Source: Bacteroidales bacterium (GTDB lineage: Bacteria; Bacteroidota; Bacteroidia; Bacteroidales; Paludibacteraceae). Taken from it: DNA of 64,000 nt. Positions 1-64,000 of the stretch are shown piece by piece. Position 1 is the stretch's first letter. Each line of letters starts with the position of its first letter. A program made the position numbers and the translations under genes. The notes under the pieces are model-generated. The model worked only from the letters and a program-made list of their open reading frames with translations, ran no database searches and was not told the origin of the DNA. Where the stretch lies: assembly GCA_015654525.1 (NCBI GenBank), contig JAATGT010000183.1, forward strand, positions 1 to 64,000, given 5' to 3'.

Positions 1-857
1 AGACCTGCAGCAACATTATCAATCACAAAAGGAAAACGAATATCTACAAAATTAATTTCCTGAGCCGCAAGTATCTTTTGCGAAAAGTTAGCTGGCATTT
101 GCAGATCAATAAGCTTATTATCCCTGGATACAACTACATTTTGTTTTCCATCTATGAGTAATTTTTCGACAATATCAGCGCGTTGCTCTACAGGTTGTCC
201 ATCAATTTTCACAATATTATCGCCATTTTTAAATCCATTATCCAACATTGTTTGCGAAAACTGGAGTCCAAATTTAGCGCTCTGAAGAGGAAGATATTCT
301 CTTCCCCATGTAAATAAAACAGCGGCGTAGATTACCATGGCTAAAATAAAATTAACCAATACACCTCCAATAATAATTGGCAACCGTTGCCATACCGATC
401 GTGAACGATATTCCCAAGGTTGAGGCTCGGAAGCCATTTGAGTTAGATCTTTGGTTTCGTCAACCATACCGGAAATAGAACAATATCCACCCAGTGGCAA
501 CCAACCGATTCCCCATTCTGTATTATCGGGATATTTACGCCAATCTCCTTCGGGCAATTCAGCCAATGGAATTTGCTCCATCACAACTTTCCCTTTTGAA
601 TCATGGACAGCATCACCATCCAAATCCACTTTCGGACGTTCGTTGGCTGGAACATTTTTAGCGAAAAATTTCACATTCCATTTCCCGTTTATTTTTTTTG
701 CACGAATTAATGATAAGTTCGGGTTGAAAAACATGTAGAATTTTTCTACACGCACCTTAAATAAGCGTGCAAATGCGAAGTGGCCAAATTCGTGTAAGAC
801 CACTAATATCGAAAGACTGAGAATTAGCTGTAATGCCCTAATGAGAAATGTTTCCAT
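1..857 (-). CDS. rseP: RseP-type site-2 zinc metalloprotease, 3' end outside the window
   Basis: I translated this by hand because the ORF runs off the left edge and is absent from the track. The start codon is the ATG at 857. The product begins METFLIRALQ and carries the zinc motif HEFGH at residues 22-26 inside the first membrane segment. A conserved GGYCSISGMVDE stretch follows, then a second membrane segment and a PDZ-like region ending in VEQRADIVEK. This is the M50B intramembrane protease family, which cuts anti-sigma factors or signal-peptide remnants in the inner membrane. It lies directly downstream of dxr on the same strand, a common gene order. The C-terminal part with the second metal ligand cannot be seen. 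Confidence 0.93.
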   Translation of the reverse strand, partial: METFLIRALQLILSLSILVVLHEFGHFAFARLFKVRVEKFYMFFNPNLSLIRAKKINGKWNVKFFAKNVPANERPKVDLDGDAVHDSKGKVVMEQIPLAELPEGDWRKYPDNTEWGIGWLPLGGYCSISGMVDETKDLTQMASEPQPWEYRSRSVWQRLPIIIGGVLVNFILAMVIYAAVLFTWGREYLPLQSAKFGLQFSQTMLDNGFKNGDNIVKIDGQPVEQRADIVEKLLIDGKQNVVVSRDNKLIDLQMPANFSQKILAAQEINFVDIRFPFVIDNVAAG

Positions 858-1023
858 AAATTATTTTGTGTAACTCTATATTTTAGTAACCTTGTTTTAA
901 TTATTTATATATTTTACGAAAACAGGCTCTAGTTAATCGGGATTCTATCAAACCACATAACAACAGTAAATCACCTGCATTTGTTTTAAATTCGAAGATT
1001 GTCTGATTTTCCAAAGAAAGAAC

Positions 1024-2187
1024 TTACTCAATTATTTCTTTAGTAAGTAGTCGTACCAGTGCATCAGTCTTTACATAATCATCGTAAGTTGGTTTAGCTA
1101 TATAATCGGCTTTAGCCATTATCACTTCAATAATATCGCTCATCTGTAGAAAACCAATTTTATCTTTCAAAAACTCCGACACCACTATTTCATTCGCAGC
1201 ATTCAATATACAGGGCATGTTCCCCCCTTTATTCATAGCATCATATGCGAAAGCAAGATTTCTGAATCGACCTAGATCTGGTTTTTCGAAAGTAAATTGA
1301 GAGCACACATCAAAATCAAAACGTGGAAAATCAGTTTTCAGCCGTTCCGGATAGGTAAATGCATACTGAATAGGTAATTTCATATCAGGGACACCAAGTT
1401 GCGCTTTTATTGCACCATCTGCAAATTGGACCATGGAATGAATAATAGATTGTGGATGCACTACTACCTGAATCTGATCGGGCGAAACACCAAAAAGCCA
1501 CTTTGCTTCAATGATTTCAAAGCCCTTATTCATCATACTGGCCGAATCAATCGTGACCTTTGCTCCCATATCCCAGTTTGGGTGTTTTAGCGCCTGAGTG
1601 CTGGTAACAGTTTTCAATTCATCCAACGACTTTGTGCGAAACGGACCACCCGAAGCTGTTAAGATTAATTTTTCTATAGGATTGTTTCCTTCACCTGCCA
1701 AACATTGAAAAATAGCAGAATGCTCGGAATCCACAGGAATAATCGATGCTTTATATTTGGCAGCTAAATTGCAAATAAGCTCACCGGCAACGACCAATGT
1801 TTCTTTATTTGCCAGCGCAACTTTTTTCCCTGCTTTTATGGCATTGATAGTTGGTTTTAGTCCGGAATAACCGACCATAGCCGTGAGAACTATATCTATG
1901 GGTTGCATTTCAGCAACCTGAGCAATAGAGTCAGCTCCGGCAAATACTTTTATAGGCAGATCAGACAAGGCATCTTTCAGCGTCCGATAATGCTTCTCAT
2001 TCCCAATGGCAACCATTTCGGGATTAAATTTACAAGCTTGCTCAATGAGTAAATCTACATTATTATTAGCCGTCAATGCATAAACTTCGAACAACGAATT
2101 ATTCGCCGCAATAACGTCCAGCGCTTGAGTTCCGATGGAACCGGTAGAGCCTAAAATTGCTATTTGTTTTTTTTGTTGAATATCCAT
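1024..2187 (-). CDS. dxr: 1-deoxy-D-xylulose 5-phosphate reductoisomerase
   Basis: Dxr makes 2-C-methyl-D-erythritol 4-phosphate with NADPH, the committed step of the MEP isoprenoid pathway in the cytoplasm. The 387-residue length is normal. Visible motifs are the NADPH loop GSTGSIG at residues 13-19, ANKETLV, the metal and substrate stretch DSEHSAIFQCL, ASGGPF, and HPNWDMGAKVTIDSASMMNKGFE, then HPQSIIHSMV. The start gives the usual very short N-terminus before the Rossmann fold. It is upstream of rseP on the same strand with a 166-base gap, so cotranscription is plausible but not shown. Confidence 0.97.
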   Translation of the reverse strand: MDIQQKKQIAILGSTGSIGTQALDVIAANNSLFEVYALTANNNVDLLIEQACKFNPEMVAIGNEKHYRTLKDALSDLPIKVFAGADSIAQVAEMQPIDIVLTAMVGYSGLKPTINAIKAGKKVALANKETLVVAGELICNLAAKYKASIIPVDSEHSAIFQCLAGEGNNPIEKLILTASGGPFRTKSLDELKTVTSTQALKHPNWDMGAKVTIDSASMMNKGFEIIEAKWLFGVSPDQIQVVVHPQSIIHSMVQFADGAIKAQLGVPDMKLPIQYAFTYPERLKTDFPRFDFDVCSQFTFEKPDLGRFRNLAFAYDAMNKGGNMPCILNAANEIVVSEFLKDKIGFLQMSDIIEVIMAKADYIAKPTYDDYVKTDALVRLLTKEIIE

Positions 2188-2263
2188 CTCTAGTTATACA
2201 ATGTTCTCTCCTTACTTGCTTAAGATCATAATCTCCGTAACTTCATATCGGGTTATTCCTTCT

Positions 2264-3130
2264 TTAAAAAATAATCACCTCTTCAGGATCAACCGGTTTC
2301 CCTTGTTTCCACAATTCAAAGTAAAATTGCATCCCCGTCTTTTTTCCAGAGGCTTCACCCGTAACAGCAATACATTCACCAGCCTTTACCTGATCGCCCA
2401 CTTTTTTCATCAAGCGGGTATTATTCTTATAAATGGAAAGATAGTTATTCTCATGCTGAACCTGAACTACCCAACCAAAATCGAACGTAAATGCTGCATA
2501 GACCACTGTTCCAGCCAGCACACTCACTACGCTTTCGTTGGGCGAAGTGATAAGGTAAATACCATATTGCTGTTCGGACAAATTGAACGAAGAGGAAATT
2601 ACACCTCGCGTAGGTCGAAAAAACACATATGAGTTCTCCGTGGGCTTAGTATCAATGCTTGCAAGATTATATTTTTCTTCCTTTTCGAATTTATCAACAA
2701 AGTTTTTTTCTCTTTTGGATTTCTCCACCAAAATCTTTGCACGCTGTTTAAGCGCTATGGAATCTAAAGAGGCTATTGAGTCTGGAGTCATTTTTCCGGT
2801 AATAATTCCTTTTATAATATCTATATAACCTTCTTGTAAATCGACCTGTTGTACCAATGAATCAGCCCGCATTGATTCCCGAATAATATTCGTCCGATTA
2901 CCTGTTTCACCATAACCCGGCAAATAGTGACTGATTGGCGTGGTGAAGATCAAAATTGTAAGAATGATAAATGTCAGTACCCCAAATGTAGAACCATACA
3001 TAAACACACTGAATCTGGACAATCGAACATGCCACGACTCTTCCAGTGTATTTTCATTTAGAACGGAAACACGATATTTAAATCGCATTTTCTGAATAAA
3101 TGGTTTGAGTTTGTTCGTATTCTTTTTCAT
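2264..3130 (-). CDS. Membrane-anchored M23/LytM-domain protein with degenerate active site
   Basis: The 288-residue protein has a basic N-terminal tail, one membrane segment around residues 43-66, a helical linker, and a C-terminal LytM (peptidase M23) fold from about residue 185. The fold is clear from LAGTVVYAAFTFDFGWVVQVQHENNYLSIYKN and the closing FYFELWKQGKPVDPEEVI. The catalytic HxxxD is replaced by GIYLITSPN and the HLHFE motif by MQFYFE, so the zinc ligands are missing. By analogy with EnvC or NlpD it may regulate cell-wall hydrolases rather than cut peptidoglycan; that role is inference. It is encoded just upstream of dxr (76-base gap). Confidence 0.85.
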   Translation of the reverse strand: MKKNTNKLKPFIQKMRFKYRVSVLNENTLEESWHVRLSRFSVFMYGSTFGVLTFIILTILIFTTPISHYLPGYGETGNRTNIIRESMRADSLVQQVDLQEGYIDIIKGIITGKMTPDSIASLDSIALKQRAKILVEKSKREKNFVDKFEKEEKYNLASIDTKPTENSYVFFRPTRGVISSSFNLSEQQYGIYLITSPNESVVSVLAGTVVYAAFTFDFGWVVQVQHENNYLSIYKNNTRLMKKVGDQVKAGECIAVTGEASGKKTGMQFYFELWKQGKPVDPEEVIIF

Positions 3131-3163
3131 TAGAGAAATAGCATTACCATCCCGAAAAGCTTA

Positions 3164-3194
3164 CAAAAGTAGCGAAATTCAAAATACAAACAAA
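3164..3194 (-). promoter_or_regulatory. Bacteroidota-type promoter for the M23 gene
   Basis: Read on the minus strand, TTTG is followed after 19 bases by TACTTTTG, matching the Bacteroidota -33/-7 pattern TTTG-N19-TAnnTTTG. It ends 34 bases before the M23 start codon, which leaves a short leader. Confidence 0.6.
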
Positions 3195-3328
3195 ATGTAT
3201 GATTTGTGTGCCACTGGATTCCAAACTGATTCCTAACAAGTTCAACAAACATTATGCATCATTGAAGCCGCTTTATTCTTGATTTTTATTACTTTTGCGA
3301 TGGATATGAACATAAAATAACGAAATAA

Positions 3329-3832
3329 ATGACTCGAATAGGGATACTCTCAGATACACACGGAATGCTGGATGAGCGCATTTTAGAGCACTTTGCGAAT
3401 TGCGATGAAGTGTGGCATTGTGGTGACTGGGGGTCGTTAGAGGTTGTAAATAAACTTCAGACATTCAAACCCCTGCGAGGTGTATGGGGCAATATAGACA
3501 GCTATGAAATCAGAGCCATCTTTCCTCAGCACAACAGGTTTATGTGCGAAGGCGTGAAAGTATGGCTTACGCATATTGGCGGCTATCCCGGTAAGTATGA
3601 TGCATTAGTACGTCCGGCTATTTTCCAGCAGCCACCCAAACTTTTTGTTTGCGGACATTCACACATTTTGAAAGTGAAGTACGACAAGCCTCTTGATTTA
3701 CTACACATCAATCCCGGAGCAGCTGGTAAATATGGTTTTCATAAAGTACAAACATTAGTCAGGATAGAGATTGACGGCGATAAAATTCAGAATCTGGAAG
3801 TAATTGAATTGAAACCAAAAGAAGCAATATAA
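3329..3832 (+). CDS. YfcE/MJ0936-family calcineurin-like metallophosphoesterase
   Basis: The 167-residue cytoplasmic protein carries the two-metal phosphoesterase motifs in order: SDTHG with D9 and H11, CGDWG with D33, WGNID with N55, LTHIGGYPG, and GHSH near residue 111. Family members hydrolyse phosphodiesters such as model cyclic nucleotides, but the physiological substrate is unknown. The usual GDxxS/D context after the third ligand is GDWGS here, which is normal for this subfamily. It is divergent from the M23 gene and has a TACTTTTG box at 3290-3297. A strong hairpin follows the stop codon. Confidence 0.88.
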   Translation: MTRIGILSDTHGMLDERILEHFANCDEVWHCGDWGSLEVVNKLQTFKPLRGVWGNIDSYEIRAIFPQHNRFMCEGVKVWLTHIGGYPGKYDALVRPAIFQQPPKLFVCGHSHILKVKYDKPLDLLHINPGAAGKYGFHKVQTLVRIEIDGDKIQNLEVIELKPKEAI

Positions 3833-3834
3833 AA

Positions 3835-3872
3835 AAAATTCCTTGTCGAAGAGTTAATCGACAAGGAATTTT
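3835..3872. terminator. Bidirectional terminator between the phosphoesterase and POT genes
   Basis: A perfect 15-bp stem (AAAATTCCTTGTCGA and its complement) with an 8-base loop sits between two convergent genes. A-runs and T-runs on either side let it work in both directions. Confidence 0.85.
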
Positions 3873-3890
3873 CTTTATTACACGAGATAT

Positions 3891-5462
3891 TTATTTTATA
3901 CCACCCATGAGTTTTTCCAGCCATTTAGACAGCCCAAAAAGAATAATGGCCGCCACACCCGACATCACAACGAACAACATAAAAAAGTCGTAAAGTGTTG
4001 TTATTTGGTAACCAATAATAGATTTAGTAACGCCATTTTCAGGATACAAACCACTCAAAGTTCCCGCAAATTTATTGGCAATAGCATTACTTAAAAACCA
4101 AACAGCCATAAGCAATGAAGCAAATCGTGCAGGAGCAAGTTTATTTACAATAGACAACCCAATGGGTGACAAACAAAGTTCACCCATTGTGTGGATGAAA
4201 TACAAACCCGTCAACCACAAAATACTTACTTTCATATGTGAGTCAACACCACGAACTCCAAATGCAATAACTAAATAGCCCATCGACAATAGAAACAATC
4301 CAATTGCCTGTTTTACCGGTGAACTTGGTTCTACACCCCGTTTTCCAAGCAATGACCAAAGCAGAGCAAAAAGAGGAGCGAGCGTTACAACAAATATAGC
4401 ATTGAACGATTGGAAATAAGAAGCAGGCATTTCCCATCCAAAAATATTTCGGTTTGTTTGCTCATCCGCAAAGAACGTGAGCGATGCACCAGCCTGTTCA
4501 AACGCCGACCAAAAGAAAATAACAAAAAATGAAATGATGAAGATAACCAATATTCGCAAACGCTCCACTTTAGTAAGCGATTTATCCGCAATAATAAACA
4601 GCGGCATCATGATTCCAATAGCATAAATAGCCGACCCAATCCAATCCGCCCCAGAAAAAAGAGTAGCAGAACCTGAAAAAGATCCAAAATTCACTGAGAA
4701 CAACAGGAACAGGAATACAACACCTGCCAAAGAAAGAAACAACCTTTTTTTCGAGTTAGGTTCTGTTTCATCAATCAGATTTAGATTCTCGGTCAAAGCA
4801 GACTTCTTTGGAGCAAGACCTATTTGTTCACCTTGCGGTGTTGAAAGGTATTTATTTTTGAGCAATTCAAACACCAGAACACCAACTAACATTCCAATTC
4901 CAGCAGAAAGAAATCCCCACTTGAAATCGGCTGGATTTCCGGTATCACCGACAAACCCACACCATAACGGAGACAAACCGGCACCGATATTTATTCCCAT
5001 ATAAAAAATAGTATATGCTGAATCCTTTCGTCTGTCATTCGGTTCATAAAGATGTCCTACCATGGTAGAAATATTTGGCTTAAAAAACCCATTCCCCAAA
5101 ATCAAAGAGCACAATCCCAAATACATCAGATATTTTGCGAGACCCGGGTCAGTATAATTTAACGCACTGAAAAACATCAGAAACTGTCCAAGTGCCATGA
5201 CGATTCCACCCCAGAAAATGGAACGACGATTTCCCCAATAACGGTCAGCAATATATCCACCAAGTAGTGGAGTCAGATACACAAGCCCAGTATAACTGCC
5301 ATAAATTTGTGATGCAAAGTTTTTGTCGAATAAAAGCGCTTTTATCATAAAAAGCATAAAGAGAGCCCTCATTCCGTAATAGCTGAAACGCTCCCACATT
5401 TCGGTTGCAAATAACAGATAAAGTCCTTTCGGATGTCCTTGTTTAATCTCGTTTGTTGACAT
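3891..5462 (-). CDS. POT/PTR-family proton-dependent di/tripeptide transporter
   Basis: This 523-residue inner-membrane protein has about 14 hydrophobic segments, the usual layout for bacterial POT members of the major facilitator superfamily. The diagnostic ExxER motif is in EMWERFSYYGMRALF near residue 21, followed by the loop GGYIADRYWG and the helix-5 signature GNGFFKPNISTMVG. It imports small peptides with protons. The start is chosen because the charged N-terminus MSTNEIKQGHPKGL precedes the first motif at normal distance. A leader with a possible attenuator precedes it. Confidence 0.95.
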   Translation of the reverse strand: MSTNEIKQGHPKGLYLLFATEMWERFSYYGMRALFMLFMIKALLFDKNFASQIYGSYTGLVYLTPLLGGYIADRYWGNRRSIFWGGIVMALGQFLMFFSALNYTDPGLAKYLMYLGLCSLILGNGFFKPNISTMVGHLYEPNDRRKDSAYTIFYMGINIGAGLSPLWCGFVGDTGNPADFKWGFLSAGIGMLVGVLVFELLKNKYLSTPQGEQIGLAPKKSALTENLNLIDETEPNSKKRLFLSLAGVVFLFLLFSVNFGSFSGSATLFSGADWIGSAIYAIGIMMPLFIIADKSLTKVERLRILVIFIISFFVIFFWSAFEQAGASLTFFADEQTNRNIFGWEMPASYFQSFNAIFVVTLAPLFALLWSLLGKRGVEPSSPVKQAIGLFLLSMGYLVIAFGVRGVDSHMKVSILWLTGLYFIHTMGELCLSPIGLSIVNKLAPARFASLLMAVWFLSNAIANKFAGTLSGLYPENGVTKSIIGYQITTLYDFFMLFVVMSGVAAIILFGLSKWLEKLMGGIK

Positions 5463-5488
5463 GAACTATTTTATTTATTTTGATTTAA

Positions 5489-5566
5489 CTACAAAAAAAA
5501 GAACGCTGATAACTCGGCGTTCATCATTGTTTGTGACTCAATGTTCGTATTGATGTCGCAAAAGTA
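5489..5566 (-). promoter_or_regulatory. Leader of the POT gene: -7 box, short peptide ORF and terminator-like hairpin
   Basis: On the minus strand a TACTTTTG box (5559-5566) is followed by a 12-codon reading frame, MMNAELSAFFFL then stop (5489-5527). That frame overlaps a hairpin with stem GAACGC/GCGTTC (5501-5522), and the hairpin is followed by eight T residues. All of this precedes the transporter start at 5462. A U-tract hairpin between promoter and gene looks like an attenuator, but no test is possible here. Confidence 0.4.
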
Positions 5567-5651
5567 AGCATTCTGATTTAAAAACAAGATAAACCTCAGA
5601 CAAAAATTACATTTTTAAACAATTTTCTTGCAAAAACAGAATAGATCACAT

Positions 5652-5858
5652 CTACTCTTTTTTTTCATGCTTCTTCTTTTTATAAGTCTGATAAGTCTCA
5701 AAACCAAAAAACACAATGATCAGAAGAAGCCACGATTTCCAATCGGAAAATGTAAATTTCAATTCATCAGTGCGATAATACCGTATACCTAAGTTTATCA
5801 ATTCAATGACAACAAAAAGCCCTATCAGTTGCAAGAAGCATTTCAAGTAATTATTCAT
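5652..5858 (-). CDS. Small two-helix membrane protein of unknown function
   Basis: This 68-residue ORF has two hydrophobic stretches (about residues 8-26 and 41-56) separated by a short polar loop. It ends in a strongly basic tail, YKKKKHEKKE, suggesting both ends lie in the cytoplasm. It starts 17 bases after the folB stop on the same strand, so it may be the last gene of an xseA-folB unit. I do not recognise a family. Coding is supported by the positive-inside layout and tight spacing only. Confidence 0.55.
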   Translation of the reverse strand: MNNYLKCFLQLIGLFVVIELINLGIRYYRTDELKFTFSDWKSWLLLIIVFFGFETYQTYKKKKHEKKE

Positions 5859-5875
5859 AAGTATTTCATTTTTAA

Positions 5876-6232
5876 TTAACGTTCCTTTTTCAACTCTATC
5901 GTCACACGTTCTACCTTTCCTCCCAATGGCGGATTAAGCTTGGATAACTTTACGTGCAGTAGCTGAATCTTTGGAAATCCATTAAACAGGCTATCCAGAA
6001 TACGCTGTCCCACATGTTCAATTAGTTTGGATGGCATTTCCATTTGCCCCCTGATAACATCATATACCAACTGGTAATTGAGTGTATGCTCCAGCTCATC
6101 AGTTTTTCCAGCCTTCGTGGTATCCAACTCCATGGTCACACTGACAATAAAAGTATTACCCAGTTCCTGTTCAAATGCCAAACAGCCATGAAAAGCATGA
6201 AACTCCATATTTTCAAGAACGATTGTACTCAT
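5876..6232 (-). CDS. folB: Dihydroneopterin aldolase
   Basis: FolB cleaves 7,8-dihydroneopterin to 6-hydroxymethyl-dihydropterin and glycolaldehyde in folate synthesis. I place the start at the ATG at 6232, giving MSTIVLENMEFHAFHGCLAFEQE and 118 residues, the family norm; the track start adds nine unlikely residues. The motif FHAFHGC..FEQE holds the conserved glutamate (E21), and SKLNPPLGG near the C-terminus holds the conserved active-site lysine. It follows xseA by 54 bases on the same strand. Confidence 0.93.
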   Translation of the reverse strand: MSTIVLENMEFHAFHGCLAFEQELGNTFIVSVTMELDTTKAGKTDELEHTLNYQLVYDVIRGQMEMPSKLIEHVGQRILDSLFNGFPKIQLLHVKLSKLNPPLGGKVERVTIELKKER

Positions 6233-6286
6233 AGTTTTTTCTTGTCTAAACATTCCCAAAGCTTCGGGCTCAGGAAAAGTTGTCTC

Positions 6287-7516
6287 TTAAATAATTTGAC
6301 TTTCAAAATCGCCATCCCCCACATAAGTCCGAATCTGATCACCCTGTTTTATCTGTTTGGACGAAGTGATACGTTTCCCATTCAATGTCGTAATGGTATA
6401 TCCGTGCTTTAACAAAAACTGTGGCGAGTGTGTTTCGATATTTTTCTCCAACAAAGATAATTTATTATTTTGTTTCAACAACTGCATACGTATTGAAGAT
6501 TGCAAACGATTTCTCTGACGATCGAGCAGATGCCCCTTTTGCAGCACACAACTACGTAAGGTCTGTTTGATGCGCATCTGGGCCTGATCGATAAATCTGG
6601 TTTCTACATCCACTTTACTTTTAACCAAATGCAGAATGTCCGACACAACATTCGACATCCTATTTTCTGCATCTTGCATAACTGAAATCAATAATTCGGC
6701 AGCTGCGGTAGGTGTTTTCACACTCGAATTGGCCACTATATCCAAAATTGAAATGTCGCGTTGATGCCCGATTCCTGAAACTATCGGCAATGGGAACTGC
6801 GCACAATTCAACGCCAGTTCATAGGAGTCAAAACAAGCTAAATCGGTAGTGGCACCACCACCACGAATTATCACCACCACATCAAACAATTCAATGTGCT
6901 CATATATTTTTTCCAAAGCCGATATAATGGAGGCTTCGGCTTGATCGCCTTGCATCACCGCCGAAAAAAGCTTCGGATAAAAGGCAAAATGGGAAGAATC
7001 ATTTTTCAGCTGGTCACAAAAATCACCATAACCTGCAGCTGTGGATGATGAAATAATTGCCAACCGTTGTGGAAGCTCCGGAAATGGGAGCTCCTTATTC
7101 ATATCTACAATACCGTCTTCCTCCAGTTGCCGGATAATTTTTAATCTCCGGGCAGCCATTTCACCAATGGTAAAAGTAGGATCAATATCGCGAATATTCA
7201 AACTAAAACCATACACTCCATGAAACTCAACCGTGACAGACACCAGCACATTCAAACCCGCTCGTAGCGATTGGCCCGTACTACTTTCGAAATAAGGTTT
7301 CAACATTCGGTAAGTGCTTGCCCAAATCGTAGCTTTCGTTTTAGCCAGTAATGCATCCGAGGCATCATCCTTTTCTACCAATTCCAGATAACAGTGTCCA
7401 CCCGGGTTTTCGCGCAACTCACTTATTTCGGCACGTATCCATTGAGGAGCATCGAAGCTCGAACGTATAATATGTTGAATTTGATCAGTAAGTTCTGAAA
7501 GTGTAATTGAAGTCAT
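6287..7516 (-). CDS. xseA: Exodeoxyribonuclease VII large subunit
   Basis: XseA is the catalytic subunit of exonuclease VII, which degrades single-stranded DNA. The 409 residues show the N-terminal OB fold (WIRAEISELRENPGGHCYLELVEKD), the catalytic core with IIRGGGATTDLACFDSYELA and GIGHQRDISILDIVANSSVKTPTAAAELL, then a coiled-coil tail. The C-terminal region LLKHGYTITTLNGKRITSSKQIKQGD is the usual closing barrel. xseB is not in the neighbouring genes shown, which is unusual since xseA and xseB are often adjacent. Confidence 0.96.
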   Translation of the reverse strand: MTSITLSELTDQIQHIIRSSFDAPQWIRAEISELRENPGGHCYLELVEKDDASDALLAKTKATIWASTYRMLKPYFESSTGQSLRAGLNVLVSVTVEFHGVYGFSLNIRDIDPTFTIGEMAARRLKIIRQLEEDGIVDMNKELPFPELPQRLAIISSSTAAGYGDFCDQLKNDSSHFAFYPKLFSAVMQGDQAEASIISALEKIYEHIELFDVVVIIRGGGATTDLACFDSYELALNCAQFPLPIVSGIGHQRDISILDIVANSSVKTPTAAAELLISVMQDAENRMSNVVSDILHLVKSKVDVETRFIDQAQMRIKQTLRSCVLQKGHLLDRQRNRLQSSIRMQLLKQNNKLSLLEKNIETHSPQFLLKHGYTITTLNGKRITSSKQIKQGDQIRTYVGDGDFESQII

Positions 7517-7684
7517 CGTGTTAAGTTTATTAGTAGCTACAGATTATGACCTGTATAACTAACTGGTCACAAATTAGTCCATTTAATTTCCTTTGCTGAT
7601 ACAAAAATACAACTTTTTATTTTAGTGATGGCTTCTCCCTAAAAATATAAAAAACATTAAAATATCAACATTTCAGAACAACAA

Positions 7685-7720
7685 TTACGAAATTATCGTA
7701 GATTTGCGAAGTATTCGTAA
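7685..7720 (+). promoter_or_regulatory. Paired dyad operators overlapping a -7 box upstream of the BlaI-type gene
   Basis: Two dyads lie side by side: TACGA-aatta-TCGTA (7686-7700) and GCGAA-gta-TTCGT, with outer TTACGAA (7685-7691) and TTCGTAA (7714-7720). The -7 box TAGATTTG (7699-7706) sits between and over them. Repressor binding would block transcription of the BlaI/M56 pair that starts at 7757. That BlaI itself binds here is inference from family behaviour. Confidence 0.55.
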
Positions 7721-7756
7721 TGACTAAACAATAAATATTTTATCCAACATAAAGAA

Positions 7757-8113
7757 ATGGAAAAGCTAACCAATCAAGAAGAAGAAATGATGCTGATCAT
7801 ATTTCAGCAAGGCAAAGGTTTTATCAAAGATTTTATTCAGCTCATGGATGAACCCCAACCGCCTTACACCACCGTAGCTTCTATCGTAAAGAATCTGGAA
7901 CGCAAAGGTTATGTAAAAGGGAAACGATACGGCAATACTTACGAGTATAGTCCGGTAATGGAAGAAAGCGAATATAAATCTAAATTTATGTCGGGGGTAG
8001 TACAAAACTACTTCGAGAATTCATACAAAGAAATGGTGAGCTTTTTTGTTGAAAAACAAAAGATATCCGCCGAAGAATTACAAGAAATCATCAAACTCAT
8101 CGAAAAGAAATGA
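7757..8113 (+). CDS. BlaI/MecI/CopY-family winged-helix repressor
   Basis: The 118-residue protein has the BlaI winged-helix N-terminus (LTNQEEEMMLIIFQQGKGFIKDFIQLM, then PPYTTVASIVKNLERKGYVKGKRYGNTYEYSPV) and a helical dimerisation tail. Family members repress their own operon and are released when a partner M56 protease is activated. Its stop overlaps the start of the M56 gene by four bases (ATGA), so the two are translationally coupled. In Bacteroidota these pairs usually have no link to beta-lactams; the signal is unknown. Confidence 0.93.
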   Translation: MEKLTNQEEEMMLIIFQQGKGFIKDFIQLMDEPQPPYTTVASIVKNLERKGYVKGKRYGNTYEYSPVMEESEYKSKFMSGVVQNYFENSYKEMVSFFVEKQKISAEELQEIIKLIEKK

Positions 8114-9864
8114 ACGACGCACTCATGTATTTTCTAAAGGTGAACATTGCGATAGCTTTGTTTTACCTGTTTTTCCGATTGTTGTTTTACAACGATACCT
8201 TTTGGAAAACCCGCAGGTTTTACCTTGTCTTCAGCATCCTGTTGTCTGTGATTTATCCATTCGTCTCATTCACCGGATGGCTTGAGAAACAGCAACCAAT
8301 GCAGGCAATCATAGTCAGCTATGCTCAATTGCAGGCTGTAACTGTCACTCCGCGACCAAAATCAGTTTTCACTATCGAAAATATACTGCTTGGGGCTTAC
8401 GCCTTGGTGTCAGTTATTTTACTTGCAAAAATGCTGATGCAGCTCGTTTCTATTCTTCGTTGGAAGTTGAAAGGAGAAAAGAAACAATTACAGGGAACTA
8501 AAATTATATCAATAAAGGAAACGATTGCCCCTTTCTCGTTTTTCAACTACATATTTATAAATCCGGCTTTACATAGCGAGCAAGAAATTAGCCAGATATT
8601 AGCTCACGAGAAAACACATGCACTACAGATGCACAGTCTGGATGTACTCATTAGTGAAATCCTGACCATCGTTTGCTGGATAAATCCGGCAGCATGGTTG
8701 CTTAAACGTGAGATCCGACATAATCTGGAATTTCTGGCCGATAGCAAAGTCGTAGAATCGGGTTTTGATTCTAAAGATTATCAATATCATTTATTACAAT
8801 TATCCTATCAAACTCCCGAGGTAAAACTCGGAAATAAATTTAATGTATCACCCCTTAAAAAACGTATTATTATGATGAATCAACAAAAAACAAAAAAAGC
8901 GGGAATCATGAAATACTCGCTTATCGTTCCATTTGCATTGGCATTAGTATTATCGAGCAATGCAGAAACCATTGTAAATTCGGCAAAAAATATTTTGTCG
9001 ACAACAAAAAATGCTGTTGCAGGGAATGAAAACACAGTTATCAATAAGAATGACGAAGTTGTAGATGCCGAAAATGAAAATCAAGAGACAGTAGTGGCAA
9101 TTCAGGATGCAAACCAAACTGACAACTCAAAAGTTTACACTGTTGTTGAGAAAATGCCACAATTTTCGGGTGGAGAGGAAGCCTTGATACAATATATTAA
9201 TAGCCATGTAAAATATCCAACTGATGCTTTCAAGAATGGAATCCAAGGAAAAGTTATTCTTCGATTCGTCGTTAATGAGTCAGGTAAAGTCGGAAATGTT
9301 GAAATAATCAGAGCTCTTTACCCAAGTATTAATACAGAAGGAATAAGAGTTATTAAGTCGTTACCAGACTTTACCCCGGGCGAACAAAACGGCAAAAAAG
9401 TGGCTGTTTGGTATACCATGCCAATAACTTTTAGACTGGATGATGGACATGATAGCCATAAAGGGACTTATACTGTAGTTGAAAAAATGCCTCAGTTTCC
9501 TGGTGGTGAAGAGGCATTACTGCAATACATTAATCGCAATGTAAAATATCCGATTGAAGCTCAGAAAACAGGCACACAGGGGAAAGTGATTGTCCGATTC
9601 ATCGTAAGTGAAACAGGAAAAGTAGAGAATGCAACAGCAGTGAAAAGTATAATAGAAAACGTCAAAAAAGTTGGCGAGGTCGTAGTTGTAGGCTATGGAA
9701 ATCAAACAGATGTAAAAGTTCAGGCAGCTGAAGCCAATATGGTTCTGCTAGAGAAAGAAGCAAACAGAGTCGTAAGCAGTTTGCCCGACTTTATTCCGGG
9801 TGAACAAAATAGTAAAAAAGTAGCAGTATTTTACACCCTGCCTATTACATTCAGATTAAACTAA
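8110..9864 (+). CDS. M56/BlaR1-like membrane metalloprotease with two TonB-C domains
   Basis: The 584-residue protein begins with about three membrane segments and an M56 protease domain with the zinc motif HEKTH at residues 166-170. Another membrane segment lies around 268-284 (SLIVPFALALVLSS). Two TonB C-terminal domains follow, at about 340-440 and 455-584, each opening with YTVVEKMPQF.GGEEAL. The second has an extra segment containing GEVVVVGYGNQ, the signature normally found at the plug of SusC-type receptors. The protein probably senses an envelope signal and inactivates the BlaI partner; the TonB parts may contact receptors. Function is inferred from domains. Confidence 0.88.
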   Translation: MNDALMYFLKVNIAIALFYLFFRLLFYNDTFWKTRRFYLVFSILLSVIYPFVSFTGWLEKQQPMQAIIVSYAQLQAVTVTPRPKSVFTIENILLGAYALVSVILLAKMLMQLVSILRWKLKGEKKQLQGTKIISIKETIAPFSFFNYIFINPALHSEQEISQILAHEKTHALQMHSLDVLISEILTIVCWINPAAWLLKREIRHNLEFLADSKVVESGFDSKDYQYHLLQLSYQTPEVKLGNKFNVSPLKKRIIMMNQQKTKKAGIMKYSLIVPFALALVLSSNAETIVNSAKNILSTTKNAVAGNENTVINKNDEVVDAENENQETVVAIQDANQTDNSKVYTVVEKMPQFSGGEEALIQYINSHVKYPTDAFKNGIQGKVILRFVVNESGKVGNVEIIRALYPSINTEGIRVIKSLPDFTPGEQNGKKVAVWYTMPITFRLDDGHDSHKGTYTVVEKMPQFPGGEEALLQYINRNVKYPIEAQKTGTQGKVIVRFIVSETGKVENATAVKSIIENVKKVGEVVVVGYGNQTDVKVQAAEANMVLLEKEANRVVSSLPDFIPGEQNSKKVAVFYTLPITFRLN

Positions 9865-9912
9865 GGCGCAACATTATAATCGGACCATTACTTAAAACAT
9901 TTTGAAAAAAAC

Positions 9913-11370
9913 ATGAAAACTTCAAAATACATTATTCCCTTTTTTTTAGTGCTCTTATTGCTTAATTTATCCATTACTATTCAATCTCAACAAAAAGCTA
10001 CAATCGCTATAAATCCGAAAGACTCAAATGTATTCGTCACGTTGAGTCCTATCGATTGGAGTTTCTGGGATGAAAATTACAAAAAAACAAAACGAATATC
10101 AAAGCAGAGTTTGGATACTCTTAATACGATTGGGTTTCAGCTTGATGCAACGAAGCCCCAGCTGTATCTTTTCCAACTTATGAATTACAATCAATATGTT
10201 TATATTTCTCCATCTGACAAAGTCAAAGTTTATACAGAGGTGGATAGTTGTACCAGTGGTGGAAAAACACTTCGGTTTGAAGGAGCAAATGCTGTTTATT
10301 ATAACTATTACAGAGAGCTAAATTTGCATTTGTGTAGTTATAAAATGCCTTGGTTCAATATAATAAAGGATATGAATATATACAAAAATAAGGTGAAGGA
10401 ATGGCTATCTGTTCAAAGTATTTTCTTAGAGCGATATCAAAAGAATAATAATTTGCGTGCTGACTTTGTAGAAGCGGAAATAATGAGAATAAACAGTGAA
10501 TATGTAAGGTTGATTTGTTCCCCTGTATATAATCGTTTTATTGCGAAAGATTCATTACCTGATTTTTATTTTGATGAAGCCAATAGAATAACTTTCGACA
10601 ACGATGAACTGCTTCCAATCTATTTCAGAGCAATTTTTGCAAAATACATTATTTGCTCTACAAACAATGTGTTTTCCAATATAAAATCTATTTACAATGG
10701 AATACGTTTGAATAAACATTTGAGTAAATATAACAAGGAATATCTGACTACAGCTTTAATAGGTTATTTAGCATATATTCAGAACTTTAGTAACAAAGAA
10801 GAATTGATTGAAATTATTGCAGAATCCGAAAAGCAAATTGAAAACGAAACATTCCGATTGAGTATCAAAAATAGTAAGGAGTATTTTCTTTATTTGAATC
10901 ATCCATTTCCCGACAATGTATTAGATCAAACAATACTCGTTTCTATCTACTCAAAAAATAAAATTACATTGCGTGAATTAATGCAAAAATATTATGGGCA
11001 ACCGATTTATTTTGATTTCTGGGCTAGTTGGTGCGATGCATGTCGTAACGACATCCATGATTCTGGGGATGCAAAACAGTTATTTAAGGATAAAGGAATT
11101 AATTACATATATTTATCCTTAGATAAAGATGATAATGCTTGGAAAAAAACATCAGAAAAAGATAATATCCTCACAAATCAGTTTAGAATTATTGGAGAAA
11201 ATAAATCAGCATTAATGCAGTATCTTAAATTCACTGCTATACCACAATATATTTATTTAGATAAAAGTCATAAGTTATTTTCTACAGCGGCACCACGTCC
11301 CATTTCACGGTGTTTGATGGATTTACAAACAATGATTAAAGACTCTGGAAATAAGACAATTCATTTTTGA
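9913..11370 (+). CDS. Exported TlpA-like thioredoxin-fold protein
   Basis: The 485 residues start with a signal peptide (IIPFFLVLLLLNLSITIQS). A long N-terminal region without recognised motifs is followed by a C-terminal thioredoxin fold from about residue 350, with YFDFWASWCDACRNDI holding a CxxC (C-D-A-C) near residue 375 and a later IPQYIYLD cis-proline loop. This is the TlpA/ResA-like group common in Bacteroidota, expected to act as an envelope disulfide reductase. It lies 48 bases after the M56 gene, so it may belong to the same operon. The long N-terminal half resembles other two-part Bacteroidota TlpA proteins. Confidence 0.85.
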   Translation: MKTSKYIIPFFLVLLLLNLSITIQSQQKATIAINPKDSNVFVTLSPIDWSFWDENYKKTKRISKQSLDTLNTIGFQLDATKPQLYLFQLMNYNQYVYISPSDKVKVYTEVDSCTSGGKTLRFEGANAVYYNYYRELNLHLCSYKMPWFNIIKDMNIYKNKVKEWLSVQSIFLERYQKNNNLRADFVEAEIMRINSEYVRLICSPVYNRFIAKDSLPDFYFDEANRITFDNDELLPIYFRAIFAKYIICSTNNVFSNIKSIYNGIRLNKHLSKYNKEYLTTALIGYLAYIQNFSNKEELIEIIAESEKQIENETFRLSIKNSKEYFLYLNHPFPDNVLDQTILVSIYSKNKITLRELMQKYYGQPIYFDFWASWCDACRNDIHDSGDAKQLFKDKGINYIYLSLDKDDNAWKKTSEKDNILTNQFRIIGENKSALMQYLKFTAIPQYIYLDKSHKLFSTAAPRPISRCLMDLQTMIKDSGNKTIHF

Positions 11371-11714
11371 TAATATAAATAATGATATTAGTCAATTAAA
11401 CCGTAGTGCATGTTGCTGATTTTAGTCGATTTGCTTATAAAAACGTTAGCGAAACCTAGTTCTCATCTTTGATGAGCTAGAAAGGAAAAACAATTATTTT
11501 AAGCCATATTTTACAAGATTAGAATATTTGCAGGAAAACTATGTGAGATATTATATCTGACATGGTTATTCAATATCATATCACTCTCTTCAATAAATTA
11601 TTGATTAAAAAAGGGAACGGTATTTTGAATGCTATCCTTTTTTCTATTTACGGTTAATTTACTAAAATAATCTTCCACGTACGTTTAGATCATTGAACCA
11701 TTAAACTTCCCATT
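11371..11714 (+). terminator. 344-base gap with a terminator hairpin at 11607-11643
   Basis: The AT-rich gap contains a hairpin with outer stem AAAAAAGG/CCTTTTTT (11607-11643), which suits termination of the operon ahead of it. A smaller perfect hairpin CTAG-tt-CTCATC-ttt-GATGAG-CTAG lies at 11456-11480. I see no gene and no clear promoter for the following TPR gene. Confidence 0.6.
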
Positions 11715-12986
11715 ATGAAAAAACTCTTTATCGTGTTCATTCTCTGCCTTCCGGTTTTTCTTCAGGCGCAAAACAATGCAATCCAAAGTGCTATGAAGAA
11801 TTACGATTACGAGCTGGCTATGAAACTCATTTCGAAGGAAAGGAAGTCGCCCGAAAATGATTTTTTGAAGGCAAAGTGCTACAAAAGTCTGGCACAGTAC
11901 AAAGAAGCCATACTCTTACTCGAAGAATTGGTAAAACAAGAGACAACAAATATGGCGGTTATCAACGAACTTGCCGAAAATTATCAGCTGGATGGAAACC
12001 TCAACAAAGCCAAACTTTATTATTTTATGGCTTTGCAATCGGCACCCAACAGCCGCTATGCCCGACTCAACTACCTCAACATCGTTTTCAAGCTTAAGGA
12101 CTGGGAGCAGTCGGTGCAACTGGCACATGACATGCTAAAGAAAAATTCCGTTCCGGCCTTATATCCGGTGTTAGGGGATTGCTTTGTGCAACTTTCAAAG
12201 CCCGACTCGGCCATTTTTTATTACCAGAAAGCATTCGCCGGCAATTCGAATGATTACAACACCCTGAGTAAACTGGCTAAGATGTATCTGCAAACCGAGC
12301 GATATCCCGAATTGATTAGCTCCACCAAGCGCTATATGCTTTCCGATTCCTCCAATCAGGTTATAAATCAGTATAACGGCATCGGTCTTTGTATGAATAA
12401 GAATTACGATCTGGCTATTCTGCGGCTAAACAAAATGGTGCAACGTGGCGATAATTCTTTTCTGACCAACTACTATTTAGGTGCAGCCTATTTTGCTACC
12501 GAAGATTATATAAGTGCTTACGATCAACTGAACAGTGCTTATCATAAAGATTCCGCCAATCTGAACCTGCACTACTATCTGGGCAAATCCGCCATCATGA
12601 GTGGACATCACAAAGAGGGCATTTATTTTCTAAACAAAGGCCTGAGTATGATGATTCCCAAAGACTCAGTATTGTTCAATTATTATTACAACATATCCAA
12701 AGGTTACAACCTTCAGGCTATGTATACCGACGAAATAAAGTACATGAGACTCTGTTATAAATGCAATTCGGATAATAAGATTTTATACAACATTGCCAGC
12801 ACTTACGACTACTCCATCAAAGATCCCGAAGAAGCACTGGTATGCTACAATCAATTTATGGCAACGCGTCCAAAGACAAAAACCAATACTACAAGTTCCA
12901 CACCAAGCGTTTCATATTATAATATTGCCGACAACAGGATAAAGGAACTAAAAACGGAACTGGAAACAAAGAAAAAGAAACCCTGA
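11715..12986 (+). CDS. Exported tetratricopeptide-repeat protein
   Basis: The 423-residue protein starts with a signal peptide (MKKLFIVFILCLPVFLQAQ). Helical repeats of about 34 residues follow, with TPR-type patterns such as AQYKEAILLLEELVKQ, GNLNKAKLYYFMALQSAP and KPDSAIFYYQKAFAGNSNDY. TPR arrays bind peptides or proteins, so this is probably a periplasmic or outer-membrane scaffold. The partner is unknown. It may work with the neighbouring TonB-C genes, but that is only suggested by position. Confidence 0.88.
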   Translation: MKKLFIVFILCLPVFLQAQNNAIQSAMKNYDYELAMKLISKERKSPENDFLKAKCYKSLAQYKEAILLLEELVKQETTNMAVINELAENYQLDGNLNKAKLYYFMALQSAPNSRYARLNYLNIVFKLKDWEQSVQLAHDMLKKNSVPALYPVLGDCFVQLSKPDSAIFYYQKAFAGNSNDYNTLSKLAKMYLQTERYPELISSTKRYMLSDSSNQVINQYNGIGLCMNKNYDLAILRLNKMVQRGDNSFLTNYYLGAAYFATEDYISAYDQLNSAYHKDSANLNLHYYLGKSAIMSGHHKEGIYFLNKGLSMMIPKDSVLFNYYYNISKGYNLQAMYTDEIKYMRLCYKCNSDNKILYNIASTYDYSIKDPEEALVCYNQFMATRPKTKTNTTSSTPSVSYYNIADNRIKELKTELETKKKKP

Positions 12987-12992
12987 GAGATC

Positions 12993-13130
12993 AACACTAA
13001 GGCGCTAATGGAACATCCCGAGAATCGGGAGGACACATAGAATCACTAAAGTTTTTTTTTAGAAACACAAAATTTCAGAAAGGTTGAACTATGTGTATCT
13101 ATGTGTTCTTAGTGTCTTAGTGGTTACTCT
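12993..13130. repeat. Intergenic inverted-repeat element of the ACTAAGACACTAAGAACA family
   Basis: The left arm AACACTAAGGCGCTAATGGAACA pairs imperfectly with the right arm TGTTCTTAGTGTCTTAGTGGTT, with CACATAG/CTATGTG inside. A second member is at 23700-23767. The small hairpin CCCGA-gaa-TCGGG sits inside the left half. I see no ORF in it. Confidence 0.6.
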
Positions 13131-13164
13131 TTATTTTTTGTTTTCTTTCCTGCTTTCATTTTTC

Positions 13165-13196
13165 TTGGTTAAATCGAAAAATTATTTATACATTTG
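13165..13196 (+). promoter_or_regulatory. Bacteroidota-type promoter for the TonB-C gene
   Basis: TTG at 13165 is followed after 21 bases by TACATTTG at 13189-13196, a good match to the -33/-7 pattern. It lies 56 bases before the start codon at 13253. Confidence 0.55.
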
Positions 13197-13252
13197 CCTC
13201 CAGTTTTGAATTTGCACCATTTATTTAATCTGAAAAATATAAAGTTCTCATC

Positions 13253-14518
13253 ATGTTCCTACAAAAATCCACAAAACCGGGCATCATCAAACAGCTCTTT
13301 ATTGCATCGTTCGCAATTTGCTTTAGCGGAAATATGTACGCCGCACAGACTCCTAAAGTTCAACCAATCCTTACCAATGTACAAGCAGTAACTGAAGATT
13401 CGGTCTACACTTTTGCCGAAAAGATGCCGGAATTTCCGGGAGGCGAAAAGGCTTTAATCGAATTTTTGAGAAAAACAATTGTTTTTCCGGACGAAGCCAT
13501 GAAAAATAATGAACACGGAAAAGTATATGTTCAGTTTGTTGTCCGGAAAACCGGAAAAGCAGCCGATGCCAAAATAATAAGAAGCGTCTCCACCAGTCTG
13601 GACAATGAAGCATTGCGCGTTATAGGGTTGCTGCCCGACTGGACACCGGGAGAGCAAAACGGCGAAAAAGTATCGGTTACGCGGATTATTCCTATTTCAT
13701 TTCAGCCCGCAGCACCCAAAGACACGGTTGCTGAATGGGAGCCCAACGAAAGAACCGTGGTGCTGATTGACGGTGTGAAAATGCCTGAAAGTTTCAATAT
13801 TGGTATTATCAATCTCGATAAAATGGCTAGTGCCACGGTGCTTAAACCATTTCCCGATAAAGAGAAATCAACTCTGATGAAGAAATATGGTAAACAAGCT
13901 GCTGACGGTGTGATTTTGCTCACCAGTAAAAAAGAAGGAATACAATATCTCTTAGCCGATTCAACAGCCAACAACGCCACTTGTAACGATGCTGCCATTA
14001 TGCCATCATTTCCGGGAGGCGAAGCCAGCCTTACAGCTTATATAGCTGATAGTATTCAATATCCTTTTGTGGCAAAACGATTAAACACACAGGGTAAAGT
14101 CATCGTACAATTTTTGGTCGACAAAACCGGTAAAATAAATGATGCCAAGGTAGTACGTGGTACAGATTATTTTCTGGATAAAGAAGCGCTGCGCGTTATA
14201 GGTACCATGCCCAACTGGACTCCGGCTACCAAGTGTAACGAAAAAGTAAATGCCTACGTGAGCCTGCCTGTTGTATTTAAACTCGATGTTCCGGCCAAAG
14301 AAAAAGCCTGGGAACGCGATGCTAAAACCATTATATTGCTTAACGGAGAGCGGTTACCTACCACATTTAATCTGGATTGGTTGAACTATGCCGGGCTGTC
14401 GGGCTATCAGGTACTACCACCCACAACAAAAGAAGTTACCAAAAAACTAACATCGCAATATGGCAAAGATGCTGCCCACGGGGTGATATTGATTAGCACT
14501 ACCAGCAACAAGAAATAA
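13253..14518 (+). CDS. Exported protein with two TonB C-terminal domains
   Basis: The 421 residues begin with a basic stretch and a signal-like segment (LFIATFAICF-type hydrophobic core, then GNMYAAQ). Two TonB-C domains follow, one at about 48-145 (FAEKMPEFPGGEKAL to VSVTRIIPISFQP) and one at about 245-345 (MPSFPGGEASL to NAYVSLPVVFKLD). Each is followed by a short unit with VVLIDGVKMP or IILLNGERLP that ends in YGK.AA.GVILL/IS, resembling the plug-like DGV...GVILITTK unit. No membrane protease domain is present. It resembles the TonB parts of the M56 gene upstream and may be a standalone relative; its role is unknown. Confidence 0.85.
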   Translation: MFLQKSTKPGIIKQLFIASFAICFSGNMYAAQTPKVQPILTNVQAVTEDSVYTFAEKMPEFPGGEKALIEFLRKTIVFPDEAMKNNEHGKVYVQFVVRKTGKAADAKIIRSVSTSLDNEALRVIGLLPDWTPGEQNGEKVSVTRIIPISFQPAAPKDTVAEWEPNERTVVLIDGVKMPESFNIGIINLDKMASATVLKPFPDKEKSTLMKKYGKQAADGVILLTSKKEGIQYLLADSTANNATCNDAAIMPSFPGGEASLTAYIADSIQYPFVAKRLNTQGKVIVQFLVDKTGKINDAKVVRGTDYFLDKEALRVIGTMPNWTPATKCNEKVNAYVSLPVVFKLDVPAKEKAWERDAKTIILLNGERLPTTFNLDWLNYAGLSGYQVLPPTTKEVTKKLTSQYGKDAAHGVILISTTSNKK

Positions 14519-14541
14519 AGGAATATACATTATTCCAACCC

Positions 14542-14570
14542 AGCGTCCGGCGGCTTTCCCGTCGGACGCT
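14542..14570 (+). terminator. Terminator after the TonB-C gene
   Basis: AGCGTCCG pairs with CGGACGCT around an inner GG-CTTT-CC stem, then TTATTTA follows. It lies 24 bases after the stop codon. Confidence 0.75.
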
Positions 14571-14688
14571 TTATTTATACGCGCAAGCGGTTTAAATCAC
14601 TGTACACTCCCTGATAATTCATTTGCTTTGCTCCATTACATTCTTTTTGCCGGCTTTAAAGAAACAAAGCATTTTTACTCTCCAAACA

Positions 14689-14936
14689 AATACATATATT
14701 TAAATACAATAAGTTTATAATATCTGTATTTCATCACTTATTAAAATACAATTGTAAATTTATTCATATAATAATACAATCATAGTTACACAATATGATT
14801 CTAATATAAGTAAAAGTACATAAATAAAGAATCATTCTACTTTTAAAATATGTAGTATTACATAAAACAAAAAACAATCATATTTTATAAAATGTATTAT
14901 TTCGGTCATTAGAATACAACTATTTCATCTTATTTG
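14689..14936. repeat. AT-rich region with 7/21-nt phased TACA motifs upstream of the DUF6261-like gene
   Basis: In this stretch seven of the eight TACA words (14691, 14705, 14747, 14775, 14817, 14859, 14915) are separated by exact multiples of 14 bases; the exception is at 14787. Five of the seven are AATACA. Written in 7-mers the region repeats AATACAA, AAAACAA and similar words. It resembles, more weakly, the clear 21-nt array at 31768-32250. The rest of the 460-base gap (14519-14978) holds the terminator and a TATATTTG box at 14937-14944. No ORF is evident. Confidence 0.5.
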
Positions 14937-14978
14937 TATATTTGTGCACAATAAAATCAACTTTAAAAATACTATCCG

Positions 14979-15695
14979 ATGAAAATAGCCCTGTCGCGCC
15001 TAAGCGTAAGCAGTCTATCCTGGTTAGCTTATCAGTTAATCTTAGAGTCTAAAACAGAAACCGCTTACCCCTTTCTCAAGGATCATCCTTTACTCACAAC
15101 TCTCCAAACAACCTATAACCGTCATCAGATTGTATACGGAAAACAAAGCTACAGTGGAAAAGGAAAATTAGTAGCCAAAGCCAATTTGGTGCAAAACGAT
15201 GCCTTCAACGGAATGAAATTTTGTATTTACGGGCTGACTAAAGTCGGTGGAAATAGCTTACAAGCCGATGCAAAGGATTTGTACCACCTGTTTAAAGATG
15301 CAGGAATAAGCCTGAGCCGACATAAATACTGGACAAAAACAGCTGAGCTTAGTAAACTTATTCAAAAACTGGACAAACCTGAAAACAAGGAAAAGATAGA
15401 ACGCGTGCATCTGACTGAAGTGTTTGAAATGTTAAAAACTGCTTTTCTCGATTTCGACAGATTGTCGTTGGAACAAGCAGATGCGAATTCAAAACTCAGA
15501 CTTATGGGTACAGCCAGCGGCTTGCGAAAAGAGTTGGAAAATGCCATCCATAATTACCTGGCACTAGCAACGGCAATGAAAGAATTTGACGGTTGGAAAA
15601 AACTCTGTGGCACCTTCAACGAACTTGTAAAAAGTATCAGAGACACAAACCAAAAGTCCGACAAAAATACAACAGAACAAAACCCAGAATCCTGA
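14979..15695 (+). CDS. DUF6261-like protein of unknown function
   Basis: The 238-residue protein is mostly helical with no signal peptide and no membrane segment. Its layout (MKIALSRLSVSSLSWLAYQL start, central NDAFNGMKFCIYGL, later LYHLFKDAG, helical C-terminus and polar tail) resembles the Bacteroidota DUF6261 family, whose role is unknown. The assignment is from memory of the family and is moderate. A TATATTTG box lies 35 bases upstream, and an AT-rich 7/21-nt phased region precedes that. The architecture parallels the FN3 gene at 31101-31730 with its 21-nt array. Confidence 0.7.
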   Translation: MKIALSRLSVSSLSWLAYQLILESKTETAYPFLKDHPLLTTLQTTYNRHQIVYGKQSYSGKGKLVAKANLVQNDAFNGMKFCIYGLTKVGGNSLQADAKDLYHLFKDAGISLSRHKYWTKTAELSKLIQKLDKPENKEKIERVHLTEVFEMLKTAFLDFDRLSLEQADANSKLRLMGTASGLRKELENAIHNYLALATAMKEFDGWKKLCGTFNELVKSIRDTNQKSDKNTTEQNPES

Positions 15696-15812
15696 TTCGA
15701 CATCCGGTCACGAAGAAAGCATCAACACCGGAAAACCATTTCCCATTCTTTGTTGTTATGGTAGTTCAAAACGATAGAATAAATAAAAATATTAAAACAA
15801 CAAATTTCAATC

Positions 15813-15989
15813 ATGTCAGAAGATCCAATAATATGTACATGCAATAACGTAAGTCGGTCTACCATTTTAAAAACCATTAAAGAAAAAGATCTCAAAACGG
15901 AAGACGAAGTATATGAAGCCACTGATGCAGGAATGGTCTGCGGTTCCTGTTGTGCGGACATTCAGGAAATAATGGAGGAAAATTTATAA
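15813..15989 (+). CDS. BFD-like [2Fe-2S]-binding small protein
   Basis: This 58-residue gene is too short for the ORF track. It reads MSEDPIICTCNNVSRSTI and ends in AGMVCGSCCADIQEIMEENL. The four cysteines in CxC...CxSC spacing (C8, C10, C43, C46), followed by an extra C47, match the bacterioferritin-associated ferredoxin (Fer2_BFD) domain. Such proteins carry a [2Fe-2S] cluster and act in iron release or electron transfer; the same fold also occurs in larger reductases. It is a standalone gene here, 117 bases after the DUF6261-like gene, and is followed by a hairpin. Confidence 0.85.
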   Translation: MSEDPIICTCNNVSRSTILKTIKEKDLKTEDEVYEATDAGMVCGSCCADIQEIMEENL

Positions 15990-16025
15990 GCAAAGGAGGA
16001 AGATGAAAGTTTCCCTCTTTTGTTT
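15990..16025 (+). terminator. Terminator after the BFD-like gene
   Basis: CAAAGGAGGAA pairs with TTCCCTCTTTTG with minor mismatches and is followed by TTTTA. It starts directly after the stop codon. Confidence 0.55.
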
Positions 16026-16098
16026 TAATGTCTGACCCTATTTCGATACGGTTAGCCTATTCCAATTCTTCTTCGTATTTTTGTTTCCACTTATTTTA

Positions 16099-16263
16099 AT
16101 GAGACTATATCAAAAGCACGCAAATAACGCAACCACCACAAATTTTCGCAAATAAGATTTGTACATTTGAATATGATTTGCAGGATTTCAATTCAATAAG
16201 ATTGCGTTAATTTGCGCATTTTGTGTTATTTGCGTTCCAAAAACACTTTTGAGACAGCCTCAT
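16099..16263. mobile_element. MITE-like element with terminal inverted repeats
   Basis: The left end ATGAGACTATATCAAAAG and the right end, read in reverse, ATGAGGCTGTCTCAAAAG match at 15 of 18 positions. A second inner pair, CGCAAATAAC and GTTATTTGCG, strengthens the palindromic design. The 165-base element has no ORF. The GAGGCTGTCTCAAAA end resembles ends of some Bacteroidota transposons, from general knowledge. It ends 17 bases before recQ. Confidence 0.55.
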
Positions 16264-16280
16264 GAAAAGCGACCCAAACC

Positions 16281-18188
16281 ATGCAAAAATACCTTTCCAT
16301 ACTCAAACAATACTGGGGCTACGATCAGTTCCGGCCCTTGCAAGGTGATATTATCCAAAGTATTGCTTCGGGAAAAGACACATTGGGACTTATGCCTACC
16401 GGGGGTGGAAAGTCCCTGACTTTTCAGGTGCCTTCCATGGCCATGGAAGGCATTTGTGTGGTGGTTACTCCACTTATTGCCCTGATGAAAGATCAGGTGG
16501 AAAACCTGAAAAAGCGCGGAATCACTGCTGCCGCCATTTTCTCTGGAATGTCACACAACGAGATATTGATGACTCTCGACAATGCCGTGTTCGAAGCCTA
16601 CAAATTTCTGTATGTATCGCCCGAACGGTTGGCGACTCCGGTTTTTATGGAGAAAATAAAACAGGCTAAGGTCTGCATGATAGCCGTGGACGAATCTCAT
16701 TGCATCTCACAATGGGGGTATGATTTCCGTCCATCGTATTTACGCATTGCCAATATTAGGGAATTACTTCCCGACGTTCCGGTGCTGGCGCTTACAGCCA
16801 CTGCCACACCCGAAGTGGTAAACGACATTCAAACACAACTGCACTTCAGGGAACCAAATTTGTTTCAAAAAAGCTTTTTCCGTTCCAACCTAGCTTACGT
16901 GGTGCGAACGGTGGAAAACAAAGACGAGAATCTGCTGAAAATACTAAACAGCGTTACGGGTACATCAGTGGTGTATGTACGCAACCGGAAACGCACCAAA
17001 GAGATTTCCGATTTTCTGAATCTGAACGGCATTTCGGCCGAGAACTTCCATGCCGGACTGAAAAACGAAACAAAAGATGCCAAACAGGGGCGTTGGAAAT
17101 CGGGCGAAACACGGGTAATTGTTTCTACCAATGCCTTCGGGATGGGGATAGATAAAGCTGAAGTGCGTACCGTAGTGCACATGGATTTGCCCGATTCGTT
17201 GGAAGCTTACTTTCAGGAAGCGGGACGTGCTGGACGCGATGAAAAGAAAGCCTATGCCGTGTTGCTCTACAACAATGGTGATGCTGTAAAAATGCGTAAG
17301 CGTGTGACCGACTCCTTTCCCGGAAAAGAAATGGTGGTAAAGGTATACGAGGCATTGGGAAACTACCTGCAAATGGGCGTAGGCTCGGGACTCGACAAAG
17401 TGTTTGCTTTCGACATCGGCGATTTTTGTACAAAGTTTAAACTTCCAATCCTTATAGCTTACAACAGTCTGAAGATACTGCAACAAGCCGGATACATTGA
17501 ACTCACCGACGAACAGGACAGTTCGTCGCGCTTGCTTTTTACCGTTGGGAAAGATGATTTATATAAACTAAAGCAAACACCTGAACAGGAGCGGCTGATA
17601 CATATCCTGCTTCGCTCCTACACCGGTCTATTTACCGATCTGGCTTCCATCAGCGAAGATATAATAGCTAAACGACTGGAGTGGACACGCGACAAAGTGT
17701 ACGAGCAACTAATAGAACTGGCAAAGGAACGCATCATTCAGTTTATCCCCCGAAAAAAAACGCCTTATCTTACTTTCGTCCGCGAACGAGAAGCCACCGA
17801 ACGGGTTGTACTGGGTAAAGAGGCCTATGACGATAGACGCGAACGATACATTGCACGAGTAAAAAGTGTGTTGGATTATGCACAGGAAGAAAATATATGC
17901 CGAAACCAGATACTGCTTTCGTACTTCGGCGAAAAAGACAGCAAACCTTGTGGTAAATGTGACATCTGCCTGAAAAAGAAAGAAACACAAGTGAGCGATG
18001 AAGATTTTGAAGCTATCCGACTGCTTATTCGACAGGAACTGCATGCAGAGGCACTAACCGTAAATGCGTTGATCAAAAAGATCCCGTTCAAAGAACCGAA
18101 AGCATTACAGGTTATCCGCTTTATGATAGATAACAACCAGATAGTGGAAAATGAATTGATGAAACTCGGTTTGAAAAAAGAAAGTTAG
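16281..18188 (+). CDS. recQ: ATP-dependent DNA helicase RecQ
   Basis: RecQ unwinds DNA 3' to 5' in recombination and fork repair. The 635-residue protein shows the Walker A motif TGGGKS at residues 40-45, DESHCISQWGYDFRPSY for motif II and the aromatic loop, and FGMGIDKAEVRTVVHMDLPDSLEAYFQEAGRAGRD for motifs V-VI. The RQC zinc site is in ENICRNQ..YFGEKDSKPCGKCDIC. The C-terminus after the RQC region is short, and I see no convincing HRDC domain, as in other short Bacteroidota RecQ paralogues. A second recQ elsewhere in the genome is likely. Confidence 0.95.
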   Translation: MQKYLSILKQYWGYDQFRPLQGDIIQSIASGKDTLGLMPTGGGKSLTFQVPSMAMEGICVVVTPLIALMKDQVENLKKRGITAAAIFSGMSHNEILMTLDNAVFEAYKFLYVSPERLATPVFMEKIKQAKVCMIAVDESHCISQWGYDFRPSYLRIANIRELLPDVPVLALTATATPEVVNDIQTQLHFREPNLFQKSFFRSNLAYVVRTVENKDENLLKILNSVTGTSVVYVRNRKRTKEISDFLNLNGISAENFHAGLKNETKDAKQGRWKSGETRVIVSTNAFGMGIDKAEVRTVVHMDLPDSLEAYFQEAGRAGRDEKKAYAVLLYNNGDAVKMRKRVTDSFPGKEMVVKVYEALGNYLQMGVGSGLDKVFAFDIGDFCTKFKLPILIAYNSLKILQQAGYIELTDEQDSSSRLLFTVGKDDLYKLKQTPEQERLIHILLRSYTGLFTDLASISEDIIAKRLEWTRDKVYEQLIELAKERIIQFIPRKKTPYLTFVREREATERVVLGKEAYDDRRERYIARVKSVLDYAQEENICRNQILLSYFGEKDSKPCGKCDICLKKKETQVSDEDFEAIRLLIRQELHAEALTVNALIKKIPFKEPKALQVIRFMIDNNQIVENELMKLGLKKES

Positions 18189-18192
18189 TCCT

Positions 18193-18561
18193 TTATATTA
18201 GCTCTCTTCCAAACGGTGTTAATGCCAGTCCCGCCAATTTAAAATGCTGCAGAGCAAAAGGAAGTCCGATAATGGTTATAGCAAACAGAATACCAAAGGC
18301 AAGATGTGTCAAGGCTATCCAAAAACCACCAATCAGAATCCATATTACGTTCATCAAAGTAGAAAAACATCCGGAATCTCCCGCCATCAAGCGCGTCTCG
18401 GTACCAAAAGGCCACAAAGCCAGCATAGCCAGCTTCAGTGTTTGAAGTCCGAATGGAATACCAATAATAGTCACCATCAAAAGTATGCTCGCAATAAGGT
18501 ATTCGGCGGAAATAAGAATTCCACCGAAGACCAGCCAAATAATATTTCCAAGGAGTTTCAT
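18193..18561 (-). CDS. yccF: YccF-family inner-membrane protein
   Basis: The 122-residue protein contains two similar halves, each with two hydrophobic helices and the family pattern IIGIPFGLQTLKLAMLALWPFG and IIGLPFALQHFKLAGLALTPFG. This is the YccF (DUF307) domain duplicated as in Escherichia coli YccF. The molecular function is not known. It is convergent with recQ (4 bases between stops) and lies downstream of the DEAD-box gene's neighbourhood on the same side. The start gives a normal N-terminal membrane helix. Confidence 0.9.
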   Translation of the reverse strand: MKLLGNIIWLVFGGILISAEYLIASILLMVTIIGIPFGLQTLKLAMLALWPFGTETRLMAGDSGCFSTLMNVIWILIGGFWIALTHLAFGILFAITIIGLPFALQHFKLAGLALTPFGRELI

Positions 18562-18620
18562 GATATTAGTTACGAGGAGTTAGTTACGATTTACAAGTAT
18601 TTAGAAAGTAGAAAGTAAAT

Positions 18621-19763
18621 TTAAAATCCATGCAAATTGATATTCTCGCTATCAATCATGGTGACCCATTTACCCATTTTTTTCTGAATAATCCGAAAGT
18701 GATGTTTCTCTTCGGGCGAAATAAGCGAAATAGCTTCACCCGGCGACTCTGCCCTACCCGTTCGTCCGATGCGGTGAATGTAATCTTTGGGTGAGCGGGG
18801 CAATTCGTAGTTAATCACATAAGGCAGAAATTGAATGTCGATCCCCCGCGATATAAGATCGGTAGCTACCAGCACCGGCATCTCGCCCGATTTGAATTTT
18901 CGCAGAGCTTCCGTCCGCGCACCCTGACTTTTTTTACTATGAATGGCCGTTGCCTTGACACCGTTTTTTCTCAGTTTATCCGCCACATTATCGGCTTTAT
19001 AAACCGACGAGGTAAAGATAAGCACCTGTTTCATGTCATTAGTTTTAATCAGGTAACGCAACAACGGACCTTTGTTTTCTTCCGAAACAAAATAACCTAA
19101 CTGCGAAATCAGATCAAAGGTATCAACCTCCTGTTCTATTTTGATGATAACCGGATTTTGCAGAATGATTTGATTGATTCTCGTTACATCATCATTCAGC
19201 GTTGCTGAAAACAACAGGTTCTGACGCTTTTTGGGTAGCAGTTTAAATATAAGACTCATCTCCTCCCTGAAGCCCATGTTCAACATTTTGTCAGCTTCGT
19301 CAAGCACCAGCGTTTCTATGTCCGATACATGTACCGCCTTTGCTTCTATCAGTTCCAACAATCGTCCCGGCGTGGCAACCAATATATTTACACCCTGCAA
19401 CGCCATCATTTGCGGATTAATAGATACGCCACCAAACACAGCCAGTGTCTTAACCCGCTCTGGAAGCGCCCCACCAAAAGTAATAAATACCTCACTTACC
19501 TGCATAGCCAGTTCCCGCGTGGGAACTAATACCAATACATTCACATGGCGGTTTTTGGTCACTGTTTTGCCTTGCAGATTCATCAGTATGGGCAATACAT
19601 AGCCGGCGGTTTTGCCCGAACCGGTCTGTGCAATACCCAACACATCCCGCTTTTTCATGATAGCCGGAATGGCTTCCTGTTGGATAGGGTAAGGTTGTGT
19701 ATAATTCTGATCAGCGAGGGCTTTTATTAAAGCCGGAGATAAACCCAAAGACGCAAAAGGCAT
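18621..19763 (-). CDS. DEAD-box ATP-dependent RNA helicase, RhlE-like
   Basis: The 380-residue protein has a complete helicase core: Q motif (FASLGLSPALIKAL...YPIQQEAIP), Walker A AQTGSGKT at 45-52, PTRELA, VLDEAD near 155, SAT, and the C-terminal motifs ATDLISRGIDI and HRIGRTGRA. It ends soon after motif VI and lacks the long basic C-terminal tail of most RhlE or DeaD proteins, so it is a minimal core. Such enzymes remodel RNA in ribosome assembly or mRNA decay. It is followed by yccF with a 59-base gap. Confidence 0.93.
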   Translation of the reverse strand: MPFASLGLSPALIKALADQNYTQPYPIQQEAIPAIMKKRDVLGIAQTGSGKTAGYVLPILMNLQGKTVTKNRHVNVLVLVPTRELAMQVSEVFITFGGALPERVKTLAVFGGVSINPQMMALQGVNILVATPGRLLELIEAKAVHVSDIETLVLDEADKMLNMGFREEMSLIFKLLPKKRQNLLFSATLNDDVTRINQIILQNPVIIKIEQEVDTFDLISQLGYFVSEENKGPLLRYLIKTNDMKQVLIFTSSVYKADNVADKLRKNGVKATAIHSKKSQGARTEALRKFKSGEMPVLVATDLISRGIDIQFLPYVINYELPRSPKDYIHRIGRTGRAESPGEAISLISPEEKHHFRIIQKKMGKWVTMIDSENINLHGF

Positions 19764-19830
19764 AGTTACTTATTGTTATTGTAAAGGAAAACTTAGAATG
19801 CGTAAAGATAAGCATAATAAATTCAGCAAA

Positions 19831-20961
19831 TCAGGACATACGCCCTTTATAATCTTCGTAACCAAATTCGCGAATCAGCTTAAACTCATTTTCTTTGGTC
19901 CAGATACCAATGCCCGGGTGCGAAACTCCATTGAACATGGTGGTTTTTACCATGGTATAATGAATCATATCTTCGAAAATAATCTGATCGCAAATTTTCA
20001 GTTCCCGGTCGAACGACCAATCGCCAAAATAATCGCCCGACAAGCAACTGTTTCCACCCATGCGGTAAGTTGGTTTACCCTCTATGGCATCGGTTGCCCC
20101 AACGATGGCCGGTTTGTAGGGCATTTCGAGACAATCGGGCATGTGACAAGCAAACGACACATCGAGCATAGCTGTTTTGATACCTTTGTTTTCCACAATA
20201 TCCACCACGCTTGACACCAACACACCCGTTCGCCACGCAAAAGCACTTCCGGGTTCCAGGATCAGTTGCAGATGCGGGTAACGGGCATTAAAGTTTTTCA
20301 ATAACGTAATTAAATGTTCGGTATCATAGCCTCCTTTGGTCATCAGGTGACCACCGCCCATGTTCAGCCATTTTATTTGCGAAAAGAACTTTCCGAATTT
20401 TTCTTCGACCACCGCCAGTGTTCGTTCCAAATCAAACGAAGTCGATTCGCAAAGCGTATGAAAGTGTAAACCTTCCACACCTTCGGGGAGTGTATCACCC
20501 AGCAGTTCTGCCACCACACCCAATCGTGAACCGGGCGCACAAGGATTGTACAAGTCCGTTTCCACATCCGAGAATTCAGGATTAATACGCAAACCACAGG
20601 AAATATTTTCCGATATTGTTTGTGGATAAAAACGTTCAAACTGTTGCAGGGAGTTGAAGGTAATATGGCTGCTGTTACGCATGATTTCGGGAAACTCCCT
20701 ATCGGTATAAGCCGGTCCGTAAGTATGAGCCTTACTTCCCATTTCTTCGTAAGCCAGCCGAGCTTCTGCCAACGAACTGGCCGTAGAATACGGAATATAT
20801 TCACGCACAATGGGGAAAACACTCCACATAGCAAAAGCTTTGAAAGCAACAATAATTTCTACACCTGCACGTTCTTTTACCGATTTAATTAATGCCAAAT
20901 TGTTGCGAAAAGCAAGCTCGTCGAGAACGTAACAGGGGGAAGGGATAGATTGGTAATTCAT
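19831..20961 (-). CDS. nspC: Carboxynorspermidine/carboxyspermidine decarboxylase
   Basis: NspC decarboxylates carboxy(nor)spermidine to the triamine, using pyridoxal phosphate in an alanine-racemase-type barrel. The 376 residues start MNYQSIPSPCYVLDE, place the cofactor lysine in AFKAFAMW (K41), and carry GGGHLMTKGGYD, ILEPGSAFAWRTG, GNSCLSGDYFGDW and MIHYTMVKTTMFNG. Together with the Lys1-type gene upstream on the same strand it forms the alternative spermidine pathway of Bacteroidota. In the genome the two would normally be adjacent, but a GxxExxY cassette lies between them. Confidence 0.94.
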   Translation of the reverse strand: MNYQSIPSPCYVLDELAFRNNLALIKSVKERAGVEIIVAFKAFAMWSVFPIVREYIPYSTASSLAEARLAYEEMGSKAHTYGPAYTDREFPEIMRNSSHITFNSLQQFERFYPQTISENISCGLRINPEFSDVETDLYNPCAPGSRLGVVAELLGDTLPEGVEGLHFHTLCESTSFDLERTLAVVEEKFGKFFSQIKWLNMGGGHLMTKGGYDTEHLITLLKNFNARYPHLQLILEPGSAFAWRTGVLVSSVVDIVENKGIKTAMLDVSFACHMPDCLEMPYKPAIVGATDAIEGKPTYRMGGNSCLSGDYFGDWSFDRELKICDQIIFEDMIHYTMVKTTMFNGVSHPGIGIWTKENEFKLIREFGYEDYKGRMS

Positions 20962-20966
20962 AATAT

Positions 20967-21503
20967 AGTCTGAACTATGATTTTTCTGATTAAATGATTA
21001 ATATGATTCTTAATCATTATAATTTAAATTTTGAATTGGTAAGTCGTTTAAACATCAGACTTTTTGCTCCGAAATTGATCAACAACCCGATTTCCAGGTT
21101 GTAGGCTTCTAAATAATTAATGGCCTGTGCCAAATGCACATTTTCCAGATTAATAACGGCCTTCAATTCTACCGAAACAACATTTTCCACCAGAAAATCA
21201 ACACGCCTTGTGCCAATATGTTTATCTTTATAATAAATCGGCATCTCATGTTCACGGCTAAAGTTAATCCCTCGTAAAGTCATTTCCATTTCTAGTGCCC
21301 GTTGATAAATCACCTCTTGAAAACCGTTTCCAAGGATCTTATGAACTTCCATGGCACAAGCAATTATGGCTTCAGTCAATTTCGAATATTTGTATTTCTC
21401 ATCAACCATAAAAACTGATTCTTATTGGTTTAATATAAAAAAATGATTGCTGCAATCAAAAAATCACAACAATCATTTAATCATATAATCATAGTTTAAG
21501 ACT
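20967..21503. mobile_element. Inverted-repeat cassette carrying the GxxExxY gene
   Basis: The left arm (20967-21018, AGTCTGAACTATGATTTTTCTGATTAAATGATT) matches, in reverse complement, the right arm (21441-21503, GTCTTAAACTATGATTATATGATTAAATGATT). The arms begin a few bases after nspC's start codon and end two bases before the carboxynorspermidine synthase stop, so the cassette exactly fills the space between the two polyamine genes. No transposase is present. Confidence 0.65.
21017..21409 (-). CDS. GxxExxY-family protein (PD-(D/E)XK nuclease-like fold)
   Basis: The 130-residue protein has the name-giving motif in GNGFQEVIYQRALEMEM and a nuclease-like core RRVDFLVENVVSVELKAV, whose D..ExK pattern resembles PD-(D/E)XK enzymes. 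The activity of this family has not been settled to my knowledge. Members are scattered in Bacteroidota and other phyla, often as singletons between unrelated genes. Here it sits inside inverted repeats between lys1 and nspC, suggesting it moves as a unit. I cannot tell whether it is a nuclease or acts in another way. Confidence 0.88.
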   Translation of the reverse strand: MVDEKYKYSKLTEAIIACAMEVHKILGNGFQEVIYQRALEMEMTLRGINFSREHEMPIYYKDKHIGTRRVDFLVENVVSVELKAVINLENVHLAQAINYLEAYNLEIGLLINFGAKSLMFKRLTNSKFKL

Positions 21504-21504
21504 A

Positions 21505-22707
21505 TTATAATTCCAAATCGATGTCATGCAATTCGTGCCAGGGCAATCCTTGTTTGTTTAGTTGTTCCATAAACGGATCGGGATTAAATTCTTCCACGTT
21601 GTAAACACCTGCCTTGCGCCATTCGCCTTTGAAGAACATCATAGCTCCAATCATGGCAGGAACACCGGTGGTGTAACTTACACCCTGTGCGCCGGTTTCT
21701 TTGTATGCTTCTTCGTGGCTGCAATTGTTGTACACATAATAGGTTGTTTCTTTTCCGTCTTTTAATCCTTTGATGCGACAACCGATCGAAGTTTGTCCGG
21801 TATAGTTTTCGCCAAGATCACCCTGATTGGGAAGAACCGCTTTAAGGAACTGGATAGGAACGATTTTTTGTCCGTTGTATTCCACTTCGTCAATGCGAGC
21901 CATACCTATATTCTGAATAACGCGTAAGTGTGTCAGGTATTCCTGTCCGAAAGTCATCCAGAAACGGGCACGCTTGATAGTAGGATAGTTTTTCACCAAC
22001 GATTCCAGTTCTTCATGATAAATCACATACGATTCTTTGGGTCCTACTTCGGGATAATTCAGCGGCATGTGAATTTCGTGTGGTTCAGTTTCCACCCATT
22101 GTCCGTTTTCCCAGTACTTTCCCCGTTGAGTTACCTCGCGGATATTAATCTCCGGATTAAAGTTGGTTGCAAAAGCTTTATGATGATCACCGGCATTACA
22201 ATCCACGATATCCAGGTATTGGATTTCATCAAAATGATGTTTAGCTGCATAAGCCGTATAAATGCTGGTTACTCCCGGGTCGAAACCGCAACCAAGAATA
22301 GCTGTCAGACCGGCCTTTTCAAAGCGATCTTTGTATGCCCATTGCCAACTATATTCGAAATGAGCTTCGTCTTTGGGTTCGTAGTTGGCTGTATCTAGGT
22401 AATTAACTCCGGCTTCCAGACAAGCATCCATAATAGTCAGATCCTGATAAGGAAGAGCTACGTTGATAAGCAGTTCGGGTTTATATGCATTCAGTAATGT
22501 AACCAATTCAAGTACATTGTCGGCATCAACCTGAGCCGTTTTTACTTCTACGCCAAAACGTTTTTTTACGTCTGCAGCAATAACGTCGCATTTTGATTTG
22601 GTGCGACTAGCCAACATGATTTCAGTAAACACATCCGGATTTTGAGCTACTTTGTTTACCACAACAGTTCCCACGCCTCCGGCGCCGATAATCAATACTT
22701 TTCCCAT
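21505..22707 (-). CDS. Carboxynorspermidine/carboxyspermidine synthase (saccharopine dehydrogenase family)
   Basis: The enzyme condenses putrescine or diaminopropane with aspartate semialdehyde and reduces the product with NADPH to carboxyspermidine or carboxynorspermidine. I use the ATG at 22707, which gives MGKVLIIGAGGVGTVV with the dinucleotide loop GAGGVG at 8-13; the track start adds 20 residues that cross a TATTTTTG box. The 400-residue length, LGCGFDPGVTS and AGDHHKAFATNFNPEINIREV fit the family (gene often called lys1 or casdh). It precedes nspC on the same strand, separated by the GxxExxY cassette. Confidence 0.92.
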   Translation of the reverse strand: MGKVLIIGAGGVGTVVVNKVAQNPDVFTEIMLASRTKSKCDVIAADVKKRFGVEVKTAQVDADNVLELVTLLNAYKPELLINVALPYQDLTIMDACLEAGVNYLDTANYEPKDEAHFEYSWQWAYKDRFEKAGLTAILGCGFDPGVTSIYTAYAAKHHFDEIQYLDIVDCNAGDHHKAFATNFNPEINIREVTQRGKYWENGQWVETEPHEIHMPLNYPEVGPKESYVIYHEELESLVKNYPTIKRARFWMTFGQEYLTHLRVIQNIGMARIDEVEYNGQKIVPIQFLKAVLPNQGDLGENYTGQTSIGCRIKGLKDGKETTYYVYNNCSHEEAYKETGAQGVSYTTGVPAMIGAMMFFKGEWRKAGVYNVEEFNPDPFMEQLNKQGLPWHELHDIDLEL

Positions 22708-22931
22708 TTTAGTTGAATGATAAAGTTTATATTTTGAATAATTATTCGTTGACACAAAAATAGACATTTTTGAGTAAATAGAAAAATGGATAGCCGTTTG
22801 TTTACAGCTTATTTGCTTCCATCGCCATCCTCGATTTTAGGAGAGCAAAAGACATTACATTTCTATTTCTCAACTTTTACATCTTACTTACTAATCTTTA
22901 CTCTTTGTTCTTTGCTCTTTGCTCTAAAATC

Positions 22932-23576
22932 TTACTTCTCATAAACCGTCGGATCAAATCCTGCCAGTCCTTCTTTTCGCTCGGTACAGGTACCACACGT
23001 TCCACAATGAATTTCGTGCCCGTTGTAACAAGAATAAGTATCTTCGAACGGCACACCAATTTCTTTTCCTATCAAGGCAATTTCACGCTTTGTAAGGTTG
23101 GTATAAGGAGCCAGAATCTCGCAATGGTTGTATGTTCCCAGACTGATAGCTTTATTCATAGCCTCAATAAATTCTTCGCGACAGTCAGGATAAATAGCAT
23201 GATCACCTGCATGATTCGAAATCATCAGTTTATCGCAACCAATACTTTCGGCAATACCGGCAGCAATGCTTAACATGATGCCATTACGAAAAGGAACCAC
23301 GGTTTTAATCATGTTTTGATCTTCATAATGTCCGTTCGGAATATCACCTCCTGATTGTAAGAGGTCGGAAACAAACCCCATCTTATTCATGTCAAGTTCA
23401 ATTACGTGATGTTCTATGCCAAGTCTCTTGCAATTTCTGGCAGCATATTCCATTTCACGTAAGTTATGTTTCGACCCATAATTAAAGGTCAAAGCACGGC
23501 GAATCCGGTCGGCATGTTCATACAAAGCCACCGAACTATCCATTCCACCTGAATATAAAATTACCATATCTTTCAT
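22932..23576 (-). CDS. queC: 7-cyano-7-deazaguanine synthase
   Basis: QueC converts 7-carboxy-7-deazaguanine to preQ0 with ATP and ammonia, in queuosine synthesis. I use the ATG at 23576 (MKDMVILYSGGMDSSVAL, 214 residues), which puts the PP-loop SGGMDSS at 9-15; the track start begins inside a probable -7 box. The zinc-binding cysteines are in SCYNGHEIHCGTCGTCTERKEGL at the C-terminus. It lies between polyamine genes, and no other que gene is seen in the window. A TATTTTTG box lies at 23597-23604 on the minus strand. Confidence 0.95.
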   Translation of the reverse strand: MKDMVILYSGGMDSSVALYEHADRIRRALTFNYGSKHNLREMEYAARNCKRLGIEHHVIELDMNKMGFVSDLLQSGGDIPNGHYEDQNMIKTVVPFRNGIMLSIAAGIAESIGCDKLMISNHAGDHAIYPDCREEFIEAMNKAISLGTYNHCEILAPYTNLTKREIALIGKEIGVPFEDTYSCYNGHEIHCGTCGTCTERKEGLAGFDPTVYEK

Positions 23577-23699
23577 CTCTTCATTTTTTTGGAGCACAAA
23601 AATACTCAAAACACTGCAAACTTCCGCTAATACAGTGACTTTTTGTTAGTAGGGTTAGAAATGATGGTTTTTTTGTATTTTTGCAGTTGAAAAAACAAA

Positions 23700-23767
23700 C
23701 CACTAAGACACTAAGAACATTTAGTATCACTTAGTGGTTCATTGTAAACTTAGTGTCTTAGCGGTAA
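23700..23767. repeat. ACTAAGACACTAAGAACA-family inverted repeat upstream of aguA
   Basis: ACCACTAAGACACTAAG and its reverse form CTTAGTGTCTTAGCGGT flank a second smaller pair CCACTAAG/CTTAGTGG. The right arm ends three bases before the aguA start codon. It is related to the element at 12993-13130. Part of it was read as codons by the longer ORF call. Confidence 0.65.
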
Positions 23768-23769
23768 AA

Positions 23770-24786
23770 ATGAATTTGAAACCAACCATACAACTCCCTG
23801 CCGAATGGGCCGAACAACAATTTGTTCAACTAACCTGGCCACATGCCGAAACTGATTGGGCTTATATGCTCGACGAAGTAAATACCTGTTTTGTCAACAT
23901 TGCCCGCGAAATAATCAAACACGAAAACCTGTTGATTGTTTGTACTGACACTGATGAAGTGGAACAACTGCTGGGCGATGCCGATTTATCGCGCATCACC
24001 TTTGCCGAAATGGCAACCAACGATACCTGGGCACGCGATCATGGTGGAATAACCGTATTGGAAGACGGAAAACCGGTGATTTACGATTTTACTTTCAACG
24101 GATGGGGAATGAAGTTCGCAGCTAATCACGACAATATGATTACCCGGAGACTTTATTCGGCCGGAATCTTTGGAGAGGCTCGTCATCGTAACTGCTTTGA
24201 CTTTGTGTTGGAAGGCGGTAGTATCGAATCCGACGGCGAAGGAACATTACTCACCACAGCCGAATGCCTGCTATCGGATAACCGCAACAACTTATCGGAA
24301 GAAGATATAGAAGCGCGGTTGAAAGAATATTTCGGATTAAAAAAAGTGTTGTGGCTTAATCACGGTTATCTTGCCGGCGACGATACCGATAGTCATGTAG
24401 ATACATTGGCCCGACTTTGCGACAAAAGCACCATTGCTTACGTAAAATGCGATGATACGGAGGACGAACATTATGTGGAGTTGAAAAAGATGAAAAAAGA
24501 ACTTCGTCAGTTTCAGAATTCCGAAGGCAGATACTACAGACTTATTCCGCTCCCTATGGCCGATGCCGTATACGAAGACGATGAACGTCTTCCGGCAACG
24601 TATGCTAACTTTTTGATCATAAATGGAGCAGTATTAATCCCGACTTACAATTCACCGAAAGACGAAATAGCCAAACAACAATTGCAAAGAGCCTTCCCCG
24701 ACCGGGAAATAGTAGGAATCAATTGTCTTGCATTGATTAAACAACATGGATCGTTGCATTGCGTAACGATGCAATATCCAAAATAG
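23770..24786 (+). CDS. aguA: Agmatine deiminase
   Basis: AguA hydrolyses agmatine to N-carbamoylputrescine and ammonia. I use the ATG at 23770 (MNLKPTIQLPAEWAEQQFVQLTWPH, 338 residues); the track start at 23734 lies in a dispersed repeat. Visible signatures are NDTWARDHGGI, the loop VLEGGSIESDGEGTLLTT, DDTDSHVDTLARL, and HGSLHCVTMQ near the C-terminus with the catalytic cysteine in the GxxHC context of the guanidino-modifying fold. It works with AguB 255 bases downstream to make putrescine. Confidence 0.94.
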   Translation: MNLKPTIQLPAEWAEQQFVQLTWPHAETDWAYMLDEVNTCFVNIAREIIKHENLLIVCTDTDEVEQLLGDADLSRITFAEMATNDTWARDHGGITVLEDGKPVIYDFTFNGWGMKFAANHDNMITRRLYSAGIFGEARHRNCFDFVLEGGSIESDGEGTLLTTAECLLSDNRNNLSEEDIEARLKEYFGLKKVLWLNHGYLAGDDTDSHVDTLARLCDKSTIAYVKCDDTEDEHYVELKKMKKELRQFQNSEGRYYRLIPLPMADAVYEDDERLPATYANFLIINGAVLIPTYNSPKDEIAKQQLQRAFPDREIVGINCLALIKQHGSLHCVTMQYPK

Positions 24787-24819
24787 ACGATAGAACAAAG
24801 ATCCAAGAACAAAGACTAA

Positions 24820-25035
24820 ATTACGCGAAGCTAATAAGGTCAAAGAAAAATATTGCGACGCAAACATTTAGTAGACAAGTTAACCGGTAAACGAGTACAC
24901 TTTCAATTGTTCAAGGACGAACAATAACAATAAATAACGCGCAGCTAATAACGCCGAAGGAAAATATCGCGAACGAAGTGAGCAAATATCACGAAGTAAA
25001 TATCGCCGCAGGCTAATAACACGAAGTAAATATCG
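24820..25035 (+). repeat. Dispersed AATATCGC/CTAATAA repeat cluster between aguA and aguB
   Basis: The region repeats short words: GCGCAGCTAATAACGCCGAAGG, AAATATCGCGAACGAAGTGAG, CAAATATCACGAAGTAAATATCGCCGCAGGCTAATAACACGAAGTAAATATCG. Related sequence in reverse orientation lies at 25925-25995 and 59741-59815. The word GACAAGTTAACCGGTAAACGAGTACAC at 24875-24901 is a separate repeat-like stretch. No ORF is evident. Confidence 0.6.
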
Positions 25036-25041
25036 GATCAT

Positions 25042-25917
25042 ATGAAGATAGCTTTAATTCAACAATCAAACACAGCAAGCCGCCCAGAGAATGTAGCAAA
25101 GCTGGAACAAAATATACGAACCTGCGCGGCACAAGGTGCTGAATTGATCGTTTTGCAGGAACTGCACAATGGTTTGTATTTCTGCCAAACAGAAGATCCT
25201 TCGGTTTTTGAGCAAGCCGAAACTATTCCCGGTCCTTCTACCGAATTGTTTGGTAAACTGGCAAAAGAACTGAGCGTGGTGCTGGTTCTTTCACTCTTTG
25301 AGAAACGTGCTGCAGGATTGCATCACAACACAGCCGTTGTGATTGAAAAAGACGGAACCATTGCCGGTAAATACCGAAAAATGCATATTCCCGATGATCC
25401 GGCTTATTACGAAAAGTTTTATTTTACACCCGGCGATCTGGGATTTGAACCTATCCAAACTTCTGTTGGGAAATTGGGTGTATTGGTTTGTTGGGATCAA
25501 TGGTACCCCGAAGCAGCCCGACTGATGACTATGGCAGGTGCAGAAGTTTTGATTTATCCGACTGCTATTGGCTGGGAAAGTACAGATGCAGATGATGAAA
25601 AACAACGTCAAACTGATGCCTGGATGATTTCACAACGGGCACACGCTGTAGCCAACGGACTGCACGTCATTTCGTGCAACCGCATCGGTTATGAACCCGA
25701 TCCTTCGGGAGTAACCAATGGCATTCAGTTCTGGGGGAACAGTTTTGTAGCCGGACCGCAAGGTGAACTACTCGCTCGGGCTTCAAACAGGAATGACGAA
25801 AACATTATGCTGGATATAGATCTTTCACGCACCGAAACGGTTCGCCGCATGTGGCCTTTTTTCAGGGACAGAAGAATTGATGCATTTGGTGATATCGCTA
25901 AAAGGTGGAGAGAATAA
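25042..25917 (+). CDS. aguB: N-carbamoylputrescine amidase
   Basis: AguB hydrolyses N-carbamoylputrescine to putrescine, ammonia and CO2. The 291-residue length and sequence fit the nitrilase superfamily, with the catalytic triad glutamate in LIVLQELHNG near residue 41, the lysine in GKYRKMHIPDDP near 115, and the cysteine in LVCWDQWYPEAARLM near 152. ECxxxF.KY..Y features of plant and bacterial AguB enzymes (FYFTPGDLGF) are present. It follows aguA on the same strand with the repeat-rich gap between. Confidence 0.95.
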   Translation: MKIALIQQSNTASRPENVAKLEQNIRTCAAQGAELIVLQELHNGLYFCQTEDPSVFEQAETIPGPSTELFGKLAKELSVVLVLSLFEKRAAGLHHNTAVVIEKDGTIAGKYRKMHIPDDPAYYEKFYFTPGDLGFEPIQTSVGKLGVLVCWDQWYPEAARLMTMAGAEVLIYPTAIGWESTDADDEKQRQTDAWMISQRAHAVANGLHVISCNRIGYEPDPSGVTNGIQFWGNSFVAGPQGELLARASNRNDENIMLDIDLSRTETVRRMWPFFRDRRIDAFGDIAKRWRE

Positions 25918-25924
25918 TTTTGTC

Positions 25925-25995
25925 AACGGCATTATAAGCTGCGCACTATTACTCCCTACGGTCGTGATAGTTCCCTGCGGCGATGTTAATTATTA
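25925..25995 (-). repeat. Copy of the AATATCGC-type repeat after aguB
   Basis: In reverse complement it reads AACATCGCCGCAGGGAACTATCACGACCGTAGGGAGTAATAGTGCGCAGCTTATAATGCCG, which shares CGCCGCAGG, GCGCAGCT.ATAA.GCCG and the GGGAGTAA motif with the other two copies. Confidence 0.5.
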
Positions 25996-26030
25996 TCCGC
26001 TCCTTTCGTAACAATGTGGACCATAAAATA

Positions 26031-26071
26031 AATACGGGTTTCAGAAGCACTAAACTTCTGAAACCCGTATT
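26031..26071. terminator. Bidirectional terminator between aguB and a TonB-type receptor gene
   Basis: A perfect 17-bp stem AATACGGGTTTCAGAAG with a 7-base loop separates the convergent genes. The stem is flanked by short A/T runs. Confidence 0.85.
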
Positions 26072-26096
26072 CTGTATAAGTCCCGATTGAGAGCGG

Positions 26097-28487
26097 TTAG
26101 AAATTAGGAAGTTTAAAACCTCCTTCTTCAAGTTGCTGTTCTACATTCCGTTTTTGTTTCTCTATGCTTTTTCCTATTTTAAAATTATAGCTATAAGCCA
26201 CTGCAAAAGCTACCTGTGCCTTCATATAAGTATCCGTTCGTTGATAGAGACTACTGTTTTGTACAGTGGCCTTGCTATTAAAAAACTTACTGGAAAAGGG
26301 ATTAAATGACAACAAAGTCAGCGAACTATTATTCTTGAACTGCTTAATAAGCCCCACCAAATAAAAAGGAGACATTTTTGTTTCTGTTTGTCCGTCCAAC
26401 ACCGGGCCACTTACCTGAAACATCGAAATCACTTTCAGATCCAACGGCAGCGGAGCCATCACAAAAGAGTTCCAGTTCCAGCTTCGTTGATTGGTTGCTG
26501 TTATCTGATCCAGATAGCTGTTTATATGATTAAATGAATATCGGAAATTAGAATTAAACATCACCTTACCTATTTGCGAGTTTAAAGACAAAGCCCCTCC
26601 TGCTTCGTAACCATTGGATACATTAGCAGGTGCACTTTCAAATACCTTGGTAGTACCGACCTGATTAACGATGGTTTGAATTAATCCCGTTTTATACTCG
26701 TAGAAAAGCTGTGGAGCCAAATTTACCGTCACTTTACTTACTGTAACCTTTACGTTGTAAGTAAACTGAAAATTATCCCGGTAGGCCGGCTTCAGATTCG
26801 TATTTCCATGGCTCACCGTCTGGCTGTCCACTTGACTCACAAAAGGATTCAATTGCGAAGCACTAGGTCTGATCACTCTACGGGAATAAGCAAGCTTAAT
26901 GCTGTTATTATCGTCGAACTTAAGTGAAGCATTGGCATAAGGCAACGGAGAGAAATAATCGCTCTTTGCTGTTGAGTTAATCACTACGTGTGATGTTTCA
27001 AAGCGCGAGCCCAGCTTAATACTACCCTTCTTAAAGTTACGTGACAGCTCGGCATATCCACCCATGCGTAAATCGGAATAATCCAAATTCGGAGACTGAG
27101 TGAGAGAGCTTGTATTATCAATTTTATACTTATTGAAATTGCCACTCAAACCGGCATTCAGCGAAAAGACACTATCGAAAGGTAAAGTGTAGTTTGCCTG
27201 CCCCGAAAGAGTTTGCGTTTTGGTTTTACTCTTTTCTCTCAACCAGGCACCAACAGAAGTTACAACTGTATCAATCGGATTAAAATTGTTGGTTTGATAA
27301 TCAGTCGTTGAATTATTATCCAAACTATTGAAATAGCTTAACTCCACTTCGTAACCATGCTGGGTCTTTTTATCAAACTTATGTTTGTAAAAGAGCGACG
27401 ATGTCAGTCCATCATTATTTGTTTTCGCATTGCTCAAAGTCCGGGAAATACTGTTCATAACACTGTTTGAACTATTGTAATTCCAGCTATCGGTATTATT
27501 TTTAGATCCGTTGCCATTATACGATACATTCAGGTTCAGGTTATTCATTTCATCAGGATCGTAAATAAGACCGAAATTGACGTTTCGGTTATTACCCTTC
27601 ATAAGCAGATCACTATTCCGTTGTAATTGATTTGCTCCGGCTATACGGGTCATATCTGTGTTGATATTAAAATCCTGAACCATACCGGTAGCAGCCACAT
27701 AATACGATATTTTTTCTAAGCCATAGTCCAGACTTACGTTTCCCCGACCCATATAAGCATCCGACCCGACAGGCAATGCCATCACGTTTACCGTCCCTTT
27801 CAGACCATATTTCATGGCCGGATTCGTTACAACATTGATTACCGCATCTACATCAGCATCATATTTTCCGGAAGGACTGGTAATCACTTCCATTTTGGCT
27901 ATCTGCGACGGGTGCAGTCTCTTCAGATATTCCTTATCACGCGTTACTCCGTCTACTTCAATTCTTACATTCGATTTTCCATTCACCGTGATGTTCTCAT
28001 TCAAATAATCGACTTTTATGGAAGGAACTTTCCGTATTACATCCAATCCATCGGTCGAAGTTTTTCGAATGCCGTCAGGAATTCCGTAAATAGTCCGGTC
28101 ACCCAGTTCGGTTACCTTTACTTTAGTTCCGTTTACTACTACTTCTTTAAAGTTGAAGGTCATAGGTTCTAAAGTTATAGATCCCATATTATTAATCATC
28201 CCTTTCTTTTTAGAAGGCACAGGCAGTAAGGTGGTTTTGTATGCCAGATGTTTTACTCTTACACAATACGTTCTGGCTGTGTCGGCTCTGTAAAAGAGAA
28301 AAACTCCCTCCGAGCTGGTTTTTGCTGTTTCAATGGCATTACTATCCGGCAACTGTAACAGCTCAACCCCGGCACCATCTACCGGTTTGGATGTTTCTTT
28401 ATCAGTAAGGCTTCCGGTTATTACCTGTCGCGCATGAATATTCACCGCTACCAGACATAACAAGGCCAGGAAAATTTTAGTTTTCAT
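26097..28487 (-). CDS. Outer-membrane beta-barrel (TonB receptor-like) protein
   Basis: The 796-residue protein starts with a signal peptide (MKTKIFLALLCLVAVNIHA). A carboxypeptidase-D-like regulatory domain (QVITGSLTDKETSKPVDGAGVELL) follows, then a plug-like region around 120-235 (MEVITSPSGKYDADVDAVINVVTNPAMKYGLKGTVNV), then a long barrel rich in alternating patterns. This matches the outer-membrane beta-barrel protein group related to TonB receptors, whose ligand is unknown. The start of the plug lacks a clear TonB box. It is encoded downstream of the DUF6263-like gene with a 33-base gap, so an operon of two is likely. Confidence 0.9.
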   Translation of the reverse strand: MKTKIFLALLCLVAVNIHARQVITGSLTDKETSKPVDGAGVELLQLPDSNAIETAKTSSEGVFLFYRADTARTYCVRVKHLAYKTTLLPVPSKKKGMINNMGSITLEPMTFNFKEVVVNGTKVKVTELGDRTIYGIPDGIRKTSTDGLDVIRKVPSIKVDYLNENITVNGKSNVRIEVDGVTRDKEYLKRLHPSQIAKMEVITSPSGKYDADVDAVINVVTNPAMKYGLKGTVNVMALPVGSDAYMGRGNVSLDYGLEKISYYVAATGMVQDFNINTDMTRIAGANQLQRNSDLLMKGNNRNVNFGLIYDPDEMNNLNLNVSYNGNGSKNNTDSWNYNSSNSVMNSISRTLSNAKTNNDGLTSSLFYKHKFDKKTQHGYEVELSYFNSLDNNSTTDYQTNNFNPIDTVVTSVGAWLREKSKTKTQTLSGQANYTLPFDSVFSLNAGLSGNFNKYKIDNTSSLTQSPNLDYSDLRMGGYAELSRNFKKGSIKLGSRFETSHVVINSTAKSDYFSPLPYANASLKFDDNNSIKLAYSRRVIRPSASQLNPFVSQVDSQTVSHGNTNLKPAYRDNFQFTYNVKVTVSKVTVNLAPQLFYEYKTGLIQTIVNQVGTTKVFESAPANVSNGYEAGGALSLNSQIGKVMFNSNFRYSFNHINSYLDQITATNQRSWNWNSFVMAPLPLDLKVISMFQVSGPVLDGQTETKMSPFYLVGLIKQFKNNSSLTLLSFNPFSSKFFNSKATVQNSSLYQRTDTYMKAQVAFAVAYSYNFKIGKSIEKQKRNVEQQLEEGGFKLPNF

Positions 28488-28520
28488 TCAATATCGATTA
28501 TTTACAATAAACTAAAGTGA

Positions 28521-29423
28521 CTATTTAATCATGATTGTCTCCGATTCCGAATCCAGCTGCATTTTCATTTCTGAATTATTCGCTTTCACGGTCATAGTTC
28601 CTTCAATATGTCCTTTTGCAGTATTTTTCAACATCAGGCCAGTGACCACATCAACCGTTCCATCGGCAGTCATAGTACCTTTCAGGTTTTGAGTCATCTG
28701 AGCAGCAGGATCATTAGAAGGTAAAGACTCAATTTCTGACTTACCGGAAACAGTAGCCACATTGCTTGCTATACCTTTTAAAGTAAATGTATTCAACGAT
28801 AATAAAGTAGCATTGTTTGCCGACAAGCTATAAGTGCTTTCCCAAGTATCTCCGGTTTTTACCGCTTTTTCGGGTAAATAAGCAAACAAAGGTTCGATAC
28901 GGGTTCTGATAGCCGATTCCTGAATAAGGGCATCAGCCACCATTTTTGCCTGATCTCTTTTGCCAGCAGGAATAGAATCCAATACAAACAACACACGATC
29001 TTTAAACTTCGGATAATTTACAAAATCAATAAACTTACCGGCTGTAGAGATTTTTGCAACAATCGTGGAAGTACTTATTTTATTCATGATTCTTTCCATA
29101 GGATCATTCATATTGGGTTTAGCTGAATTAGTTTCCTTGTTACCCATAGGCGAATTGCTTTTTGAAGCAATAGTATCAAACTTTAATTCAACATCCATGA
29201 TGTCGTTTTCTTGTTTAAGCACTTTGTAAGTAACAACATTGTTGGAGAAAACATCAATATTAAACTGTTGTCCTGCAGCATCAATTTTTACAGTTTGTTT
29301 GCTGGTACTTTTGGCGGTATACACTTTGCCTTTTTCAAGATTCAGTTTTAGTGTTACCGGAGCTTGTGCCATCAACGAAATGCCCAGTAAGGCAAAAAAA
29401 ACGGATAAGAATACTTTTTTCAT
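28521..29423 (-). CDS. Exported DUF6263-like protein
   Basis: The 300 residues start with a signal peptide (MKKVFLSVFFALLGISLMAQ). The body is beta-rich with repeated short patterns such as LKLNLEKGKVYTAKSTSKQTVKI, AYLPEKAVKTGDTWESTYSLS and GTVDVVTGLMLKNTAKGHIEGTM. This matches the DUF6263 family found in Bacteroidota envelopes, of unknown function; the family name is from memory. It lies directly upstream of the barrel gene on the same strand and has its own good promoter. Confidence 0.8.
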   Translation of the reverse strand: MKKVFLSVFFALLGISLMAQAPVTLKLNLEKGKVYTAKSTSKQTVKIDAAGQQFNIDVFSNNVVTYKVLKQENDIMDVELKFDTIASKSNSPMGNKETNSAKPNMNDPMERIMNKISTSTIVAKISTAGKFIDFVNYPKFKDRVLFVLDSIPAGKRDQAKMVADALIQESAIRTRIEPLFAYLPEKAVKTGDTWESTYSLSANNATLLSLNTFTLKGIASNVATVSGKSEIESLPSNDPAAQMTQNLKGTMTADGTVDVVTGLMLKNTAKGHIEGTMTVKANNSEMKMQLDSESETIMIK

Positions 29424-29497
29424 TTTGTAAAATAGATTAGTGAATTGTATTTAGGGAATTAAATTTATATAAGTGTATGGCAATATCAATTACGGCA

Positions 29498-29539
29498 CAA
29501 ACATACTTATTTTTATAGTACCATGCAATACATAGTACT
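29498..29539 (-). promoter_or_regulatory. Promoter and overlapping dyad for the DUF6263-like/barrel operon
   Basis: On the minus strand TTG (29526-29528) is followed after 20 bases by TATGTTTG (29498-29505), a full match to the Bacteroidota -33/-7 pattern, 75 bases before the start codon. A dyad AGTAC...GTACT (29517-29539) overlaps the -33 side and could be an operator. The rest of the gap 29424-29780 is AT-rich with no gene. Confidence 0.65.
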
Positions 29540-29728
29540 GTATTGCCACTATAGAAATAGACATAAATTACATTAAACTAAACATAATTAGAGAATTAAT
29601 TCAATTTACAGTATTTTATAATTAATATTATTTAACCGTATATGAATGTAAATTACCGATAGGACTTAAAATGAGATTGCCACACTATGCAACCAGCACA
29701 TCATCTACTAACTACATGTCCTGAAAAA

Positions 29729-29768
29729 TAAAAACCGTTTCCGGAACAATTTCCGAAAACGGTTTTTA
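29729..29768 (-). terminator. Terminator of the SPFH gene
   Basis: AAAAACCGTTT-CCGGAA pairs with TTTCCG-AAAACGGTTTTT, placed 13 bases past the stop codon of the stomatin-like gene. Confidence 0.75.
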
Positions 29769-29780
29769 AAGAAGACTTAT

Positions 29781-30710
29781 TTATTCAGCTTTATCGCTCA
29801 TTTTCATCATGCCCATCATTTGGTTGATTGTTTTTGTCATACCATCGGTGGAACCATCCAGAAAAATCACATTACCTTTACCTGTTTCGCCAAAATGCTT
29901 AATGGCTTCGGTCCACATACTGAACAACAAAAATGAAGCATCCAGATCGGCATCAGTCATTTCCTTAGCAGCTTGTGCCATACCTTTGGCCACTTCTTCG
30001 CGGAACAACGCAATACCTTGTCCACGTTGTTGTGCAGCTTCTTTTTCGGCCAGAGCTGAAATCTTGATAGCATTACCTTCAGCTTCAGCAGCTTTTGTTT
30101 TGGTAATCAACAAAGCTTGTCCTTCATTTTCGGCAGCAGCTTTCAGGTTGTTCGAAGCCACAACACGCGACATGGATTTGATGATCTCTTCGTCGAACGT
30201 AATATCATTCAGTTGAATATCAATCATATGATAACCCCATTGTTCTAAGGTATCATCCAGATGTTTTTTTACTTCCTGAATAATTTCGGTACGAAGGCTC
30301 AGAATTTCAGCCTGCTTTTTAGTAGCCACAAAACTACGAATGGTACCTTCAATGGTACGAATCAGTGCCTGCATAAAGTTTCGGTCATCCACAAACTTAA
30401 AAGCCACGTTTTTAATGGTTTCGTCAGCCTGATTAAATACGGCATAAAGCAACATAGCTTTAAAATACACATTAGCCTGATCCTGAGTTACTGCCTGAAA
30501 TTCGAGTTCTACCGAACGATTCTGAATAGAGATACGTTTATGAACCATTTCAATAAACGGAATCTTAAAGTTTAGCCCAGGAGGCATAATACGACGATAT
30601 TTACCAAAAACAGTGATAACGGCTACACTACCCTGATTAACAGTTACAAGCCCTGAAGCAATGAACAGCAATATCAATACTCCAATAATAATAAAAGGAA
30701 TTGAAATCAT
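29781..30710 (-). CDS. SPFH/band 7 (stomatin-like) membrane protein
   Basis: The 309-residue protein has one N-terminal membrane segment (FIIIGVLILLFIASGLV, about 5-21). The SPFH domain follows, with VNQGSVAVITVFGKYRRIMPPGLNFKIPFIE, then a coiled-coil rich in alanine and glutamate and a short C-terminal tail. SPFH proteins form ring assemblies at membranes and are linked to membrane organisation and protease control. No NfeD-type partner gene lies next to it here, so its client is unknown. The minus-strand promoter area has a TATTTTTG box at 30785-30792. Confidence 0.92.
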   Translation of the reverse strand: MISIPFIIIGVLILLFIASGLVTVNQGSVAVITVFGKYRRIMPPGLNFKIPFIEMVHKRISIQNRSVELEFQAVTQDQANVYFKAMLLYAVFNQADETIKNVAFKFVDDRNFMQALIRTIEGTIRSFVATKKQAEILSLRTEIIQEVKKHLDDTLEQWGYHMIDIQLNDITFDEEIIKSMSRVVASNNLKAAAENEGQALLITKTKAAEAEGNAIKISALAEKEAAQQRGQGIALFREEVAKGMAQAAKEMTDADLDASFLLFSMWTEAIKHFGETGKGNVIFLDGSTDGMTKTINQMMGMMKMSDKAE

Positions 30711-31100
30711 TTGATGTAATTTTTAAATAATTAATAGCTTATTTTTCGGAAACTTAGTTTGTTTACTGACAACAAATGTCGCAGCAAAAATACATATTAT
30801 ATTGATACAATTAACTTTTTTAGGAAAAAATCTTTAATTCAAAGCCTACTTTCGGCAAAAATAAGTCTTTTGTATGTAAAACAAAGATTTTGATAAGCTT
30901 ACAACGATTGTAGCTAGAAGGAAAATGGAAGGGATTGAAATTACTCCTGTTTGTCCCGATAAATCAGAATATCAATAGATGATATTGAACCAACATTACT
31001 TTGTATGGATATGGATATAAAGCTTCTAAAAACTATGGAAAACAACTTATCCTCTGCCCACACTACTTCTGCAATTTTCGTTCAATTCTATGCCATTATC
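30711..31100. other. 390-base intergenic region without a gene
   Basis: The AT-rich stretch between two minus-strand genes holds a TATTTTTG box (minus strand, 30785-30792) for the stomatin-like gene. I see no ORF, terminator or repeat beyond this. A terminator for the FN3 gene was not found. Confidence 0.5.
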
Positions 31101-31730
31101 TCACAACACATAACTTTTTATCACATCACTCCAGATACGGGCAGGGTCAGTACGCGCTGCGGCTATGCGAAAGCAGTATTCCTGTCCGCTAATCAGCCCT
31201 TCAATAAGAATTTTTCGTCGGGAACTGGTCACTTGTATCCATACACTATCCGGTCTCTGCGGAGACAGGCAATATTCTACAACATAAAACAGCGCACGTT
31301 TTACAACGTCGCAACTAATATACAGACTCCCTTTGGAATCGCCCACTTGCAGCTTCACGTTGGTGGGTCTTTCCAGCGGCCCTACACGCGAAGCCCTGAA
31401 ATGCACCGAAAAACCGGCACTATACACTATAGCTGCATTCCCTTTACAAGCTTGCTGGACATAGATGGACATATTTTGCAGACTATCCTCCAATTTCTTG
31501 CGCGCGTCTTTTTTGACTATCGTATCTACCCTCGATCTGTCCTGCAAATTGCTCACACACACTTCAAAGTCAGCAACATTGATCTTTAAGTCGGCAATTA
31601 AATCTGCCGCATTCGGAAAATTCGGATTATCAACCATCCTTTCCAATACCGAAGAAGCAAATAACGCCAGCTCAAGATCCTTGTATTTGGCCGGAGCAAA
31701 ATTCTTTGACACAATAACTTTTCTTATCAT
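31101..31730 (-). CDS. Small protein with helical N-terminus and fibronectin type III domain
   Basis: The 209-residue protein has no signal peptide. Residues 1-110 are mostly helical with a conserved-looking stretch RMVDNPNFPNAADLIADLK and VYSAGFSVH. Residues 118-209 look like a fibronectin type III domain (GPLERPTNVKLQVGDSKGSLYISCDVV, YVVEYCLSP, W.QV, YCFRIAAA, IWSDVIKSYVL). I have seen this type as a Bacteroidota hypothetical family but know no function. It begins just downstream, in its own direction, of the 21-nt array. No promoter box was found in the 38 bases between. Confidence 0.8.
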   Translation of the reverse strand: MIRKVIVSKNFAPAKYKDLELALFASSVLERMVDNPNFPNAADLIADLKINVADFEVCVSNLQDRSRVDTIVKKDARKKLEDSLQNMSIYVQQACKGNAAIVYSAGFSVHFRASRVGPLERPTNVKLQVGDSKGSLYISCDVVKRALFYVVEYCLSPQRPDSVWIQVTSSRRKILIEGLISGQEYCFRIAAARTDPARIWSDVIKSYVL

Positions 31731-31767
31731 ACCAGTCCTATTTTAAGATTAAACCCTTCGATATAAA

Positions 31768-32250
31768 ATTGATTCGTAAAACTAGACAAACAACGGATTG
31801 CTGACACAAAACAGGGCAATCGTTTAGTTGAATACCCCTTTTGCCTGTTCTATTCCAGCATTATTTGAAACAAACCGGCTCTTATTGATCTAAAACAGGG
31901 CATTATACTAAAATAATACGTCGTTCATGTACCATTCCGGTCTGTTAGTGTGAAACAATACGCAATCTTTCATATACAACAGCATATTATTCATAAATAA
32001 TAAATTATTTTTCATTATAAACAGAATATTTCTTATGAATAACAGAATAGAATGGATATAAAATAGCCTATTATTTTGAGAGAATAAAGCAAAAATTGAA
32101 AAGTATGCTTCAGTGGTTGAAGCTAATACGGCAGAATAAACAGAAAAGGGTTGTATAGTGGAATGAAACAAAAGATTAGAAACAAAAGAGAAAGTATTAC
32201 AGATACAAAACACAACCGAAAGGGAAAGAAAAAAGCCGTTTTAATCAACT
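31768..32250. repeat. Array of about 23 degenerate units with an exact 21-nt period
   Basis: From 31768 the DNA can be cut into 21-base units without a single insertion or deletion. Of the 21 units starting at 31789-32209, fifteen begin with AA[CT]A, five as AACAG and four as AATAC. The remaining 16 bases of each unit vary, although units from 31957 to 32061 share TATT.TT and CAT.AAT words. Read in the direction of the adjacent FN3 gene, units end in CTGTT or GTATT after 16 variable bases. It is not a CRISPR array: the constant part is only about five bases. From 32251 to 32517 I see no gene or further phasing. Confidence 0.8.
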
Positions 32251-32517
32251 AAATACGTAGAAGAATATAATTTTGATCTATAAAAATGCGCTTTACATCT
32301 CTTAAAAATTGAATGGATACCGCTTCTTTGCCATTTTCTCCGAATGTTTCTACATGTCAACGGACAAACACTTAACATCACCATTTTAGTTGCCAGAAAT
32401 AAATAACTTGTTTTTATACAAAATCGTTGTTGGCAATTTTTTGCAGAAGAAGTTATCAATATCCGGTAACCCCTTGTGGACAGGTCAAAAATTCGCGCTT
32501 CAGAGTACGCTATTTTC

Positions 32518-33414
32518 TCAGAAACTGACTTGTTTCAGAATACTTTCCACGTCTTCTTTGCTTATTCGTTCAAAATGGCTTTCGATGGGTGTGATAAAGA
32601 TGCCGCACATCTCCACGGTAGCCGGACTAACCAGTAATTGTTGGTCACCCTCAGCACTATATTGCCAGGGGCGAAAAGCTTTGCGGGGAAGCACGAAAGT
32701 AAACCATTTATCTTCCTCGAAGGTGCAAACGATATTCATCATGGGTTCCTCATTTTCATTAGTTGAGTAATGAGTGTATAACTTTTCAAACGAATCTCTG
32801 GCACTTTCAATATCAGTGGACTCAATGCAATAAACAGTGCGCAGGTAGTTGTTGAAGCTGAAAAGCTGAAAGGTTTCCGATTCAACCAATAGCAGAGCAT
32901 GGGTATCTTTCAGTCGCTTATAATCATTTACCAACGGCAGAAAATCCTTCGTTCCGGCCTGAAAGTGCAGGTGGTCGGGAGCCGAAGCACCACATCGGGG
33001 ACCGTTATAAAAAACGAGATAATTGTCCAACACCCGGGCCAGTTCCAGCATGTCTGCAAAGTAAGGTTTTATTTGCTGGTTGATATGCTCCTTATGCGGA
33101 ATGGTAAAGTGTTCGGGGAAGATCGGGAAGGGATTTACCAGAATTTCGTAATTGCCAAACTCCAGGGCCCGTTGTTCGGCAGGTCGGTTAGCAGCACATA
33201 AAAAGCACTTACGCTCGGCAATCGTTTTGGCATCTACCTTAGCTCCCGATGAAACAATACGTGCCGGATTAAACTGCACGTTGACCTCGAAATCGCCAAA
33301 GGAAAATGATTTGGTACGAACTCCGGCAAGATTAGAATACGATTCCTTTGCCTGTGCCCAGTTTGTTGTTTGATCTTGGAAAAGTGTGTTTGTCAACTGA
33401 TTCAGATTACCCAT
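32518..33414 (-). CDS. DUF4922 protein with HIT-like nucleotidyl-transfer motif
   Basis: The 298-residue protein has the motif GASAPDHLHFQAGTKD, an H-x-H pattern like the histidine triad of galactose-1-phosphate uridylyltransferase and GDP-L-galactose phosphorylase. An upstream pair CFLCAANRP may bind a metal or serve structurally. The Bacteroidota family is labelled DUF4922 and has no defined substrate that I know of. It stands beside a glycosyltransferase and amino-sugar genes, suggesting a sugar-nucleotide reaction; that is inference. The C-terminal half is beta-rich. Confidence 0.83.
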   Translation of the reverse strand: MGNLNQLTNTLFQDQTTNWAQAKESYSNLAGVRTKSFSFGDFEVNVQFNPARIVSSGAKVDAKTIAERKCFLCAANRPAEQRALEFGNYEILVNPFPIFPEHFTIPHKEHINQQIKPYFADMLELARVLDNYLVFYNGPRCGASAPDHLHFQAGTKDFLPLVNDYKRLKDTHALLLVESETFQLFSFNNYLRTVYCIESTDIESARDSFEKLYTHYSTNENEEPMMNIVCTFEEDKWFTFVLPRKAFRPWQYSAEGDQQLLVSPATVEMCGIFITPIESHFERISKEDVESILKQVSF

Positions 33415-33469
33415 GTATATATTTTGTAAAATGTTTTACTGATTATTTCAAATTAAAAACAGATTTATA

Positions 33470-33535
33470 TATCTTTGCATCAACATGCTTGCCCCCCTTC
33501 CCATAAGAACAGGGCGCTTAGGGTAAGCCTTTTTT
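33470..33535 (+). ncRNA. Candidate small RNA with promoter box and terminator hairpin
   Basis: A consensus -7 box TATCTTTG (33470-33477) is followed by a hairpin with stem GCTTGCCC/GGGTAAGC (33487-33494 and 33521-33528), with an inner CCCT/AGGG pair (33495-33498, 33511-33514). TTTTTT follows at 33530-33535. A transcript of about 50 bases could be made on the plus strand in a 158-base gap where both neighbours are on the minus strand. No -33 element is clear, and I know no family match. Confidence 0.45.
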
Positions 33536-33547
33536 ATTTAAACTTTT

Positions 33548-33574
33548 CTCCCCTTTAGGGGTTGGGGGTCTTTT
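33548..33574. repeat. CCCCTTTAGGGG-type dispersed repeat, copy 1
   Basis: CTCCCCTTTAGGGGTTGGGGGTCTTTT overlaps the end of the glycosyltransferase gene. Further copies lie at 35178-35203, 36036-36058, 36066-36090 and 36165-36189. Confidence 0.75.
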
Positions 33575-35024
33575 ATTTGTTTCTCCTTGCCTTCAATTCC
33601 ACCGTCCGTATCTTATCCTTGTATAAGTTGTGTCCGTTCATTTTCACCACATCCAGTGATGCATCGGAGTTTTCGTCCCAGCGTCGGCAAAGGTAAAGCG
33701 AAGTATAAATACGCCCAATCTGATATTCGCGACTAATGCGCAGACCGAGTGCATAATCTTCGCCATAGCTCGTGTTTGGTACTTTTATGTCGCGTAGTAC
33801 GGGAGTATAAAAGGCGCGTGGTGCACCCAGTCCATTAATGCGCAATGCATTGTTTCTTCCGTTTTCGGGTGTCCATTCTTTGTGGTCAATCAGTCCGGGA
33901 GCAATGGTCTCCATGGCAAAGTTGGTCATGGTGTACGACCCGATAACCATGGCGCAGTTTTGCTCGTAAAAAGCATCGACTATGGTTTGCAGGGTGTTTT
34001 CATCCTGATATACATCGTCACTGTCCAACTGTACGGCAAATTTTCCACAAAGAGCCGAATGTACTCCTTCGTTCCAGCAACCACCGATGCCCAGATCGTT
34101 GCGGTTCGGAATCAGGTGAACGACGCGACTGTCCAGCTTGGCATATTTCTCAATCAATTCTGATGTCCCGTCGGTAGAAAAGTTATCAATAATAATCAGG
34201 TTGAAGTCAAAGGCGGTTTTCTGCATCAATACCGACTTGATGGCATCTTCCACCGTTTTTACCCGATTGCGAATAGGAATAATCACCGAGGCCGCTACCG
34301 GAAAATTGCTTTCGTTGAATGCTATTGTTTTGAATTCCGGAGTCAGATAAGCTCCAATCTTCTTTAGATGGTCGGTGCAGGCGGCTTCCATTTCCAGTTG
34401 TACGGAACGATTCTTCGGATCTACATAATCAAACTGTTTCTCCCCGCTTTTACGTGTATCATATTCTACTTCCGAATACAGGTATTCGTTGATGTGAACC
34501 AATTCGGCCTGTTGCGACACTTTTAGGCGGAGGTTATACAAACATGCAAATTGATAGTTCACAGAGGTTTCAGCTACGGCTTTTTTCAACGATTCGGAAC
34601 GGAAGAAAAGTACCGATCCGAAATTAAAATCGTCGCGCAAACTACCTTCCTGATAATCGATAACGGGACAAGCGGAGCGAACACCGTCTTTAATCTCATA
34701 ATAATCCGAATAAACCAGTCCGGCCTGCGTGTCGCGGGCAATATGACAAAACCGTTCGATGGCAAACTGACCCAGCTCAAGGGTAGTATCTTTTGTGTAA
34801 ATAAACGAATAATCGGTGTCGGCTTTTTCTGCAATTTTCCGGATGGTTTCCGAGCTTTGCATTGAGTCGATTTCCAAGGTTTGGCACCCATCTAGTTGGA
34901 TGTTGTTTCCACTTTTTACAAGCAGATAAATAGTCTGAACGAGCGAAGATTGTTTGATTTGTTCAACGGTCTTAAGAGTCTCGGCGGCGTTATTGCAGGT
35001 TAGAAAGCAATTGATTTGTTTCAT
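33573..35024 (-). CDS. GT2-family glycosyltransferase
   Basis: I use the ATG at 35024 (MKQINCFLTCNNAAETLK, 483 residues). The C-terminal half carries a clear GT-A fold: ASVIIPIRNRVKTVEDAIKSVLMQ, FNLIIIDNFSTDGTSEL and VQLDSDDVYQDENTL with the metal-binding DxD, then APRAFYTPVL and GEDYALGLRISREY. The N-terminal part (residues 1-210) looks like a second, degenerate GT2 unit without a clear DxD. It lies 158 bases upstream of DUF4922 on the same strand. The acceptor is unknown; related genes in Bacteroidota are annotated as GT2 only. Confidence 0.85.
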   Translation of the reverse strand: MKQINCFLTCNNAAETLKTVEQIKQSSLVQTIYLLVKSGNNIQLDGCQTLEIDSMQSSETIRKIAEKADTDYSFIYTKDTTLELGQFAIERFCHIARDTQAGLVYSDYYEIKDGVRSACPVIDYQEGSLRDDFNFGSVLFFRSESLKKAVAETSVNYQFACLYNLRLKVSQQAELVHINEYLYSEVEYDTRKSGEKQFDYVDPKNRSVQLEMEAACTDHLKKIGAYLTPEFKTIAFNESNFPVAASVIIPIRNRVKTVEDAIKSVLMQKTAFDFNLIIIDNFSTDGTSELIEKYAKLDSRVVHLIPNRNDLGIGGCWNEGVHSALCGKFAVQLDSDDVYQDENTLQTIVDAFYEQNCAMVIGSYTMTNFAMETIAPGLIDHKEWTPENGRNNALRINGLGAPRAFYTPVLRDIKVPNTSYGEDYALGLRISREYQIGRIYTSLYLCRRWDENSDASLDVVKMNGHNLYKDKIRTVELKARRNK

Positions 35025-35116
35025 GTTTGTTGAGTAGTTGTTTTCAGTTGTCAAAAATACGACTAAATTTTAAATTTCCATTGAAAAAGGAATCCTGTTC
35101 TTATGAAAATATATTC

Positions 35117-35124
35117 TATCTTTG
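35117..35124 (+). promoter_or_regulatory. -7 box of the BadF-type kinase gene
   Basis: TATCTTTG at 35117-35124 matches TAnnTTTG and lies 27 bases before the ATG at 35152. No convincing -33 element is seen. Confidence 0.5.
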
Positions 35125-35151
35125 TATTGTTATAAGTAAAATATTAATGGA

Positions 35152-36033
35152 ATGATAGATAACAAACTAACTTCAAAGTCCCCTTTAGGGGATTCAGGGG
35201 TCATTTTAATAGCCGATAGTGGTTCTACCAAAACACACTGGTGTGTGGTGTCGGGCGGAATAATAAAAAGTGAGATTTCTACAGATGGCATTAATCCGTT
35301 TTATCAAACTGACATGGAAATCATTGCTTTGCTCGAATCTCAACTCGTTCCGAACTTAGCAAACGAAGAAATAGAACAAATTTATTTTTATGGTGCAGGC
35401 TGTTCGTTTCCTGATAAAAAGATATTGGTAAGTAGGGCATTGGTTCGTTTTTTCGGAAATGCAATCATTGATATTCAAAGTGATTTGCTGGGCGCCGCCC
35501 GGTCGCTATTCCAACACGAAAAAGGCATTGCATGCATACTTGGTACCGGTTCCAATTCCTGTTTCTACGACGGAGTTGAAATTACACAAAATGTATCGCC
35601 GTTGGGTTTTATTTTGGGTGATGAAGGCAGCGGGGCTGTACTTGGAAAACTCTTTATAGCCGATTGCCTGAAAAATCAAATGCCCGAATGGATTGCCGAA
35701 AAATTGTTGGACGAATATGAACTGACACCTGCCATTATCATGGACAACATATACAAAAAGCCTTTCCCCAATCGCTTTTTGGCCAAATTCACTCCATTTA
35801 TCCTCGAACATATTGAAGAACCCGCTATTTTTAATCTGGTATACGATAGTTTTGATGCTTTCTTTATTCGCAATGTGATGCAATATCCGTTGGAAAACGT
35901 GCAAGTTGGATTTATTGGTTCTATAGCTCATTATTTCCGCCATACCCTCGAAATTGTAGCATCTGAACGGGGTATTATGCTATCGGAAATTGTACAAGAG
36001 CCAATGGAAGGGCTGGTGAGGTTTCATACATAA
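35152..36033 (+). CDS. BadF/BadG/BcrA/BcrD-type ATPase, probable N-acetylglucosamine kinase
   Basis: The 293-residue ASKHA-fold protein has ILIADSGSTKTHWCVVSG (phosphate-1 loop), CILGTGSNSCFYDG and GFILGDEGSGAVLGK (phosphate-2 region). This matches the eukaryotic-type GlcNAc kinase group of the BadF family. With MurQ directly downstream it suggests recycling of MurNAc or GlcNAc; the substrate is inference. The first 16 residues (MIDNKLTSKSPLGDSG) come from a dispersed CCCCTTTAGGGG repeat and are not part of the normal fold, which begins at ILIADSG. Confidence 0.85.
   Translation: MIDNKLTSKSPLGDSGVILIADSGSTKTHWCVVSGGIIKSEISTDGINPFYQTDMEIIALLESQLVPNLANEEIEQIYFYGAGCSFPDKKILVSRALVRFFGNAIIDIQSDLLGAARSLFQHEKGIACILGTGSNSCFYDGVEITQNVSPLGFILGDEGSGAVLGKLFIADCLKNQMPEWIAEKLLDEYELTPAIIMDNIYKKPFPNRFLAKFTPFILEHIEEPAIFNLVYDSFDAFFIRNVMQYPLENVQVGFIGSIAHYFRHTLEIVASERGIMLSEIVQEPMEGLVRFHT
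35178..35203 (+). repeat. CCCCTTTAGGGG repeat inside the kinase gene
   Basis: AGTCCCCTTTAGGGGATTCAGGGGTC is translated as KSPLGDSGV near the N-terminus of the kinase. It is the second copy in a cluster spanning 33548-36189. Confidence 0.8.
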
Positions 36034-36035
36034 AT

Positions 36036-36090
36036 AACCCCTAACCCCTAAAGGGGAATAAAGAAAGACCCCCGACCCCTAAAAGGGAGA
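36036..36090 (+). repeat. Two CCCCTAAAGGGG repeats between the kinase and murQ genes
   Basis: AACCCCTAACCCCTAAAGGGGAA (36036-36058) and AGACCCCCGACCCCTAAAAGGGAGAAA (36066-36090) are adjacent copies. The second supplies a GGGAG five to ten bases before the murQ ATG at 36096, which could serve as a ribosome-binding site. Confidence 0.75.
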
Positions 36091-36095
36091 AAAAA

Positions 36096-36986
36096 ATGTT
36101 ACTGTCGATTATTATGAGTCAACAAGAAAATACAGAAAATAAAATAGAAGACGAAACTAACCTAGTTCCCCTTCTGGGGCTAGGGGTGATTACCGAACAA
36201 CCGTCTCTTCATACCGATCTCGATAAGAAATCGGTTGGAGAGTTGCTCAAAGAAATGAACAAGGAAGATCAAAAGGTGGCATTGGCAGTTCAAAAAGCAA
36301 TTCCGCAAATTGAAATTCTGGTAGAGAAAATCGTGGAGCGAATGAAACGTAGTGGCCGTATTTTTTATATTGGTGCCGGAACCAGCGGTCGTTTAGGCGT
36401 GTTGGACGCTTCGGAAATTCCACCCACCTTTGGTATGACAGCAGGTTTGGTTATTGGCCTAATTGCCGGTGGTGACAAAGCACTTCGGAATCCGGTAGAA
36501 AATGCTGAAGATGACGCTGAGAAAGCCTGGAAAGAGTTACAGGAATATCAGGTGAATCAAAATGACACGGTAATTGGTTTGGCTGCTTCGGGAACGACGC
36601 CCTACGTAATCGGTGCATTGAAAAACGCACGTGTTCATGGTATCCTGACTGCTTCTGTTGCGTGTAATCCAGATTCGCCCATGGCACAGGAAGCCGACAT
36701 CCGTATTGAAGTGATTGTAGGACCTGAATTTGTTACCGGAAGTACACGCCTGAAATCCGGCACAGCCGAAAAGCTGGTTCTGAATATGATCTCAACCGCT
36801 ACAATGATAAAACTAGGGCGTGTAAAAGGCAATAAAATGGTGAATATGCAACTCAGCAATGCCAAGTTGGTAGACAGAGGAGCACGGATGATTATGGAAG
36901 AGCTACAAATAGAATATGAACAGGCTAAGAATTTATTGTTACTTCATGGTTCGGTGAAAAAAGCTTTGGAGAGTTATTCCCGATAA
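36096..36986 (+). CDS. murQ: N-acetylmuramic acid 6-phosphate etherase
   Basis: MurQ cleaves the lactyl ether of MurNAc-6-phosphate to give GlcNAc-6-phosphate and lactate in peptidoglycan recycling. The sugar isomerase domain shows GRIFYIGAGTSGRLGVLDASEIPPTFG, LAASGTTPYVIGAL and EFVTGSTRLKSGTAEKLVLNMIST. The core begins at ITEQPSLHTDLDKKSVGE, near residue 30. The preceding residues include VPLLGLGV, encoded by a CCCCTTCTGGGG-type repeat, as in the kinase gene upstream. An ATG at 36114 (MSQQENTENK) is an alternative start. Confidence 0.95.
   Translation: MLLSIIMSQQENTENKIEDETNLVPLLGLGVITEQPSLHTDLDKKSVGELLKEMNKEDQKVALAVQKAIPQIEILVEKIVERMKRSGRIFYIGAGTSGRLGVLDASEIPPTFGMTAGLVIGLIAGGDKALRNPVENAEDDAEKAWKELQEYQVNQNDTVIGLAASGTTPYVIGALKNARVHGILTASVACNPDSPMAQEADIRIEVIVGPEFVTGSTRLKSGTAEKLVLNMISTATMIKLGRVKGNKMVNMQLSNAKLVDRGARMIMEELQIEYEQAKNLLLLHGSVKKALESYSR
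36165..36189 (+). repeat. CCCCTTCTGGGG repeat inside murQ
   Basis: GTTCCCCTTCTGGGGCTAGGGGTGA is translated as VPLLGLGV just before the conserved MurQ core. It is the fifth copy of the cluster. Confidence 0.75.
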
Positions 36987-36995
36987 TATTTTCCA

Positions 36996-37193
36996 TTAAT
37001 CCTTATAAGGACTAATTGCATCGAATTTACAAGCTTGTACGCACTTCAGGCAACCGATACACTTAGCTGCATCGTACATGCGTACTTGTTCAGATATCAG
37101 TGTGTTCGCAATAAAAAGAAGCGATTGATCAATGACTTTGTTTGGACAGGCATCAATACACTCTCTACACGCCGTGCAGGCATAAACGTTCAA
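36996..37193 (-). CDS. Two-[4Fe-4S] ferredoxin-like protein
   Basis: The 65-residue ORF has two cluster motifs, CTACRECIDACP and CIGCLKCVQACK, so it should bind two [4Fe-4S] clusters and carry electrons. The frame opens at TTG (37193), and I find no in-frame ATG before the upstream stop. Upstream codons NTRTAFVQL could be part of the protein if a rare start (TTG, ATT or CTG) is used. It is convergent with murQ with nine bases between. Its partner enzyme is not in the window. Confidence 0.7.
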   Translation of the reverse strand: MNVYACTACRECIDACPNKVIDQSLLFIANTLISEQVRMYDAAKCIGCLKCVQACKFDAISPYKD

Positions 37194-37300
37194 TTGAACG
37201 AATGCTGTACGGGTATTGTCATTATTAATTAATGTTGATTTCAGCTTTTATCGAATGTAAGAAATGATACATTCATATAGTTATTTTACGGGTTCAAATC

Positions 37301-38410
37301 TTAGTTCTTTTTCTTATAACTCAATACTGCCCATGTATTGAAAAAAACAGCAAATCCTATCAATGCCAACAATTGATTCAATAGTTGGAGTGGATTGCTT
37401 CCTTTTAAATAAATGGATCGCATCACGATCATAAAATGTTTCAGCGGATTAAAAGCTGCTATCCATTTAGCCCATTCGGGCATACTGTCAATAGGCGTGT
37501 ACAATCCACTCAACATGATGAATAACATCATAAAGAAGAATATCATAAACATGGCTTGTTGCAAGGTCGCAGCATAATTTGAGACAACTAATCCCAAACC
37601 GGAAATAGCCAGGACATAGATGGCAGTAAATAAGTAGATGGATGCAAAATATCCGACAGGTATCAATCCGTAAACGGCCCAGGCAACCAGAAAGCCAATG
37701 GTGATAGCAATAAAACCAATAATCCAGAATGGAATCAACTTAGCCAGAATAAACATGGTTTTGGAAACCGGGCTTACATTAATCTGTTCCATAGTTCCTT
37801 TTTCTTTTTCAGTAACAATGGATACAGCTGGTAAAAAGCCACACAGCAAGGTCAGAATCATAACCATCAGTGCCGGAACCATAAAAACCCGGTAGTTTAA
37901 ATGAGGGTTGAAACGATATTGTGTGTCAAGTTGAATGTTCGGAGTGTTATTGGTTGCTGCAGGCGACAGATCTTCAATGATCTGCCCGTTAAAGTCAGTC
38001 ACAATACTTGATAGGTAAGTCATTCCAATACTACCTTTCGTTCCATTCACTGCATTGGCCGAAATCATTACTTTTCCTCCCTGACGGTTTACCAGATCTT
38101 TTTCAAAGTGTGGCGGAATCTCAAGAATGATATCCGATTCATTTTTCTCGATGCTTTGTAATGCTTTCTTGTAATTTGGCGAAACATTCGTCAGCTTAAA
38201 ATAATTCGATGAAATAATTTTCTGAGTAAGCAGTTGTGAGTAGCTACTATGGTCGTTATCAATCACACTCAAATTCAGATTTTTTATTTCGTAACTGGCT
38301 GCCCATGGAAAAATGAGTAACACATTGAGTGGAAACATGAAAATCATTTTCGGAAGAAAACCATTCCGAAGTATTTGTTTAAATTCTTTTTTAAGAAGAT
38401 ATTTTATCAT
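37301..38410 (-). CDS. ABC-2 type exporter permease (YbhR-like)
   Basis: This 369-residue permease has one N-terminal membrane segment, a large extracytoplasmic domain at about 45-185 and five C-terminal segments with the ABC-2 pattern VTEKEKGTMEQINVSPVSKTMFILAKLIPFWIIGF. It resembles YbhR of the YbhFSR exporter. It is the last gene of the operon and follows the other permease by 44 bases. The two probably form a heterodimeric exporter with the ATPases upstream. Confidence 0.92.
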   Translation of the reverse strand: MIKYLLKKEFKQILRNGFLPKMIFMFPLNVLLIFPWAASYEIKNLNLSVIDNDHSSYSQLLTQKIISSNYFKLTNVSPNYKKALQSIEKNESDIILEIPPHFEKDLVNRQGGKVMISANAVNGTKGSIGMTYLSSIVTDFNGQIIEDLSPAATNNTPNIQLDTQYRFNPHLNYRVFMVPALMVMILTLLCGFLPAVSIVTEKEKGTMEQINVSPVSKTMFILAKLIPFWIIGFIAITIGFLVAWAVYGLIPVGYFASIYLFTAIYVLAISGLGLVVSNYAATLQQAMFMIFFFMMLFIMLSGLYTPIDSMPEWAKWIAAFNPLKHFMIVMRSIYLKGSNPLQLLNQLLALIGFAVFFNTWAVLSYKKKN

Positions 38411-38454
38411 AATGTTGTCTATTTTTTTCTCGCCTCTTACTCCTTGCCTCTGTA

Positions 38455-39561
38455 TTATTCCAACCTGATCTTAAATTTTCGTAGACTTATTGTAACTAAA
38501 ATCAACCCCATCAAACAAAGAACTCCTATTTCTTTTAGAACAGAACTAATACCTAGTCCTTCAATCATAATGGCTTTTACCGCTGCAATATACCATCTTG
38601 CCGGAACAATACATGAGAGCCACTGAAGAGGTAGAGGCATATTTTCGATAGGAAAAATCATACCGGATAACAACATGACCGGAATCATGAGTCCCATTCC
38701 CGAAACCAACATAGCGGCCTGTTGTGAGGTAGTTATGGTCGAAACAAGTAATCCAAATGATAATGCTACGAAAATATAAAGCAATGAAACCACCACTAAA
38801 CTTATAAAACTTCCGGCAATTGGTACTTTCAGAACAAAAACAGACAATACCATGATGGTGGCAAAATTCACACATGAAAGTACAAAGTAGGGGGTGATTT
38901 TAGATAGAATGATGTAAATGGGTTTCATGGGCGAGACCAGTAAGATTTCCATGGTTCCCATTTCTTTTTCCCTAACAATGGCTATAGATGTCATCATAGC
39001 ACAGATCAGAATCAGAATCATCCCTAGTACACCCGGTACAAAGTTGAAAGCTCCTTCCATTTGCGGATTGTAAAGCATTTTTATTTCTGGAGTGATCTGA
39101 TATGGATTCTTACTTTCGCCCATCAACTCCTGTTGATATGAAGTAATAATGTTACTTGCATAAGAGGTGAATGAAGTAGCAGCATTCGGATCAGTGGCGT
39201 CAGCAATAAGTTGTATGTGAGCTTTCCCGTTATGGCGAAGCTTCTCGCCAAAATGATCTTCAAAAACAACTACCAGTTTCGCTTTGCCATCGCGAAAGGT
39301 GGACTGAATTTCGTTGGTATTATGAAGTCTTGCCGTAACATCAAAATAAGCACTGGCATTTATCTTGTCGATGATACGACTGCTGGCTTCGTCATTCGCA
39401 GGTGCCAATATTGCCACCTGCGTGTCTTTCACTTCTGTGGTAAGTGCAAAGCCAAACAAAATAATCTGAATGATCGGCATCAATAACAGAATCATCATAG
39501 TGGTTTTGTCACGCAGGATATGGTAAAATTCTTTTCGAATAAAAGATAATAGTTGTTTCAT
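38455..39561 (-). CDS. ABC-2 type exporter permease (YbhS-like)
   Basis: The 368-residue protein has the same design as its downstream neighbour: one membrane segment (MMILLLMPIIQIILFGFAL), a large periplasmic domain and five C-terminal segments after AIVREKEMGTMEILLVSPMKPIYIILSKITPYFVLS. It starts with MKQLLSFIRKEFYHILRDKTTM, typical of YbhS/YhhJ-type proteins. The start codon lies only seven bases from the inverted-repeat arm of the four-helix-bundle cassette, so the cassette has separated it from the ATPase gene without destroying it. Confidence 0.92.
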   Translation of the reverse strand: MKQLLSFIRKEFYHILRDKTTMMILLLMPIIQIILFGFALTTEVKDTQVAILAPANDEASSRIIDKINASAYFDVTARLHNTNEIQSTFRDGKAKLVVVFEDHFGEKLRHNGKAHIQLIADATDPNAATSFTSYASNIITSYQQELMGESKNPYQITPEIKMLYNPQMEGAFNFVPGVLGMILILICAMMTSIAIVREKEMGTMEILLVSPMKPIYIILSKITPYFVLSCVNFATIMVLSVFVLKVPIAGSFISLVVVSLLYIFVALSFGLLVSTITTSQQAAMLVSGMGLMIPVMLLSGMIFPIENMPLPLQWLSCIVPARWYIAAVKAIMIEGLGISSVLKEIGVLCLMGLILVTISLRKFKIRLE

Positions 39562-39567
39562 GTACTT

Positions 39568-40020
39568 AGTTGACAGTTGATAGTTGAAAATTGACAGTTA
39601 ATACTTTTTGCTATTTTCTTTTGATGACTTGATTATGCTTACTAACATCTTGATTAATTCCTGACAATCCGATATTATAGATTGAAATGATTTTTCGTCA
39701 AAGAATTCACTGTCATGCAAAAGCATCAACCAGTATTCAGTCTCATTTGCTTCTTTCAAAGCAATGCTCATCTTATGAATAAAATCAGCCTTTGATTCTG
39801 CGTGCTCAGCTTCTCTGATTAAAGCACCAACTGCGGTTCCGCTTCGTAGCATTTGTTTAGATAATACAAACTCTTTTTGCTCTGAGCTAAGAAATTTATA
39901 TGCTTTAATTATGCGTAATGCAAATGTGTATGATTTAAATTTTACTGTTTTCTCTTCCATATAAATGTGTTATAAATCTTCACTATCAACTGTCAACTAT
40001 ACACTGTCAACTGTCAATTC
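39568..40020. mobile_element. Inverted-repeat cassette carrying the four-helix-bundle gene
   Basis: The left arm (39568-39600, AGTTGACAGTTGATAGTTGAAAATTGACAGTTAAT) and the right arm (39982-40020, ACTATCAACTGTCAACTATACACTGTCAACTGTCAATTC) are inverted copies built from TTGACAGTTGA words. The right arm encodes the last codons of the ABC ATPase (ATT GAC AGT TGA), so that stop codon comes from the insert. No transposase is present. Confidence 0.7.
39598..39960 (-). CDS. Four-helix-bundle protein (S23 rRNA intervening-sequence family)
   Basis: The 120-residue protein (FKSYTFALRIIKAYKFLSSEQKEFVLSKQMLRSGTAVGALIREAEHAESKADFIHKMSIALKEANETEYWLMLL) is a clear member of the four-helix-bundle family first seen in 23S rRNA intervening sequences. 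Outside rRNA its function is unknown. It interrupts an otherwise continuous export operon and lies inside inverted repeats, so it travelled there as a unit. Confidence 0.92.
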   Translation of the reverse strand: MEEKTVKFKSYTFALRIIKAYKFLSSEQKEFVLSKQMLRSGTAVGALIREAEHAESKADFIHKMSIALKEANETEYWLMLLHDSEFFDEKSFQSIISDCQELIKMLVSIIKSSKENSKKY

Positions 40021-40771
40021 TTGTTGCTTTGCGTGCCAGTTGCTGAAATACTTCATCCATGCTATTGGCCTTAAATTGATTTTTGAGATTTCTTGGTGAA
40101 TCTAGTGCTTCAATTTTTCCATCCACCATGATGGAAACCCGGTTGCAATATTCGGCTTCATCCATATAATGTGTAGTGACAAAAACAGTTATTCCACGTG
40201 AGGTAGCGTCGTAAATCAATTCCCAAAACTGACGGCGTGTGATCGGATCCACACCTCCGGTTGGTTCGTCCAAAAATACAACCTGCGGATTATGGAAAAT
40301 CGAAACCGAGAATGCCAGTTTTTGTTTGAAACCTAATGGTAACGAACCTACCAATTTATTCCGTTCGCTTTCAAAATCTAAGACCTGCATTAATTTATCG
40401 GTTTTCTCTTTGATCTCTTTGTCTTTCATTCCGTAGATACCACCAAAAAGTTCTATGTTTTCCAAAACCTTTAAGTCATCATAAAGAGAAAACTTCTGGC
40501 TCATATAACCTATATTTTTCTTTACCAGCTCCGTTTGCGTACCAATGTCGTATCCGGCAACAATACCTTTTCCTCCGGTGGGGATGCTGAGTCCGCTCAA
40601 CATACGCATAGCCGTAGTTTTTCCCGCACCGTTGGCACCAAGGAATCCGAAGATTTCACCCCGTTCCACTTCGAATGAAATATGATCGACTGCTGTAAAG
40701 TGCCCAAATTTCTTAGTCAGATTTTCGGCAATGATTACCTTGTTAGAATTATGTTCGATTATATCGTTCAT
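40007..40771 (-). CDS. ABC transporter ATP-binding protein
   Basis: The 254-residue ATPase has Walker A GANGAGKTT near residue 43, the Q-loop SQKFSLYDD, a signature region LPLGFKQKLAFSVSIF instead of the canonical LSGGQ, Walker B VVFLDEPTGGVDP and the H-loop TTHYMDEAEYC. It corresponds to one half of the double ATPase YbhF. The final residues RIDS are encoded by the arm of the cassette next to it, so the natural C-terminus may have been changed. Confidence 0.93.
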   Translation of the reverse strand: MNDIIEHNSNKVIIAENLTKKFGHFTAVDHISFEVERGEIFGFLGANGAGKTTAMRMLSGLSIPTGGKGIVAGYDIGTQTELVKKNIGYMSQKFSLYDDLKVLENIELFGGIYGMKDKEIKEKTDKLMQVLDFESERNKLVGSLPLGFKQKLAFSVSIFHNPQVVFLDEPTGGVDPITRRQFWELIYDATSRGITVFVTTHYMDEAEYCNRVSIMVDGKIEALDSPRNLKNQFKANSMDEVFQQLARKATRIDS

Positions 40772-40798
40772 CTTTATTATCTCCTTTATTTTCGCACT

Positions 40799-41731
40799 TT
40801 ATTTCAGACTTAGTTGCATAAAACAATCTTCAATAGTCGGCTCTATTTCCCGGATCTCAATATTTGTGTGTCCTTTCTGTTGCAGGTAACTATTTAAACT
40901 ATCAACAGTCAATTGAGCATTGTCGACTGAAACATGATGTTTGTCTCCAAAGGCAAAGCAGTTTTTAGATAATTCATTCGCACGCAAATCTGTTAGCAGT
41001 TTGTACATGTTGTCACTTTTTACCGCCCATAGTTTGGTTTCATATTGTTTCACTATGTTTGCAGGACTGTCTATTTTGAGAAACTGTCCGTTTTGAATTA
41101 AAGCAATCCGGTCGCACAAACCGGCTTCGTCCATATAGGGAGTAGAAACCAAAATGGTGATGCCTTGCTTTTTTAGATTTTTAAGCATTCCCCAAAATTC
41201 CTTACGTGAAACAGGATCTACACCGGTAGTCGGTTCATCTAGGAACAGAACACTTGGTTTATGTATCAGAGCACAGCTTAAAGCCAGTTTTTGTTTCATC
41301 CCACCCGACAGTTTTCCGGCACGACGGTTCTTGAATGGTTCAATCTGTTGGTAAATATCCTTGACCAGTTCATAATTTTCTTCAATCGTTGTATTGAAAA
41401 CAGTGGCGAAGAACTTTAAATTTTCTTCAACAGTCAAATCCTGATAAAGCGAAAACCGTCCGGGCATATAACCAACCCGCTTCCGAATCTCCTTGTAATC
41501 TTTTACCACATCAAAACCGTCAATTGCAGATATTCCGCTATCGGCTAAAATCAATGTCGCCAGTATTCTGAAAAGAGTGGTTTTGCCAGCCCCGTCAGGA
41601 CCAATGATGCCGAATATTTCACCGTCGGTGACATCAAAAGTGACATCCTTTAATGCTTCTGTCTCTCCGTAACTTTTACTTACCGATACACAGTGAATGG
41701 CCGATGGTAAAACTTTATTTCCTTTATCCAT
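40799..41731 (-). CDS. ABC transporter ATP-binding protein
   Basis: The 310-residue ATPase has Walker A GPDGAGKTT near residue 43, Q-loop PGRFSLYQD, signature KLSGGMKQKLALSCAL, Walker B VLFLDEPTTGVDP and H-loop STPYMDEAGLC, where a proline replaces the usual histidine context. The C-terminal extension (240-310) is typical of the drug-export group. It would be the other half of a YbhF-type pair. It follows hlyD by 24 bases. Confidence 0.93.
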   Translation of the reverse strand: MDKGNKVLPSAIHCVSVSKSYGETEALKDVTFDVTDGEIFGIIGPDGAGKTTLFRILATLILADSGISAIDGFDVVKDYKEIRKRVGYMPGRFSLYQDLTVEENLKFFATVFNTTIEENYELVKDIYQQIEPFKNRRAGKLSGGMKQKLALSCALIHKPSVLFLDEPTTGVDPVSRKEFWGMLKNLKKQGITILVSTPYMDEAGLCDRIALIQNGQFLKIDSPANIVKQYETKLWAVKSDNMYKLLTDLRANELSKNCFAFGDKHHVSVDNAQLTVDSLNSYLQQKGHTNIEIREIEPTIEDCFMQLSLK

Positions 41732-41755
41732 GAAACTTTATCTTATTAGGAATAA

Positions 41756-42694
41756 TCAATTGAATTTTACGTTTCCGTACATTCCGATTTTAATTAATCC
41801 GTCATTCTTTACATTGATTTTTACAGCATAAACCAGATTGGCGCGTTCGTCGCGCGTTTGAATTGTTTTTGGAGTAAATTCTGCTTTACTTGAGATCCAG
41901 GCCAGCGTACCAGCGTAATCACGATTCTTATCTTTTCCAAAATCGGATGTTACCTTTACTTTATGTCCGATTTTAAGTTGGCTTAGCTGATCGGCAGTGA
42001 TATAAGCCCGAAGAATCATATGGTTGGTATCTGCTATTTTAAATAAAGCTTTTCCCGGTGAAGCCACTTCGCCCATTTCGGCATATTTTACCAGAACAGT
42101 TCCGGCTATCGGGCTTATAATTTTACACTTTTGCAGCTGATCATCGAGTTGTTCTGCCTGAAATGTTACCCCTTCACTATTGTCACTGATTCCCTGATTC
42201 GTAGTTTGTAATGTGGTCTTCTGAGCATCCAGTTGTTTCTCCAGTACGGCAATTTGTGCATTAATATCGTCTACTTGTTTTTGGTTGGACGCATTTGCTT
42301 TTACCAGATTCTCAAACCGTTTACGTTCAGATTTTGCTGTTGTGATTTGCTGTTGTATGGCAGCAATTTGTTTCTTTATATCAGGACGATTGCTTTGTAA
42401 GGCTTTCTTGTTGCTTATAATCTGTTGTTTGTGCAGGTAAAGCTGAGTGCTGTCAATTCGTCCAATCAACTCATTGCATGTAAGTGTTTGTCCTTCTTCA
42501 ATGTCGAATGAGAGAATTCTACCGGTTGCTTCAGCCGATACAATCACTTCTGTAGCTTCGAAAGTGCCGGAAGCATCGTAATCATCTTTCGATTTTCCAC
42601 AAGAAGTGAGCAAAGAGGAAAGAGTGAAGATTAGTAAGCCGTAAGTAAATGCCTTGCTGAAATAGGATCGACTTTTGATGATAGTTGTTTTCAT
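41756..42694 (-). CDS. HlyD-family periplasmic adaptor lipoprotein
   Basis: The 312-residue protein starts with a lipobox (LLTSCGK) after a signal segment. It then has the barrel-sandwich half EVIVSAEATGRILSFDIEEGQTL, a long coiled coil around 85-175 and the second lipoyl half KIISPIAGTVLVKYAEMGEVASPGKALF. It links the inner-membrane ABC unit to the TolC-type channel encoded just upstream. This is the YbhG-type adaptor of the operon. The start fits the N-terminal signal position. Confidence 0.93.
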   Translation of the reverse strand: MKTTIIKSRSYFSKAFTYGLLIFTLSSLLTSCGKSKDDYDASGTFEATEVIVSAEATGRILSFDIEEGQTLTCNELIGRIDSTQLYLHKQQIISNKKALQSNRPDIKKQIAAIQQQITTAKSERKRFENLVKANASNQKQVDDINAQIAVLEKQLDAQKTTLQTTNQGISDNSEGVTFQAEQLDDQLQKCKIISPIAGTVLVKYAEMGEVASPGKALFKIADTNHMILRAYITADQLSQLKIGHKVKVTSDFGKDKNRDYAGTLAWISSKAEFTPKTIQTRDERANLVYAVKINVKNDGLIKIGMYGNVKFN

Positions 42695-42709
42695 ATTCTG
42701 TATGCAGGA

Positions 42710-44002
42710 TTAATTATTTATATTGTTCTTAAGTTCATACACACTCATAATCAGTTGAATTTCGTGTAGTGACTTTAATTGTCTTGCCTGATTTTCGGCA
42801 TTTATTTCGCGAATCAGATCAGTGATAGTCAGTGTTCCATTATCCACCTTAGCTGAAGCCGATTTTTTTATGTTGGTACGTAAACGAATAATTTCGTCAT
42901 CGTTGGAGAGTGTAGACTGCAACTTTTCAATCTCTGTTTTTTGCTGTCTGGTTTTCAAATCGCTATTGAACAGAAAAGTTTCTTTCTGAATTTCGTTTGA
43001 CCGTTTGTTGATTTCCAGTTTAGTTATATTGTTTTTCTGCGTATATAAGCCACTAAAATTCCACGACAGTTTTAAACCTCCGATGTAAAAGGGCGAAAAT
43101 CCGGGTACAAACATATTCAGTCCTGGTTGTCCGTATCCTCCTTGTATAAATGCACCTAATCTGGGTCGGTTACCAGCATTCAACAGTAATTTCTGACTGT
43201 CATAGAGTTGGTTCTGGGCATTGAAAAGGGTTAGTTCCGGACGATGATTGGTTGTATCGTTCAAAACAGCAAGATTAATTTCCGGTTTAGCTAAGGATGT
43301 GCTTTCATCAATTTTCAATCGGGTAAAAACTGAAAGCATGATAAAATAGGATTTACGGGTGCTTTTTAATTCGGTGTCATGTTGAGTTGCATTTAATTGT
43401 TCCACTTTTAATGCATCTATGTCTGCCTGATTAGCCACTCCGTTTTGCTGATAGGCAATCACTCTGTTCAGATTAGTTGCCAACTCACTTTGCAGAATGT
43501 CGTTTTGTTTGATTTGCTCATCCAATAAAAGAATGCCGAAAAACAGCTGATTAACACGTTCGTTCAGTGAAAACAGATCTACTTCCAGCTTTTGTTTTTC
43601 TACTTCTGCACTTGCTTTGGTAGTTTTCTTTTGTGAAGAAATCATACCTCCGTCCCATATAACCTGACTGGCTTCTACTACCGCTTGATATTGATCTTTA
43701 TTCTGTGATGGAAAACTTATCGGAGTTTGCGATACTTTAGATAGAATCTGCCCCAAAACTGCCGGGATTTCGGTTACATCCGATTGATAGGTTGCTTTGG
43801 CCGAAAGTGAAAGCTGAGGTAAATATCCTTTGTTAGCGTTGCTCAAATTAAACTGAGTGGTTTGTTCTATCAGTCCGTATTGTTGTATTAGCGGATAATT
43901 AGCTTTTGCTTTTGCCTGACATTCATCCAGAGTGAGTTGCTGTGAAAATGAAGCTAAAGGGACAACAAGTAATAGCAGGCTGTTTAAAATCAATCTTTTC
44001 AT
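42710..44002 (-). CDS. TolC-family outer-membrane efflux protein
   Basis: The 430-residue protein starts with a signal peptide (MKRLILNSLLLLVVPLASFS) and opens with LTLDECQAKAKANYPLI, typical of TolC-like proteins. It has two helical-barrel repeats with NQADIDALKVEQLNAT and TITDLIREINAENQ. It forms the trimeric channel for export with the HlyD adaptor and ABC genes that follow. It starts 11 bases after the tetR stop. Confidence 0.94.
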   Translation of the reverse strand: MKRLILNSLLLLVVPLASFSQQLTLDECQAKAKANYPLIQQYGLIEQTTQFNLSNANKGYLPQLSLSAKATYQSDVTEIPAVLGQILSKVSQTPISFPSQNKDQYQAVVEASQVIWDGGMISSQKKTTKASAEVEKQKLEVDLFSLNERVNQLFFGILLLDEQIKQNDILQSELATNLNRVIAYQQNGVANQADIDALKVEQLNATQHDTELKSTRKSYFIMLSVFTRLKIDESTSLAKPEINLAVLNDTTNHRPELTLFNAQNQLYDSQKLLLNAGNRPRLGAFIQGGYGQPGLNMFVPGFSPFYIGGLKLSWNFSGLYTQKNNITKLEINKRSNEIQKETFLFNSDLKTRQQKTEIEKLQSTLSNDDEIIRLRTNIKKSASAKVDNGTLTITDLIREINAENQARQLKSLHEIQLIMSVYELKNNINN

Positions 44003-44013
44003 ATTGAGTTGTA

Positions 44014-44637
44014 TTAGGGTCTTATATATCGAAGTACTACCTGTACGTTCTCTTCTCTTCGGTGTTCAATGACTTCTTTGGCTTGTTCCTCGGTCCATTG
44101 CAACAAGCCGGTACTCATAGGTAGCATGATGAAGCATCCTACATTTTGCGTTACCATAGTCATAACAATGTCGAGCATATCGACTTTGCGAACACGTCCA
44201 GCTGCAATTTCCTTTTGCAGTTCTGCATTCATATGCGACAAAAGTTCTTGTGGCATTGGTTGCAAGTTTTCTCTTATACTCTGAATTTGTTCTGGCAGAC
44301 GAACAAGTTCATTGGACACCAACAGAGGCAACTTTGGATTTTGACGTAGCAGATCAAAATGAGATTCGACAACCCGCCTCACTTTTTCTTCGAATGATAA
44401 ATTCTCCATATTCTTTTTCTCGAAGATATGTTCAAAGAAGTTTTTAAATTTTTGTTCGAAGATGGTGTTGAATAGATTCTCTTTTGTCCGGAAATAGTAA
44501 TGAACCAATGCCTGATTGCAACCTACCGTTTTTGCAATTTGGGTGGTTGAAGTCGACGCAAATCCTTTTTCTAAAAAGAGCTGTTCCGCAACAGTCAATA
44601 TGGTTTGTTCAGTCGTTTGTTCGCTTTTAATGCTCAT
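44014..44637 (-). CDS. TetR-family transcriptional regulator
   Basis: The 207-residue protein has the TetR helix-turn-helix at about 10-55 (ILTVAEQLFLEKGFASTSTTQIAKTVGCNQALVHYYFRTKENLFNTIFEQ), followed by a ligand domain with a C-terminal TetR_C-like region. It is the first gene of the export operon, tightly linked to tolC, and probably represses it. A perfect dyad lies just upstream. Confidence 0.93.
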   Translation of the reverse strand: MSIKSEQTTEQTILTVAEQLFLEKGFASTSTTQIAKTVGCNQALVHYYFRTKENLFNTIFEQKFKNFFEHIFEKKNMENLSFEEKVRRVVESHFDLLRQNPKLPLLVSNELVRLPEQIQSIRENLQPMPQELLSHMNAELQKEIAAGRVRKVDMLDIVMTMVTQNVGCFIMLPMSTGLLQWTEEQAKEVIEHRREENVQVVLRYIRP

Positions 44638-44652
44638 GTTTAATGATTGTAT

Positions 44653-44668
44653 TTAATAAGTCTATTAA
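44653..44668. promoter_or_regulatory. Candidate operator of the TetR-controlled operon
   Basis: TTAATA-AGTC-TATTAA is a perfect 6+6 dyad with a 4-base spacer, 16 bases before the tetR start codon and next to a TTTCTTTG box (44675-44682 on the minus strand). This spacing is usual for an autorepressed TetR gene. Confidence 0.5.
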
Positions 44669-44767
44669 TTAGCTGCAAAGAAACAGCTTTTATTTGAAGA
44701 ATCGCTTTTGTCTAGAATAAATATTTATTACAACTAAAAACTTTAACTATTTAGTACAAGTTAAAAA

Positions 44768-44809
44768 CAACAATAGCTGATCTAACATTCATTAAATCAG
44801 CCATTGTTT
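44768..44809 (-). terminator. Terminator of the DUF4249/receptor operon
   Basis: AAACAATAGCTGAT and ATCAGCCATTGTTT form a stem with one mismatch, followed by a TTGTTTTTAA tract in the minus direction, after the DUF4249 stop. Confidence 0.7.
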
Positions 44810-44827
44810 CTTTTATCTACCATGTAA

Positions 44828-45619
44828 TCAATGATAAATAATTGAGTCTTGACGTACAGTACAAGCACTGAAATAGCCTAATGCTCCGTTACTGATGTTC
44901 GACGTGGGATTTGTAGGGGAAGTAGATTGATCGCTGTTTCCTTTTGTGGTTCGGAAATATTCATATACACCTTTATCTATGCATTCAAATTGTATTTTCA
45001 CTTTGTCACCGCTTTGTAATACACTATCTTCTTTAATTGATGATGATCCGAGTGAATAGGTGATAATCTTTCCGGGATAAAGTTTATCATTTCCCACATT
45101 TACTCCGGTTTTCAGACTATCATTAATATATTCGAGAACACGGTAGTAGTTATCAATGTCTGGTGGATCTTGAAAATCAAATGCGACTTCTCTGCCATTT
45201 CCAACATCACTTTTCCGAATATAAATTCGGTCTATGTTTACTGGTTCCGGCATAGTAGATAGAGCTGTATATGTTTTACCTTCGGTTTCGACCGTTAATG
45301 TATAGGTCACTCCCGATTTTCCTTTTAGTGTAGATGTAATATACGTACCCGGGCTGGATTCTGTCAAGGTTTCGGAGTTTCCCAAATTATCGCTGATCGT
45401 AACCCTGGCATTTGTAACAGCCGGAAAGATGTTGGGCTCCGTAAAAGCTACTGTTTTTGATATTTGTATTTTATAGGGCCCGTCGTGATCAAATACATTG
45501 CCCTGTATGACAATACTTGGTGAAGACGTGTCCAGCTTGAGATCAATTACTTTTTCGCAGGATGAAAAAAAGCAGATTAATAGTAGGAATATAGTCAGCT
45601 GAATTATATGATGTTTCAT
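44828..45619 (-). CDS. DUF4249 outer-membrane lipoprotein
   Basis: I use the ATG at 45619 (MKHHIIQLTIFLLLICFFSSCEK, 263 residues), which gives a signal peptide with lipobox FFSSC; the track start adds 30 residues without meaning. The body is beta-rich with VIQGNVFDHDGPYKIQISKTVAF and GVTYTLTVETEGKTYTALSTMPEP, as in the Bacteroidota DUF4249 lipoproteins. Such genes are often paired with a TonB receptor, as here, where the receptor stop lies four bases upstream. A SusD-like partner role is possible. Confidence 0.88.
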   Translation of the reverse strand: MKHHIIQLTIFLLLICFFSSCEKVIDLKLDTSSPSIVIQGNVFDHDGPYKIQISKTVAFTEPNIFPAVTNARVTISDNLGNSETLTESSPGTYITSTLKGKSGVTYTLTVETEGKTYTALSTMPEPVNIDRIYIRKSDVGNGREVAFDFQDPPDIDNYYRVLEYINDSLKTGVNVGNDKLYPGKIITYSLGSSSIKEDSVLQSGDKVKIQFECIDKGVYEYFRTTKGNSDQSTSPTNPTSNISNGALGYFSACTVRQDSIIYH

Positions 45620-45623
45620 TCTT

Positions 45624-47942
45624 TTAGAATTTGAAATTATAAGAAAATGAAGGAACAAACTTGAATAAAGTTGTTTGAATTGCTTCTGTTTTAGTCGGAT
45701 CCAATTCATTGTTTCTGAATCGAATCATGTACGCATTATCTCGTCCGTAGGCATTGTATATGGAGAATGTCCAGCTTGATTCAAAGTCTTTGGTCTTTTT
45801 TACAAGCCATGTAGCTCCAAAATCCAGACGATGATAGGCAGGCATTCTGTTGGCATTTCGATTGGAATAATACATCATCGTTTTTCCGTCTATCTGGTAT
45901 TTTGCGGTAGGAAACGTAACAGCATTGCCAGTGTTATAAACCCAGGTTGAAGAGAAAGTCCAGTGTTTGTTCAGTTCGTAGATACCCACTATCGAAATAT
46001 CGTGCGTTTTATCCTGTCTTGCCGGATAATAATTACCATTGTTTATACCATCAAACTGGCGTTCGGTCCGCGATAGGGTATAACTGATCCAACCATTAAA
46101 CTTACCGTATTTTTTTTTCAGAAACATTTCCAGTCCGTAAGCACGCCCTTTTCCAAATAAAATCTGTGATTCAACATTCTCATTAAAGTTGAGTTCGGCT
46201 CCTGTTTTATAATCAATTTGATTCTGAAGCTTTTTGTAATAAATCTCAGTAAAAAACTCATATTGATTATCTGCAAAGTTACGGTAATATCCCAGCGATA
46301 CCTGATCGGAAATTTCCGGTTTTACATTATTACTACTCGGAATCCATAAATCAGTGGGGCTACCTGAGGTAGAATTGGACAACTGATGTAAATTCTGCAC
46401 ATTGCGGGAATAAGAGGCTTTCAGAGAACTGGCATCATTCAAAATATAATTAAAGCTGACGCGTGGTTCGATGTTGAAATAGGTTCTCATAAACTGACCG
46501 GTTTTATAAGTCATCGTATCTCTGGGGTCAGCAATAGAATCGTACGTGTAAAATTTACCCGGTCCCAGGATACTGAAAGTCGTGAAGCGTGCACCGTACT
46601 CCATACTTAGTTTCTTTGACAGACTATACTGATGGGAGATGTAAATGGCATTTTCCCAAGCATGTTTGTTTGTCAAACTTTTTAAATCCACGTCGCTGAT
46701 GGCGGTAATGATTCCGGGGATTATTTTATGAAGGGTGGAGTTAATGCCAAACCGCAGAGTACTGTTATTGCCCGAGTATAGCTGTAAGTCTTGTTTCAAA
46801 CTATAGTCCTGAATACGGGAGATAATATTCATTTCGATTCCATTATTCACATTAATCTTGTAATTATAGTTGCTGAATATTAGTGAAGTGTTTGAAAATA
46901 GACGATCGGAAACCAGGTGATTCAACCGAATGGTAGCTGTACTGTTTCCCCAGTGTATACCATAGGTATTGCTTAATCCCAAGACATCCCTTCCAAAATA
47001 TCCGGACAGGAAAATACGGTTCTTATTATTTATCCGATAGTTGGCTTTTACATTAAAGTCGTAAAAGTATAGGCGTGCATTGTTTATTGTGCTGTCGTTA
47101 GACAGTTTTGCGAATAAGTCGGCGTATGTTCTGCGGGCGGAGATGATAAACGAACCCTTGTCTTTTACAATAGGGCCTTCGAGTGTTACCCGGGAAGAAA
47201 TTAATCCAATTCCACCACTGACCGATAACTTCTTATCATTACCATCATTCATCTTTATATCCAGTACCGATGATAGTCTTCCACCATATTCTGCCGGTTC
47301 ATTTCCTTTGTATACCGAAATGTCTTTAATGGCATCGGAATTGAAAACCGAGAAAAACCCCATCAAGTGGGAGGCGTTATACACGGTGGCTTCATCGAGC
47401 AATATCAGATTTTGATCGGTAGCGCCACCACGAACATTAAATCCACTGCTACCTTCACCGGCCGATTTGATTCCAGGTAGTAACTGAATGGTTTTTAAAA
47501 CATCTTTTTCTCCAAAAATAACCGGTATGTTTTTTAGATCTTTGGTGTCAAGCTTTTGCACGCCCATCTGGAGCTTGGTAATATTCTCATTCTTTCGCTG
47601 ACTCGAAACCACTACCTCTTTCAGTTCATTTACCTGTTCGGTAAGTTGGAAATCAAGCTTCTGGGATTGGTTTAAATTCACGGTTTGAACCTGTGGTGTA
47701 TAACCCATAAACTGTGCTGAGATTTGATAATGTCCCGCAGGCAAGGTGATAGAGTAATAACCGTAGGTATTGGCCGAAGATCCGGTGCCGGGAAGTTCTT
47801 TGACTGTTACCGTTGCACCAATCATATCTTCTCCTGTTTTTGCATCCCTGACGTAACCACTGATCGTAAAGTGCTGTTGAGCATTTACGGAATAAACCAA
47901 ACAAGTAAAAAAAATAAAGATATATAATTTGCTTCTGTGCAT
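45624..47942 (-). CDS. TonB-dependent outer-membrane receptor with carboxypeptidase-like N-terminal domain
   Basis: I use the ATG at 47942 (MHRSKLYIFIFFTCLVYSVNAQ, 772 residues). A CarboxypepD_reg-like domain follows the signal (HFTISGYVRDAKTGEDMIGATVTVKEL), then the plug with KDVLKTIQLLPGIKSAGEGSSGFNVRGGATDQNLILLDEATVYNASHLMGFFSVFN, then the 22-strand-type barrel ending in PSFSYNFKF. The track start is too early, reading into the region before the signal. It forms a two-gene unit with the DUF4249 lipoprotein. The ligand is unknown. Confidence 0.95.
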   Translation of the reverse strand: MHRSKLYIFIFFTCLVYSVNAQQHFTISGYVRDAKTGEDMIGATVTVKELPGTGSSANTYGYYSITLPAGHYQISAQFMGYTPQVQTVNLNQSQKLDFQLTEQVNELKEVVVSSQRKNENITKLQMGVQKLDTKDLKNIPVIFGEKDVLKTIQLLPGIKSAGEGSSGFNVRGGATDQNLILLDEATVYNASHLMGFFSVFNSDAIKDISVYKGNEPAEYGGRLSSVLDIKMNDGNDKKLSVSGGIGLISSRVTLEGPIVKDKGSFIISARRTYADLFAKLSNDSTINNARLYFYDFNVKANYRINNKNRIFLSGYFGRDVLGLSNTYGIHWGNSTATIRLNHLVSDRLFSNTSLIFSNYNYKINVNNGIEMNIISRIQDYSLKQDLQLYSGNNSTLRFGINSTLHKIIPGIITAISDVDLKSLTNKHAWENAIYISHQYSLSKKLSMEYGARFTTFSILGPGKFYTYDSIADPRDTMTYKTGQFMRTYFNIEPRVSFNYILNDASSLKASYSRNVQNLHQLSNSTSGSPTDLWIPSSNNVKPEISDQVSLGYYRNFADNQYEFFTEIYYKKLQNQIDYKTGAELNFNENVESQILFGKGRAYGLEMFLKKKYGKFNGWISYTLSRTERQFDGINNGNYYPARQDKTHDISIVGIYELNKHWTFSSTWVYNTGNAVTFPTAKYQIDGKTMMYYSNRNANRMPAYHRLDFGATWLVKKTKDFESSWTFSIYNAYGRDNAYMIRFRNNELDPTKTEAIQTTLFKFVPSFSYNFKF

Positions 47943-48157
47943 GTTTGTCTCAATAATGAAGGAATGCCTTGTTTGTGCTGATCGGATTTGACCTTTCAAC
48001 CAATTCAAGTGAATTAACGCAAAATTAATCGGATTGTTTCATATATGCAACTTATTCACAAAAGTTTACAGACTAATAGTTTTATGTAAATATATTTAAG
48101 TTGAAACGGACCGGAAACAGACCGATAGATAGATAGTAAAGAATGTATTCCGACGGA

Positions 48158-49666
48158 TTATTTTCGGAATGATTGATAAGCTTTTCCCAGTGCGGCTATA
48201 GTATCACCGGACATAAGCGATTCTTCCGATTGGGTTTCCAACGCCAGATCACCTGCCAGTCCGTGAAGATAAACAGCTGTTTTAGCTGCATCTTCCGGGA
48301 AGTAACCCTGTGCCAACAATCCCACTAGTATGCCGGTTAATACATCACCCGACCCGGCTGTAGCCATGCCGGAGTTTCCGGTACTATTGAAGTACAGTTT
48401 AGCGTCGGGAGTGGCAATGATGGTATACGTTCCTTTCAGAATAATGATCAGTTCCAGATCCTGAGCAGCCAGTGAAGCTTTTTTCATTCGTTCGTATGTC
48501 GAGATGCTGGGTCCAAAAAGCCGGTCAAATTCTTTCGGGTGTGGAGTCAGTATACTATTTTCAGGAATCAGTTTCAACAAATCCTTGTGTTGGGATAAAA
48601 TGTTGAGGGCATCGGCATCCAGTACGCAGGGTTTATGCTGTTTCTTCAGAAAGTTTTTCAGCATTTCCGTAGTTTCGGCATGAACGCCTATTCCCGGTCC
48701 GATAGCAATAGCATTATGTTTTTCAGACGCCTCTACATTGCTCACCAGGTCGGTGGCATAGTCGGATTGGAAGATTACTTCCGGAATAATGGTTTGCACA
48801 ATGTTTCGGTTGCATTCCGGTCCGTGAATAGTTACCAATCCGGCTCCTGATCTGAGTGCAGCTTTAGCAGCTAATACCGAAGCACCCGACATTCCTTTAC
48901 TGCCTGCCACAATAAGTGCATGACCAAAAGTTCCTTTGTGCGAAAACTTCGACCTTTTTTTGATTAGAGAGGCAATATCCTCTTTTTCGAGATAATAAAA
49001 ATCGCTTTCAGTTTCTTCAATTGCTGCAGGATGAATGCCAATGTCAACCATTTTCCATTCGCCCACGTAAATTTCATTTTCAGGAAACAAAAATGCCAGT
49101 TTGGGACATTGCAAACTGAAGGTATAGTCGGCTTGTACGATGACTGACTTTTCATGGAGTGGGTTTTCTTCGCCCAGTAAACCCGAAGGCACATCGATAG
49201 CTACTACGGTATACGCACTACGATTAATCCATTTTACCGCTTCAGCAAAAATACCGGTCAGTATCCGGTTAATTCCCGAACCAAAAAGACCATCAATAAT
49301 AATGGTGTCATTCGTGATCTCAGGAACTGCGAATTTTTCGGAAAGTTCGGTTAACACATCGGGATACATTTCCACCAAGCGATTCCGGTTTGTTTCACAG
49401 TCTTTCGAAAGCTTATCCGCATGCAGCAAAATGACTTTTACATCAAGCCTTGTATGAAGAAGCATGCGCGCCAATGCCAGTGCATCACCGCCATTGTTAC
49501 CCGGTCCGGCCAGAATAAGTACAGGCCGCTGATACGGGAAAGTTTCTAAATAGGATGTGTAAAGAGCGTCGGCTGCTCTTTCCATTAAATCAATGGAAGT
49601 AATCGGCTCATACTCGATGGTATACTTGTCCAGTTGACGAATCTGAGTTGTTGCGAAAAACTTCAT
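48158..49666 (-). CDS. nnrDE: Bifunctional NAD(P)HX epimerase and ADP/ATP-dependent dehydratase
   Basis: The 502-residue protein repairs hydrated NAD(P)H. The N-terminal epimerase (YjeF_N, about 1-210) has LAGPGNNGGDALALARML and the catalytic region VVAIDVPSGLLGE. The C-terminal dehydratase (about 225-500) has FGHALIVAGSKGMSGASVLAAKAALRSGAG, HPKEFDRLFG and GNSGMATAGSGDVLTGI. The fused layout is the common bacterial one. It follows rlmF on the same strand by 18 bases. Confidence 0.96.
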   Translation of the reverse strand: MKFFATTQIRQLDKYTIEYEPITSIDLMERAADALYTSYLETFPYQRPVLILAGPGNNGGDALALARMLLHTRLDVKVILLHADKLSKDCETNRNRLVEMYPDVLTELSEKFAVPEITNDTIIIDGLFGSGINRILTGIFAEAVKWINRSAYTVVAIDVPSGLLGEENPLHEKSVIVQADYTFSLQCPKLAFLFPENEIYVGEWKMVDIGIHPAAIEETESDFYYLEKEDIASLIKKRSKFSHKGTFGHALIVAGSKGMSGASVLAAKAALRSGAGLVTIHGPECNRNIVQTIIPEVIFQSDYATDLVSNVEASEKHNAIAIGPGIGVHAETTEMLKNFLKKQHKPCVLDADALNILSQHKDLLKLIPENSILTPHPKEFDRLFGPSISTYERMKKASLAAQDLELIIILKGTYTIIATPDAKLYFNSTGNSGMATAGSGDVLTGILVGLLAQGYFPEDAAKTAVYLHGLAGDLALETQSEESLMSGDTIAALGKAYQSFRK

Positions 49667-49684
49667 AGAATGAATTATTTTAAA

Positions 49685-50665
49685 TTATTGAAAAGCATTA
49701 CTTGCCCAACGAGTGCTTATCCAACCATTCTGTTGGTCTTTTTTCAGGAAGGTCCATGCTACAATGCGACTCACTTTTGTTCCCTGATTCATCGGAATGG
49801 TTTTTACTTCCAACGCTCCGGCATGTTTCAGGGCTTCATATACACCGGGCAGATGCGATTGTTTTGATATTTGGGTAGTAAACCAAAAGCAATTGGACCC
49901 AAACTGCTTGCTTTGACGAATCATGTCGCGCACAAAACGTTCTTCGCCACCGTCACACCATAGTTCGGAGTTCTGACCACCAAAGTTCAGCGTGGGAGTA
50001 GTTATTTTTTTATGATTCAAGCTGCTTAGTTTTTTGAGTGTTCCTTCCTGCGCTTCTTCGGCTGAAGAATGGAAAGGCGGATTGCAAATAGTCACGTCAA
50101 CAGGTTCACTGCGTTCCATGATGCCATGAAAAATGTCTTTGGGATTTTCCTGATAACGAAGATCAACATTTCGGTTCAAAAAATTATTGTAGGTGATGAT
50201 CTTGGTTGCCGAGTCAAGCGCTGAGGTATCAGTATCCGATCCGATAAAAGACCAACCATACTCCTTATTCCCAATGATAGGGAACACACAACTGGCACCA
50301 ACGCCAATATCCATACACCGGATTTTGAATCCGGTTGGAATTTTCCCGTTATTACTGGATGCCAACAGATCGGCAACGAGATGAATATAATCGGCTCTGC
50401 CCGGAATAGGCGGACACAGATAACCACTCGGAATATCCCAGTATTCAACGCCGTAATATTGTTTCAGCAAAGCTTTGTTCAACCATTTTACCGCTTTCGG
50501 GTTGGCAAAGTCTATCGACTCGTTGCCGTAGGCATTGGGTTTTACATATTTGCCCAGTTCCGGACAAGTAATGATGAGTTGTTTAAAGTCATAAAGTCCC
50601 CGGTGTTTGTTTCGGGGATGTAAAACGGTTTTCTCTGTCGGTAGTTCTTTTTTTATATCGGGCAT
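49685..50665 (-). CDS. rlmF: 23S rRNA (adenine(1618)-N6)-methyltransferase
   Basis: RlmF methylates A1618 of 23S rRNA using S-adenosylmethionine. I use the ATG at 50665 (MPDIKKELPTEKTVLHPRNKHRGLYDFKQL, 326 residues); the track start adds 13 residues. The SAM site is RCMDIGVGASCVFPIIG, and the catalytic NPPF motif is in VTICNPPFHSSAEEA. HPRNKHRGLYDF and WDIPSGYLCPPIPGRADYIH are family hallmarks. It lies just upstream of nnrDE. Confidence 0.95.
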   Translation of the reverse strand: MPDIKKELPTEKTVLHPRNKHRGLYDFKQLIITCPELGKYVKPNAYGNESIDFANPKAVKWLNKALLKQYYGVEYWDIPSGYLCPPIPGRADYIHLVADLLASSNNGKIPTGFKIRCMDIGVGASCVFPIIGNKEYGWSFIGSDTDTSALDSATKIITYNNFLNRNVDLRYQENPKDIFHGIMERSEPVDVTICNPPFHSSAEEAQEGTLKKLSSLNHKKITTPTLNFGGQNSELWCDGGEERFVRDMIRQSKQFGSNCFWFTTQISKQSHLPGVYEALKHAGALEVKTIPMNQGTKVSRIVAWTFLKKDQQNGWISTRWASNAFQ

Positions 50666-50978
50666 CTGGGTTGAATTTGTTCGTTTGATTGCAAAGGTAA
50701 ACAATGTCTGCGTAGTTTAATCCGATTTTGTCAGGATAATTCACTTTCACTGCTCAGCCGTTTCATTATTCCACCTTATTCCTCTCATTTTTCTCCAAAC
50801 CCCTGATTTTTTGAACCAAAAAGAGCGATTCGGTAGCACATCACTTGCCAAAATTTCGGAAAATTGCATAAATACACAAGCAATTTATTGTAAATCAAAA
50901 CATTTGACCGCCGAACTTGTTCTAACGCCATGTACTTGAAAAGCAGTACATGAATTTATTTACAATAACAAACTGAAT

Positions 50979-52529
50979 ATGCAACAATCGCAAAACACAA
51001 GTTCAGCTAAACCAGAACCTTCCATTGAAAAGGAAGAACCGGTTCAGCCTTTCGAGTCATTTATTCAAAACTTTAAGAATACGTTGAAAAGAGTATTCCA
51101 CGATGAAAATGACATTGACAAAATGGGGATAACCCGCGGCATTTGCCCCAAGGTATGGGGACAAATTATGGATTGTAATCCACTTTCGGTAGTGATTCCT
51201 ACCGAATATGGTGGCAGAGGAGGAGCTGTGCAGGATAGTCTGGAGCTTTTATCCGCCGCCTCTTACGAATCGTTGGCCTTATCTCTTACGCTGGGGATTA
51301 ACAGTGCTCTTTTTCTTCAACCTTTTGCCAAGTACGGGCAGGATTGCATGAAGCCAGAAGTGTTTAGTCGGTTTTTGAATAACCAAAACATGGGCGGACT
51401 CATGATTACAGAATTGGGATTCGGGAGTGATGCCCTGAACATGCAGACTTCGTATACCGATGAAGGCAATCATTATAATCTGAAAGGAACAAAACACTGG
51501 GCGGGATTAACCGGACAAGCAGATTACTGGTTGCTCTCGGCCAGAAAACAAACAGAGCAGGGCGGGCTTCAACGGGACATCGACTTCTTTGTATGCGACA
51601 ATACCCAACCGGATCAAAACATTGTGGTGGATGAATATTTCGAAAATCTGGGTCTCTACCAGATTCCTTACGGGCGTAATATTGTGGATGTAAAGATCCC
51701 AAAACTGCAAAAACTCATTCCTCATACCAACGGCATTCAACTTATGCTAGATCTGTTGCATCGTAGTCGCCTGCATTTTCCGGGTATGGGCATGGGATTT
51801 GTAAAGCGCATGCTCGATGAAGCCATTACGCATTGTCAGGGTCGTCTTATCGGAGGAAAACCTTTGTTTGTATACGATCAGGTTCAACAACATCTGGCAC
51901 GCCTGCAAGCTAACTTTACCATTCTTTCTGCTTTTTGCAAACATAGTGCAGGAGTAGCCGGTATTGAAAACGATTTAACCAGCTTAGGTCTCGAAGCCAA
52001 CATTATTAAAACCGTAACCACCGACCTCATGCAGGATTCGTCGCAGACTTTGCTTACCTTGGTGGGAGCTAAAGGGTATAAACTGAACCATATTGCCGGT
52101 CGCGGAACGGTAGATAGTCGTCCGTTCCAGATTTTTGAAGGATCTAACGACATTCTCTACGCTCAGATTGGCGAAGCCTTGGTAAAACTGATGAAAAATG
52201 CCAAACAGAACGGATTGTATCTGTATCTGGAAGGACACCGACTTACCGAACGCGCTGCTAAATACCTGAAAGAGTTGATTAATTTCGATATTGATATTCA
52301 AATGTCACAACGCAAGCTAGTAGAGATAGGACGCGTGATGAGTCGTATTGCTTCCATGGATTTAGTGATGAAGTTGGGCGACGCAGGCTTCCGTACCGAC
52401 CTGATTGATGGAGCAGTTTCCATTCTTCGTCAGGAAATCACGGCACTTCTCAGCTTTTTCTCAACCAATCAGACCACGTTGGTTGTGGCCGATTATCAGG
52501 CCGACAGTTCGTGGCGTAAATTTGTATAG
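50979..52529 (+). CDS. Acyl-CoA dehydrogenase-like flavoprotein
   Basis: The 516-residue protein has the acyl-CoA dehydrogenase fold. The N-terminal part has VVIPTEYGGRGGAVQDSL, the central region MITELGFGSDALNMQTSY and WAGLTGQADYWLLS, and the C-terminal flavin loop ends in FQIFEGSNDILYAQIGEALV with the EGxND motif in place of the usual EGTxE. The catalytic glutamate of typical short-chain enzymes is not obvious to me. It stands alone, without the usual etfAB or fadB neighbours. The substrate is unknown. Confidence 0.82.
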   Translation: MQQSQNTSSAKPEPSIEKEEPVQPFESFIQNFKNTLKRVFHDENDIDKMGITRGICPKVWGQIMDCNPLSVVIPTEYGGRGGAVQDSLELLSAASYESLALSLTLGINSALFLQPFAKYGQDCMKPEVFSRFLNNQNMGGLMITELGFGSDALNMQTSYTDEGNHYNLKGTKHWAGLTGQADYWLLSARKQTEQGGLQRDIDFFVCDNTQPDQNIVVDEYFENLGLYQIPYGRNIVDVKIPKLQKLIPHTNGIQLMLDLLHRSRLHFPGMGMGFVKRMLDEAITHCQGRLIGGKPLFVYDQVQQHLARLQANFTILSAFCKHSAGVAGIENDLTSLGLEANIIKTVTTDLMQDSSQTLLTLVGAKGYKLNHIAGRGTVDSRPFQIFEGSNDILYAQIGEALVKLMKNAKQNGLYLYLEGHRLTERAAKYLKELINFDIDIQMSQRKLVEIGRVMSRIASMDLVMKLGDAGFRTDLIDGAVSILRQEITALLSFFSTNQTTLVVADYQADSSWRKFV

Positions 52530-52563
52530 TCCGTTGAATTAATTTCGGAATAAACCAGAACTC

Positions 52564-52597
52564 ACAAACCCGCTTCCTGAAAATGGAGCGGGTTTGT
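52564..52597. terminator. Terminator after the acyl-CoA dehydrogenase-like gene
   Basis: ACAAACCCGCT..CC and GG.GCGGGTTTGT form a strong stem followed by TTTT. It lies between convergent genes and may serve both. Confidence 0.8.
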
Positions 52598-52633
52598 TTT
52601 ATTTTCACCTGATAGTTGTTCTTTTTCCTCCAT

Positions 52634-52861
52634 TCATTCTTCCAGTTCTTTCTGAATAATTTCCTGTATTTTTTCCAATTTCTCCAGCGGGGCACTGTTC
52701 ATCAGCTGAGTTACGTTGTTCAGGAAAGCCTCGTTGCGTTTCAGGGCATTCAATGAGTGCGTGGTGTTTGCCGCCATATCTTTGGATGGCACCCACTCCA
52801 GCAAATCGTTGGGTGTACAGTTGAGCGACAGACGACCCTGCTGCAAAGTAATCGTTTTCAC
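52634..52861 (-). CDS. Small hypothetical protein, start at GTG
   Basis: The 75-residue ORF begins with GTG at 52861, preceded by AAGGA. It has a beta-like start (KTITLQQGRLSLNC) and a helical C-terminus (LEKLEKIQEIIQKELEE). I do not recognise a family. It lies in an otherwise empty stretch between a hairpin and the terminator, so it may be a real small gene, but coding evidence is thin. Confidence 0.4.
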   Translation of the reverse strand: MKTITLQQGRLSLNCTPNDLLEWVPSKDMAANTTHSLNALKRNEAFLNNVTQLMNSAPLEKLEKIQEIIQKELEE

Positions 52862-52870
52862 TCCTTATCG

Positions 52871-52905
52871 AAAGGGCTTCATACGGTATGAAGCCTTTTC
52901 TTTTT
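52871..52905 (+). terminator. Hairpin with T-run
   Basis: AAAGGGCTTCATAC pairs with GTATGAAGCCTTTT and is followed by CTTTTT. In the plus direction it looks like a terminator, but no plus-strand gene ends before it. In the minus direction it lies in the leader of the small ORF. Confidence 0.5.
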
Positions 52906-52935
52906 AATCATTTACTACCTGTTAGCACTCGGGGG

Positions 52936-53084
52936 CGACTAAAACCCACTAATTAGTGGCATCAAGTCGCTAATTAGCGATAAAAGCTGCTCCGGAGCGA
53001 CTGCAACCTGCTAATTAGTGGCAACAAGTCGCTAATTAGCGACTAAAGGTTACTCCGGAGCGACAATGAACCACTAATTTTAAG
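52936..53084. repeat. Tandem 62-63-nt repeat made of three small palindromes
   Basis: Each unit starts with CGACT and holds a CTAATTAG palindrome (the perfect CCACTAATTAGTGG in unit 1), TCGCTAATTAGCGA and CTCCGGAG. Units begin at 52936, 52998 and 53061; the third is cut after CCACTAATT. It lies in the 363-base gap 52862-53224, which has no other gene. Confidence 0.75.
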
Positions 53085-53153
53085 GGTCTATTCAATAAAC
53101 TGTAAAATTCAAAGATAAGATTCAAAGATATGTTGCTTCCGAAGTATAGAAAA

Positions 53154-53194
53154 AAATAAACCATCGAATGAATTGCTCATCCGATGGTTTATTT
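53154..53194. terminator. Terminator of the S9 peptidase gene
   Basis: AAATAAACCATCG and CGATGGTTTATTT form a 13-bp stem with an inner ATGA/TCAT pairing, 31 bases past the stop codon in the minus direction. Confidence 0.8.
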
Positions 53195-53224
53195 ATGTTC
53201 TCCAAAATAATGGATAGTGTGGTT

Positions 53225-55639
53225 TTACTTCAGGTATTTTTCCAGAAACTGATCCTGTTCCCAAAGCAGATGCAGAATATTCTCGCGTGCCACATAGCTG
53301 TGTTGTTCTTTAGGCAGAATCACCATGCGAGCCGGTGCTCCAAGGCCTTTGAGTGCCTGAAAGTAACGCTCTGTTTGCAGGGTAAAGGTGCCGGGGTTGT
53401 TGTCGGCTTCGCCATGTACCAATAACAGCGGTGTTTTCATTTTATCGGCATTCTGAAACGGCGACATAGCATTGTATACCTCGGGTGCATCCCAGTAGTT
53501 GCGTTGTTCACTCTGAAAACCGAAAGGTGTGAGCGTACGGTTGTAAGCTCCGCTGCGTGCAATGCCGCAAGCAAAGAGCTTGGAATGAGTCAGCAGGTTG
53601 GCAGTCATAAAAGCACCATACGAGTGTCCGCCTACAGCCACCTTGGCACGATTTATATAGCCCAATGAATCCACAGCATCGATGGCTGCTTTGGCATTGG
53701 AAACCAATTGTTCGATAAAGTTATCGTTAGGTTCGGTTTTGCCTTCGCCGATAATGGGGAAAGCCGCATCGTCGAGCACGGCATAGCCACGGGATACCCA
53801 ATACACAAACGAACCGTAATACGGGTAGGTAAATTCGTTAGGATTGGCCGTACTTTGTCCGGCGCTGTTTTTATCTTTGTATTCGGCCGGGTAAGCCCAG
53901 ATGAGCAGCGGCAGTTTTTCGGTCTTTGCTTTGCGATTGTAACCTGCCGGCAAATACAGCGTGCCCGATAGTTCCACGCCATCGGCCCGGTGATATTTAA
54001 TCACCTCTTTGTACACATCTTTAATGCTTTCGAACGGATTAGGAAAATGGGTGACCTGCGTCAGAGCATCCTTTTTACGGAAATTGCGGAAGAAATAGTT
54101 GGGATATTCGTTTTTCGACTGAATACGTACCAATGCTTCTCCTTTTTTATAGTCCTCAATGTCGAAAATCTCTTCCACTTTGTCGGTGTAGGTCGACTGA
54201 TACAGTCGTTTTGTTTTCAAGGTAGTCAGGTTTAGTTCGTCTATAAACGGAAACTGTCCTTTTGGGGTGTGTCCGTCGCCAATAAGGAAAAGCGCATTGT
54301 CGGCAATAGCCAACACGTATTTTCCATATTCGTTTTTCCATGTTTCAAAATGTCCGGGATCGGAATATACATCCTGAAAGTTTCGGTCGGTAATCACCTT
54401 TGGGCTTTCGCCGGGCTTTGACGGATTGACGAGGTAAGTTTTCTCGTTGCGGGTGTCGTACCATTCATCCTGCACAATAGCTACCGATTCATTTCCCCAA
54501 ATAATATTCATAAACCGCTGAGGAAGATTAATCAGCAAGTCGGCATCCTGAGTAAACGGAGCTTTCCACAGGTAAATGGCATCGCGGTAGTCGGCTTTTG
54601 TTTGCGGATCGCCACCATCCAACGCTTCCACATAATACAGCGTAGCCGGTTCGTCGTAACGCCAGTTCATTTGTCGTTTCCCCTTACGTACAGCCATAAA
54701 ACCTTTGGGCAATACTTCCGAAAGCGGAACGTCGTTCACCGTTTTCACCACATTACCGTGCAAATCGTACACCGTGCTCACCTGTGGAAACTTATTGAGA
54801 GGAACTACATACGAGAAAGGTTTGTGCAGGATGGTGGTGAGTAGATATTTTCCGTCGGGCGAGAAGGATTCGCCGGCATACATAGCCCCTGCTTTAAACA
54901 AACTGGTCTTTCCGGCCAGATCCACCGTATATAATTCGGACGTAGCCAGCGTAACGAAGTTCGTTTCGTCGGTCGCGTTTTTCAACAAATCGGGATAAGT
55001 CCGGTTTTGTGATTTAGAGCCGTTGCTCACCGAAACTGTAGGTCCAAGAGGTAGTTCTTTTTTAGGGTCAATAAGAGCCGGACGATTGGCAGGAAGCAGC
55101 CGAACCAATAATTGTTTGCTATCCCGGTACCAGTTAAACGGACTGCCCAGGTTGGCATTGATCACCGGTTCCGTTAGTCGTATTGCCTGAGCCGAAGCCA
55201 TATCCAGCACCCAAAGTTCCACGCCACCTGCCACGGTATTGGTAAATGCAATTTTCGTTTCGTCGGGCGACCAGGCTATATAAGTGATGCGCGGGTTCAC
55301 CGGCAATCCTTTTACCTGAACCGCCTCTTTGGCTACCACTTTTCGTACTTTCAGGTTGTTGATGTAGCTGGCTGCCGAAGCAATATTGGTTACCGGATTA
55401 ATGCGTAAACCACCCATGCTCATCTCCTGCTGATTCAGGTCTTCCAGGTTTTTGTATGTGCTGCGATAAGTCAGCAACATATATTCTTTTTTCGTGTCGA
55501 TGGATACTTGCGGAGCGCGCTCGTAATCGGCAAGCTTCATAATGCTTGCAGGCGGAGTTTTGTAAGTCAGGTTTTCTTGTGCCATGTTATGTGTCAGTGC
55601 TAACAGAATAAATAAAAGAGATGAAGTAAGCTTTTTCAT
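53225..55639 (-). CDS. Exported S9 (prolyl oligopeptidase family) serine peptidase
   Basis: The 804-residue protein starts with a signal peptide (MKKLTSSLLFILLALTHNMAQ). An N-terminal beta-propeller region follows (WSPDETKIAFTNTVAGGVELWVLD, FSPDGKYLLTT). The alpha/beta-hydrolase domain from about 560 has the nucleophile in VGGHSYGAFMTANLL, the aspartate in LVHGEADNNPGT and the histidine in LPKEQHSYVAREN. Such enzymes cut short peptides in the periplasm. It is a single-gene unit with a CAAATGTA (TACATTTG on the minus strand) box at 55670-55677. Confidence 0.94.
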   Translation of the reverse strand: MKKLTSSLLFILLALTHNMAQENLTYKTPPASIMKLADYERAPQVSIDTKKEYMLLTYRSTYKNLEDLNQQEMSMGGLRINPVTNIASAASYINNLKVRKVVAKEAVQVKGLPVNPRITYIAWSPDETKIAFTNTVAGGVELWVLDMASAQAIRLTEPVINANLGSPFNWYRDSKQLLVRLLPANRPALIDPKKELPLGPTVSVSNGSKSQNRTYPDLLKNATDETNFVTLATSELYTVDLAGKTSLFKAGAMYAGESFSPDGKYLLTTILHKPFSYVVPLNKFPQVSTVYDLHGNVVKTVNDVPLSEVLPKGFMAVRKGKRQMNWRYDEPATLYYVEALDGGDPQTKADYRDAIYLWKAPFTQDADLLINLPQRFMNIIWGNESVAIVQDEWYDTRNEKTYLVNPSKPGESPKVITDRNFQDVYSDPGHFETWKNEYGKYVLAIADNALFLIGDGHTPKGQFPFIDELNLTTLKTKRLYQSTYTDKVEEIFDIEDYKKGEALVRIQSKNEYPNYFFRNFRKKDALTQVTHFPNPFESIKDVYKEVIKYHRADGVELSGTLYLPAGYNRKAKTEKLPLLIWAYPAEYKDKNSAGQSTANPNEFTYPYYGSFVYWVSRGYAVLDDAAFPIIGEGKTEPNDNFIEQLVSNAKAAIDAVDSLGYINRAKVAVGGHSYGAFMTANLLTHSKLFACGIARSGAYNRTLTPFGFQSEQRNYWDAPEVYNAMSPFQNADKMKTPLLLVHGEADNNPGTFTLQTERYFQALKGLGAPARMVILPKEQHSYVARENILHLLWEQDQFLEKYLK

Positions 55640-55921
55640 ATACTCCCGGTTTTTTAATTAAACAAGGTGCAAATGTAAGCCTTTCTTTTTATTTGCTTAT
55701 AAAACCAATGAAATTAAAATGTAATATCAAGCTAAACAAACAGGGGTCAATCGGGCAAATATTTCATTTACCCGGAGTATGTGGGCTTAAAACTTTGAAA
55801 ATATGGATATAAAGAAGACTTTGCCTGCATCCATTTTTATATGGTCACTCCTTTATGCCAGATTGAGCGAATATTAGACTTAGTCCCCTTCTTCTGAAGT
55901 CGGACTAATTTATATCAAAAA

Positions 55922-56050
55922 AATCAATATCCGGATTAAATACTGTTATATTTCAGCTTGCTGTTAGTCAAAAGTCTTTATTTCTTTCGCAGAACAAACT
56001 ATTTTTTCTAATTTTACGAACTTTAAGTTTTAAAATAGTTTGTATTTTTG
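55922..56050 (+). promoter_or_regulatory. Leader copy A, duplicated upstream of two exported-protein genes
   Basis: ACTGTTATATTTCAG.TT.. and TCAAAAGTCTT, CAAACTATTTTTTCTAATTTTACGAACTTTAA match copy B at 56562-56680 over roughly 110 bases. A TATTTTTG box follows at 56043-56050, 74 bases before the first ATG of the downstream gene. The rest of the gap 55640-56123 shows no gene. Confidence 0.6.
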
Positions 56051-56123
56051 CTTTGGTACTGTTATTGCTACTAAATTACCGTTTTAATTATCTAAAAGGT
56101 TACACATTTTTTACTCTATGCAT

Positions 56124-56474
56124 ATGAAGAAAACTTTTACTCTATTTTTACTTTTTATTTCACTTCTCGCGTCTGCACAAGCACCAACTGGAGGCCCGGC
56201 AGATGGTAAAAATTCAAAAATCGTTGGAGAAGTATCTCAAAACAATGACGATCAGAAATTCAATTTAATTTCATGGTCTGTAGTCCCTGAAGGAATCTGT
56301 GTTCGGAATGTTCCACTCAACTCCAGAATAAAAGTATTGGATCTGATTGGGAAACAAATTCTGGATATTCAGAATAGTTCCTCCGAAATCACATTAAACC
56401 TTCCTCACAAGGGAATTTACTTATTACAAATAAGACAAAGTCAAGAGCTTAAAACCTTCAAGGTACTATTCTAA
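56124..56474 (+). CDS. Minimal exported protein consisting of a signal peptide and a T9SS-type C-terminal domain
   Basis: I use the ATG at 56124 (MKKTFTLFLLFISLLASAQ, 116 residues). After the signal peptide comes a linker of about 30 residues. The C-terminal 75 residues (VRNVPLNSRIKVLDLIGKQILDIQNSSSEITLNLPHKGIYLLQIRQSQELKTFKVLF) look like the type A sorting domain of the type IX secretion system. There is no cargo domain, so the protein is either a remnant or a small secreted/surface protein. It is followed by a strong terminator. Confidence 0.75.
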   Translation: MKKTFTLFLLFISLLASAQAPTGGPADGKNSKIVGEVSQNNDDQKFNLISWSVVPEGICVRNVPLNSRIKVLDLIGKQILDIQNSSSEITLNLPHKGIYLLQIRQSQELKTFKVLF

Positions 56475-56518
56475 CCTCAGTGATTAGCATTGAAGTTCAG
56501 TTGAAATTTCTACTATTT

Positions 56519-56550
56519 AATCGACCCGATTCTAATGAATCGGGTCGATT
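56519..56550 (+). terminator. Terminator after the T9SS-tail gene
   Basis: A perfect 14-bp stem AATCGACCCGATTC with loop TAAT. The T-run after it is weak (TTGCATTT). Confidence 0.75.
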
Positions 56551-56561
56551 TGCATTTAAAG

Positions 56562-56680
56562 AATCAACATTTGGATAAAGAAACTGTTATATTTCAGTTC
56601 GTTGTTATTCAAAAGTCTTGATTTTATTCTTTGAATAAACTATTTTCTTTAATTTTACGGACTTTAAATTCAAAACAAAA
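56562..56680 (+). repeat. Leader copy B upstream of the carboxypeptidase-regulatory protein
   Basis: AACTGTTATATTTCAGTTCGTTGTTATTCAAAAGTCTTGATTTTATTC and ATTTTCTTTAATTTTACGGACTTTAAATT repeat copy A (55922-56035) with substitutions. It ends just before the next ATG at 56686. Confidence 0.65.
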
Positions 56681-56685
56681 ATAGT

Positions 56686-57993
56686 ATGAGCACTAAATCA
56701 CCGTTTTCAATTGACAGATTCCTGTCAGTTTGTTCTTTTGCTTTGCTCCTATTTCTGCTTCCAAATCAGGCAGCAGCAATAAATACTTATGAATCCACAC
56801 AAAAAGAGGACTCGGAAACTTTTACAGAATATAGAGGAAAAATCATCGACAAAAAAAATGGAAGTCCTCTAGCCTTTGCAGGCCTGATCGTTGTTGGAAC
56901 AAATATTTCTACAATATCTAATTCAGAGGGAGAGTTTTCACTCAAAATTTCAAAAGATATTCCGGAGCCGAAAATTACTGTCAGTTTTATCGGCTATAAA
57001 AATAAGCAAATAGCTTTGGCTGATTTAAAAAGTCAGAAATCACGTATTGAAATGGAGTCCTCTGCTGTGGAATTACCAGAACTCAATGTAATTTCAAAAA
57101 ATGCAGAAGTCCTGATTCAATCTGTATTGGAAAAAAGAGGTGAGAACTATTTTAATAAGCCAACCCTCATGACAGCTTTCTATCGCGAAACAATAAAAAA
57201 AGGAAGATCTTATGTTTCGCTTGCAGAAGCAGTAGTAGAGATTGATAAACAGTCATACACATCGAACAAATCGGATGCTGTGAAACTATATAAAGCTCGC
57301 AAAAAGGCAGACTACTCCAAACTAGATACACTGGCGTTTAAACTTCAGGGCGGCCCATTCAACTCATTGTATCTTGATATTATGAAGTATCCGGAATATA
57401 TATTCACCGAAGAGATGCTCTCTAATTATCAATTTACTTTCGATCATTCAACGCACATTGACAACAGATTAATTTACATTGTAGATTTTAAGCAACGCCC
57501 GAATAAAACCGACCCTCTTTACGCAGGTAAACTTTACATCGATGCGGGAAATCTGGCTTTAAAGAGTGCGGTATTTACGCTTAACCTATCTAACAAAGAA
57601 GAAGCAGCTCTGATGTTTATTAAAAAGAAACCTTTCAATGCCCGGGTTTATCCCACCGAAGCCAAATACAGAATAGACTACCTTGAGAAAGACGGCAGGT
57701 GGTATTATTCCTACAGCCGCATTGAACTTGGGTTAAAAATAAACTGGAAAAAAAGGCTGTTTAATACCAATTATTTTTCAACCGTTGAGATGGCCGTAAC
57801 CAATTGGGGAAAAGGAGCCGAAGATAAATCAACAGATTTTAAAGAAAAACTCAGACCATCGGTCATTATCAGCGACGAGGCATCCGGTTTTACAGACCAT
57901 CAGTTTTGGGGTGAATTTAATGTAATAGAGCCCGAAAAATCAATCGAGTCGGCCATAAAAAAAATACAGAAAAAACTGGAAAACAACAAATAA
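56686..57993 (+). CDS. Exported protein with carboxypeptidase-D regulatory-like domain
   Basis: The 435-residue protein starts with a signal peptide (SVCSFALLLFLLPNQAAA). A CarboxypepD_reg-like domain (YRGKIIDKKNGSPLAFAGLIVVGTNISTISNSEGEFSLKI) follows at about 48-125. A C-terminal region of unknown type has VEIDKQSYTSNKSDAVKLYKARKKADYSK and a later AKYRIDYLEKDGRWYYSYSRIEL pattern. Proteins of this type are exported and may act in surface-polymer or receptor functions, but I cannot name one. Its leader duplicates that of the preceding gene. Confidence 0.8.
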   Translation: MSTKSPFSIDRFLSVCSFALLLFLLPNQAAAINTYESTQKEDSETFTEYRGKIIDKKNGSPLAFAGLIVVGTNISTISNSEGEFSLKISKDIPEPKITVSFIGYKNKQIALADLKSQKSRIEMESSAVELPELNVISKNAEVLIQSVLEKRGENYFNKPTLMTAFYRETIKKGRSYVSLAEAVVEIDKQSYTSNKSDAVKLYKARKKADYSKLDTLAFKLQGGPFNSLYLDIMKYPEYIFTEEMLSNYQFTFDHSTHIDNRLIYIVDFKQRPNKTDPLYAGKLYIDAGNLALKSAVFTLNLSNKEEAALMFIKKKPFNARVYPTEAKYRIDYLEKDGRWYYSYSRIELGLKINWKKRLFNTNYFSTVEMAVTNWGKGAEDKSTDFKEKLRPSVIISDEASGFTDHQFWGEFNVIEPEKSIESAIKKIQKKLENNK

Positions 57994-58185
57994 ATATGAC
58001 TGCAATGGGACAGCTTTTCAATTTAAAAGAAAGTGTGAAACCTTTTTATTTTCAGTTCAACCAGCCTTCTTCTTTTGCCTAAATAAAGCCAATATACCTG
58101 TAATCTGAAACAAATGGCAGACCATTTACGTTATGGTTGTCTAATCTATTAAGTCAAAGAAGTATGTTCTAAAACACATTTTTTG

Positions 58186-58242
58186 TATCTTTGTAGCATT
58201 AATTCTCTTTGCAATTCATATTTAAACAGATAGCGTTTAAAT
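58186..58242 (+). promoter_or_regulatory. suf promoter box and downstream dyad
   Basis: TATCTTTG (58186-58193) matches the -7 box. A perfect dyad ATTTAAAC-AGATAGC-GTTTAAAT (58220-58242) lies in the untranslated leader, about 60 bases before sufB. It could bind a repressor or act as an RNA hairpin. The rest of the gap 57994-58300 shows no gene. Confidence 0.5.
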
Positions 58243-58300
58243 AATGGACTGCTGAGAAAGAATAAGAAACCAACGGTCAACGTAGTTAATAAAAAACATC

Positions 58301-59737
58301 ATGTCAACAGATATATTAGACCAGGTCACCCAGGGAGATTACAAATACGGCTTCACCACCGATATTGAAACCGATATTATTCCTATTGGACTCAGCGAAG
58401 AAGTAGTTCGCCTTATTTCGGCAAAGAAAAACGAGCCGGAATGGATGTTAGAGTTTCGCTTAAAAGCTTATCGGCACTGGCTCACCATGGAGATGCCAAC
58501 CTGGGCACACCTTACAGTCCCGAATATTGATTATCAAAGTATAGCATATTATGCTGCTCCTCGGAAAAATGCACCGAAAAGCTTGGACGAAGTGGATCCT
58601 GAATTGCTTAAAACATTCGAGAAGCTGGGCATTCCACTTCAGGAACGAATGGCTTTATCGGGAATAGCGGTAGATGCAGTTATGGATAGCGTCTCAGTAA
58701 AAACGACTTTCAAAGAAAGTTTATCAGAACTGGGTATCATCTTTTGTTCATTCAGCGAAGCGGTGGAACATCACCCCGATTTGGTACAGAAATACATGAG
58801 CTCAGTAGTTCCATATACCGACAACTTTTTTGCCACATTAAACTGCGCCGTATTTTCGGATGGTTCATTTGTGTACATTCCCAAGGGCGTTCGTTGTCCT
58901 ATGGAACTTTCGACTTATTTCCGCATCAACGCGATGAATACCGGTCAGTTTGAACGGACTTTAATTGTAGCCGACGAAGATAGTTACGTTTCATATCTCG
59001 AAGGTTGTACAGCACCTATGCGCGACGAGAATCAACTGCATGCAGCCATTGTGGAAATTGTGGCCATGAAAAATGCCGAAGTGAAGTACTCTACGGTACA
59101 AAACTGGTATCCGGGCGATAAAGAAGGTAAAGGTGGAATCTATAACTTTGTAACGAAACGGGGTATTTGCAAGGGTGATAACTCGAAGATTTCGTGGACT
59201 CAGGTAGAAACCGGCTCAGCCATAACATGGAAATACCCAAGTTGTATTTTGTTAGGTGATAATTCATCGGCCGAATTTTATTCGGTGGCTGTAACCAATC
59301 ATCACCAACAAGCCGACACCGGAACAAAGATGCTCCACATTGGAAAAAACACCAGTAGCCATATTCTTTCCAAAGGAATTTCAGCAGGAAAGAGCCAAAA
59401 CAGCTATCGTGGATTAGTGAAAGTGAATCCGGCAGCTGAAAATGCCCGGAACTTTTCGCAATGCGACAGCTTATTGCTCGGCGACAAGTGTGGTGCACAT
59501 ACCTTTCCATATATGGAGGTAAATAATGATACAGCCATTGTGGAACACGAAGCTACCACATCAAAAATAAACGAAGATCAGATATTTTATTGCAATCAGC
59601 GCGGTATTTCTACTGAAGATGCTGTGGGTTTAATTGTAAATGGTTATGCCAAAGAAGTATTGAACAAACTTCCCATGGAGTTTGCTGTGGAAGCACAAAA
59701 ACTGCTGCAAATAACACTGGAAGGTTCGGTAGGGTAA
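58301..59737 (+). CDS. sufB: Fe-S cluster scaffold protein SufB
   Basis: SufB with SufC and SufD builds iron-sulfur clusters in the cytoplasm. The 478-residue length is normal, and the protein has [98 protein letters not shown] and [13 protein letters not shown], with the cysteine and histidine sites of the family. It is the first of three suf genes. The start is preceded by a typical leader. Confidence 0.97.
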
Positions 59738-59740
59738 AAG

Positions 59741-59815
59741 TTATTAGCCTGACGGCGATATTTGCCTTGCGATATTTACTCCCTCCGGTCGCGATATTAA
59801 TTGTTTGCCGACAGA
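59741..59815 (-). repeat. AATATCGC-type repeat between sufB and sufC
   Basis: In reverse complement it reads AATTAATATCGCGACCGGAGGGAGTAAATATCGCAAGGCAAATATCGCCGTCAGGCTAATAAC, sharing words with 24933-25035 and 25925-25995. Confidence 0.65.
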
Positions 59816-59846
59816 AACTTTAGATAAAAGACATTAGACAAAACAT

Positions 59847-60608
59847 ATGTTAGAAATAAAAAACTTACACGCCAACATCAATGGCAAAGAAATTATAAAA
59901 GGATTAAGTCTCACTGTTAACGCAGGCGAAATACATGCCATCATGGGACCAAACGGTGCCGGCAAGTCAACATTATCTTCGGTACTCACCGGAAATCCTG
60001 CATTTACAGTGACCGAAGGACAGGTTACTTTCAATGGTAAAAATCTGTTAGAACTAACCCCTGAGGATCGTTCACGCGAGGGAATTTTTCTGAGCTTTCA
60101 GTATCCGGTGGAAATTCCCGGCGTAAGCATGGTCAACTTTATGCGTACGGCAGTGAATGAACACCGTAAATATAAAAATCTGGATCCTATTTCAGCTACC
60201 GATTTTCTTCGACTAATGCGAGAGAAAAAAGAGTTGGTGGAAATGGATAACAAACTGGCAAACCGTTCGGTAAACGAAGGTTTTTCGGGTGGTGAGAAAA
60301 AACGTAACGAGATTTTTCAAATGGCCATGCTGAATCCTCTTTTGTCTATTCTGGACGAAACCGATTCCGGTCTGGACATTGACGCTTTGCGCATTGTTGC
60401 CAATGGGGTAAACAAACTAAAAAGCCCTGATAACGCCAGCATCGTCATTACCCACTATCAACGTCTGCTGGATTATATTATCCCTGATTTTGTACACGTA
60501 TTGTACGACGGACGCATTGTGAAGTCGGGCGGTAAAGAGCTGGCTTACGAGCTCGAAGAAAGAGGTTACGACTGGATTAAGAAAGAAGTTGAGGAAGCCG
60601 CCATCTAA
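59847..60608 (+). CDS. sufC: SufC ATPase of the Suf Fe-S assembly system
   Basis: The 253-residue ABC-type ATPase energises the SufBCD scaffold. It shows Walker A GPNGAGKSTL near residue 33, the Q-loop FQYPVEIPG, signature VNEGFSGGEKKRNEI, Walker B LSILDETDSGLDIDAL and H-loop VITHYQRLLDY. It lies between sufB and sufD with a repeat-bearing gap before it. The start gives the normal N-terminal MLEIKNLHANINGKEIIKG. Confidence 0.97.
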   Translation: MLEIKNLHANINGKEIIKGLSLTVNAGEIHAIMGPNGAGKSTLSSVLTGNPAFTVTEGQVTFNGKNLLELTPEDRSREGIFLSFQYPVEIPGVSMVNFMRTAVNEHRKYKNLDPISATDFLRLMREKKELVEMDNKLANRSVNEGFSGGEKKRNEIFQMAMLNPLLSILDETDSGLDIDALRIVANGVNKLKSPDNASIVITHYQRLLDYIIPDFVHVLYDGRIVKSGGKELAYELEERGYDWIKKEVEEAAI

Positions 60609-60643
60609 GTTCCTCATAAGGAATGTAAAGAAAAATTGTACAA

Positions 60644-62044
60644 ATGGAAAACAAAACTATAATAGCCGAAACTAACTCAAAAAGCCTCTCTTTGGCAGGC
60701 GTTGGGGAGGCTTCGTATATCGACTTATACAAACAACATCACGAAAGCATAAAAAAGCATTCGGCTGCGGTGATGAACGATTCTCGCGACGCATCATTTG
60801 CGCTGTTCGAAGAATTACGATTTCCTACTACAGCGTTGGAAAACTATAAATACTCCGACCTTAAAGCGGCTCTGGCTATTGATTATGGCTTAAACATTAA
60901 TCGTATTCCTATCCCGGTAAATCCGTATGATGTGTTTAAATGCGATGTGCCGGGCATTCAATCTTACCTTTTCTTTGTGGTAAACGATGCGTTTTATCCA
61001 ACCATGGATACGAAAGCATTAAAACTTCCCGAAGGAGTAATTATAGGCAGCCTGAAAGAGATTGCTGAAACACGTCCGGAATTATTAAAAGAATATTATG
61101 GCAAGCTAAGCACTTCCAAAAAAGATGGACTGGTTGCTTTCAACGGAGCTTTTGCTCAGGATGGATTCTTTATGTACGTACCAAAAAATGTACAACTGAC
61201 TAAACCTGTGCAGCTCGTAAATATTATGCGCTCGGATGTCGATTTTATGGCGAATAGTCACAATCTGATTATTCTGGAAGAAGGTGCCAAAGCGCAACTA
61301 TTGGTGTGCGACCACACGGTGGATGAAGTTCGCTTCTTATCCAATCGCGTCACCGAAGTGTTTGTGGGCGAACATGCCACTTACGAACATTACAAACTCG
61401 AAAATACACATACCAAAACCACCAATCTATCCACGCTACTAATCGATCAACGTGCATCGTCGAATGTGATAGCCAATGTAATCACGTTGCATAACGGTGT
61501 GACGCGTAATACGGTTGAAATAGACTTGGATGGAGAACATTGCGAAACTCAGCTTTGCGGTATGGTCATTGGAGATAAAAACCAGCAGGTAGATAACTTT
61601 ACCTCCATTATTCATAACAAACCAAATTGCAATAGTCACGAGCTCTTTAAATATGTGTTGGATGGTTTTGCAAAAGGTGGGTTTACCGGAAAATTATTGG
61701 TCGCAAAAGATGCACAAAAAACTACTGCATTCCAGACAAACCGGAATATCTTACTGAATAAAACAGCTAAGATGCGTACTAAACCACAACTGGAAATTTA
61801 TGCCGACGATGTAAAATGTTCGCATGGTGCTACTATCGGGTCGTTGGACGAAACCGCTAAATTTTACATGCAGTCGCGTGGTATCTCCGAACCCGAAGCG
61901 CGCTTGCTGCTGATGTTTGCTTTCACCAACGATGTGATTGAATTCATCCGTATTCCGGCATTGCAAGACAGGATAAAAATGTTGGTAGAAAAACGCCTGC
62001 GTGGAGAATTATCCAAATGCGAAGGCTGTGTGATTTGCCAATAA
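60644..62044 (+). CDS. sufD: Fe-S cluster scaffold protein SufD
   Basis: SufD is the partner of SufB in the SufBC2D complex. The 466-residue protein has ENYKYSDLKAAL, a beta-helix region with LIILEEGAKAQLLVCDHTVD and HNGVTRNTVEIDLDGEHCETQLCGMVIGDKNQQVDNFTSIIHNKPNCNSHELFKYVLDG, and the C-terminal AKFYMQSRGISEPEARLLLMFAF. It ends with a cysteine-rich tail, LSKCEGCVICQ, as in some Bacteroidota homologues. The cysteine desulfurase gene sufS, which often follows, is absent in this window. Confidence 0.96.
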   Translation: MENKTIIAETNSKSLSLAGVGEASYIDLYKQHHESIKKHSAAVMNDSRDASFALFEELRFPTTALENYKYSDLKAALAIDYGLNINRIPIPVNPYDVFKCDVPGIQSYLFFVVNDAFYPTMDTKALKLPEGVIIGSLKEIAETRPELLKEYYGKLSTSKKDGLVAFNGAFAQDGFFMYVPKNVQLTKPVQLVNIMRSDVDFMANSHNLIILEEGAKAQLLVCDHTVDEVRFLSNRVTEVFVGEHATYEHYKLENTHTKTTNLSTLLIDQRASSNVIANVITLHNGVTRNTVEIDLDGEHCETQLCGMVIGDKNQQVDNFTSIIHNKPNCNSHELFKYVLDGFAKGGFTGKLLVAKDAQKTTAFQTNRNILLNKTAKMRTKPQLEIYADDVKCSHGATIGSLDETAKFYMQSRGISEPEARLLLMFAFTNDVIEFIRIPALQDRIKMLVEKRLRGELSKCEGCVICQ

Positions 62045-62058
62045 ATAGCCATTTGAAG

Positions 62059-62213
62059 CTTCTGAAATTTTCAAAAGCTTTGCGACGACTGTTTTTGCCT
62101 TTCTGAAAATTTCAAAAGCTTCCCAACGACCGTTTTGGTCCTTCTGAAATTTTCAGAAGCTTCGCGACGACTGTTTTAGTGTTTCTGAAAATTTCAAAAA
62201 CACATACCCTGCG
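62059..62213. repeat. Tandem 41-nt repeat after sufD
   Basis: TTCTG starts at 62060, 62101, 62142 and 62183, exactly 41 bases apart. Each unit has TTCTGAAA.TTTTCA.AAGCTT, an imperfect palindrome, followed by CGACGACTGTTTT-type sequence. The last unit is partial. It fills most of the 283-base gap 62045-62327 and shows no ORF. Confidence 0.75.
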
Positions 62214-62327
62214 ATATTCAGTTTTCTCTATTTAGACAAAGCTTGTTTTCCGATAAAATTGCAGAAGAAAATATTTAAACAGTTCGGAAAACAGCAAAGA
62301 ATCTAATTTATACTGCTATTTTTAAGA

Positions 62328-62957
62328 ATGAACCTAAGTATTGACCAACTAAAATCCAAATTCCAACAACCATTGCCTGGTACAGCTTCACACCTGAAGT
62401 TGGCACCACCAAACAGGGGCAAGGAGCTGTTGGAGAAACAAAACTATCTCCTTTCGGCCAGACAAAGTGCCGTAATGGTTCTGTTATACCCTGTCAACAA
62501 TCAGCTTCGGACGGTATTTATTAAACGCAGCGAATACGATGGTATACACAGCGGTCAAATTGCTTTTCCGGGAGGGAAAAAGGAAAAAACTGATCAAAAT
62601 TTTGAAGAAACAGCACTGCGGGAAACATGGGAAGAAGTAGGAATCAAATCCGATGAAATAGAGCTGATCGGGCAACTCTCCGACCTGTTTATACCACCAA
62701 GCAACTTTATAGTGAAACCTTTCGTCGGATATTGTACAGGTCAACCGACATATAAGCTTGATCCGAGGGAAATTCAATCTGTAGTTGAAATAGATTTAGC
62801 TGATTTTTACTCGGAAAACCGTATCTTTGAAAAAGAATTTAGTTCGGGGACATCCGGACAAGCGATCAAAGCACCATACTTTAACATTAGAAACATTGAA
62901 ATATGGGGAGCAACAGCTATGATAACAAGCGAGTTGTTGGATGTGTTAAAGTCTTAG
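62328..62957 (+). CDS. Nudix hydrolase, CoA pyrophosphatase type
   Basis: The 209-residue protein has a complete Nudix box GGKKEKTDQNFEETALRETWEEVGI with the REUXEE core, preceded by SGQIAFPGGKK and followed by IELIGQLSDLFIPPSNFIVKPFVGY. The UPF0035-type pattern LLS.RQSAV..LLYP and the length fit NudL/CoA pyrophosphatases, which cleave CoA to 4'-phosphopantetheine and 3',5'-ADP. The exact substrate is inferred. It follows the 41-nt repeat and precedes the pseudouridine synthase. Confidence 0.88.
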   Translation: MNLSIDQLKSKFQQPLPGTASHLKLAPPNRGKELLEKQNYLLSARQSAVMVLLYPVNNQLRTVFIKRSEYDGIHSGQIAFPGGKKEKTDQNFEETALRETWEEVGIKSDEIELIGQLSDLFIPPSNFIVKPFVGYCTGQPTYKLDPREIQSVVEIDLADFYSENRIFEKEFSSGTSGQAIKAPYFNIRNIEIWGATAMITSELLDVLKS

Positions 62958-63087
62958 TTACTCCCCGAATATTTATCTAAAGAATAAATTATACACTTAG
63001 GTACTTTCGCACTGATCAATTATTCAGTACCGGATTTACAAAAGTTTTCTGACTTATATTATAGCCACAACTTAAAAAAATCCGACA

Positions 63088-64000
63088 TTGAATACTTACA
63101 TTCGTCTCAATAAGTTTATCAGCGATAGCGGAGTTTGTTCGCGTCGTGAAGCCGACAAATACATCGAACAAGGGCATGTTTTCGTCAATGGGCGCAGAGC
63201 TAGCGTGGGCGATCAAGTTACAGCCAAAGACAAAGTATTGCTCAACGGCAACCCCATCGAAGCAAAAACCGGAACCGACTTTGTATTTCTTGCCTTTAAT
63301 AAACCTGTAGGCATTATCAGTACCACCGAAATTGGAGTCAAAGATTCCATCGTCGATTACATAGGCTACCACGAGCGTATTTTCCCCATCGGTAGGCTCG
63401 ACAAGGAGTCGCAGGGCTTGATCTTTATGACCAACAACGGAGACATCGTCAATAAGATTCTTCGTGCCGGAAATAATCACGAAAAAGAATATCTGGTCAC
63501 CGTCAACAAACCTATTACCGATGAGTTTATCCAGAAAATGGGTGCAGGTGTTCCTATTTTGGGTGAAATGACTAAGAAATGTAAGGTAACAAAGGAGTCC
63601 ACTTTTTCGTTTCGTCTGGTACTAATACAAGGGCTAAACCGACAAATACGACGGATGTGCGAGTACTTCGAGTACGAAGTAACCAAACTGGAACGTGTAC
63701 GCATTATGAATATAAGTGTGAAAGGCATACCAGTAGGTGAGTGGCGACAACTGCAACCCGAAGAAATGGAGCAAATCATGGTAGCCATAGCCAATTCGTC
63801 ATCCACTCAGGAAACTTCGGGTAAAAAGCCAAAAGCTCAAAATACAGCCCCCAAAAAAACAGAAAGTCCCATTGCCCAACGCGCTCCAAAGCAGGTCACA
63901 ACAAAGAGACCCGATCGTTCAGCAGGTTTAAACCCAAAGTCCAGAGAACTTAGAAGTCAATCCACTAATGCCAATGGGAAAAAGAGTGGCTCAGCCAAAA
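63088..64000 (+). CDS. rluF: 23S rRNA pseudouridine synthase RluF-type, 3' end outside the window
   Basis: The gene runs off the right edge and is absent from the track as a plus-strand ORF. The frame starts at TTG (63088; no upstream ATG before a stop at 63073), giving [35 protein letters not shown], an S4 RNA-binding domain. The catalytic motif is [18 protein letters not shown], followed by [11 protein letters not shown] and [28 protein letters not shown]. From about residue 235 there is a basic, lysine- and proline-rich tail ([22 protein letters not shown]), common in Bacteroidota RluF proteins. Confidence 0.9.

Follow-up and report, generated by a model that had tools for sequence, protein, structure and literature searches.

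The 64,000-nucleotide stretch of DNA analyzed here (the window) carries TACA words that recur in phase just upstream of a gene of the DUF6261 family. This raises the questions of the real period of this repeat, of whether it is tied to the downstream gene and of what such an array could do.

The array of the window and its site

A previous reading, made from the sequence only, had proposed that these motifs are phased at 7/21 nt. The eight TACA words on which it relied were recovered, seven of them in a single phase modulo 14, and this phasing is extreme (equalled by none of 1000 dinucleotide shuffles when all 4-mers and periods from 5 to 30 were scanned). TGTA is phased too (14725, 14753, 14851, 14893 and 14935 share one phase modulo 14). 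However, the proposed period was incorrect: identity is raised neither at lag 7 nor at lag 21 (z = -1.6 for both), the true period being 42 nt, with an identity of 0.558 at lag 42 (z = 6.0-6.4) and of 0.50 at lag 84 (z = 3.9). The impression of a 7/21-nt period arose because TACA sits on the arms of two palindromes, 14 bases apart: in the main palindrome it forms the right arm (phase 33 modulo 42), in a minor one the left arm (phase 5).

Only one copy of the core palindrome is exact (TGTAGTATTACA, 14851-14862), the remaining copies of the window being degenerate. The minor dyad, weaker than the core, lies midway between cores, with centres exactly 21 bp apart, and the two best dyad axes of the 42-nt consensus (20.5 and 41.5) show the same distance of exactly 21 bp. 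An upstream 41/42-bp period (lag 42, z of about 6), a palindromic core and a second dyad at the half-period, which characterize the arrays associated with DUF6261 genes, are all found here. The window copy is thus a real but weak and degenerate member of a strong array class.

Table 1. Features of the window related to the arrays and to their surroundings.
Feature	Position	Strand	Remarks
Degenerate array, seven 42-bp units	14683..14946	+	lag-42 z about 6
Core palindrome TGTA-N4-TACA	14683, 14725, 14767, 14809, 14851, 14893, 14935	+	recurs each 42 bp
Minor dyad TACAATTGTA	14747..14756	+	centre 14751.5; neighbouring core centre 14730.5
TATATTTG, matching the Bacteroidota -7 element TAnnTTTG	14937..14944	+	consensus match only; overlaps last core
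DUF6261 gene (PF19775), 238 aa, divergent member	14979..15695	+	profile match 54.7 bits, cut-off 27
TonB_C-domain gene, left flank	13253..14518	+	in G002 and G037, adjoins RecQ with DUF6261 gene absent
RecQ-like gene, right flank of site	16281..18188	+	
21/42-bp array upstream of Fn3-like gene 31101-31730(-)	31731..32300	-	geometry shared, protein family unrelated
Solo 41-bp array flanked by sufD and NUDIX gene, with TTCTGAAAATTTCAGAA-like core	62046..62225	.	without adjoining DUF6261 gene

The gene order TonB_C gene, array, DUF6261 and RecQ is common to the window and to genome G032 (locus L221), whose DUF6261 protein is 55% identical to that of the window and whose array has a lag-42 z of 3.0. 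In genomes G002 and G037, both flanking genes are found together and DUF6261 is absent. The TonB_C-RecQ intergenic stretch of G002 (L252) contains short inverted repeats of its own, which are based on GGCAATTTC.../...GAAATTGC.

Arrays and cores across the DUF6261 family

The claim that a phased array is tied to the DUF6261-like gene held for the link itself and failed for the 7/21-nt period. Extending the comparison to other DUF6261 genes (PF19775), as the sequence-only reading had suggested, revealed upstream arrays in two phyla: in a set of genes from Paludibacter, other Bacteroidota and Fibrobacterota, an array was found upstream of 129 out of 148 and downstream of only 12 out of 156 (expanded set). 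Among the first 76 genes, 93% have an upstream array, with best lags mostly of 41, 42 or 82-84, and nothing similar was found in their gene bodies or downstream. Arrays comprise 3-11 units (median 6), their units being spaced by 41 (330 times), 42 (279), 43 (30) or 40 (11) nt, and end at a median of 83 nt before the start codon. Outside Paludibacter, the association between array and gene is kept both in further Bacteroidota and in Candidatus Fibrimonas (Fibrobacterota). The source genome has 21 DUF6261 matches, and Paludibacter genomes have 0-21 each (31 positive genomes out of 48). In a thin sample of the phylum, DUF6261 was detected in three of 198 Bacteroidota genomes; among five loci from two further carriers in this sample, four show a lag of 41/42 (or 83) and the fifth hardly does.

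The consensuses of the arrays contain inverted repeats (mean score 7.4 vs 5.2 in shuffles, z = 28), whose stem sequences vary by locus (for example TTGCCG...CGGCAA, CCTGC...GCAGG or TCGTACTAGTACGA). Within arrays, conservation is of 0.85-0.93 for the core and of about 0.60-0.75 for the spacer. When the centre was picked from the outer pairs only, inner pairs located 0.5-2 bases from it showed a complementarity of 0.39-0.77, compared to 0.25-0.28 in shuffles, and most of these complementary inner pairs would be impossible in an RNA hairpin; the central pairs of this impossible kind show a complementarity of 0.39-0.67. This central complementarity therefore favours double-stranded DNA sites over RNA hairpins, and indicates that the units are probably sites of the former kind. 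A second dyad at the half-period, although weaker, is found family-wide (0.374 vs 0.270), and TTCnnA constitutes a loose and weak half-site frame common to the family. An excess of G-U pairs, considered as a sign of RNA hairpins, was not found (140 G-U vs 131 A-C stem mismatches; 47 vs 31 in a second count, not significant). The -7 element TAnnTTTG is enriched in the 200 bp preceding the arrays (53 vs 9 expected from shuffles; 21 vs 1 when combined with a -33 element) and less enriched after them (21 vs 7.5). Therefore, judging from these consensus matches, the array is probably located in a transcribed leader in most loci.

For one member of the DUF6261 family, AlphaFold2 gave an all-helical model (mean pLDDT 93); the window protein gave a weaker model, also all-helical (pLDDT 83). 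The predicted fold includes no recognisable DNA-binding fold. Foldseek comparisons to PDB and viral structures gave no match with E <0.001, nothing usable came from PADLOC, PHROG and PDB sequence searches, and hhalign detected no homology with other array-associated helical proteins. R166 and R182 are the sole residues that hardly vary; therefore, these proteins are unlikely to be enzymes.

Cores can differ between almost identical paralogues. L066 and L067, from one genome, encode proteins sharing 98% identity, whose six amino acid differences all lie in residues 172-192. Their arrays have orthologous spacers, which can be aligned unit by unit, but no full unit has the same 13-bp core at both loci; the most distal unit of L066 is intermediate. 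The duplicated stretch begins at a terminator-like hairpin and ends with the stop codon, and 17 of the 28 nucleotide differences are located in codons 170-195, a pattern that resembles a recombination tract. The terminator-like hairpin, common to both loci and upstream of their arrays, constitutes the 5' boundary of this module. In the clade of this pair, R183 is associated with a G at core position -6 (six out of seven vs none out of three, Fisher p = 0.03). The paralogues L071 and L072 of genome G000 (93% identical) behave differently: their cores differ but residues 172-192 do not, the protein differences being located at other residues, several of them near the N terminus. Immediately ahead of the L072 array, one unit retains the L071-type core. 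The core CGTACnnGTACG is shared by L071, L075 and L079 of G000, whose proteins are only 40-50% identical, but not by L072.

At a larger scale, orthologues from different genomes with 75-85% identity largely keep their core (0.70), and core similarity follows protein identity with a rho of 0.40, calculated on non-independent pairs. Column-wise covariation between protein and core was not significant family-wide; mutual-information signals were scattered over the whole protein and were read as clade effects. Changes at residues 171-190 were not enriched in the core-changed pairs, where only residues 1-12 show an enrichment, and a weak one (uncorrected p = 0.014). The idea of an insulation, by which cores of paralogues would avoid each other within a genome, was unsupported by label shuffling, three G000 arrays even sharing the same core. 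Since covariation was not significant and residues 171-190 were not enriched, recognition of the cognate core by DUF6261 is considered here as likely but unproven.

Possible roles of the arrays

The geometry of the arrays, their palindromy, their upstream location, their locus-specific cores and the replacement of cores between near-identical paralogues lead us to favour, with slightly less than even confidence, a helically phased multi-site operator that DUF6261 would bind cooperatively, with autoregulation and switches of specificity. The palindromic double-stranded sites, spaced by 41-42 bp, i.e., four turns, would all face the same side of the helix, with the weaker dyads midway, i.e., at two turns, and in most cases the array would separate the promoter from the start codon of DUF6261. 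The all-helical protein, which bears no sign of an enzyme, would assemble cooperatively on its own array as an oligomer with two-fold symmetry, and the resulting nucleoprotein filament over the leader would enable it to control its own gene. Core and protein would shift specificity together, and the array-gene unit would duplicate and insert as a stand-alone module. Several observations count against such an operator: arrays devoid of DUF6261 or preceding an unrelated gene family, the lack of a recognisable DNA-binding fold, and cores that differ between L071 and L072 without any change in residues 172-192. The non-significant covariation, the scattered mutual-information signals, the lack of enrichment at residues 171-190 and the recombination-like tract of L066/L067 also weigh against it. 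More tentatively, DUF6261 may represent an undescribed class of DNA-recognition modules, with a new all-helical DNA-binding fold whose target would be an array of phased palindromes located in the leader of its gene and whose specificity would be switched by exchange of a short protein segment and rewriting of every core.

Alternatively, the array could be transcribed as a leader of tandem hairpins and DUF6261 could bind this RNA, as in type III toxin-antitoxin systems or TIGR-Tas ribonucleoproteins. Promoter-like elements located mostly upstream of the array, which make its transcription probable, palindromes able to fold as hairpins and the presence of one array per gene all agree with this proposal. 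However, G-U and A-C mismatches are about equally frequent in the stems, the positions that would form the loop are complementary, the period is locked to four turns of the helix, a terminator separates array and gene in only one of 129 loci and an Rfam covariance-model search of the window and of five loci gave no match, so that an RNA-binding role appears unlikely. In type III toxin-antitoxin systems (ToxIN, CptIN, TenpIN), a tandem repeat array directly precedes one protein gene, both diversify together, and a Rho-independent terminator between array and toxin gene serves as a criterion (PMC5086642). DUF6261 arrays also directly precede a single protein gene and diversify with the protein, but 128 of 129 lack this terminator, their units look like double-stranded DNA palindromes and the proteins match no endoribonuclease of the ToxN, CptN or TenpN type (Pfam, PADLOC, PDB fold). 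TIGR-Tas systems associate arrays of alternating elements (36-nt unit, guide spacers) with one gene encoding a Nop-domain protein (PMC12045711). As in these systems, the elements of DUF6261 arrays are constant within a locus, differ between loci and adjoin one gene; nevertheless, the protein has no Nop domain (Pfam, Foldseek), the unit is of 41-42, the spacers are related between units (about 0.6-0.75) and orthologous between paralogues, and central complementarity indicates DNA.

The geometry extends beyond DUF6261, and this constitutes the main support for another explanation, in which one host protein or process reading phased dyads or hairpin shape would build or use the arrays, DUF6261 and Fn3-like genes being targets or passengers. 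The two families, which have no detectable homology, share the same 21/42 geometry, solo arrays exist and core sequences are diverse. The Fn3-like family combines a helical N terminus with an Fn3-like domain and has 21/42-bp arrays upstream of about 25 of 28 Paludibacter loci and downstream of none. The array near 32 kb in the window belongs to this family, and the likeness that had been noted between its units and those preceding the DUF6261 gene was not significant, either for the pair that had been quoted (p = 0.07) or for the best-matching 21-mers of both arrays (p = 0.9). A census covering 800 kb of the complete genome G002 counted, away from any DUF6261 gene, 13-14 intergenic arrays with a period of 21, 41 or 42, without a similar excess at other periods. 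Several further short helical ORFs of G002 are preceded by intergenic arrays of 21 or 41 bp (L111-L150; for example 1332148-1332616 and 1353676-1354181). However, the arrays of the Fn3-like family have weaker palindromes and another motif frame, and TTCnnA was not seen in them; therefore, each protein family has its own motif. In addition, core similarity follows protein identity, and DUF6261 is found in few lineages (three of 198 Bacteroidota genomes) although the array occurs in two phyla. A shared host factor is thus a doubtful explanation.

Array and gene could also form a transposable cassette, the array being its end or its target site. The gene-free sites of G002 and G037 compared to the occupied ones of the window and G032, the duplication of L066/L067 from hairpin to stop codon, the 0-21 copies per genome and the solo arrays would fit such an element. 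It is nonetheless improbable, since a catalytic motif is absent (only R166 and R182 being nearly invariant) and an array lies downstream of the gene in only 12 of 156 cases. Finally, although within-array spacers are related by duplication and copy number varies, it is highly improbable that the repeats are functionless products of slippage, given the 41/42 period locked across unrelated sequences in two phyla, the palindromic core conserved within arrays while spacers drift, the upstream rather than downstream location (129/148 vs 12/156) and the lack of an excess of palindromic repeats of other periods in the 800-kb census of G002.

Novelty and significance

In contrast with CRISPR arrays, which have identical repeats and unrelated spacers, the units of DUF6261 arrays are similar over their whole length. 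Plasmid iterons and centromere arrays of the ParR/TubR type are helically phased repeats preceding the gene of the protein that binds them. DUF6261 repeats are likewise helically phased and precede the gene of a candidate binder, but they are chromosomal, with up to 21 loci per genome and a separate core at each of them. Neither a partner ATPase nor a replication gene was seen, homology to known Rep or ParR was not found, and the protein fold had no match. The intergenic heptamer repeats TAACTGA, found upstream of many genes, some of them in Bacteroidetes, consist of one fixed heptamer, without the palindromes or the link to a gene family that DUF6261 arrays display (PMC4679880). A search of open-access literature, without preprints and most subscription journals, returned no description of such arrays and a single, unrelated paper naming DUF6261. 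As far as these searches reach, the array class associated with DUF6261 is therefore undescribed.

The presence of a distinct palindrome for each gene copy suggests an undescribed and fast-changing protein-DNA recognition module in two phyla. A Pfam family of unknown function gains a constant partner that can be tested, namely a DNA array whose helical geometry is fixed. The coordinated rewriting of all cores of one array is an evolutionary puzzle by itself. If the proteins bind their arrays, these loci would provide more than 100 natural combinations of a protein with its matching site, among them two proteins that are 98% identical but have different sites, which would be enough to derive a recognition code for a new fold.
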